In this document: one piece after another, positions 1 to 20,079 of the stretch | Layout of the letters: each line of letters opens with the position of its first letter | How positions within the stretch are numbered: position 1 is the first letter of the stretch | IMG/VR virus record: IMGVR_UViG_3300029448_000390 | Span: 5,566 to 25,644 of that record | From: a virus | DNA length: 20,079 bases | Direction: 5' to 3' (one strand) | Made by a program: the position numbers and the translations under genes | The notes under the pieces: generated by a model | What the model was told of the DNA's origin: nothing | Database searches by the model: none | What the model saw: the letters and a program-made list of their open reading frames with translations, nothing else

Positions 1-245
1 GGTGGAGTTGTGCAAACGGAGATGGCGGGGATTCATTTGCCCGCCTTGACTATGAAGATGATGATGGAGATATACCTATAGTTACACTTGTTGATTCAGG
101 ATATTGGGACTTTAGAGAGTTTGGTGGAATACCAGCAAACACAAGTTCTAATACAAATGAAAATGATGTAAATTTAGTAATCCCCTCTGCAGTAGATTCA
201 GGCAATACATACACTGTTATCGCAGAGTTCCTAAAAATCTATTAG
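1..245 (+). CDS. Virion structural/fibre-like protein, C-terminal part (5' truncated)
   Basis: An open frame enters from the left edge, with the first full codon at position 3, and ends at TAG 243-245, giving about 80 residues. The peptide is rich in Asp, Gly, Ser, Asn and Thr, carries an acidic run (YEDDDGD), and ends in a beta-strand-like stretch (YTVIAEFLKIY). That composition suits the C-terminal domain of an extracellular phage structural protein such as a fibre or tail protein, which also fits its place ahead of a late operon. The next gene begins one base after the stop. No catalytic motif is visible. The reading frame is clear; the function is inferred from composition and context only. 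Confidence 0.6.
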   Translation, partial: WSCANGDGGDSFARLDYEDDDGDIPIVTLVDSGYWDFREFGGIPANTSSNTNENDVNLVIPSAVDSGNTYTVIAEFLKIY

Positions 246-246
246 G

Positions 247-522
247 ATGGCTGACAAACAACCACCTAAGACAAAAAAATATTTCCGCTCCACAAAAAAA
301 GGAGCGGGAATGACAAAAGCTGGAGTTGCAAAATATCGTCGTGACAATCCTGGCTCTAAATTAAAAACAGCTGTAACTGGTAAAGTTAAACCAGGTTCAA
401 AAGCTGCCAAAAGAAGAAAGTCGTTCTGTGCTAGAAGTGCGGGTCAAATGAAAAAATTTCCTAAAGCTGCTGCAGATCCTAATTCGAGGCTAAGGCAGGC
501 AAGGAAGAGATGGAAATGTTAA
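247..522 (+). CDS. Small Lys/Arg-rich phage protein (91 aa), SFCARSxG type
   Basis: A strongly basic 91-aa protein. Lys and Arg are spread over its whole length, with few acidic residues. Two cysteines stand out: Cys61 in SFCARSAGQMKK and Cys91 as the very last residue, after RKRWK. I remember similar small proteins with an SFCAR core and a C-terminal WKC from marine phages, where they are hypothetical (possibly the DUF6321-type group; not verified). The ATG lies one base after the stop of the upstream structural gene, and no strong Shine-Dalgarno is visible, so coupled translation is likely. The charge suggests nucleic-acid binding or virion-internal packing. The paired cysteines could bind metal or form a disulfide. 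Neither is demonstrated by the sequence. Confidence 0.75.
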   Translation: MADKQPPKTKKYFRSTKKGAGMTKAGVAKYRRDNPGSKLKTAVTGKVKPGSKAAKRRKSFCARSAGQMKKFPKAAADPNSRLRQARKRWKC

Positions 523-1191
523 ATGGCAGCTGAAAAAATAGGAACAATAAGAGCAAGATTTTTAAAAAAGATTTTAGATAATTCTTTGAAGGCTGGAAAG
601 ATTTCCAAAAAAGAATATAATCAACTACGAAAAGAACAAGGACTTGACGGACTAAGAATAATTCAACTTGATTTATTTGATCCAGACAAGAAAAAACAAG
701 GAGGCCTTATGGAACAGGTAAACGGATTAAAAAAAATGGGCATGAAAAAAGGTGGAGCTATGAAAGAAGATCCATCTAAATTTAAAAAGAAAAGAAGACA
801 GTTAGAAGAACTTAGAAATAAACCTGGTAAGAAAAAGAAACTAACCCCGCAAGAACGTAAAGAAATGTTGGATAAAATTAATAAAGGCAGGGGTAAATTA
901 ACTAATCCTTTTATTAAATTAGATTCTATGGGCAGACCTATGATGGAAGCTAAAAAAGGTGGACTTGCTGAAGCAACTGCAAAACTAAAAGCACAAGGAC
1001 TTAAAAAAGGTGGTTTTCCTGATTTAAGTGGTGATGGAAAAGTTACAATGAAAGATATATTAATGGGCCGTGGAGTAGTTAAAAAACCAAAGAAAAAAGC
1101 TATGGGTGGATCTATGACTTTAGGTGGTAAAGGTGCCAGCAAAGTTGCAGGTAGATTAGCAAAAAGAGGGTATGGCGCTGCGAAAAAATGA
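523..1191 (+). CDS. Basic Lys/Gly-rich phage protein (222 aa) with one EF-hand-like loop
   Basis: Starts directly after the preceding stop. The N-terminal 55 residues look like an ordinary helical domain; the rest is a Lys-rich, low-complexity chain. Short KKGG or KxMGG elements recur near residues 60, 77, 146, 163 and 195, each followed by a mostly hydrophobic residue. Residues 167-178 (DLSGDGKVTMKD) match a calcium-binding EF-hand/dockerin loop: Asp1, Ser3, Asp5, Gly6, Val8, Thr9 and Asp12. Only one loop is present, so it is not a full EF-hand pair or dockerin. The gene ends with an ATGA overlap into the secreted protein gene at 1188. It is probably a virion or virion-assembly protein, by context; no enzyme motif was seen. 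Confidence 0.75.
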   Translation: MAAEKIGTIRARFLKKILDNSLKAGKISKKEYNQLRKEQGLDGLRIIQLDLFDPDKKKQGGLMEQVNGLKKMGMKKGGAMKEDPSKFKKKRRQLEELRNKPGKKKKLTPQERKEMLDKINKGRGKLTNPFIKLDSMGRPMMEAKKGGLAEATAKLKAQGLKKGGFPDLSGDGKVTMKDILMGRGVVKKPKKKAMGGSMTLGGKGASKVAGRLAKRGYGAAKK

Positions 1192-1745
1192 TCAGAGTTT
1201 TACTTGTAATTCTATTATTATCAGTATCAGTAAAAGCTTTAGCTGAAACAAATACTGTAAGTTCTACTGTTGTTACAAATAATACACCACCTACAGCCAA
1301 TTCACCCAGTGTTGTTGTAAACAATTCTGATGTTTGTAAGACGGCAGTAGCGGGCGCCGTTCAAACCCAGATCTTGGGTATTAGTAGCGGGATTACCGTC
1401 ACTGACGAAAACTGTGAAAGAATAAAATTAGCAAGATCCTTGTATGCTTCAGGAATGAAAGTGGCATCTGTGTCAATATTATGTCAAGATCCAAGAGTTT
1501 GGGATTCAATGGCCATGGCAGGTACCCCGTGCCCATACATGGGTTCTATTGGTGAAGATGCTGAAACTGGCTGGAAAGAAAACATGGATATGATTCCAGA
1601 AGGCAGTGTAGTTTATGCAAAATGGAATGATGAAATAAGTAAAATACAAGTTCTAGAAGGAGTAAAGAGTGATAAGAGTAGATTGGCAGAGTTTGTTCTC
1701 GCTGGTATTCTTTTGCACTGGGGCGTTTTTACCTTTCTCCCTTAG
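1188..1745 (+). CDS. Secreted four-cysteine phage protein (185 aa)
   Basis: The N-terminus is a textbook Sec signal peptide: MIR, a Leu/Val/Ile core (residues 4-15), then KALA followed by Glu20, a type I signal peptidase site. The mature part has a Ser/Thr/Asn-rich linker and then a compact domain with cysteines at 50, 76, 99 and 115, enough for two disulfides in the periplasm. Conserved-looking stretches are GISSGITVTDENCER and CQDPRVWDSM. The last 17 residues are strongly hydrophobic (from about AEFVLAGILLHWG), so the C-terminus may sit in a membrane. The start overlaps the upstream stop (ATGA). The last 77 nt are also read in another frame as the start of the next gene. I recall similar proteins from marine phages without assigned function. 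Confidence 0.8.
   Translation: MIRVLLVILLLSVSVKALAETNTVSSTVVTNNTPPTANSPSVVVNNSDVCKTAVAGAVQTQILGISSGITVTDENCERIKLARSLYASGMKVASVSILCQDPRVWDSMAMAGTPCPYMGSIGEDAETGWKENMDMIPEGSVVYAKWNDEISKIQVLEGVKSDKSRLAEFVLAGILLHWGVFTFLP
1656..1662 (+). promoter_or_regulatory. Ribosome binding site deciding the GTG start at 1669
   Basis: GAAGGAG lies inside the upstream gene, six bases before GTG 1669-1671. This strong Shine-Dalgarno at proper spacing supports initiation at the GTG, and therefore a true 77-nt overlap between two genes rather than a later start. The peptide that follows is a well-formed signal sequence, which supports the same start. Confidence 0.75.
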
Positions 1746-3468
1746 AGCTGAATGTCCAGTAACTGCTTCTGGAGTTTGTACTCCTGGAGTAGAAGAAACA
1801 ATTGTAATTACAGAAACAGAATCAATTGAGTATGAAGCTGATGGTCATACAGTAACTACAACTACAACGACAGATACCACAACAGTAACAGTAACCAACG
1901 AGGATTCTGGTGATATTCTTGACGGTAACAATAATTTTGTATCTTCTAGTAAAGAAGGAGATATGGATATTGATTGGGGTGGTCAAGGTCCTGCTAGTAT
2001 GCCTTCAGGTAATTCTTGTTATGAATTAGGCTCAGATAAATGTGCACAAATTACTGGATCAGGTAATTCAACGTCGACACAAGGTGTGAGTGGAATGGGA
2101 ACCACTTTTATACAGACTGTAGATATATCCTCACTTGATATAAAAAATGGAGGCAGAACAAACTATTCTATTAAAGTAGATAAAAGAGACGCAGATGATC
2201 GTATTTATATGCACATCACAGGAAAAAATGGCAATACAAGTGTCTTTTCAGGAACAGATATACTGTCAGAGTCAGGAGTAAGTAGTGGCTATCAAGAGTA
2301 TACAAATGGTTTTGATTTTGCAGGAACAATTACAAAATTAATTATAGAGGTAGGTGGACGTGATATATCTTTAGCGATTGGACCGCTCTTTGATGATGTA
2401 CGTGTAAACGTACTTTACAACGTCGTATCAACTATAATTACACAACAGATTACTACAATAGAAATGTGGATTGCATATGGTGGCAGCACAGAAACTGAAG
2501 TTATAGATATTGTAGAAAATATTTTTGAACACAATGATGTCGTAATTGATACACCACAAGATGATTTTTTCTTTGAACCAGAGTTTGATGAACCAGAAAT
2601 GGAGGTATCTTATGAAACTGTAGAGATGGAAATGGAGATGGATTATCAAATGGATTTTGAAATGGAAATGCCCGTTATGGAAGTAGAGTTTGAGATGCCA
2701 GAAATTACTGTTGAAGAAGTTAATGTAGCTTCAGTTGAGTTAGAGATGGAGATGGAACTAGAGATGGAAATAGAAATGCCTGATTTAGAATTACCTGAAC
2801 CAGATATGGAGATGCCAGAAATGGATATGGAAATGCCTGAACCAGATATGGAGATGCCAGAGACAGAGCCCGAAATGACAGAAGAGATTGAAGTTGCACC
2901 AGAACCAGATACAATGGAGCCTGAAGTAGAAGCTGAACCAGAAATGGAGGAGACAGCAAATGAAACAGAACCAGAGCCAGAATCTGAACCCGAAGTTGAG
3001 GCTGAGCCAGAACCCGTGGATGAAGCTTCTGAAGAAGATACTACAGAACCTGAAGCTGATACGGAAGAGGAGCCTGAGCCGAAAGAGAGCGTTTCAGAGG
3101 CTGAGGAGAATGAAGAGCAACCAGAAGATATGGAAGAACCAGAGGATAAGGGTAAAGCCGAAGAAAAACCTGTAAAAAAACCTGAGTCAAAAAAAGAAAA
3201 AGCAGCTAAAAAAATTGTAAAGAAGATGGGTGATAAAGGTAGATATGATTCATCAAATCAGTTAAAAACTTTAATTGTGATGCAAGTATTAGGTGACACA
3301 AAAACCTTTTTTGAATCACAAAAACAATTGGAGGATCGACTAGATTTCTTTACAGACTATATGATGCCAGATGCAGAAATACAAAACAACAATACCGCAC
3401 AGTGGTATTTATTTGGTGGAAGTGATGGTATGATGAATGATATGATAGATTTACAATGGCAGAAGTAG
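1669..3468 (+). CDS. Secreted phage protein with long acidic Glu/Met/Pro repeat (599 aa)
   Basis: The GTG start is fixed by an upstream GAAGGAG. Residues 1-27 form a Sec signal peptide (WQSLFSLVFFCTGAFLPFSLRA, written here only as a hydrophobic stretch, then Glu-Cys-Pro). Residues about 30-65 are Thr-rich, and about 90-270 form a beta-rich domain (GNSCYELGSDKCAQITGSGN and onward) that may bind or assemble extracellularly. Residues about 300-500 are extremely acidic, built from EMEMEM and PEPDMEMPE units, with a 26-nt perfect DNA repeat at 2794-2819 and 2836-2861. Then come a Lys-rich stretch (about 502-520) and a C-terminal domain with LKTLIVMQVLGDTKTFF and a Trp-containing tail. I remember that C-terminal domain from marine phages; its function is unknown. 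It overlaps the next gene by 13 nt. Confidence 0.8.
   Translation: MIRVDWQSLFSLVFFCTGAFLPFSLRAECPVTASGVCTPGVEETIVITETESIEYEADGHTVTTTTTTDTTTVTVTNEDSGDILDGNNNFVSSSKEGDMDIDWGGQGPASMPSGNSCYELGSDKCAQITGSGNSTSTQGVSGMGTTFIQTVDISSLDIKNGGRTNYSIKVDKRDADDRIYMHITGKNGNTSVFSGTDILSESGVSSGYQEYTNGFDFAGTITKLIIEVGGRDISLAIGPLFDDVRVNVLYNVVSTIITQQITTIEMWIAYGGSTETEVIDIVENIFEHNDVVIDTPQDDFFFEPEFDEPEMEVSYETVEMEMEMDYQMDFEMEMPVMEVEFEMPEITVEEVNVASVELEMEMELEMEIEMPDLELPEPDMEMPEMDMEMPEPDMEMPETEPEMTEEIEVAPEPDTMEPEVEAEPEMEETANETEPEPESEPEVEAEPEPVDEASEEDTTEPEADTEEEPEPKESVSEAEENEEQPEDMEEPEDKGKAEEKPVKKPESKKEKAAKKIVKKMGDKGRYDSSNQLKTLIVMQVLGDTKTFFESQKQLEDRLDFFTDYMMPDAEIQNNNTAQWYLFGGSDGMMNDMIDLQWQK
2590..3160 (+). repeat. Acidic low-complexity repeat tract within the 599-aa protein gene
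   Basis: The tract is a purine-rich run of GAAATGG/GAGATGG units that moves into GAACCAGA/GAGCCTGA units. It encodes first alternating Glu-Met and then Glu-Pro-Glu motifs. A perfect 26-nt direct repeat (2794-2819 and 2836-2861) lies 42 nt, or 14 codons, apart, so recent in-frame duplication is likely. The tract should be prone to length change between relatives. Confidence 0.85.
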
Positions 3469-4007
3469 AATTACCAGGCGGAATAAAATTTAAAGGTGGC
3501 AAGATTTTTGTCATACTTACAGCTTTGACTACAGCTGGTGGGGCACTATGGGGTGGTTTTGAATTTTACAAAGATTATCTCACAATGAAAGAACAGATAC
3601 AAGAATACGTAGCACCAGACCTATCTGGCTTTGATAAAGATATAGCTGTTATGAAAGAAGAAATGGACAGCAAGACTGATCTAATACAAACAGAAGTAGA
3701 AATGCTTATGTCTGAAATGGAAATGATGATGCAAGAAATTAGACTTGTGGCAGATGTAGCTAATGAATTAAAAAACGATTTACGACAAGATGTTAGAAGA
3801 GTAGAGAAAATTGTTAATGACGTAGAGCAACAAGTTAAGATTGACTCCAGAGAAAATTCTGCAGATCTAAAACATACAAGCAGTGAGATTGAGGCAAACA
3901 TGGAAGAATTAAAAGATGATCTGGAAGCAGCCATGATTGTGCTACAAGAAAAAATAGATAAGCAAATAAAATCTGCATTATCTAATCCTTTATCACAGAT
4001 GAAGTAA
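3456..4007 (+). CDS. Membrane-anchored coiled-coil phage protein (183 aa)
   Basis: Residues 1-15 are polar and basic (GIKFKGGK) and are followed by one hydrophobic segment at about 17-34 (IFVILTALTTAGGALWGG). Most of the rest, about 40-170, has the heptad-like charged/hydrophobic pattern of a long coiled coil, with a Met-rich part (EVEMLMSEMEMMMQEI). By the positive-inside rule the short N-terminus should be cytoplasmic and the coil periplasmic. It is the third consecutive envelope-directed gene and overlaps the 599-aa gene by 13 nt. Possible roles are a spanin-like or lysis-accessory protein, a membrane anchor for the two secreted neighbours, or a virion protein acting at entry. None is proven. 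No lipobox is present, so a classical o-spanin is unlikely. Confidence 0.75.
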   Translation: MAEVELPGGIKFKGGKIFVILTALTTAGGALWGGFEFYKDYLTMKEQIQEYVAPDLSGFDKDIAVMKEEMDSKTDLIQTEVEMLMSEMEMMMQEIRLVADVANELKNDLRQDVRRVEKIVNDVEQQVKIDSRENSADLKHTSSEIEANMEELKDDLEAAMIVLQEKIDKQIKSALSNPLSQMK

Positions 4008-4138
4008 TGGCCAAAACGCCTTCTAACGAATACTTTACACCAGTCAAAAAAAGGACTAGTATAGGTCGTTCTTCACGCACTAGGCCAAAGAATAAAAACA
4101 AAAGACGTCAATACGTTAAATACAGGGGGCAAGGGTGA
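4007..4138 (+). CDS. Tiny basic phage protein (43 aa), KRTSIGRS type
   Basis: A short open frame fills the otherwise empty gap between two genes. ATG 4007 shares its A with the preceding stop (TAATG), and the TGA at 4136-4138 overlaps the GTG start of the next gene (GTGA). The 43 residues include KKRTSIGRSSRTRPKNKNKR and end in KYRGQG. I recall this KRTSIG...KNK...KYRGQG pattern in other marine phages, which argues that the frame is real despite its size. The peptide is almost purely cationic and disordered-looking. A role in DNA or RNA binding, or as packed virion cargo, is inference only. Confidence 0.65.
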   Translation: MAKTPSNEYFTPVKKRTSIGRSSRTRPKNKNKRRQYVKYRGQG

Positions 4139-4425
4139 CTAAATTATGTCCAAGAGGTAAAGCTGCAGCTAAGCGTAAATTTAAGGTTTATCCTAGCGCA
4201 TATGCTAATGCCTATGCTTCTAGAATATGTGCTGGTAAAATAAAAGACCCAAGTGGTAAAAAAAGAAAAGATTTTAAAGGTCCAAAAAGAGCTATGGGCG
4301 GAGTTATAGATTTTAATAAACTTTCACAGCAACGTAAAAAAGTATCTGCCATGAACAAAGGTGGAATGGCAAGAGCATGTGGCGCTGTAATGGAAAGCAA
4401 AAGAAAAATAACTAAGTTTAGTTAA
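4135..4425 (+). CDS. Small basic phage protein (96 aa), LCPRGKAAAKRKF type
   Basis: It begins with GTG in a GTGA overlap with the 43-aa gene; a GGGGG run about six bases upstream can serve as the ribosome binding site. The N-terminal half (LCPRGKAAAKRKFKVYPSAY, then ANAYASRICAG) looks like a conserved small fold with Cys5 and Cys32. The C-terminal half is Lys-rich with KRAMGGVI (residues 51-58) and NKGGMA (74-79), motifs shared with neighbouring basic proteins, plus Cys82. I remember the N-terminal half from many marine phage genomes, always without assigned function. It ends in TAATG, coupling it to the next gene. Confidence 0.75.
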   Translation: MTKLCPRGKAAAKRKFKVYPSAYANAYASRICAGKIKDPSGKKRKDFKGPKRAMGGVIDFNKLSQQRKKVSAMNKGGMARACGAVMESKRKITKFS

Positions 4426-4757
4426 TGGCTAAAAGTGGTCTTGATAAATGGTTTGCTCAAAAATGGGTAGACATAGGCAGCAAGAAAAAAGATGGATCTT
4501 TTTCTAAATGTGGAAGATCAAAACAAAAAGCAGATGCTAAACGTAAATATCCTAAATGTGTTCCTCTTGCAAAAGCAAGACGAATGAGTGAAGGACAACG
4601 AAAATCTGCAGTACAAAGAAAAAGAAGTAAAGCACAAGGTGTTGGTGGTAAACCAACAAATGTTAAAACATTTGCAAAAGCTTCTGGTGGATTAATATCT
4701 AATAGCAGAAGAGCTGGAGCAGCTGTAAGAGGTTTTGATTTCAAAGGTGTCTTTTAA
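4425..4757 (+). CDS. Small basic phage protein (110 aa), possible DUF5872-like
   Basis: Start and previous stop overlap (TAATG) without a clear Shine-Dalgarno, so translation probably depends on the upstream gene. The N-terminal region WFAQKWVDIGSKKKDGSF leads into SKCGRSK (Cys29) and YPKCVPLAKARRM (Cys45). This Cys-pair/Lys-rich layout resembles the small phage and cyanobacterial DUF5872 family as I remember it; not verified. The C-terminal part has FAKASGGLIS, another copy of the basic-GG-hydrophobic element, and a Gly/Arg-rich tail. A structural metal site at the two cysteines or a nucleic-acid role is possible. The function is unknown. Confidence 0.75.
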   Translation: MAKSGLDKWFAQKWVDIGSKKKDGSFSKCGRSKQKADAKRKYPKCVPLAKARRMSEGQRKSAVQRKRSKAQGVGGKPTNVKTFAKASGGLISNSRRAGAAVRGFDFKGVF

Positions 4758-4912
4758 TGCCTTTAAATCAAAAAGGCAGAAAGATAATGAAATCAATGAA
4801 AGGTACCTACGGTAAAGATGCTAAAGCTGTTTTCTATGCATCAAAAAACAAAGGAGTAATAAAAGGTGTTGAAAAGAAAAGATCCAAAAAAGGGAACAGG
4901 AAAAAAACCTAA
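4757..4912 (+). CDS. Tiny basic phage protein (51 aa), MPLNQKGRKIMKSM type
   Basis: This open frame starts at ATG 4757 in a TAATG overlap and stops at TAA 4910-4912. AAGGTG eight bases upstream can act as a ribosome binding site. The sequence includes MPLNQKGRKIMKSMKGTYGK, then AVFYASKNKGVIKGVEK, and finishes in a Lys/Arg run. I recall near-identical short proteins from marine phages, often with the FYASxNKGxIKGV segment, so I accept it as a gene. Its last 47 nt overlap the next gene in another frame. That part is Lys-rich in both readings, as A-rich DNA would be. Function unknown; it is strongly cationic. Confidence 0.65.
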   Translation: MPLNQKGRKIMKSMKGTYGKDAKAVFYASKNKGVIKGVEKKRSKKGNRKKT

Positions 4913-5162
4913 AGGTAGTGGAAGACGTCTCTATACTGACGAAAACCCTCGTGATACTGTGGGTATTAAGTTTGCTACTCCTAGTGACGCCAGGTCAACA
5001 GTTGCGAAAGTTAAAAAAATTAATAAACCGTTTGCTAGAAAAATACAAATCCTAACAGTGGGGGAGCAAAGAGCTAAAGTTATGGGTAAGTCAGAAGCAG
5101 CAAGTATATTTAGAAAGGGTAAAGATGTCATTAGAAGAGGAAGTAAAAAAAGACGTACGTAG
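4866..5162 (+). CDS. Small basic phage protein (98 aa), KKGTGKKPKGSGRRLYTDE type
   Basis: The GTG start at 4866 follows AAAGGAG at about 4850, so spacing is slightly long but workable. The protein opens with a basic Gly/Lys segment (GTGKKPKGSGRRLYTDENP). Next comes a folded-looking part (TVGIKFATPSDARSTVAKVK, then INKPFARKIQILTVGEQRAK), and it ends in a basic tail. I recall the ATPxDARxTVAKVKKINKP...QILTVGEQRAKVMGK stretch as conserved in marine phages with no assigned function. The stop lies 38 nt inside the following gene, a long overlap by phage standards. The later ATG-initiated neighbour has its own AAAGGG site. Confidence 0.7.
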   Translation: MLKRKDPKKGTGKKPKGSGRRLYTDENPRDTVGIKFATPSDARSTVAKVKKINKPFARKIQILTVGEQRAKVMGKSEAASIFRKGKDVIRRGSKKRRT

Positions 5163-5703
5163 ATGGTCTGAAATTTATTTAGAAGTTCCTAATGTTCATT
5201 TAGGAGGTTATCCAGCATGTCCTTTTGCAAAAAAAACTTGGACAGATAATAAGGTTGTCGTAGGAGTAAAGAGAAAACACAAATGGTATAAATCAGAATT
5301 AAATGGTTATTTGAAGCACCTTGATTTTAGTGTTCATGAGCTATTGATATTCTGTGACCCATACTTTAATTACAGTCTGGAAGATTTTCAAACGGCGATA
5401 GATGAGTACAATTATTGGTATAATAAAAAGGACATATTTTTTATGGGTTTTCATCCCAGCAACCCAGCAAACGAGGAGGAGCAAGAGTTCCTCGTCACTC
5501 CAAATGGGAGCACCCCGATTATAGAAGACAGCCTCAACTACTCTATGATGCTGGCACAAAAGTTCTCGCAATTACAAGAAGCTTCTGATAAACTACACAA
5601 AGCTGGTTACTATAAGAAGTGGCCAAAAGGGTATTATCGAGACGTCGTGGTATCTAGGGCTAAAACATATAAACGAATATTCGGAGGTCGACATGATGGG
5701 TAA
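5125..5703 (+). CDS. Hypothetical phage protein with CPFAKK motif (192 aa)
   Basis: Unlike its neighbours this is a normal globular protein, balanced in charge and rich in Tyr and Trp. Residues 12-40 (RRWSEIYLEVPNVHLGG, then YPACPFAKKTW) recall the DUF1415-type arrangement, in which a helical W..E segment precedes an LCPFA motif. The match is from memory and weak. Other visible parts are LLIFCDPYFNY, a repeated Tyr/Trp stretch YNYWYNKKDIFF, and a helical C-terminus. It starts 38 nt inside the preceding gene with AAAGGG upstream, and its end overlaps the next start. It is the only non-basic gene in this part of the cluster; no function is assigned. Confidence 0.7.
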   Translation: MSLEEEVKKDVRRWSEIYLEVPNVHLGGYPACPFAKKTWTDNKVVVGVKRKHKWYKSELNGYLKHLDFSVHELLIFCDPYFNYSLEDFQTAIDEYNYWYNKKDIFFMGFHPSNPANEEEQEFLVTPNGSTPIIEDSLNYSMMLAQKFSQLQEASDKLHKAGYYKKWPKGYYRDVVVSRAKTYKRIFGGRHDG

Positions 5704-6088
5704 AAAGAAAATGGCCATGAAACGTGGTGGCAAAGTTAAAGGTAAGAAGAAAGCTGTAAAAAAACGTGGCGGCGGCATGATGGAAAAAGCTATGGGTGGT
5801 GCAATATCACCTCGTAAGAAAATGGCTATGGGCATGATGGGCGGCGGCATGATGGCTAAAAAGAAAATGGCTGGTGGCGGAATGGCTGGTAAGAAAAAAC
5901 AAGCTATGAAAAAAGGCGGTGTTCCAACAGCTAAACGCAAAAAATCACCACCAGGTATGTCTGATAAAGCAAAATCATTTTTTGCAAAAGTTAGAATGGC
6001 AAGAACTATAAAACCTTCTGGTAGAATTAATACAGATGACATCAAAAGAGCTGGCAAGCTTATTAATAAAAGAGCAAAAGGTAAGTAA
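5693..6088 (+). CDS. Lys/Met/Gly-rich basic phage protein (131 aa)
   Basis: Residues 1-85 are almost only Lys, Met, Gly and Ala (KKKMAMKRGGKVKGKKKAV, MGMMGGGMMAKKKMAGGGMA). They contain repeated RGG, KAMGG and KKGG elements and in-frame DNA repeats, including a 13-nt repeat at 5771-5783 and 5843-5855. The C-terminal 45 residues look more ordinary (SDKAKSFFAKVRMARTIK, then DIKRAGKLINKRAKGK) and may be a helical, DNA-contacting end. A strong GGAGG lies about five bases before the ATG. The gene ends in TAATG with the head-tail gene. The composition suggests a disordered polycation that could neutralise DNA or line the capsid; this is inferred, not shown. Confidence 0.75.
   Translation: MMGKKKMAMKRGGKVKGKKKAVKKRGGGMMEKAMGGAISPRKKMAMGMMGGGMMAKKKMAGGGMAGKKKQAMKKGGVPTAKRKKSPPGMSDKAKSFFAKVRMARTIKPSGRINTDDIKRAGKLINKRAKGK
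5771..5855 (+). repeat. In-frame direct repeat pair in the Lys/Met/Gly-rich gene
   Basis: The 13-mer GGCGGCATGATGG occurs at 5771-5783 and again at 5843-5855, exactly 72 nt (24 codons) apart, each encoding Gly-Gly-Met-Met in the same frame. Similar GGC/ATG-rich units lie between them, so the low-complexity region probably grew by in-frame duplication. Confidence 0.75.
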
Positions 6089-6786
6089 TGCCAACTTATG
6101 CATCTACTGCTGCTTTTGATTTAGCTATAGATGATATAGCTGAAGAGGCTTATGAACGTTGTGGTTTGCAAATACGTGGTGGATACGATTTGCAGACTGC
6201 AAGACGTTCTTTAAATATTTTATTAGCAGAGTGGGCAAACAGAGGGTTAAATCTTTGGACAATACAATTACAAGAAAAAACAATTACAGCTAATACAACA
6301 AGTGTTTCAGGAACAAGTTTATTTGGATCTAATGCAAATGATAGTCAACAAATAGTTGATATTACAGATGTAGTTTTAAGGGACAGTAGTAATAATGATT
6401 TTGCTGCTACTTCAATTAGTAGATCTACTTATTTTAATTTTACAACTAAAACAACCAGCGGAAGGCCAACTCAATACTATTTTGAACGTACGATAAACCC
6501 AACACTATTTCTATATCCCGCAGCAGATGTAGCTTACACTCTAAAATATTATGCTCTTGTTCGGATGTTTGATGCTGGCGACTACACAAATAATGCTCAA
6601 ATCCCTTTTCGTTTTCTTCCATGTATGACCGCTGGTTTAGCTTATTACATTAGTATGAAAAAAGCTCCAGAAAGAATTGGAACATTAAAACAAATTTATG
6701 AAGATGAATTTCAAAGAGCTGCTGATCAAGACGGTGAAAGAACTAGTTTGTTTCTTACTCCTAAAACTTATTTACCTAGTATTTAA
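6088..6786 (+). CDS. Head-tail connector/adaptor-like structural protein (232 aa)
   Basis: Residues about 12-60 (DLAIDDIAEEAYERCGLQIR, then a helix ending LNILLAEWANRGLNLWTIQ) show a helix pair typical of small phage head-tail joining proteins. There, an AxxxLN..LxxWxxxGLxLWT pattern links a DNA-gate-facing helix to a beta sandwich, as in P22 gp4-like and related adaptors. The middle is beta-rich with STYFNFTTKTTSGRPTQYYF and LFLYPAAD; a PTxYYxER...LxLYPxPD pattern is familiar from these proteins. The C-terminus is helical with FRFLPCMTAGLAYYISMKKA. It is TAATG-coupled on both sides and lies two genes before an SU10-like adaptor. The family-level call is from memory; a head-tail interface role is likely. 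Confidence 0.7.
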   Translation: MPTYASTAAFDLAIDDIAEEAYERCGLQIRGGYDLQTARRSLNILLAEWANRGLNLWTIQLQEKTITANTTSVSGTSLFGSNANDSQQIVDITDVVLRDSSNNDFAATSISRSTYFNFTTKTTSGRPTQYYFERTINPTLFLYPAADVAYTLKYYALVRMFDAGDYTNNAQIPFRFLPCMTAGLAYYISMKKAPERIGTLKQIYEDEFQRAADQDGERTSLFLTPKTYLPSI

Positions 6787-7121
6787 TGTCTAAGTTTGCA
6801 TCTGGTAAGTTTGCAAAAAGAATATCTGATAGATCAGGTATGGCATTTCCATATAATGAAATGGTTGAAGAGTGGACTGGTGCACGAGTCCATACAAGTG
6901 AATATGAGCCTAAACACCCACAATTAGAACCTAGACCAATAGTTCAGGATCCTCAATCCCTACAGTTTGCAAGATCTCAAATAGCTAATTCAACATGTTT
7001 TGTAGGATTAATAGGAGTTAACACAAATAGATTTGCTAGTGTTGGAATGCAACCAAAAACTCAATCAAAAGAGACTAGGTTGTCAACTAAAGCAGGAAAT
7101 GTTACAGTGAGCACATCATGA
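6786..7121 (+). CDS. Small phage structural protein (111 aa), probable head/tail completion
   Basis: The first 30 residues are basic (SKFASGKFAKRISDRSGMAF) and are followed by a conserved-looking segment (PYNEMVEEWTGARVHTSEYE, then PKHPQLEPRPIVQDPQSLQF). The remainder is polar and probably flexible. I recall the EEWTGxxVHxSEYExKHPQLxP pattern in marine T4-like and podovirus-like phages, next to head or neck genes, without assigned function. The start shares its A with the upstream stop; the stop overlaps the next ATG as ATGA. Sitting between two head-tail proteins makes a head-completion or neck role likely, but this is position-based. Confidence 0.7.
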   Translation: MSKFASGKFAKRISDRSGMAFPYNEMVEEWTGARVHTSEYEPKHPQLEPRPIVQDPQSLQFARSQIANSTCFVGLIGVNTNRFASVGMQPKTQSKETRLSTKAGNVTVSTS

Positions 7122-7780
7122 CCGATTATTCTGATCTTTTATCTAATGTAAGAAACTATACTGAAACAGATTCATCTGTTTTATCAGATTCAATTATTCA
7201 AGAATTTATAAATTCTACAGAAGATAAACTTAGAAGAACAGTCGACTTAAATTATTACAGAAGATATGACACTGCTGATCTTACAATTAACAATCCCTTT
7301 TTACCTTTACCATCAGATTGGGAAGCAACAAGATACATACAATTAATAGATGGTTCAAATAATAGAACTTTCTTGATACAAAAAGATATTTCGTTTATGA
7401 ACGAATATGCGCCAAATAGAACGTCAACTGCAGCAGCTACTCCCAAGTATTATGCTGTTTACGATAATGACACTCATATGTTGGCACCAACCCCGAACGC
7501 TGCATTAACTGTAGAGCTCGCATACACGTATAAGCCACCTGTATTATCCAGTACGACAACATCAAATTGGGTAAGTCAGAACGCTCCAAACGTGCTATTA
7601 TATGGTTGTGTCTTAGAGGCACTTGGATACTTGAAAGGTCCAGCCGATATGATACAATACTATGATAAAATGTATAATCAGTCTGTACAGGCTCTAGCCA
7701 CATATGAGATGGGGCGTGACCGTAGAGACGAATTTCGAGATGGCGTTATTCGTATCCCTCTCGAGTCAAGGAACCCATAG
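7118..7780 (+). CDS. SU10-like phage adaptor protein (220 aa)
   Basis: The order of elements fits the SU10-type adaptor that joins the portal to the short tail: an N-terminal helical part with DYSDLLSNVRNYTETDSSVL and EFINSTEDKLRRTVDL; a beta part with FLPLPSDWEATRYIQL and YAVYDNDTHMLAPTPN; and a C-terminal helical part with VLLYGCVLEALGYLKGP and ending in a basic stretch. The LPxDWLExRxI and YxLxPxP elements are familiar for the family. Length, about 220 aa, is usual. The ATGA overlap couples it to the 111-aa gene. This protein is the best single argument for a podovirus-like virion in this window. Confidence 0.8.
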   Translation: MTDYSDLLSNVRNYTETDSSVLSDSIIQEFINSTEDKLRRTVDLNYYRRYDTADLTINNPFLPLPSDWEATRYIQLIDGSNNRTFLIQKDISFMNEYAPNRTSTAAATPKYYAVYDNDTHMLAPTPNAALTVELAYTYKPPVLSSTTTSNWVSQNAPNVLLYGCVLEALGYLKGPADMIQYYDKMYNQSVQALATYEMGRDRRDEFRDGVIRIPLESRNP

Positions 7781-7789
7781 GAGATTATT

Positions 7790-8236
7790 ATGGCAATTAC
7801 TCAAGCTGTAGCAAACAGTTTTAAAGTGGAGATCCTGAAAGGCCTACATAACTTTACGGCTACGACGGGGAATGCTTTTAAACTAGCGCTATATGACAAC
7901 GAAGCAACATTAAGTAAATCAACAACCGCTTTTCAACAAACTGATGAAGTAGCGGCTTCAGGCACTTACGCTGAAGGTGGAGGTGCATTAACCTCTGTTA
8001 CTCCAGTTTTATCCAGTGACACTGCTGTTTGTGATTTTACTGATATATCATTTACAAGTGCAACAATTTCTGCACAAGCAGCTGTTATTTATAACAGTTC
8101 GACTGTATCTGGTTTAACTACAAACGCTGCTGTCGCTGTTCTAGATTTTGGTGCTGTTAAAACTTCAACATCAGGTACGTTTACAATATCGTTTCCTGCT
8201 GCTGAGGCAACTGCTGCAATTTTAAGAATAGCATAA
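7790..8236 (+). CDS. Virion structural protein, beta-rich (148 aa)
   Basis: Starts after AGGAGATTATT, a good ribosome binding site. The protein begins AITQAVANSFKVEILKGLHN and continues as a beta-rich, Thr/Ala/Ser-rich chain with FKLALYDNEATLSKSTTAF and VCDFTDISFTSATISAQAA. I remember the pattern (ITxAVxxSFKxELLxGxHxF...FKLALY) from marine phage and siphophage virion proteins, where it is a structural or decoration-like component. There is no Lys-rich tail and no secretion signal. Separate ribosome binding sites for this gene and the next two contrast with the coupled upstream genes, which would allow high-level synthesis of abundant virion parts. Confidence 0.7.
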   Translation: MAITQAVANSFKVEILKGLHNFTATTGNAFKLALYDNEATLSKSTTAFQQTDEVAASGTYAEGGGALTSVTPVLSSDTAVCDFTDISFTSATISAQAAVIYNSSTVSGLTTNAAVAVLDFGAVKTSTSGTFTISFPAAEATAAILRIA

Positions 8237-8247
8237 GGAGATAGAAA

Positions 8248-9366
8248 ATGGCCACTGTCCAAGGATGGGGCCGACAGACTTGGAACTCAGGTGCATGGAA
8301 TAGCTTTGCACCTGTTAGTGCTACAGGTAATGGCCTCTCTTCATCTCTAGGATCGCTTACACTTACAGGTGATAGTAATCTTACCCTTACGGGGATAGGG
8401 TTAACTTCGTCTTTAGGTACAGCGGTTGGAACAGGTGTTGCAGAGGTCAATCCAACTGGAAATAGTATAACATCCTCATTAGGGACTTTATCAATTACAG
8501 GAACATCAGCAGTTACCGCTTCAGGTAACGCTCTTACATCATCTATAGGTGATGAAAGTGTAGATACATTATTTCAATCAGGTTGGAACAGAGGTGTTGC
8601 TGGTGATAGTGGTGTTACTATTGGTTGGTCAGATAACCTTTGGGGAACCACACAACAAACCTACGGACTAACAGGAGTACAAGGAAGTATTTCTACTGGA
8701 TCTGCTGTAGCTACTGCAGATTTTAGTATTACTGTTACAGGTAATGGTCTTACTTCTGCCACTGCTACACCTAATACTTCTGTATTTGTAACTGGTGTTT
8801 CCTCTACCTCTTCAATTGGAACTTTCTCTATTTCAGGTGACTCACAACTAACTATTGTTGCTGCAAGTGAACCAGAATTAGACGTATCTGTAGGTCAAAC
8901 AACTGTTTCAATTGGTAAAACAGCTTTTCCACCAGGTAACGTAATTACACCTAGTCTTGGTACTTTTACACTTACTGGTGATGCAAATGTTACACTTACA
9001 GGCATAGCTACTACCTCATCTTTAGGGGATGAAACAGTATCTGGTGATGCTCCTGTTACGGCAACAGGTAATGAATTAAGCTCGGGCATAGGTCAAATTA
9101 GTTTCCAAGGAGATGTTGCTCCAACTATTAGTGGTAATAATTTAACATTATCTCTTGGAGAAGAGTCGCAAGAAACAACTTATGAAATACCTGGTGTATC
9201 AGCTACAATGAACACTGGGACTTTGACAGTTGTAGGAACTTCATCTTTGACACTGACTGGAGTTTCTGGTACAATTGCCACTGGTACTCTACAAGGGACC
9301 TTCTGGTCAGAAGTAGATGACTCAAACAGCGATATTAGTTGGACAGAAGTTCATAAGGCTGCATAA
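8248..9366 (+). CDS. Fibre-like virion protein with TG-SLGT repeats (372 aa)
   Basis: AAGGAGATAGAAA precedes the ATG. The N-terminus has a Trp/Gly pattern (WGRQTWNSGAWN), and a related WNRGV...GWSDNLWG element sits near 112-134. Most of the rest is a degenerate repeat of about 22-25 residues: TGNxLTSSLGT followed by xTLTGDSNLTLTG. At least eight SLGT/SIGT/SxGxE copies are visible. Such repeats make stacked beta structures, and similar ones occur in phage fibres and surface adhesins; that is family knowledge plus memory. The C-terminus has a short Asp/Ser segment and WTEVHKAA. It is likely an elongated virion surface protein. No enzyme motif seen. Confidence 0.7.
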   Translation: MATVQGWGRQTWNSGAWNSFAPVSATGNGLSSSLGSLTLTGDSNLTLTGIGLTSSLGTAVGTGVAEVNPTGNSITSSLGTLSITGTSAVTASGNALTSSIGDESVDTLFQSGWNRGVAGDSGVTIGWSDNLWGTTQQTYGLTGVQGSISTGSAVATADFSITVTGNGLTSATATPNTSVFVTGVSSTSSIGTFSISGDSQLTIVAASEPELDVSVGQTTVSIGKTAFPPGNVITPSLGTFTLTGDANVTLTGIATTSSLGDETVSGDAPVTATGNELSSGIGQISFQGDVAPTISGNNLTLSLGEESQETTYEIPGVSATMNTGTLTVVGTSSLTLTGVSGTIATGTLQGTFWSEVDDSNSDISWTEVHKAA

Positions 9367-9400
9367 AAGTTTTGACAAACTTTAAAATAATCATTAAGTT
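9366..9400 (+). promoter_or_regulatory. Short hairpin and possible promoter before the fibre gene
   Basis: The 51-bp gap between fibre genes holds AAAGTTT (9366-9372), loop TGAC, and AAACTTT (9377-9383), a perfect 7-bp stem. No T-run follows, so it is not a clear terminator. The same bases contain a consensus TTGACA (9372-9377), with only a weak TAAGTT (9395-9400) 17 bp later. A role in transcript processing or as a weak promoter is possible; confidence is low. Confidence 0.3.
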
Positions 9401-9417
9401 TTAAATTAGGAGATTAA

Positions 9418-10632
9418 ATGAGTTCAACATATTCAACAAGTTTAAGAATAGAGCTTCAGGGCACTGGTGAAAACTCAGGTACTTGGGGTACTATCACAAA
9501 CAATAACTTTTCTCAATCTTTAGAGTTTTCAATTGCTGGTGTTGTAAACGTTGCTTGTGGAGATAATGCAGTTACAACTTTAACAAATGCAGATGGACCT
9601 CAATCTCAAGCTAACAACCAAGCTAGAAACGCACACATAAGATTAACGGGAGCACATGGGGCTATAAGAATAGCTCAATTCCCAGCTACACAAAAAATTT
9701 ATTTAATTACAAACGCAACAACAGATTCTGGATCTTCTGGTCCTTACGCAATGACAGTAAGACTTGGAGCTTCTGGTAATACTTTATCAATAGAAAATGG
9801 TGCTACTAGATTAGTGGCTACAGATGGAACAAACTGGTATGATGTTTTTGCAGGACCAGGCACAGTAACTGCTCCTGTAGACTTAAATGGTCAAACATTA
9901 ACTTTAGACGCTGATGCAGATTCAACAATTTCAGCTGCTTCAGATGATGTTATTACATTTAAAGTTGCAAACGAAAATCAAATAACATTGTCAGATGGAG
10001 CCTTATCTCCCTCTACAACAAACAATATTGATCTTGGAACTTCATCATTAGAATTTAAAGATGCTTTTTTTGATGGCACAGTTCGTATGGATGCAATAGG
10101 GTTTGGAACTACCTCAATGACATTACCTACTGGTGATGGATCTGCAGATCAATTTATTAAAACAAATGGATCAGGTACTTTGTCTTTTGGAACAGTATCA
10201 ACAACAACTGCTTTAGACGATATTGCAACAGGTGATGCTGCATCTAACTTGGCTACAAGTGCTGGTAATATTACAATAGATGCTCAAGGAAATGACACTG
10301 ATATTATATTTAAAGGGACTGATAATACTGCAGATATTACTATGCTTACTCTTGATGGCAGTGATGCGGGTAAAGCCACATTCAATGCAGGCGGTGTATT
10401 TGGTGGATCTTTATTACCCTCCGCAGATGATACACACGACTTAGGTTCTTCTACTGCTCAGTGGAGAGACATATATACGGGTGACTTAAACTTAAATAAT
10501 ACTAAGACTAGAGATAATGAAGTAGATGGAACAAGAGGACATTGGACTATTCAAGAGGGGGATAAAAACCTCTTTATTTTAAATAGATTAAGTGGTAAAA
10601 AATATAAATTTAACTTAGAGGAGATTGTATAA
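9418..10632 (+). CDS. Tail fibre / receptor-binding-like protein (404 aa)
   Basis: TTAGGAG lies seven bases before ATG. The N-terminal domain (STYSTSLRIELQGTGENSGT, then WGTITNNNFSQSLE) is a marine phage tail-fibre attachment type as I recall it. A middle domain has GPYAMTVRLGASGNTL and DGTNWYDVFAG. The distal half repeats DLGxSxxxWxDxYxxG (NNIDLGTSSLEFKDAFFDG and THDLGSSTAQWRDIYTGD), a repeat often found in phage fibre shafts. The C-terminus (TRGHWTIQEGDKNLFILNR, then KKYKFNLEEI) is a compact tip I also recall from cyanophage and marine phage fibres. TAATG joins it to the next gene. Host recognition is inferred. Confidence 0.75.
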   Translation: MSSTYSTSLRIELQGTGENSGTWGTITNNNFSQSLEFSIAGVVNVACGDNAVTTLTNADGPQSQANNQARNAHIRLTGAHGAIRIAQFPATQKIYLITNATTDSGSSGPYAMTVRLGASGNTLSIENGATRLVATDGTNWYDVFAGPGTVTAPVDLNGQTLTLDADADSTISAASDDVITFKVANENQITLSDGALSPSTTNNIDLGTSSLEFKDAFFDGTVRMDAIGFGTTSMTLPTGDGSADQFIKTNGSGTLSFGTVSTTTALDDIATGDAASNLATSAGNITIDAQGNDTDIIFKGTDNTADITMLTLDGSDAGKATFNAGGVFGGSLLPSADDTHDLGSSTAQWRDIYTGDLNLNNTKTRDNEVDGTRGHWTIQEGDKNLFILNRLSGKKYKFNLEEIV

Positions 10633-11000
10633 TGGCACTAATAGTAGGGGGCACAACAGTTACAGGTTCAACTTCGTTAACTTCATCAACATTGTCAGGA
10701 GCATTACCTGAAATAGATGGATCAGCTTTGACTAATTTACCAGGGCCCGACTCAGGACAAGTAGGATCTGGATATGCACAAGTTGGATATGATGCAGTAG
10801 GATCTGTAGGATTATTTAAAATGGGTGATCAATTTAGTGGTAGAAGTAAAGGTCAAACAATAGCTGGAAGTCAATTAAATCCAACTTCAGCTGGACACAC
10901 AGCTCAAGGAAATACTGTAAGTGGCACATGGTCTTGTATGGGCGCAGCTAGTAACTCTAATAATAATACAAATACTACTGTATTTAGGAGGCAATCATAA
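10632..11000 (+). CDS. Small fibre-associated protein (122 aa)
   Basis: Starts at the A of the upstream stop, with GAGGAG inside the fibre gene as its ribosome binding site. The first 40 residues are a Gly/Ser/Thr shaft ending in EIDGSALTNLPG; the DGSALTNLP motif marks the end of many phage fibre shafts. Residues about 48-80 carry VGSGYAQVGYDAVGSVGLF and a Gly/Ser-rich stretch. The C-terminus (SGTWSCMGAASNSNNNTNTT, then VFRRQS) looks like the outer tip of a small trimeric protein. It is likely a fibre tip or accessory fibre that works with the 404-aa protein. Confidence 0.7.
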   Translation: MALIVGGTTVTGSTSLTSSTLSGALPEIDGSALTNLPGPDSGQVGSGYAQVGYDAVGSVGLFKMGDQFSGRSKGQTIAGSQLNPTSAGHTAQGNTVSGTWSCMGAASNSNNNTNTTVFRRQS

Positions 11001-11230
11001 TGTCAATAACACCACTAGCAGTACAAAACCCTAAATGGGTAACAGTAAAAAATGAAAATCTTGAAGAAGTTCAAGCGATAAATGTTGAAGTTAAATGGTC
11101 CCACCTCGGTACTGTTGATAATCAAGATTTTACTCTTTTTACAGCTACATCATTTGACTCGGAACAGCATGGTAAAGATCTATATGCTGCGTTAGTCAAT
11201 GGTGATTATGGCGACATAGCTGCTGAATAG
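11000..11230 (+). CDS. Small virion-type protein downstream of fibre genes (76 aa)
   Basis: AGGAGG lies about eight bases before the ATG, a strong ribosome binding site. The 76-residue protein is acidic and ordinary in composition: ITPLAVQNPKWVTVKNENLE, then VEVKWSHLGTVDNQDFTLFT, ending with DLYAALVNGDYGDIAAE. Its FTATSxDxExHGxxLYxxxxxGxYGxIA shape is familiar from phage genes placed after fibres, where it is unannotated or called virion-associated. It closes the plus-strand late block. The stop is followed by a T-run (11231-11237), but no convincing stem lies before it. Confidence 0.7.
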   Translation: MSITPLAVQNPKWVTVKNENLEEVQAINVEVKWSHLGTVDNQDFTLFTATSFDSEQHGKDLYAALVNGDYGDIAAE

Positions 11231-11259
11231 TTTTTTTAATTTTTAATTATTGTCAAGAA

Positions 11260-11307
11260 AACTTTTTAAAAAAGTTCTGTTGATTTCAATCAAAACATGT
11301 TTACATT
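11260..11307 (+). promoter_or_regulatory. AT-rich palindrome and candidate promoter before the 59-aa gene
   Basis: The 114-nt gap 11231-11344 holds a T-run, a palindrome AACTTTTT/A/AAAAAGTT (11260-11276), and a possible sigma70-type promoter: TTGATT (11280-11285), 16 bp, TACATT (11302-11307). A clean CAGGAGA then precedes the ATG at 11345. The promoter match is moderate; the palindrome has a nearly empty loop and no GC pairs, so its use as a terminator is doubtful. Confidence 0.4.
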
Positions 11308-11344
11308 AGGTTCTCACCAGAATTAAAAATCACAGGAGACAAAC

Positions 11345-11524
11345 ATGGAAAATAAAGACTTAAATAAAGCCATTGCCTACCTTGCAGATAAGGTGAGCAA
11401 ATATCACGAAAGACTACTAGCAGCGGAGAGAGATTTAGAACGTCATCTTAAAGATGAAAAGAAACACTGTGATTCCAATTGTGATTGTAAAAAACCAGAT
11501 ATAGTAAAAGCTTTATCTACTTAG
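11345..11524 (+). CDS. Small charged protein with Cys-His cluster (59 aa)
   Basis: CAGGAGACAAAC precedes ATG 11345; the frame ends at TAG 11522-11524. Residues 1-40 form a strongly charged helix (NKAIAYLADKVSKYHERLLA, then AERDLERHLKDEKK). HCDSNCDC (residues 41-48) places His41, Cys42, Cys46 and Cys48 close together, enough for a zinc or other metal site, or a redox pair. The tail is KKPDIVKALS. I do not recognise the family. The gene stands alone between two possible regulatory sequences, with its own candidate promoter. Its 3' end overlaps the convergent minus-strand gene by 8 bp, so transcripts from both sides must run into each other. Confidence 0.7.
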   Translation: MENKDLNKAIAYLADKVSKYHERLLAAERDLERHLKDEKKHCDSNCDCKKPDIVKALST

Positions 11525-11768
11525 GAGTAGATCCCAACATATCTTTTAAAGATGGTGCAAATACTTTTACGTCTCTTTGAATTTTTTCTGCAGTTGTAGA
11601 AGTGTTTGGATCGTCTATATCTGCTTGCATGGCAGCTTCTGATTCATACTCTTGACCTGTATCTTTGTTAGTTAAAGTAGTTTCTGTTTTAACTTTGTAT
11701 CTAGGAATTACTCTTCCATCTTCGAGAGTCATTGTTCCTATTTTTTCTGCGTTTTCAACTATCGGCAT
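11517..11768 (-). CDS. Small virion-type protein (83 aa)
   Basis: Last gene of the minus-strand unit. GGAGA lies about eight bases before the ATG. The sequence GTMTLEDGRVIPRYKVKTE is followed by an acidic stretch (GQEYESEAAMQADIDDPNTS) and TAEKIQRDVKVFAPSL. I recall the EADIDDPxTxTxxxDIxRDVxVFAPSLG pattern from cyanophages and other marine phages, where it is annotated only as a hypothetical or virion protein. It overlaps the end of the oxygenase gene upstream of it by 14 nt. Its stop lies inside the 3' end of the convergent 59-aa gene. No catalytic residues are apparent. Confidence 0.7.
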   Translation of the reverse strand: MPIVENAEKIGTMTLEDGRVIPRYKVKTETTLTNKDTGQEYESEAAMQADIDDPNTSTTAEKIQRDVKVFAPSLKDMLGSTPK

Positions 11769-12348
11769 TTTCGTGTCTCCAATTAATATTAAAACTTAAA
11801 ATAACTCTATCTTGATTAGAATTATTAAGTTGTACTTCATGTTGTAACCATGATGGAAAAAAAATCAAGCTATTCTCTTTTGGTTCCCAAGAAACGCTGT
11901 GTGCTAAGTGTATAGAAGCGTCTTTTTTCTTTGGTGGCGATAAGACCTCTGCTTGTGGTTTTGGCTCCAAAAACACTAAATTTCCGCTTTTAGAGGGCAC
12001 TTTTAAGTAGTAAACACCAGATATATAATTATAGGGATGAGTATGCACATTGTTTCTAGATCCAGGTGGATTTATCATACCCCAAAGGCCAGTCATTTCA
12101 GGACAATATTCATCTTGTACATCAAGATTATTAAAACATTCTTTTGCTTTTAATAAAATGTCAGCTACTGTGCTTTTAAATTCTAAGTCTTTGTAGAGTT
12201 CATCGTGACTATGCCATCCACCAACATTTGATCTAGGCATACCCTTTTCGTCTTTTTGTTTTATTTCATAAAGTCTGTCAATTAAATGACTATGACCTTT
12301 AATTTCTGTCATCATGACAGGTGTAATAAATAACGATTGTAATTCCAT
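11755..12348 (-). CDS. 2OG-Fe(II) oxygenase-like protein, TIGR02466 type (197 aa)
   Basis: The double-stranded beta-helix signature is clear. NNVHTHPYNYISGVYYLKVP (residues 99-118) supplies His102 and His104, SGNLVFLEP forms the next strands, and FFPSWLQHEV (163-172) supplies the distal His170. Arg181 in DRVILSFNINW would bind the 2-oxoglutarate carboxylate. This is the TIGR02466/2OG-FeII_Oxy_5 arrangement, in which the usual HxD is often HxH. Such enzymes couple 2-oxoglutarate decarboxylation to hydroxylation of a substrate; here the substrate is unknown. TAAGGAG seven bases before the ATG is a strong ribosome binding site. It lies between two virion-type genes. Confidence 0.85.
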   Translation of the reverse strand: MELQSLFITPVMMTEIKGHSHLIDRLYEIKQKDEKGMPRSNVGGWHSHDELYKDLEFKSTVADILLKAKECFNNLDVQDEYCPEMTGLWGMINPPGSRNNVHTHPYNYISGVYYLKVPSKSGNLVFLEPKPQAEVLSPPKKKDASIHLAHSVSWEPKENSLIFFPSWLQHEVQLNNSNQDRVILSFNINWRHENADS

Positions 12349-12361
12349 TCTTTCTCCTTAT

Positions 12362-12724
12362 TTAAAGTTGACCTTTTGTAACCTCCATAAAACTAACGAT
12401 TATGTGTACTTGATTAGCTGCGTTTGCCTGTGCTTTTAATACGTCAGACTCTTGCAATACTAAAGGTTGTGTTAATAATTCTGTTGTTGTGTTAGTTGCT
12501 ACACTTTTTTGCTTAAATATTTCAAATGTTGCAGATGATCTTACAACTTCAATATCAACTAAAGTTGTTGAACCTGAGTCATTACAAATTAAAATTGATT
12601 TTACTACGTCTGTAGTAGGAGGAACTGGTGGTGTTGCACCAGGATTAGCAGTTGGAACTGTTAATACAGTTGTTAAATCTGTTGATGTAATATCAACCAT
12701 TGCACTTTTAAATGTATTAGCCAA
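12362..12724 (-). CDS. Virion structural-type protein (120 aa), TTG start
   Basis: Starts with TTG in TTGGCTAATACA, overlapping the end of the 55-aa gene by 8 nt, with no strong Shine-Dalgarno; coupled translation is likely. The protein is beta-rich: FKSAMVDITSTDLTTVLTVP, a Pro-rich loop (ANPGATPPVPPTTD), then VVKSILICNDSGSTTLVDIE and a long strand region ending in IIVSFMEVTKGQL. I recall this VKxIxxxNxxxSxxTxVxV layout from a marine phage virion protein that is small and abundant. No motif for catalysis. It sits among genes for virion parts and oxygenases. Confidence 0.65.
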   Translation of the reverse strand: MANTFKSAMVDITSTDLTTVLTVPTANPGATPPVPPTTDVVKSILICNDSGSTTLVDIEVVRSSATFEIFKQKSVATNTTTELLTQPLVLQESDVLKAQANAANQVHIIVSFMEVTKGQL

Positions 12725-12884
12725 GGAAAAATGTCTCCGACTCTGATTCTTCTTTTAAATCTTGTTGAAAGTTTGTGTTTAATAAAAAAACTATTTGATC
12801 TAGTAATCTTATCATTTGATCAAATTGAGCAGCATTATATTCTGGTGTTGCATTTGGTAATCGAGTTATATTTATTTTAGCCAT
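12717..12884 (-). CDS. Small virion-type protein (55 aa), ITRLPNATPEYN type
   Basis: This frame fills the gap between two larger minus-strand genes. The ATG is at 12884-12882 and the TAA at 12719-12717. The peptide has ITRLPNATPEYNAAQFDQ, a helix (MIRLLDQIVFLLNTNF) and an acidic end (QQDLKEESESETFFLG). I recall this pattern, xLPxATPEYxxxQxxxLxRxLxxxxxxLN, from small proteins of cyanophages and other marine phages, often next to the 120-aa protein. The start lies one base past the end of the oxygenase gene above it, and the stop overlaps the next TTG start. Real gene likely; role probably structural. Confidence 0.7.
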   Translation of the reverse strand: MAKINITRLPNATPEYNAAQFDQMIRLLDQIVFLLNTNFQQDLKEESESETFFLG

Positions 12885-12885
12885 A

Positions 12886-13416
12886 CTATTGTTTATTATA
12901 AAAAAGACTTAAAGTCATTCTAAATTTAGGACCTACTTTTGATTGTGGACGTATTGTATGTGGTATTTGACCATCAAATAAAATAATTCTACCTGGCACA
13001 AAAGCACTAGCAAATATAATCTTATTAAAATCAAATTTGTCAAAAAACAAAGTCTCTCCGTACCACCCATCTCTCCAATTCAAATTCAGGTAAACTAACA
13101 CAACTTGTGAACCTCTATGGGAGTGTATGTGATGAACATCCTCTGATTTTACAAGGTTCAAAACTGCAGTGCTAAGATTTTCGTTAGTAAACCAACTTGT
13201 TTCTTTAATACAAGGTTTAATAAACTCTAGTATTTTAGTTCTGTTTAAATCCTCCAAGGACCATTCAGAATGTAAGTTAGGATCTGTAATGTGTTCACCT
13301 GAAGCAAAATCATTCCATCCTATTTTAAAATTACAACGACTAGCGTATGTATATAATACATCTCTAAATTCTAAAGGAATTATATTATCGTAAAATTTTA
13401 TATTATCTTCTGCCAT
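12886..13416 (-). CDS. 2OG-Fe(II) oxygenase-like protein (176 aa), unusual metal site
   Basis: The beta-helix fold is indicated by HHIHSHRGSQVVLVYLNLNW (residues 95-114), GWYGETLFFD (117-126), GRIILFDGQIPHTIRP (142-157) and FRMTLSLFY (165-173). The distal His153 and Arg166 fit the Fe and 2-oxoglutarate ligands of prolyl-4-hydroxylase-like phage enzymes. At the first site the family normally has HxD; here I see HIHSHRG, so the metal must be held by His-x-His or the enzyme may be altered. The ATG is 14 nt inside the end of the nozzle-like gene. Substrate is unknown. It is a different subfamily from the two TIGR02466-like proteins of this unit. Confidence 0.75.
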   Translation of the reverse strand: MAEDNIKFYDNIIPLEFRDVLYTYASRCNFKIGWNDFASGEHITDPNLHSEWSLEDLNRTKILEFIKPCIKETSWFTNENLSTAVLNLVKSEDVHHIHSHRGSQVVLVYLNLNWRDGWYGETLFFDKFDFNKIIFASAFVPGRIILFDGQIPHTIRPQSKVGPKFRMTLSLFYNKQ

Positions 13417-15247
13417 CAGGCCTTATTTGAATTTTTTGTGAGCCTAATCGCCAAGGTGTATCGTTTACTGTGCTAGTTTGATATTTAATTTTTACAGCTC
13501 TACCTCTTCCTCTTACGTTTATTTTTTCAGTGGTGCTAGTAATTGATCCAGTGGTTGTAACATTTGAGGATGACTGAGGATACTGTTCTAAAGTTAGTGT
13601 AGCTGTCATGGTATTTGTTAAATTATCAAAGTCAGGCACTAATTTACTTACTGACATAAGTGAATCACCGTCAGCTATTTCAACTGATCCAGTTTCTAAA
13701 AATGCGGATATGGCGGTGCCATCAGCTTGATTGTTACCTGTCTCATGTTCATACACAAAAGAAGCACCTGCAGTTAATCCTAATATAGTAGAAACATTTG
13801 CTGTAGTTGAGCTACTAAATTCTGTTGCTATTGGTTTTTCGTATACGTATGCACCTAACCAGGTAGTTCTACCTAAAGAATTAGTATACCACGTTCCTTC
13901 AAGATAATTGTATGCCACAGATCTATCTATTTGAGATGCGTCTGCTGATGGGTAATACCAAATTATTTCGTTGTAAGCAGTGTTTAAACCAACAGCTATG
14001 TCGTTTTTATTTGTATAGCTAAGATCATCGAAAACAAAGTCTTGAACAGAACAAGGCATTTTTTTAACTACACCATCAAATAAATAAAAAGCATTATCTG
14101 ACATCCAGTATGCTACACCATTAACTTCTATCGCTGCATGTTGAGCAATTAAACCTGCATTAGCTCCAAGTTGTCTTAGTCCAAATGTAAAAGGTGTTCC
14201 AACAAATTGAATACCGTGAAGTGAAGTATCAGTCCAAACAAGTATTTGTCCTGTTGATTTAACTGCGCCAATAATTCTTGAACCGTCTGTAATTCTAAGA
14301 GATCCAGCTTCGTTAGTAGCCACTGGTGTGTAATCTGTTGCATCTTCTCTATCTGAAAATCTAAATAGTAAATCGTCTTGTGTTGCTGTATCACCTATTG
14401 TTGTTTCAGTTCCAAATATCATTAAGTGTCTAGTATCAGTAGATACTATGCTAAATCTTGATGCTGTTGGAGCGTTTGATAAAGCAGTTGCTCTAGCAGA
14501 CAAACCTCCTGATGTATCCCATATAAACGTTCCACCATCTAAAACTGTGGCTATTAAGTCTTCTCCAAAATTATCTAAAGACCAGTTTCTACCAGCCACT
14601 ACAACATTAGAAGATGATCTAGCAGTATCCCAAGTGCTTGCTCCCCACGTTTCTGTACCCCAACCATAACCATATGTGGATGTAGCAGGGCCTACACTAA
14701 TTTGATATTTTGCATTACCTGATCCTCCTCCTCCAGAGGTAGAACCAGAAGCAGTACTAGTATGTGTAACGGTATAAGCACTTGCACTTGTTACTGATGT
14801 AACTTCAAACTCTTTATTCATGTCCAAACCATCAATCGTTGAAAAAGAATCAAAGGTAACAAAATCACCAACACTCGCACCGTGAGCTGCGTCCGCTACA
14901 GATACTGTAGTTGTCCCATTGGTTGTAAATGGATTAGATAAACTTTCGGTTTGTCTTAAAGGTGTTATGTCATATAGTTTACCCTCAGAGTAAATATATA
15001 ATTTTCTATCAGTACCTAAAGCTAAATATCTGGTGCCGTCTAAACCAATCCAACTGTGGGTATCTCTTACAACTCCGACCACTGTTTTATTAGGATTTGG
15101 TAAAAATGCCCATCCACCCCATCTCTCAGGTTTTCCGTAGTGAAATCTTACAAAGTCAGAGTCAATATATTTACGTTGATCTCCTGCAGAATAAGCTGAA
15201 TCTTGCTTGTCAACACCTGGTTTAAATTTTAAATCAACTAATTGCAT
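13403..15247 (-). CDS. Tail nozzle / P22 gp10-like stabilization protein (614 aa)
   Basis: The largest gene of the minus-strand unit. It opens with KFKPGVDKQDSAYSAGDQ and KYIDSDFVRFHYGKPERWGG, a start I recall from marine podovirus virion proteins. Blade-like beta repeats follow: LGTDRKLYIYSEGKLYDITP, GTFIWDTSGG, RFSIVSTDTRHLMIFG, LVWTDTSLHGIQFVG, and YWMSDNAFYLFDGVVKK. A Gly/Ser-rich loop (GSTSGGGGSG) sits near residue 170. Beta-propeller-like proteins of this size act as tail nozzles or packaged-DNA stabilisers (P22 gp10 and similar). The start ATG has only a weak ribosome binding site. Position opposite in strand to the adaptor gene is notable. Confidence 0.75.
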   Translation of the reverse strand: MQLVDLKFKPGVDKQDSAYSAGDQRKYIDSDFVRFHYGKPERWGGWAFLPNPNKTVVGVVRDTHSWIGLDGTRYLALGTDRKLYIYSEGKLYDITPLRQTESLSNPFTTNGTTTVSVADAAHGASVGDFVTFDSFSTIDGLDMNKEFEVTSVTSASAYTVTHTSTASGSTSGGGGSGNAKYQISVGPATSTYGYGWGTETWGASTWDTARSSSNVVVAGRNWSLDNFGEDLIATVLDGGTFIWDTSGGLSARATALSNAPTASRFSIVSTDTRHLMIFGTETTIGDTATQDDLLFRFSDREDATDYTPVATNEAGSLRITDGSRIIGAVKSTGQILVWTDTSLHGIQFVGTPFTFGLRQLGANAGLIAQHAAIEVNGVAYWMSDNAFYLFDGVVKKMPCSVQDFVFDDLSYTNKNDIAVGLNTAYNEIIWYYPSADASQIDRSVAYNYLEGTWYTNSLGRTTWLGAYVYEKPIATEFSSSTTANVSTILGLTAGASFVYEHETGNNQADGTAISAFLETGSVEIADGDSLMSVSKLVPDFDNLTNTMTATLTLEQYPQSSSNVTTTGSITSTTEKINVRGRGRAVKIKYQTSTVNDTPWRLGSQKIQIRPDGRR

Positions 15248-15261
15248 GACTAATTAATAAA

Positions 15262-16062
15262 TTACTTCTTGTCTTGTGGCAAGAATTGAGTACCAACATT
15301 GCCTTGAAATGCAAAATTACCGTAATGCGTCATACCGCTTGTAATATCAGCATATATTTTTCCACCCATATTTTGCCATAATCGACAAAAAGCATAGTCT
15401 TCTGATAAGTATCTCTTTGTTTCAGGCTCTACCATGGTATCAAAAAAAGTATAATTCCAATTGGATGTTTCATGATAATCAAATTCTTTATCGTGTGGTG
15501 CGTTTATATGCTGATCTGGTGTAAATTGTTTGTCGGGATAATAATAAGCCATCTGTTCAAAAACACGTTTTTTAATTAACATAAATCCTGTTGCCCCATC
15601 CATAACTTCAATAAAACCTTTTGTCATTTCTATTTTATTAGGATCTTTTACATTCAAATTGTACTGTAAAGAGGTAGCCAACAATTCATCTTCCGATATT
15701 TCTGGGTCATCAATCACTTTGTTTTTTACTTTTGTCCAATCTATTGTTTTACGTGGATACACGCCCGTTACGACATCTTTGTTAAAGTCAACCATTCTTA
15801 AAACTGATTCAGGGTTAAAAGCTAAATCTGCATCTATAAATAAAAGGTGAGTGTAATCACCATCCATAAATAATTGCACTAAAGTATTTCTAGCTCTTGT
15901 AATTAAGGACTCATTACCAATTGTTGCAAACTGTAATTCAATTTGTTTAGATGCACATAGTGCTACTAACTGCATGCAGCTTTTAAAATAGCTTGATGTT
16001 ATCATGCCACCATAACATGGTGTACCGACAAATAGCTTTATTTGTATATTTTCTTTTTCCAA
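15262..16062 (-). CDS. GT-A fold glycosyltransferase-like protein (266 aa)
   Basis: Residues 9-19 (KLFVGTPCYGG) form the first nucleotide-binding strand. LITRARNTLVQLFM lies at 53-66, and HLLFIDADLAF (72-82) holds the DxD metal/nucleotide-sugar motif at Asp77-Asp79. GVYPRK (100-105) and the late SEDYAFCRLWQNMGG (220-234), with a likely acidic catalytic residue, complete a GT-A fold. I remember this protein type from many marine phages. It would transfer a sugar from a nucleotide donor; the acceptor could be a virion protein, phage DNA or host glycan and cannot be told here. Start is TTG, overlapping the previous gene by 25 nt, with no clear ribosome binding site. Confidence 0.8.
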   Translation of the reverse strand: MEKENIQIKLFVGTPCYGGMITSSYFKSCMQLVALCASKQIELQFATIGNESLITRARNTLVQLFMDGDYTHLLFIDADLAFNPESVLRMVDFNKDVVTGVYPRKTIDWTKVKNKVIDDPEISEDELLATSLQYNLNVKDPNKIEMTKGFIEVMDGATGFMLIKKRVFEQMAYYYPDKQFTPDQHINAPHDKEFDYHETSNWNYTFFDTMVEPETKRYLSEDYAFCRLWQNMGGKIYADITSGMTHYGNFAFQGNVGTQFLPQDKK

Positions 16063-16778
16063 ATTAATTTTTTATAAGCATCTTTTAAATAAGAAAAGAA
16101 ATCATATTTAAACCTTTCAATTTTTTTATCTGAAAAAGGTTTTTTTTGTGTTACTTTCATTTTCCAATTATCTCTTTTAAAAGGAAATACATTAGCTACT
16201 AGAAATCCTTTTGATATAATTTTATTTGGATTTAAAGTTTCATCCCAATCTTGCAAGTAAAAAGTAAAGTTTACAGGTTGACTATATTCATCTGTGTCAA
16301 CAATACCTGTAACGAGTCTTACATCTGTCTTCTCTCTGTTAAAAGGACCTGTAAAAAGACAACTATAGCCTGGTGGTGTTTTTATTGTCCATGGGTTTAA
16401 AAATTTAAAAGGTATTGGTATTTCATTTGGATGCAACATGTTATCTGGCACTTGAAATTTATAATGACCCAATGCCCCAATATTAGCTTCAGGATATGCG
16501 CCTTTTACATCATTAAAAATATTTCCTGCTTGAATATTAATTTCTTTAACACCAGTATTTTCATTTATTTTTTTTGTAAACATAATATCAAATGGCAATT
16601 TTATAACGTAACCACAAGTCATAGCATCTAAAAAAGGCACACATTTTTTAACCGTGGGATCATTAAGATCATTGTTCATATGTGTTTCAAATTTTTTTAA
16701 CCAATCAGGTGTAGCTTTACTAAGTGGGACTGGTTTATCAATTAAGTCTGCGTATTGACTAAAAAATTCTATTTTCAA
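16038..16778 (-). CDS. Uncharacterised phage protein, possible DUF6065-like (246 aa)
   Basis: Starts at TTG in a TTGA overlap with the preceding stop, with AGAGAAG nearby as ribosome binding site. The conserved-looking core is KKCVPFLDAMTCGYVIKLPF, then a beta-rich region with LLHPNEIPIPFKFLNPWTIK as a loose pattern, followed by TPPGYSCLFTGPFN. The end is basic (KKLIWKKKIYK). The C-P-F-L-D-A-M-T-x-GY start followed by NPWTIKTPPGYSxLFTxPxN recalls DUF6065-like proteins; I cannot confirm this. In other marine phages it accompanies glycosyltransferase and oxygenase genes, as here. No metal-binding triad is evident. Confidence 0.65.
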   Translation of the reverse strand: MKIEFFSQYADLIDKPVPLSKATPDWLKKFETHMNNDLNDPTVKKCVPFLDAMTCGYVIKLPFDIMFTKKINENTGVKEINIQAGNIFNDVKGAYPEANIGALGHYKFQVPDNMLHPNEIPIPFKFLNPWTIKTPPGYSCLFTGPFNREKTDVRLVTGIVDTDEYSQPVNFTFYLQDWDETLNPNKIISKGFLVANVFPFKRDNWKMKVTQKKPFSDKKIERFKYDFFSYLKDAYKKLIWKKKIYK

Positions 16779-17287
16779 AATTCTTCTCTATAAAAAATAT
16801 TTAAAGTGTATCTTTCTGAACTTTCACCAAAAGATTGTAAGTCTGAGTGCGGTATTTCAGCTCCGTTAAAAAACAAAGCTCTATTTTCTACAAAACCTAT
16901 GTGTGAAGATAGTGAATTATTATGCATAAAACCTGTGCCATTATTAAGAAGAGGTTCTCCTTTTGCAAAAAATAAAAAATTAGCTGCATTATCTTTTGCA
17001 ATGTCTCTATGAAACATAGCCTCTTTATCATTAATTCTTTTATGTGCAGATACACTTATAGGAACTAAATTTCTATGAGGAAAAAAATACCCTTTAATTA
17101 ATTTTAATAATGGATCATCGTGAAAACTTTTTGGAAAAGTGTGACGCTTACCAATAATTCTCCCTGTTCCGTCTTTTGATTCTCCGTATTTTAGTGTTAA
17201 TAAAGTTTCTTGTAAAGAATGTAATGTTTTTGCCTCTAAAAAATTATCTAAGTACATTACAAATTTAGTCTGTCTAGTGTGTTGCAT
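16775..17287 (-). CDS. 2OG-Fe(II) oxygenase-like protein (170 aa), intact HxD
   Basis: Residues 91-107 (MFHRDIAKDNAANFLFF) give His93-x-Asp95. The later GFVENRALFFNGAEIPHSDL (131-150) gives His147, and ERYTLNIFY (158-166) gives Arg159, so a full 2-His-1-carboxylate iron site and a 2-oxoglutarate anchor are visible. The N-terminal half (VMYLDNFLEAKTLHSLQETL) is the usual helical lead-in. The protein is shorter than most stand-alone hydroxylases but within the range of phage members. The start overlaps the 90-aa gene by 14 nt, and its stop overlaps the next TTG start. Its substrate is unknown; neighbours suggest virion or surface modification. Confidence 0.75.
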   Translation of the reverse strand: MQHTRQTKFVMYLDNFLEAKTLHSLQETLLTLKYGESKDGTGRIIGKRHTFPKSFHDDPLLKLIKGYFFPHRNLVPISVSAHKRINDKEAMFHRDIAKDNAANFLFFAKGEPLLNNGTGFMHNNSLSSHIGFVENRALFFNGAEIPHSDLQSFGESSERYTLNIFYREEF

Positions 17288-17546
17288 ATTCTACCTGTAA
17301 ATATTCTATTTTTCTAACCCACCCTCTTGGTATGGCTATTGCTCCCCCTCCATGATTATCATCTTTATCTGTGCACCATGAACGCATAATAACTATTTTG
17401 TCATCATTGTTTACGACCATGTATCCTACTTCTTGGCACACGGCCAACGGAGCAGATAAGATTTCTTTTACATCTAACCATCCTGTTTCCGTATCACGTG
17501 CATCTTGCCACGTTATTCTCACCATAGGTATTTTATTTATATCCAT
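17274..17546 (-). CDS. Small conserved phage protein (90 aa), MVRITWQDA type
   Basis: The protein has a compact alpha/beta look: MVRITWQDARDTETGWLD, VKEILSAPLAVCQEVGYMVV, NDDKIVIMRSWCTDKDDN, and IAIPRGWVRKIEYLQ. I recall the W-x-D-A...GW-x-x...TVGYxVxxxxxKIxxxxS...IPxGxVxxIxxL layout as common in marine phages and related bacterial genes, with no known function. AAGGATGG marks the start region, and the gene overlaps the end of the oxygenase upstream of it by 14 nt. It is the only clearly non-oxygenase gene at the head of this unit. No metal ligands or signal sequence stand out. Confidence 0.7.
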   Translation of the reverse strand: MDINKIPMVRITWQDARDTETGWLDVKEILSAPLAVCQEVGYMVVNNDDKIVIMRSWCTDKDDNHGGGAIAIPRGWVRKIEYLQVEYATH

Positions 17547-18207
17547 CCTTATTAAACTCTTTTTTCTTTTTTAAATGTAAATTAAAAGACACAGATCTTC
17601 TTTCTTCATTAGGTGTTCTAAATGGATAAACACCGTGAGAAAGCCATGCAGGAAAAAGATAAATAGCTCCAACCTCTGGAGTCGCTTGATGTTTGTGACC
17701 ACTAAAATGTGCTGCTTGACCAGCATGCCAAACTATATCACCGACACAAGGATAATGATCTTCTTTTGCATATTCTTCTTTTAAACTAGGAGGCACACGT
17801 AGATAAATTACACCCGATAATTCACCTTGATGAATATGAAAAGGGTTGAAGTCTCCCGCCCATTGGCTCACGGACCACATAGATTCAATAACCATAGCAC
17901 CAACATAGTCGGGTGATATTGTATCTGACGCTGGTGGAATAGATATGTATTGTTTTACGATTTCACCTAATGCTTTTACCACAGGTGCAAAAGTTTCACT
18001 TCCTAAAAACTCATCAGGGTAACGCACTTCTTTTTGAACATTGCCAGCCAAATGCATAGAGTGGTCATACTTTTTATATAATTCATCATTATCAAATAAT
18101 TCAGTTGCCTTATCATCTAATATTTTAATCATATATTCAGGCAATTTACCTTGAAATATAGTAGGGCCAAAAGGTCTAATTGCGTGAAATTCTACTTCAG
18201 TCGACAT
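17533..18207 (-). CDS. 2OG-Fe(II) oxygenase-like protein, TIGR02466 type (224 aa)
   Basis: The first gene of the minus-strand unit, with AAGGAAG before the ATG. Core elements are WAGDFNPFHIHQGELSGVIY (residues 116-135) with His124 and His126, then the loop GDIVW...HFSGHKHQATPEVG, and AIYLFPAWLSHGVYPF (181-196) with His191. Arg203 or Arg204 before SVSFNL would bind 2-oxoglutarate. The HxH pair, SGVIYL strand and FPAWLSH match TIGR02466-type proteins, as does the 197-aa protein at 11755-12348. The pair differs enough elsewhere that they may act on different targets. It lies beside the divergent promoter region and probably leads transcription of the whole unit. Confidence 0.85.
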   Translation of the reverse strand: MSTEVEFHAIRPFGPTIFQGKLPEYMIKILDDKATELFDNDELYKKYDHSMHLAGNVQKEVRYPDEFLGSETFAPVVKALGEIVKQYISIPPASDTISPDYVGAMVIESMWSVSQWAGDFNPFHIHQGELSGVIYLRVPPSLKEEYAKEDHYPCVGDIVWHAGQAAHFSGHKHQATPEVGAIYLFPAWLSHGVYPFRTPNEERRSVSFNLHLKKKKEFNKDGYK

Positions 18208-18341
18208 ATCTTCCTTTCTATAATATTATTTCTATTGTCATATAGCAATTATTTGCCTATAAATATAGAATTAATTGGCTTAATTTATTCAAGCGTAGCC
18301 TCCTTGCCTTAACAATCACATAAATTGCATTAAAGGAGATT
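18208..18341. promoter_or_regulatory. Divergent intergenic control region
   Basis: The 134-bp stretch lies between the first minus-strand gene and the plus-strand gene at 18342. It is strongly AT-rich and holds no open frame of note. A clear rightward promoter lies within it. For the leftward unit I see only weak candidates, for example TTGAAT at 18287-18292 (read leftward) with TATATT at 18262-18267 at 19 bp, which is too long for confidence. Confidence 0.6.
18235..18263 (+). promoter_or_regulatory. Sigma70-type promoter for the right-hand gene pair
   Basis: TTGTCA (18235-18240), a 17-bp spacer and TATAAA (18258-18263) match the bacterial consensus at 5/6 and 5/6 positions. Transcription would begin near 18270, giving a leader of about 70 nt before AAAGGAGA and ATG 18342. 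This is the best promoter in the window and indicates use of host RNA polymerase for these late genes. Confidence 0.7.
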
Positions 18342-19163
18342 ATGCTCAAAGGATTAAAGGGAATATTAGAAAAAGGTTTACAGATTGCAGCGCCGTTAAT
18401 TGGTAATGCAATACTACCAGGAGGTTTCGGTGCAGCAGCAGGAACAGGCATAGCTTCACTATTATCAGGAGCAAAACCAAGAGATGCTCTATTACAAGCT
18501 ACAGCAGCAGGAGTATTAGGTAGACAATTTTCACCAGCAGCAGGTAAGCAAACATCTTCTGGAAATCCTTTAGTTGATTTTTTTCAGAGAGGCACTAGAC
18601 AAACTAATACAGGCGGTAATCTACCAAAGGAACAGAGTTTATTTAGTAAAGTAGGAGGGGCATTGATGCAAGATGGAAAGCCCACGGCTCTCGGAACAGG
18701 TTTAGCTGTAGGATTACCAGCGATATTAGCAGGTATAGGAGCGGCAGCTGATGCAAGAAAAGCACAACCTATGGACCCAGCAAATTACATGAGTGCAGTT
18801 GATAGAGAATATGGTGGACAATTTGCATCCCCACCAGCAAATAGAAGAATTATGAATATAGATCCAGTGAACAGAGCAGATGGTGGCATCATGGATTCAA
18901 TGCCAAATCAAAATATTTCATTTAGCGCTGTAGATGGTAGTGATATGGGTGGTGTCATGACAATGGCTGATGGCGGTCAAACATTTCCAAGAAAAACAGG
19001 GATGATAAATGGACCTGGAGGTCCAAAAGAAGATAAGATTCCAGCAATGTTAAGCGATGGTGAATTTGTATTTACTGCAAAAGCAGTTGACAATGCAGGT
19101 GGACCAAAGGCTATGTATAATATGATGAACAAACTTGACCCAGAATCGGAGAAACCAAACTAA
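18342..19163 (+). CDS. Probable internal/ejected virion protein, Gly/Ala-rich (273 aa)
   Basis: AAAGGAGA precedes the ATG. Residues 1-60 contain a Gly/Ala/Leu-rich amphipathic stretch (LQIAAPLIGNAILPGGFGAA), and about 115-136 (ALGTGLAVGLPAILAGIGAA) could enter a membrane. The C-terminal third carries KTGMINGPGGPKEDKIPAM, LSDGEFVFTAKAVDNAGGP and MYNMMNKLDP, a segment I recall from many marine phages, sometimes fused to virion proteins. Its two RADGGIM/MADGGQT elements resemble the GG motif of the basic proteins. Membrane-seeking segments suggest a role in DNA ejection across the host envelope (inference). TAATG couples it to the next gene; both follow the strong promoter. Confidence 0.65.
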   Translation: MLKGLKGILEKGLQIAAPLIGNAILPGGFGAAAGTGIASLLSGAKPRDALLQATAAGVLGRQFSPAAGKQTSSGNPLVDFFQRGTRQTNTGGNLPKEQSLFSKVGGALMQDGKPTALGTGLAVGLPAILAGIGAAADARKAQPMDPANYMSAVDREYGGQFASPPANRRIMNIDPVNRADGGIMDSMPNQNISFSAVDGSDMGGVMTMADGGQTFPRKTGMINGPGGPKEDKIPAMLSDGEFVFTAKAVDNAGGPKAMYNMMNKLDPESEKPN

Positions 19164-20079
19164 TGGCTAACGGACAACAGACCACATCAATATCAAGAGA
19201 AGCTCCTTTTTTAGAGGACTATAGAAGACGATTACTCGATTCTGTATTTGGTGGTGTATATACAGAGGCTGATAAAGAAGCTGGTGTTATACCTGAAGGA
19301 TCAAATGTTGGTGATAGAAGACCAGGATTAGCAGATAAAAGAACACCACAATTTCAAAGAGGTATTGCAGACTTACAAGCAGCTGAAAAAGCTGGATTAA
19401 CAGAGGCACAAAGAGTTGCAGGTATTGATCCTACAACTGGACAAAGAACTGGCGTTGCATCTTTTGAACCATTTATACAAAGAGCAAGTACAGGTTTAGA
19501 TACGGCAGCAGCTACTGGTGCATTAGGAATACCATCATTACAACAAGCACAAATGCAATTCGATCCAACAACTGCAAATACGTCTGCATTTATGAATCAA
19601 TATCAAGCAGATGTAACAAAAGAAGCATTAAAACAATTAGATGAGCAAGCACAGATTGCACAATCTAATTTAGCTACACAAGCACAGAAAGCAGGAGCAT
19701 TTGGTGGGTCTAGATTTGGTGTACAAGAAGCAGAACTTGCTAAAAATTTACAAGACATAAAATCAAGAAGAATATTTGAAGACTTATCTAAAAACTTTAT
19801 GCAGGCACAACAGCAAGCAATCGGAACAAGTGAAGCAAATAGAGCTAGACAATTACAGGCGGCACAAACATTTGGTCAGCTTGGTGGACAACAAGCACAG
19901 ATAGCTCAAGGTATCGGTAATGTCGGTGCACAACAATTTGGATTACAGCAACAAGGTATTCAATCATTATTAGGAACTGGTAACGTTGCAAGAACTAGAG
20001 AACAAGCATTAGCTGACGAAAAATTTAGATTTGATACAGCGCAAGGTTTAGAACCTAGAACAAGAGTACAATTCGCTTC
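19163..20079 (+). CDS. Gln/Ala-rich internal virion-like protein (3' truncated, 305+ aa)
   Basis: ATG 19163 shares its A with the upstream stop; the frame stays open to the window edge, so the C-terminus is missing. The N-terminus is polar (ISREAPFLEDYRRRLLDSVF). Residues about 135-290 are a long Gln/Ala-rich helical region with NQYQADVTKEALKQLDEQAQ, IAQSNLATQAQKAGAFGGSR and FGVQEAELAKNLQD. I recall the AxxAGAFGGSRxGxxEAEL signature from large marine phage virion proteins, usually close to the internal or ejected protein genes. No enzyme motif seen in the visible part. A role as a core or injected protein is likely but not shown. Confidence 0.7.
   Translation, partial: MANGQQTTSISREAPFLEDYRRRLLDSVFGGVYTEADKEAGVIPEGSNVGDRRPGLADKRTPQFQRGIADLQAAEKAGLTEAQRVAGIDPTTGQRTGVASFEPFIQRASTGLDTAAATGALGIPSLQQAQMQFDPTTANTSAFMNQYQADVTKEALKQLDEQAQIAQSNLATQAQKAGAFGGSRFGVQEAELAKNLQDIKSRRIFEDLSKNFMQAQQQAIGTSEANRARQLQAAQTFGQLGGQQAQIAQGIGNVGAQQFGLQQQGIQSLLGTGNVARTREQALADEKFRFDTAQGLEPRTRVQFA

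Follow-up and report, generated by a model that had tools for sequence, protein, structure and literature searches.

Genes of the basic-protein run

The window, the whole 20,079-nt stretch analysed here (positions 5,566 to 25,644 of virus record IMGVR_UViG_3300029448_000390), belongs to the late (virion) operon of a podovirus of the HTVC023P type. The HTVC023P-type assembly order of GroES, scaffold, two small head genes, MCP and adaptor was recovered across positions 1-5900 of the parent record and then the window, and identity to HTVC023P within 1-5900 was 50% for GroES, 44% for the scaffold, 44% for gp38, 41% for gp39 and 57.5% for the MCP. The locus resembles HTVC023P-type podoviruses in the order GroES-scaffold-MCP-small basic genes-adaptor. 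The accessible part of an account of HTVC023P (PMC9599517) places these pelagiphages among the most abundant in nature, with a widespread occurrence, and does not describe the tag reported below. The HTVC023P MCP had no relative among PDB sequences.

A preliminary description of this DNA had counted seven strongly basic proteins (43-222 aa) between 247 and 6088. The run was confirmed, with the count corrected to eight basic ORFs, all on the + strand and with a computed pI of 10.5-12.0; four neutral or acidic genes (1188-1745, 1669-3468, 3456-4007 and 5125-5703) are interspersed among them. The features are as follows, tags A-C being C-terminal peptides defined in the next section.

247..522, +, DUF6321 protein, 91 aa (PF19846, 1.6e-12); untagged in the window
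523..1191, +, basic GG-rich protein, 222 aa; C-terminus AKRGYGAAKK, distinct from tags A-C
4007..4138, +, basic protein, 43 aa; ends KYRGQG, a tail kept in relatives (11 proteins)
4135..4425, +, YPSAYA-family small basic protein, 96 aa (PHROG 27331, E 5.5e-20); tag B after an NKGGMA arm
4372..4425, +, tag B of the 96-aa protein, last 17 residues RACGAVMESKRKITKFS plus stop
4425..4757, +, WVDIG-family small basic protein, 110 aa (PHROG 23735, E 2.6e-26); tag A after a KASGGLI arm
4707..4757, +, tag A of the 110-aa protein, last 16 residues RRAGAAVRGFDFKGVF plus stop; second Gly changed to Arg
4757..4912, +, basic protein, 51 aa (MPLNQKGRK..); untagged; N-terminus similar to HTVC023P gp32
4866..5162, +, basic protein, 98 aa (uncertain start codon); untagged
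5693..6088, +, Lys/Gly/Met-rich basic protein, 131 aa; internal GG repeats; untagged
6088..6786, +, head-tail adaptor; place and similar sequence of the DSL-LC04 'Pam1 adaptor protein', place of the Pag-Yong1 'portal-adaptor'

The 247-522 product scored 48.3 bits against a Pfam gathering cut-off of 28.5, which assigns it to DUF6321 (PF19846), and matched at or near the final positions of eight PHROG profiles; DUF6321 relatives carried tag C in loci L408, L418 and L450. The DUF6321 model was good (pLDDT 88) and unmatched in the PDB. Among 37 proteins with 523-1191 as their best reference match, 13 carried tag A, three tag C and one tag B. None of tags A-C was found in the 45 proteins with 4866-5162 as their best match among the compared loci, and 5693-6088 had no relatives among these loci. 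The WVDIG family comprised 595 relatives in viral contigs. An AlphaFold2 model of its 4425-4757 member (mean pLDDT 64, poor outside residues 5-70) was disordered at residues 83-110, and the PDB yielded neither a structural match to this model below E 6.9 nor a sequence relative. Three HTVC023P proteins were tagged (gp30, gp32 and gp51), with tag A at the end of gp32. For the adaptors, we detected no relative of the window protein among PDB sequences and one non-significant PDB match for that of Pag-Yong1.

From GG elements to C-terminal tags

All motif instances named in the preliminary description were found, including RADGGIM and MADGGQT of 18342-19163; these two, proposed there as related forms, precede a different, tape-measure-type module and are not this tag. 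The Lys-rich GG element ([KR]x{0,2}GG[AVILMFSYWP]) occurred 17 times in the eight proteins, compared with 4.7 +/- 2.5 in composition-preserving shuffles (n = 5000), one of which reached 17. Without the low-complexity 5693-6088 protein the count was 12 versus 3.0 by shuffling (4/5000), and bare GG showed a mild excess only (121/5000 shuffles). In two of the four GG-motif proteins the element leads directly into a conserved C-terminal peptide, 4135-4425 ending NKGGMA-RACGAVMESKRKITKFS-stop and 4425-4757 ending KASGGLISNS-RRAGAAVRGFDFKGVF-stop; in 523-1191 and 5693-6088 the elements are internal, within Lys/Gly-rich stretches that lack a conserved tail. The GG element thus forms just one arm, the upstream one, of a larger unit: a short peptide that occupies the very C-terminus and comes in lineage-specific dialects. 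We rejected GG itself as the tag.

The earlier suggestion of a double-glycine processing site found no support, as the GG lies near the C-terminus with variable flanks and a variable distance to the tag: of 112 tag-B proteins, just 57 had it at most 16 residues from the tag, and in 55 it was absent nearby. The GG elements before the tags are C-terminal and do not correspond to the double-glycine leader of C39 substrates, which is N-terminal and goes with a C39 protease/exporter, and C39 had no match among 20 window proteins scanned against PHROGs. Adenovirus-type protease sites follow the consensus (M/I/L)xGG, which does not fit the window arms before the tags (NKGG and KASGG).

We defined the dialects as RGxGxA[IV]xGxxFxGVx-stop (tag A), RGCGxVMxxRRKxT followed by 3-8 residues (tag B) and DGIAxRGKTRGxxx-stop (tag C). 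The stop codon was left out of the patterns when viral contigs were scanned for position, so the C-terminal place is an unforced result. For tag A, 94 of the 96 matches stood at the very C-terminus (80 of 120 examined loci), and all 120 tag-B matches lay near the C-terminus, with the protein end 17-22 residues from the first Arg of the tag. Tag C lay at most 40 residues from the stop in 159 of 166 matches and exactly 14 in 116; a tag C-like sequence also stood near the N-terminus of five small proteins (L356, L364, L367, L416 and L459). For tag B of the 96-aa protein, homologues end ARACGAVM or AKGCGAVM, and a further dialect, F (YYKDLL/YYKGM), is not basic. At a score of at least 50, a blind within-contig comparison of tails gave 55 C-terminal pairs in tag-C loci versus 0-1 in controls, one top pair (L396) not being a tag; in loci not selected for tags the signal was weak, with only three pairs (controls, 0). 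No match was obtained by tblastn against named phages with a bare composite tag, a query too short and low in complexity to be informative. PDB sequence searches revealed no relative of the composites of tags A and C, and for tag B a zinc-finger repeat only, with no significant stretch. We found no published account of these C-terminal tags in the literature.

A codon-reversed control pattern had no match in the collection scanned for the tags. Across 257 Gb of prokaryotic genome sequence, tag A with its stop matched four times, always on a contig that also carries phage genes of this module. Synonymous codons varied freely under fixed tag residues, and invariant positions for Gly, Ala, Val and Thr each showed all four codons, which points to selection on the tags at the protein level. 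Drift of A/G-rich codons, the remaining earlier explanation for the motif, is rejected by the shuffles, the reversed control and this synonymous variation. A DNA-level element, such as a recombination or packaging site or an overlapping regulatory sequence translated by chance, might be suspected from the several repeats per operon (up to five copies, in L347). The codon usage at invariant residues and the in-frame C-terminal position in nearly all matches led us to reject it as having almost no probability.

Tagged bodies and the head-assembly module

We grouped 160 tag-A proteins into 59 N-terminal clusters under one setting and 18-26 under looser settings; tags C and B spanned 74 and 11 clusters, respectively. 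Dozens of bodies unrelated by sequence, most of them basic, thus carry the tags. With the tail removed, tagged bodies had a median pI of 10.2 and 90% exceeded 9 (n = 386), compared with 35% of 2033 neighbours. Pfam and PHROG searches with ten tagged bodies assigned no function, and one body (L350) matched two PHROGs with the label virion structural protein, in both cases at the N-terminus. YPSAYA and WVDIG bodies bore tag A, B, F or none, depending on lineage, and DUF6321 bodies bore tag C or none. Bodies and tails clearly recombine, and the existence of several dialects would also suit ordinary domain shuffling, in which a neutral tail would have spread as genes duplicated and recombined and would persist through recent common descent. 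Yet 129 distinct DNA tags, encoding 96 peptides, hold one residue frame on bodies from many unrelated clusters and are conserved up to the terminal residues, which makes neutral spread very improbable.

Of 358 tag loci, 340 contained an HTVC023P/window-type structural gene, which ties the tags to one head-assembly module. The nearest structural gene was on the same strand for all 350 of 350 tagged genes, and it was the adaptor for 183 of them. Dialect labels required 10 changes on the adaptor tree versus 60 when shuffled, showing that dialect follows the virion lineage of the head-assembly module; plain descent would also yield dialects that track the module tree. One dialect per lineage is not a strict rule, since tags A and B co-occur in nine loci. 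Moreover, the tag is dispensable, given that same-module relatives apparently lack tags A-C (CRP-902, QDWS535, RW and HTVC027P, the last with a divergent tail) and that the same bodies also occur in many untagged copies.

These patterns also bear on two other explanations. An RG/K-rich extension could add DNA or RNA affinity with no protein receptor, as the Arg, Lys and Gly content of tags A-C and the basic bodies would allow. Charge-driven binding, however, needs neither fixed spacing, nor the Phe, Val and Ala held invariant by the patterns, nor a precisely set distance from the carboxyl terminus; the dialects differ in order yet track virion lineage, and dialect F is not basic, so we regard simple nucleic-acid affinity as quite unlikely. 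Alternatively, the tag might act after ejection, sending proteins to a host factor or marking them for host proteolysis; dialects may match host groups, and small proteins encoded next to such a module can act as effectors that are ejected. In contrast to what a host-directed signal would suggest, records of 59 kb and 64.5 kb each contained three tag-C matches within ~1.2 kb and none elsewhere, the tagged set is basic and located in the virion module, and the four prokaryote contigs with tag A all bear phage genes. We consider it distinctly improbable.

Proposed docking signals for small basic proteins

Of the three options first offered for the shared motif, a virion docking tag is the best supported, with the tag understood as the peptide of several dialects that follows GG at the C-terminus, and not as GG. 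On balance, this peptide probably acts as a docking signal through which small basic proteins enter the capsid. We infer that, while the prohead assembles, the disordered tail would bind one of its components (the lining of the capsid, the scaffold, the portal or the adaptor), which would give its bearer a location and a role in the head. A changeable set of small basic proteins would be loaded along with the packaged DNA and would probably help to neutralise it. Each virion lineage would read its own dialect or dialects (A, B, C or others), so that a body moving between lineages would have to adopt the local tail. The idea of a DNA-neutralising cargo, also raised previously, gains indirect support from the strongly basic tagged bodies and from untagged relatives in two cyanophage virion proteins.

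Those two proteins, ORF160 and ORF137, were detected by mass spectrometry of S-CREM2 virions (PMC10665884). ORF160 combines WVDIG and YPSAYA bodies and ORF137 has a C-terminal DUF6321, both without tags A-C; the virion of this phage therefore contains untagged relatives of three window domains. That S-CREM2 is a cyanomyovirus and that these proteins lack the tags counts against the docking reading, but the relatives themselves speak for it. The persistence of these relatives in mature virions weighs against an assembly-only signal, in which the tag would tether proteins to the scaffold or prohead and then be cut or released, the proteins being helpers or a morphogenetic core instead of cargo. 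The position of tagged genes beside GroES, scaffold and capsid genes and the C-terminal, predicted disordered tag would fit such a role. No conserved cleavage-like site precedes the tag, the GG being at variable distances or not nearby, and an incidental look noticed no head-protease annotation beside tagged genes; we judge the assembly-only reading unlikely.

The docking reading may extend to a modular cargo code in this widespread group of aquatic podoviruses from oceans and lakes, a possibility we regard as somewhat short of probable, in which a lineage-specific C-terminal address peptide read by one head component loads any small basic protein and dialects are swapped as bodies pass from one lineage to another. 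If so, dozens of unrelated proteins would make up a 'nucleoprotein' set with exchangeable members, which would be packed, and perhaps injected, together with the genome. The small basic genes of HTVC023P-type pelagiphages are so far nearly all 'hypothetical', and a shared terminal label would account for many unrelated genes within the virion operon. The last 14-22 residues would offer a sequence rule for predicting virion cargo among unannotated genes, and the tag would be a candidate loading peptide for foreign proteins in these heads.

The tag would also connect the pelagiphage set with small basic domains that occur in virions of cyanophages. T4-like cyanophages (S-CREM2 ORF160/ORF137 and S-RIM50 R290704_108) share the WVDIG, YPSAYA and DUF6321 domains, but fused into one or two longer proteins without tags A-C. 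The capsid targeting sequence of T4 is N-terminal and is removed by the head protease gp21. It is similar to the tags in being a short peptide common to different small proteins, which in T4 enter the head as it assembles and here would do so; in contrast, tags A-C lie at the C-terminus, and no site for cleavage was identified. Encapsulin cargo-loading peptides are short, linear and C-terminal, and are common to unrelated cargo proteins. Encapsulins are cellular compartments, whereas the tagged proteins belong to tailed phages, and the peptide sequences differ; the tags nevertheless share with these peptides the form of a short C-terminal linear peptide on unrelated proteins, disordered when free (as seen in one model only).

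Basic proteins and C-terminal tags

The preliminary description had reported a run of basic proteins rich in the element [K/R]-x-GG-hydrophobic (GG element), and this holds: positions 247-6088 carry eight strongly basic ORFs (43-222 aa, computed pI 10.5-12.0), four other genes among them encode neutral or acidic proteins, and the element occurs 17 times compared with 4.7 ± 2.5 in shuffles. Chance is an unlikely source of this excess because only 1 of 5000 shuffles reached 17. Midway in the run lies a very acidic protein with long Glu/Met/Pro-rich repeats (1669-3468, 599 aa, pI 4.1), which could be a counter-charge partner.

The gene at 4425-4757 (WVDIG family) ends in SGGLISNS-RRAGAAVRGFDFKGVF. 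In the reference pelagiphage HTVC023P, its homologue gp52 is without that tail; the neighbouring gp51, homologue of window gene 4135-4425 (YPSAYA family), ends in SRGGGAAVRGMGFKGVF, and gp32, a distinct protein, in RGVGAAIRGHKFIGVK. Viral contigs were therefore scanned for RGxGxA[IV]xGxxFxGV (tag A), written as a degenerate DNA pattern; it contains no stop codon and matched at least 120 stretches. In 94 of 96 matches, from 80 of the 120 loci listed, the Val is followed by exactly one further residue before the stop; the two exceptions, on contigs L086 and L100, look like chance matches. The codon-reversed pattern had no match in the same collection. With a stop appended, the tag A pattern matched four times in 257 Gb of prokaryote genomes, and all four contigs bear phage genes of the same head-assembly module.

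The 4135-4425 protein ends in NKGGMA-RACGAVMESKRKITKFS, and the corresponding RGCGxV[ML]xx[RK][RK]KxT (tag B) had at least 120 matches in at least 120 loci, all those listed lying 17-22 residues from the stop. Pag-Yong1, a cyanobacterial relative, was the lead to a third form, DGIAx[RK]G[RK]T[RK]G (tag C; at least 166 matches in at least 120 loci, with up to five copies on one contig, L347). Of the 166 tag C matches listed, 159 are no more than 40 residues from the stop, 116 of these at a distance of exactly 14, and five small proteins have the tag near the N-terminus instead. The GG just before the tag core is the GG element itself: 104 of 163 tag A proteins have a GG within the 16 residues upstream of the core, as do 57 of 112 with tag B and 111 of 118 with tag C (shuffle means 22, 17 and 16).

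Less widespread tails also recur: D (RGMNRDAIGKNS), F (YYKDLL/YYKGM), G (RGLGRAFMKGGRV, carried by two adjacent but unrelated proteins in L039) and KTPIY. YPSAYA proteins of L019, L327 and L328 end in YYKD/YYKG plus 1-3 residues, as does the WVDIG neighbour in L019 and L328 in dialect F, and HTVC023P gp53 ends in YYKDIM. Unrelated genes of one contig share KGGFKKKTPIY or KGFKNKTPIY in L068 and L072.

Modularity of bodies and tails

With tails removed, 160 tag A proteins form 59 N-terminal clusters (18-26 with looser linkage), tag C proteins 74 and tag B proteins 11. The same bodies bear different tails. Across all loci collected, 27 members of the YPSAYA family carry A, 17 carry B and 140 none of A-C; for the WVDIG family the figures are 13 with A, 44 with B and 117 with none. 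In DUF6321 (window 247-522), the strict expression finds C on 2 members and 190 have none. Many members counted without A-C bear looser B forms or D, E or F tails. One alignment (A1) holds a single WVDIG body with tail A, B, F or none. Regular expressions over 7270 called genes found 177 A, 114 B and 119 C; A and B co-occur in nine loci, including the window, and C accompanied A or B in none of 82 loci. Selection acts on the peptide, since invariant tag positions use nearly all synonymous codons.

Genomic setting and charge

The window comes from a virus record of 25,644 bases, in which it runs from 5566 to 25644; the record begins with GroES, scaffold, gp38, gp39 and the capsid protein (MCP), the last 57.5% identical to that of HTVC023P. 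A structural gene like those of HTVC023P, the window or other reference phages was present in 109 of 118 A, 117 of 120 B and 114 of 120 C loci listed, with references drawn mostly from this module, so that other phage types would go unrecognised. The nearest such gene lies on the same strand for all 350 tagged genes having one (364 in total; 14 have none in their locus). Without their tails, the tagged bodies (n = 386) reach a median pI of 10.2, with 90% exceeding 9; of the untagged genes on the same strand within 4 kb (n = 2033), 35% do so, genes being called by a simple longest-ORF rule.

Dialect changed 10 times on the adaptor tree (60 with shuffled labels) and 12 times on the MCP tree (42). 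Reading of the dialect by the virion would give this pattern; plain descent predicts the same.

A loop, PDLSGDGKVTMKDILMGRGV, which we take to resemble a single dockerin- or EF-hand-like loop, turns up in numerous small proteins of these phages, both with and without tags (e.g., window 523-1191, L347 and HTVC027P gp44). The GPGGPKEDKIPAMLSDGEFVFTAKAV module of 18342-19163 matches parts of many tape-measure PHROGs, and the RADGG/MADGG elements of this gene are separate from the tags. The window also carries:

11755-12348, in a reverse-strand gene block, 2OG-Fe(II) oxygenase (phrog_81, E 2.1e-37)

Genes 12886-13416, 16775-17287 and 17533-18207 appear similar to it.

Cyanophage relatives and a possible docking role

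In T4-like cyanophages the WVDIG and YPSAYA domains are fused, and S-RIM50 adds DUF6321 to the same chain; L333:3723-5471 (S-RIM50) and L334:4239-5132 (S-CREM2) are single chains fusing basic domains that are separate genes in the window. The S-B68 protein with both domains matched 365 phage records as a query, not all of them over both domains. T4-GC119 is labelled hypothetical in PMC3037559, and its S-B68 member is annotated as structural in that phage's record. In DSL-LC04, a WVDIG-family gene (L084:14989-15267) is unannotated in the deposited record. S-CREM2 ORF160 comprises WVDIG and YPSAYA, and ORF137 has DUF6321 at its C-terminus; Table 3 of the virion proteome of CsCl-purified S-CREM2 gives them seven and four unique peptides, respectively (PMC10665884). 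Both ORFs are akin to the window's 4425, 4135 and 247 proteins, but are untagged and belong to another phage family.

On balance, we lean towards the tag being a docking signal that loads small basic proteins into the head. The tags themselves, their position, their spread over different bodies, the basic charge of those bodies and their setting in the module are demonstrated; tag binding, a receptor, presence in the virion and DNA neutralisation are inferred. In a structural model of the 4425 protein, residues ~5-70 are ordered and the tail (83-110) has pLDDT < 50, as would be predicted for a linear docking peptide. Open full texts, queried for the motif strings, pelagiphage C-terminal motifs or tags, capsid targeting signals and DUF names, yielded no description of the tag. 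Capsid-loading peptides as such are already known from T4 and encapsulins.

Follow-up and report, generated by a model that had tools for sequence, protein, structure and literature searches.

A conserved, mobile three-gene module encoding envelope-directed proteins in phages of SAR11 and Roseobacter

Three Consecutive Phage Genes Form a Conserved Module

The window analyzed here, a stretch of 20,079 nucleotides of viral DNA (positions 5566-25644 of a record of 25,644 bases), harbors three consecutive genes, ORF1 to ORF3 (the trio), which constitute a conserved, mobile module. The three genes co-occur in relatives, the first two encode export signals as judged by sequence rules, part of the trios lie beside lysis genes, the set has been exchanged between phages, and ORF2 is predicted to contain a beta-sandwich of the sugar-binding type. 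We give an even chance to the interpretation that the trio forms a lysis-stage module at the host envelope, namely a trans-envelope component that supplements the lysis cassette and is not a spanin. The features of the trio are as follows:

1188..1745, plus strand: ORF1, 185 aa
ORF1 residues about 1-20: export signal
ORF1 residues 21-47: T/N-rich linker
ORF1 residues about 48-130: four-cysteine domain
ORF1 residues about 165-185: C-terminal hydrophobic segment (clade A)
1669..3468, plus strand: ORF2, 599 aa, GTG start
ORF2 residues about 1-27: export signal
1903..2418, plus strand: sugar-binding-type beta-sandwich of ORF2, residues 79-250 (Foldseek E 1e-4)
2569..3183, plus strand: acidic E/P/M-rich low-complexity stretch of ORF2, residues 301-505
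ORF2 residues 506-599: conserved C-terminal helical domain
3456..4007, plus strand: ORF3, 183 aa

All three ORFs are present where a sequence-only reading of the window had placed them. ORF1 and ORF2 overlap by 77 nt and ORF2 and ORF3 by 13 nt, and a ribosome-binding sequence, AGAAGGAG, is located upstream of the GTG start of ORF2. Promoter and terminator scans gave counts at chance level. In the window, the trio is flanked by small basic proteins, an SU10-type adaptor and other virion genes, whereby the small proteins around it (window 247-1191 and 4135-6088) form a run of lysine/glycine-rich basic proteins with repeated KKGG-like motifs. A Phage_lysozyme gene is located at 115-555 of the record, outside the window and about 6 kb upstream of ORF1. 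Window positions 11517-18207 comprise a minus-strand gene block within an otherwise plus-strand region, several genes of which we take to resemble 2OG-Fe(II) oxygenases.

Loci were gathered by searching viral contigs with each window ORF and with ORF1 of four relatives, and the query that fetched a locus defined its clade label. Clade A includes the window and HTVC115P, clade B the phages HTVC033P, HTVC202P, Baldr, and HTVC023P, clade C the Roseobacter phages CRP-207 and CRP-810, clade D the Mediterranean phage S28-C10, and clade E the T4-like phage Mosig. The trio was found in all five of these divergent clades, which cover podo-, sipho-, and T4-like phages of SAR11 and Roseobacter. A lack of co-occurrence in relatives had been named beforehand as one finding that would refute the proposal of a joint device; the opposite was clearly seen. 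An ORF3-type gene was found within 3.5 kb downstream of ORF1 in 266 of the 266 testable loci, a redundant set in which some clade A loci had been fetched via ORF2 or ORF3. Testable were loci with a closed ORF1 and at least 2.6 kb of downstream sequence, which left out 94 of 366 loci as too short and six because of an open ORF1. The trio is strictly contiguous in 235 of the 266 loci; the lower figure is mostly due to clade B (17 of 46), in which extra genes are located in between. In clades A and C, gene overlaps occur in nearly all of the non-redundant trios (39 and 40 of 41 in clade A, 27 and 28 of 28 in clade C), which suggests that translation of the trio genes is coupled. The non-redundant set comprises 152 trios and was thinned by ORF1 similarity only. 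In the isolate HTVC115P, the homologous trio corresponds to the hypothetical genes gp54-gp53-gp49, whereby, in contrast to the window, three extra small genes are located between the ORF2 and ORF3 homologues. Two small families, phrog_20984 and phrog_24646 (L002:13391-13958, L447:38973-39547), accompany the trio in several pelagiphages, where they are alternatively placed between tail and terminase genes.

The Trio Proteins Carry Export Signals, a Predicted Sugar-Binding-Type Domain, and a Putative Membrane-Anchored Rod

Signal sequences were judged by simple rules, a loose and a stricter one, in place of SignalP. By the loose rule, an N-terminal hydrophobic export segment is present in 342 of 359 ORF1 homologues and 269 of 278 ORF2 homologues. 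The stricter rule was passed by 120 of 152 ORF1 and 118 of 152 ORF2 non-redundant homologues compared to 44 of 744 other plus-strand ORFs of at least 150 aa, which served as a control; as this rule is blind to the difference between a cleaved signal and an anchor, 95 of 152 ORF3s pass it as well. By these rules, the Sec-type signal sequences that had been proposed for the first two proteins are real features of the family and are conserved across homologues.

The four cysteines of ORF1 that had been pointed out previously (Cys 50, 76, 99, and 115) are invariant or at least 90% conserved in an alignment of 65 sequences. A C-terminal hydrophobic segment, missed in the earlier reading, is found in 106 of 106 clade A ORF1 proteins and in 0 of 253 from the other clades. 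ORF1 of the window matches the profile of phrog_20531, a family without assigned function, with an E of 3.2e-12 over about 86 of 314 positions. Its AF2 model consists of a well-modelled helical core (pLDDT about 90 for residues 80-150) plus a beta hairpin. A fold search against solved structures gave no match at E<=0.001 (best Z 3.9), and the viral library yielded nine matches at this threshold, all of them uncharacterised or unnamed viral proteins. The window ORF1 is present in 11 records of a phage collection of 50,697 records, with sources that are all marine or spring-water, and a scan of the genome collection with CRP-207 ORF1 found no relative among bacterial genomes. A remote ORF1 relative with an export signal (HMM E 6e-12) is encoded on the minus strand of the Achromobacter phage phiAxp-2 (L449:44598-45155); its neighbour likewise carries an export-like signal, and no ORF3 match was obtained.

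For ORF2, a repeat of about 200 residues had been described. The region exists (residues 301-505), but instead of a single repeat it constitutes an acidic stretch of low complexity: it consists of 37% E, 14% P, and 12% M, has a net charge of -82, and shows short-period repeats of 6-42 nt at the DNA level. Overlooked in that description was the folded domain in front of it. Residues 79-250 are predicted to form a beta-sandwich, as is required of a carbohydrate-binding module, and the best matches among solved folds (VIA Z 10-11 at best, over 133-152 residues) include the Fbs1 sugar-binding domain, CBM16, and phage tailspike domains. The sandwich resembles those of CBM16, CBM61, CBM4, and the Fbs1 sugar-binding domain with a Z of about 9-11, but is only 8-13% identical to them, and the confidence of the model is moderate (pLDDT about 48-87 by block). 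None of the three window proteins reaches a Pfam cut-off, and ORF2 has no Pfam match. Of all parts of ORF2, the sandwich shows the highest conservation within clade A, with a mean pairwise identity of 81%, compared to 57% and many gaps for the acidic stretch; this conservation would suit a conserved target. In clade C, ORF2 is a different, shorter protein, and blastp with ORF2 of CRP-207 gave no match to the ORF2 of the other seven phages.

The third gene had been described as encoding a protein with a single membrane segment and a putative long coiled coil. A hydrophobic segment is indeed present within the first 45 residues of 290 of 302 ORF3 homologues. Behind this segment, a long helical region and a near-invariant C-terminal NPL motif are common to all clades. 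Where a locus offered several ORF3 matches, the one ending with NPL was preferred, and one of the NPL counts was drawn from loci selected for having NPL. In clade B, 46 of 67 loci with an ORF3 match have one that ends with NPL; of the other 21, six were inspected, and all of these were located on contigs that end no more than 1.6 kb from ORF1. The ORF3 matches of clade B may include a second membrane-coil family (phrog_20984-like). A tblastn search with ORF3 of Mosig matched only itself, and one clade C ORF3 shows a weak tape-measure match (E 0.0015). Two genes annotated as "lysozyme" in CRP-207 and CRP-810 (L193:3292-3873 and L195:7162-7584) are ORF3 homologues by sequence and not lysozymes; their products consist of a membrane segment and a helical rod that ends with NPL.

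The Module Is Exchanged Between Unrelated Phages

The terminases of HTVC033P and Baldr share 26% identity over 96 aa, whereas their trio proteins are 77% (ORF1), 53% (ORF2), and 57% (ORF3) identical. Similarly, HTVC033P and HTVC202P have terminases with 24% identity over 100 aa and share 65, 48, and 40% identity in ORF1, ORF2, and ORF3, respectively. The reverse is seen with HTVC033P and CRP-207, where the terminases are 52% alike and ORF2 and ORF3 gave no blastp match. This mismatch in both directions indicates that the module moves independently of the packaging genes, and the high identity of the trio in phages with nearly unrelated terminases indicates that it follows the host rather than the virion.

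These data bear on the possibility that the phage particle contains the trio proteins and that they function while the DNA enters the cell. The position of the trio among virion genes in the window would fit with such a device. However, ORF1 and ORF2 carry export signals across clades, the module is common to podo-, sipho-, and T4-like phages with unrelated terminases, and neither ORF2 nor ORF3 of the window matches a structural protein family. Thus, of the roles suggested earlier for an envelope-directed trio, entry is disfavored by the export signals together with the exchange between unrelated virion types, and a virion or entry device appears highly improbable to us; the envelope direction itself stands, and the option of a role in lysis finds strong support in the genomic neighborhood described below.

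Lysis Genes Are Found Next to Part of the Trios

A holin-like or endolysin gene is located within 1.5 kb of 34 out of 101 non-redundant trios (those with 1.5 kb on both sides), compared to three of 147 control placements in the same loci; the other 67 trios have none within this distance. By clade, such a gene was found for 4 of 21 trios in A, 17 of 21 in B, 4 of 22 in C, 2 of 2 in D, and 7 of 35 in E. The placement is also regular: among the 152 trios, all 19 three-TM holin-like matches within 8 kb lie at most 1 kb upstream of ORF1 (clades B to E), and 14 of 16 M15 peptidase matches within 8 kb lie at most 1 kb downstream of ORF3. The lysozyme, amidase, and M15 seeds have Pfam matches and the holin-like gene of Mosig passes the GTA_holin_3TM cut-off, whereas for some holin-like seeds there was no match among the named holin families. 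In part of clade A, a lysozyme gene follows 214-493 nt after ORF3; in the main group of the window, the nearest lysozyme gene is about 5-6 kb away, upstream of ORF1. In S28-C10 (Autographiviridae), a holin-like gene and ORF1-2-3 are located between the tail fibre and the large terminase genes, which is the interval where T7, with the gene order fibre-17.5-18-Rz-Rz1-19, keeps 17.5, 18, Rz, and Rz1. The "virion operon" in which the trio had been placed thus describes the window, but is not a rule, as the trio elsewhere abuts holin-like, endolysin, spanin, or terminase genes.

Proximity to holin-like genes would also suit a role in lysis timing or inhibition, in which ORF1 and ORF2, once exported, would monitor the envelope or detect a second phage and pass a signal to the holin via the ORF3 anchor. 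The disulfide-type periplasmic domain of ORF1 could serve this role, and the complete spanin pairs of clade E (see below) leave room for a regulator. Nevertheless, no holin-like gene was found next to the trio in the main clade of the window and no antiholin family was matched in Pfam or PHROGs, and we consider a timing function fairly unlikely.

The position beside lysis genes rather than early genes also speaks against superinfection exclusion or receptor shielding, whereby ORF2 as an exported lectin would cover host glycans and block adsorption of other phages, or of progeny to the host or debris. The sugar-binding-type fold of ORF2 and the exchange of the module among phages that share a host group but are otherwise unrelated would be in line with such a function. 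In addition, according to the accessible text of PMC3909814, among the genes that could be identified in metaviromic islands, those for proteins annotated like ORF2 were the most common, and the proteins were interpreted as serving host recognition; the export signals call this assignment of ORF2-type proteins to tails or host recognition into question. Shielding would leave the obligatory membrane-anchored ORF3 unexplained, and in clade A no part of ORF2 varies less than the sandwich. Overall, we regard this explanation as unlikely.

The Trio Resembles Spanins in Position but Not in Composition

With two-component spanins (lambda Rz/Rz1; T7 18.5/18.7), the trio shares the position in the lysis cassette and the overlapping genes, and ORF3, with an inner-spanin-like topology by hydropathy, is a putative counterpart of their inner-membrane protein with a periplasmic helical rod. 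The trio differs in that it comprises three proteins and no lipoprotein in the window, in the glycan-binding-type domain and acidic arm of ORF2, and in its coexistence with Rz-like pairs in clade E. There, Rz-like candidates were found within 2.5 kb upstream of the trio (i-type in 20, o-type in 23, and an abutting pair in 19 of 46), and two sampled pairs match the PHROG "Rz-like spanin" (E 1e-10 to 4e-8). At L387:7163-7946 and similar clade E loci from relatives of T4-like pelagiphages, the overlapping Rz-like pair is located directly upstream of the trio.

None of the window ORFs contains a lipobox, nor does any of 106 ORF1 proteins from clade A, so that ORF1, despite its C-terminal hydrophobic segment, does not have the makeup of a u-spanin, which combines an N-terminal lipobox with a C-terminal TM. 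In clade B, 7 of 33 ORF1 proteins look lipidated. In clade C, a small lipoprotein gene overlaps the 5' end of ORF1 in another frame in 27 of 28 trios (for example, L193:1725-1940 and L357:7809-8030), and at two sampled loci a holin-like gene and a small membrane-coil gene precede it. The core of this lipoprotein resembles ORF1 of other clades (profile-profile 95%, E 2.5e-8, over a short stretch of 38 columns), and the clade C ORF1 HMM found none of the 27 small lipoproteins. Possibly, the small lipoprotein is an outer-membrane form of the ORF1 domain.

These findings rule out the trio as a universal replacement of spanins, given the Rz-like pairs of clade E and the lipoproteins of clade C; it can be a neighbor in the lysis cassette with or without spanins. 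They also bear on the idea that the trio is itself a diverged spanin system with ORF3 as the inner partner and ORF1 or ORF2 as an outer partner without lipid. Apart from the topology of ORF3, this would be in accordance with the lipoprotein scan, which recovers T7 18.7, lambda Rz1, and CsgG, and found no lipoprotein ORF in any frame of HTVC202P and antisense matches only in Baldr and S28-C10. Rz (PF03245) was not found over the cut-off in 60 trio-bearing records, which is weak evidence since the same model misses inner-spanin candidates of clade E that PHROGs matches. In PHROGs, ORF2 and ORF3 gave no match at all and ORF1 matched only phrog_20531, so that no Rz family was matched by sequence. 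With window ORFs that lack a lipobox and Rz-like pairs adjoining the trio in clade E, a diverged spanin system seems very unlikely to us. It is the missing lipoprotein and the coexistence with spanins in one clade that lead us to describe the favored lysis-stage envelope module as something other than a spanin.

A Putative Mechanism for a Proposed Lysis-Stage Module

For the trio we infer late expression, complex formation, disulfides, a glycan target, and an action at the outer membrane. The three proteins would be made late in infection, with ORF1 and ORF2 exported by Sec and ORF3 anchored in the inner membrane so that its rod extends into the periplasm. ORF1 would constitute a disulfide-stabilised domain, and ORF2 might bind an envelope glycan, either murein or a conserved part of LPS, and carry a long flexible acidic arm. 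Together, they could form a complex reaching across the periplasm, which, after the action of holin and endolysin, may help with the disruption or release of the outer membrane. In some phages it would act next to spanins; in others, no spanins can be recognised. A bolder proposal, about which we are doubtful, is that the trio represents an undescribed fourth functional class of phage lysis-cassette gene, that is, a three-protein, non-lipoprotein, glycan-tethered, periplasm-spanning, outer-membrane-opening machine of SAR11 and Roseobacter phages that is mobile as a unit and replaces spanins in some lineages.

According to the accessible text of a spanin survey from 2018, 91 of 677 genomes were spanin-less, 20 of which were from phages of marine cyanobacteria, and the survey leaves open how such phages disrupt the outer membrane (PMC6139136). 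The trio presents a concrete, cloneable candidate for outer-membrane breakage by marine phages without recognisable spanins. As SAR11 is described as being among the most abundant bacteria (PMC10504331, accessible text), a conserved lysis-stage module in its phages would bear on how SAR11 cells are opened. No description of the trio was found in the literature searched, which covered few subscription papers, and the accessible lysis and spanin text of the isolate papers PMC9038755 and PMC7892664 and of PMC9238414 contains nothing on it.

An exported multi-gene module that is exchanged between SAR11 podo- and myophages has been reported with the curli/T8SS genes of pelagiphages (accessible text of PMC9599517 and PMC9004378). 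The trio is likewise exported, multi-gene, and exchanged, but consists of different genes, and CsgG was found in none of 35 trio-bearing records searched. The T4-like HTVC008M encodes curli CsgF/CsgG (L450:7562-9557), and four tblastn queries did not find ORF1 in it; in Mosig, the trio is present and CsgG is absent. It may be that the curli and trio modules alternate.

Follow-up and report, generated by a model that had tools for sequence, protein, structure and literature searches.

The window analysed here, the whole stretch of 20,079 nucleotides, covers positions 5566-25644 of a record, 25,644 bases long, from an uncultivated marine phage. It contains a block of genes that all lie on the minus strand and mostly touch or overlap. 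Read from 18207 to 11517, their order is oxD, p90, oxC, DUF6065, GT, nozzle, oxB, p55, p120, oxA and p83. Block counts in the list refer to the relatives described below.

18342..19163, plus strand: p273, whose C-terminus has a tape-measure-like motif; divergent gene at the edge of the block
17533..18207, minus strand: oxD, 2OG-Fe(II) oxygenase, PF13759; core; beside p273 in 40/40 complete blocks
17274..17546, minus strand: p90, 90 aa, phrog_25889; conserved backbone protein
16775..17287, minus strand: oxC, 2OG-Fe(II) oxygenase, HxD..H..R, assigned from phrog_274 and a structure model; in 33/40 blocks
16038..16778, minus strand: DUF6065 protein; place varies among relatives; distant relatives in haloviruses
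15262..16062, minus strand: GT, GT-A-type glycosyltransferase, phrog_1574; DxD invariant; backbone gene
13403..15247, minus strand: nozzle / stabilization-type virion protein, phrog_3287
12886..13416, minus strand: oxB, accessory 2OG-Fe(II) oxygenase, phrog_274, FlmC-like; HxH variant
12717..12884, minus strand: p55, 55 aa; adjoins nozzle in most relatives
12362..12724, minus strand: p120, predicted to be a virion protein with a jelly roll; its Pro-rich loop (PGATPPVPPTT, about residues 28-38) is a candidate substrate
11755..12348, minus strand: oxA, 2OG-Fe(II) oxygenase, TIGR02466; core gene, flanked by p120 and p83 in 40/40 complete blocks
11517..11768, minus strand: p83, 83 aa; conserved backbone protein; overlaps the end of oxA

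An earlier note on this DNA had placed oxygenase-like genes at 11755, 12886, 16775 and 17533. All four open reading frames are present there on the minus strand, and virion genes and a GT-A enzyme are indeed interleaved with them on that strand. Counts of promoter-like sequences are close to shuffled expectation and those of terminator-like sequences slightly above it, which argues neither for nor against a single transcript. Judging from its virion genes, the block would be expressed late.

Some further features of the record deserve mention. Upstream of the window, a lysozyme-like gene is directly followed by a fifth 2OG oxygenase gene (L007:546-1115; phrog_81, PF13759). Between 247 and 6088 of the window a number of small basic proteins very rich in Lys are encoded, and MGG-type repeats occur in some of them; those tested have no Pfam match. 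The phage-record relatives listed for the DUF6065 protein (16038-16778) are haloarchaeal tailed viruses (29-32% identity), which is odd for a marine phage gene.

Identity and active sites of the four oxygenases

The four genes encode genuine, distinct 2OG-Fe(II) oxygenases, as the earlier note had proposed. oxA passes the thresholds of both PF13759 (2.1e-24) and TIGR02466 (9e-34; 117 bits against a cut-off of 62.5). oxD passes that of PF13759 (6.5e-18) and falls below that of TIGR02466 (49.2 against 62.5 bits). The Pfam match of oxB is weak (PF13640, E 0.01, below cut-off), and its whole length matches phrog_274 (6.5e-12) and an NCBIfam FlmC-type 2OG oxygenase (1.9e-11, below cut-off). For oxC, phrog_274 is the sole family match (1.5e-7) and no Pfam match was found. 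Comparing the profiles of oxC and oxA gives no alignment of note, so these two represent separate subfamilies, in line with the suggestion that the four belong to at least two.

The textbook metal motif of 2OG oxygenases is HxD/E. The complete HxD/E...H triad is found in oxC only, whereas oxA, oxD and oxB have HxH. The catalytic residues are H102, H104, H170 and R181 in oxA, H124, H126, H191 and R204 in oxD, H93, D95, H147 and R159 in oxC, and H98, H153 and R166 in oxB, all of them invariant or nearly so in alignments. The last residue of each series is the 2OG-binding Arg that follows the distal His. HxH is the norm in the oxA and oxD alignments, and the solved relatives 3bvc and 2rg4 align to oxA with the same motif. 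It is unusual for oxB, which has H100 where D is expected (D in 27/29 aligned sequences). The distal His/Arg part picked out by the earlier note is thus present in all four, but so is the proximal half, and the active sites look intact. Median dN/dS (pairs with dS 0.1-1) is 0.125 for oxA, 0.134 for oxC and 0.218 for oxD, compared with 0.10 for GT and 0.117 for p120. oxA, oxC and oxD are therefore under purifying selection. Catalysis by the four enzymes with Fe(II) and 2OG is putative.

Since the oxC profile found no match among PDB sequences, a predicted structure was used instead. The AlphaFold2 model (pLDDT 88) has the 2OG oxygenase fold, a double-stranded beta-helix. A Foldseek search of the PDB returned 431 chains at E <= 0.001, the top ones listed all being 2OG oxygenases. 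Foldseek ranks small-molecule enzymes first, with PBCV-1 vCPH tenth. By Z score the best matches are protein prolyl hydroxylases, led by PHD2 (Z 15.9, rmsd 2.9, 160 residues) and P. putida P4H (Z 15.5), with Trichoplax PHD also present and OGFOD1 lower in the list. The predicted structure of oxC thus appears most like those of protein prolyl hydroxylases, although the fold alone shows no substrate.

What might such enzymes act on? Nucleic acids or nucleotides, modified in the manner of AlkB or TET, come to mind because phrog_274 is labelled "DNA endonuclease V", and HTVC023P-type phages carry genes for DNA hypermodification at other places in the genome (PMC9599517). However, the oxC model and active-site motifs contradict that label, the best matches of the model being prolyl hydroxylases, and oxA and oxD fall in PF13759/TIGR02466 and not in the AlkB or TET families. 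This reading is very improbable indeed.

Host proteins such as translation factors or ribosomal proteins are another candidate. P. putida P4H acts on EF-Tu and OGFOD1 on a ribosomal protein, and the closest structures to oxC include P4H with EF-Tu (4iw3, Z 15.4) and OGFOD1 (4nhx, Z 14.9). However, a setting among virion genes would be unexpected for host-takeover genes, and the strain-to-strain turnover described in the next section would fit a conserved host target poorly. Hydroxylation of host proteins seems an unlikely function.

Fixed and variable positions among relatives

Six scans of viral contigs, taking the best 80 matches per scan, enlarged the collection to 395 loci. Many of these contigs are fragments, and some appear in the collection as two loci that overlap; blocks sharing an identical nozzle entered the counts a single time. 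Relatives of the nozzle among phage records include DSL-LC04, HTVC027P, HTVC023P and CRP-901. In the clade of the window a backbone recurs, consisting of p273, oxD, p90, GT, nozzle, p55, p120, oxA and p83, with extra oxygenases between. The nozzle, p55, p120, p273 and GT are shared with HTVC023P-type pelagiphages, but the gene order differs.

From p273 to p83 there are 3-8 oxygenases in each of 43 blocks with distinct nozzles, whereas 14/15 well-flanked DSL-LC04-type loci have none. For this reason the clustering of oxygenases is not due to chance. When the count was tightened by filtering on the active site, 40 distinct complete blocks were left, and grouping their oxygenases at 45% identity (single linkage) gave 21 families in 26 distinct arrangements. 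oxD-type and oxA-type genes occupy the same places in 40/40 blocks and oxC is present in 33/40. The other 18 families occur in 1 to 7 genomes each, coming and going in the slots. This turnover is fast: nozzle pairs that are at least 95% identical have the same oxygenase set in only 7/32 cases.

Two distant nozzle relatives (L392 and L395, 33-34% identical to CRP-901) have three oxygenases and a DUF6065 gene around the nozzle. Neither has an oxygenase directly after p120, and L392 has a short p120 loop.

One clue about the host comes from a close relative (nozzle 85%, oxA 86%) on a 28-kb contig, whose genome assembly bears the title uncultured Alphaproteobacteria bacterium isolate AG-910-K03. 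The host may accordingly be an alphaproteobacterium. The contig (L396) has five oxygenase-like ORFs in 8 kb (at 2522, 3350, 4132, 5401 and 5955) and is a host lead.

The layout also bears on the idea that these are auxiliary metabolic genes, whose products would alter nitrogen, iron or energy metabolism during infection, either by oxidising small molecules of the host or by depleting 2-oxoglutarate. This is how phage 2OG oxygenases have been read by the authors who described them in cyanophages and pelagiphages (PMC3037559, PMC9599517; see also PMC11561400, where 2OG oxygenase genes are enriched in seasonal viral groups). Infection by HTVC027P raises expression of host iron transporter genes (PMC12753301), and some relatives carry ferrochelatase. 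However, a metabolic role leaves unexplained why two enzymes are fixed among virion genes in every complete block and why up to eight diverse ones are kept. Furthermore, family searches found no ferrochelatase in the window or the 25.6-kb record, which may be a fragment; one of these searches was without a positive control match. We consider a metabolic role rather less than probable.

Candidate substrates and the glycosyltransferase

The earlier note had named small proteins, or the nozzle, as possible targets. For p120 this is plausible. Its model (pLDDT 88) is a predicted jelly roll, to which phage cement and turret proteins, but also nucleoplasmin-type proteins, align with Z of about 10. 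The jelly-roll resemblance makes a virion role moderately well founded, and so does the unchanging position close to the nozzle. In the clade of the window, p120 has an insertion of 10-12 residues, mostly GATPPVPPTT, in the loop between the strands at residues 18-22 and 37-48. Among genes with a readable next gene, an oxygenase lies directly downstream of p120 in 136/136 cases with the loop and in 1/123 without it. However, the loop is monophyletic on the nozzle tree, with one change, so its co-occurrence with oxA amounts to one evolutionary event. In addition, that tree includes two distinct loci where p120 lacks the loop and is nevertheless followed by an oxygenase. The link between loop and oxygenase, as read from gene neighbourhoods, is a lead and not proof.

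The suggestion fares less well for the other small proteins, as inspection of the p83, p55 and p90 sequences revealed no Pro- or Lys-based feature. p55 is conserved in phages that lack these oxygenases nearby, and it is homologous to the N-terminal end of a DSL-LC04 ORF of 477 aa (L003:10857-12287). Together these observations make it look like a virion attachment module. They also led us to reject the idea that the small proteins are peptide precursors in a natural-product-like pathway. Elsewhere in the window (1669-3468), a 599-aa ORF without family match contains a very long low-complexity region rich in Met, Glu, Pro and Asp, with runs such as PEPDMEMPE. It could be another proline-rich substrate.

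Where does the glycosyltransferase fit? It has E221-D222 and a DxD (D77, D79) that is invariant in 23 sequences, as befits a GT-A type, even though it falls below the cut-off of Pfam Glycos_transf_2 (21.1 against 23.3 bits). The closest solved relative of its profile is A197 of STIV (2c0n), likewise a viral GT-A enzyme, whose presumed target for glycosylation is a viral coat protein (PMC10551542). However, the match is weak (E 0.0056) and STIV is a virus of an archaeon.

The A197 match would suit the pathway put forward in the earlier note, in which Lys or Pro of a virion protein is hydroxylated and then glycosylated by the GT at 15262. So would the co-occurrence of GT and oxygenases, which holds throughout the clade of the window. 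Beyond it the two may occur apart. GT is present in 7/7 well-flanked HTVC023P-type loci, of which 2/7 have no oxygenase within their flanks; conversely, DSL-LC04 has an oxygenase and lacks GT in the stretch examined. The flanks are short in both cases and neither is decisive. Judging from gene content, GT is a backbone gene in the window clade and in HTVC023P-type phages and appears not to be tied to the oxygenases, which turn over around it. An obligatory couple is thus not supported, and the pathway as a whole is improbable.

The explanation that we prefer, tentatively and at somewhat less than even confidence, is that Fe(II)/2OG oxygenases have been recruited into a virion-gene unit to hydroxylate protein side chains, most likely of phage proteins made from the same block. 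oxD and oxA are its fixed members, oxC is a nearly fixed one and oxB an accessory; in relatives, at least 18 other families supply the accessory enzymes. Using Fe(II), O2 and 2-oxoglutarate, oxA may act on the Pro-rich loop of neighbouring p120, the accessory enzymes might vary the modification between strains, and GT may add sugar to virion proteins independently of the oxygenases. Protein side chains are favoured as targets by the structural matches of oxC taken together with the position and diversity of the oxygenases and the p120 loop. Perhaps the arrangement is even a combinatorial cassette for virion modification, with core hydroxylases acting on fixed late proteins (oxA on the p120 loop) and the fast-changing accessory set making the surface chemically distinct from strain to strain, which might serve receptor binding or help the phage to follow changes in its host. 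This extension is a doubtful one.

Comparison with known systems

Clusters of several oxygenases are not new: pelagiphages of the HTVC023P type (PMC9599517) and cyanophages (PMC9602691) are published examples. Genomes of the former were reported to encode eight 2OG oxygenases that are not orthologous to one another and that often lie close together and close to ferrochelatase (PMC9599517). Like the window, HTVC023P and HTVC027P have a related nozzle (about 40% identity), p55, p120, a GT and several non-orthologous oxygenases in proximity. However, their oxygenases lie before the nozzle, whereas the core ones of the window clade lie beside p273 and between p120 and p83. The published set also differs in the frequent adjacency of oxygenases to ferrochelatase. 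HTVC023P-type phages have in addition a second GT (group 1), and their p120 lacks the Pro-rich loop and is followed by an oxygenase only in rare exceptions.

The cyanophages show a similar mixture of likeness and difference. S-SCSM1 carries 24 2OG oxygenases (PMC9602691), and the sets of S-SCSM1, P-SSM2 and others include the same subfamilies, PF13759 and PF13640 (PMC9602691, PMC3037559). oxA is 35% identical to a P-SSM2 protein, and the closest phage-record relative of oxB (46%) is a protein of cyanophage S-SCSM2R. However, these phages are T4-like with much larger genomes, and oxC has no match in their records or anywhere among 50,697 phage records.

Among proteins of known structure, oxA aligns over its own length with the TIGR02466 proteins 3bvc and 2rg4, sharing the H and R positions as well as HxH, but both are uncharacterized entries in the PDB. 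oxC shares its predicted fold and HxD..H..R with the protein prolyl 4-hydroxylases (PHD2, P. putida P4H, PBCV-1 vCPH), but only about 11-17% sequence identity in structural alignments.

In the main text of open-access papers we found nothing relevant on phage virion hydroxylation among the results listed, no tested substrate assigned to phage 2OG oxygenases, and no description of the core-plus-slots layout, the oxC subfamily or the p120 loop. These last three, the loop as a candidate substrate, therefore appear to be new. Some of the most abundant phages in the ocean commonly carry 2OG oxygenases as accessory genes. A fixed place between virion genes, together with a named loop (GATPPVPPTT in p120), makes the question of their substrate experimentally approachable. 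If virion hydroxylation is real, these genes would belong to the chemistry of the particle and no longer to "auxiliary metabolism".
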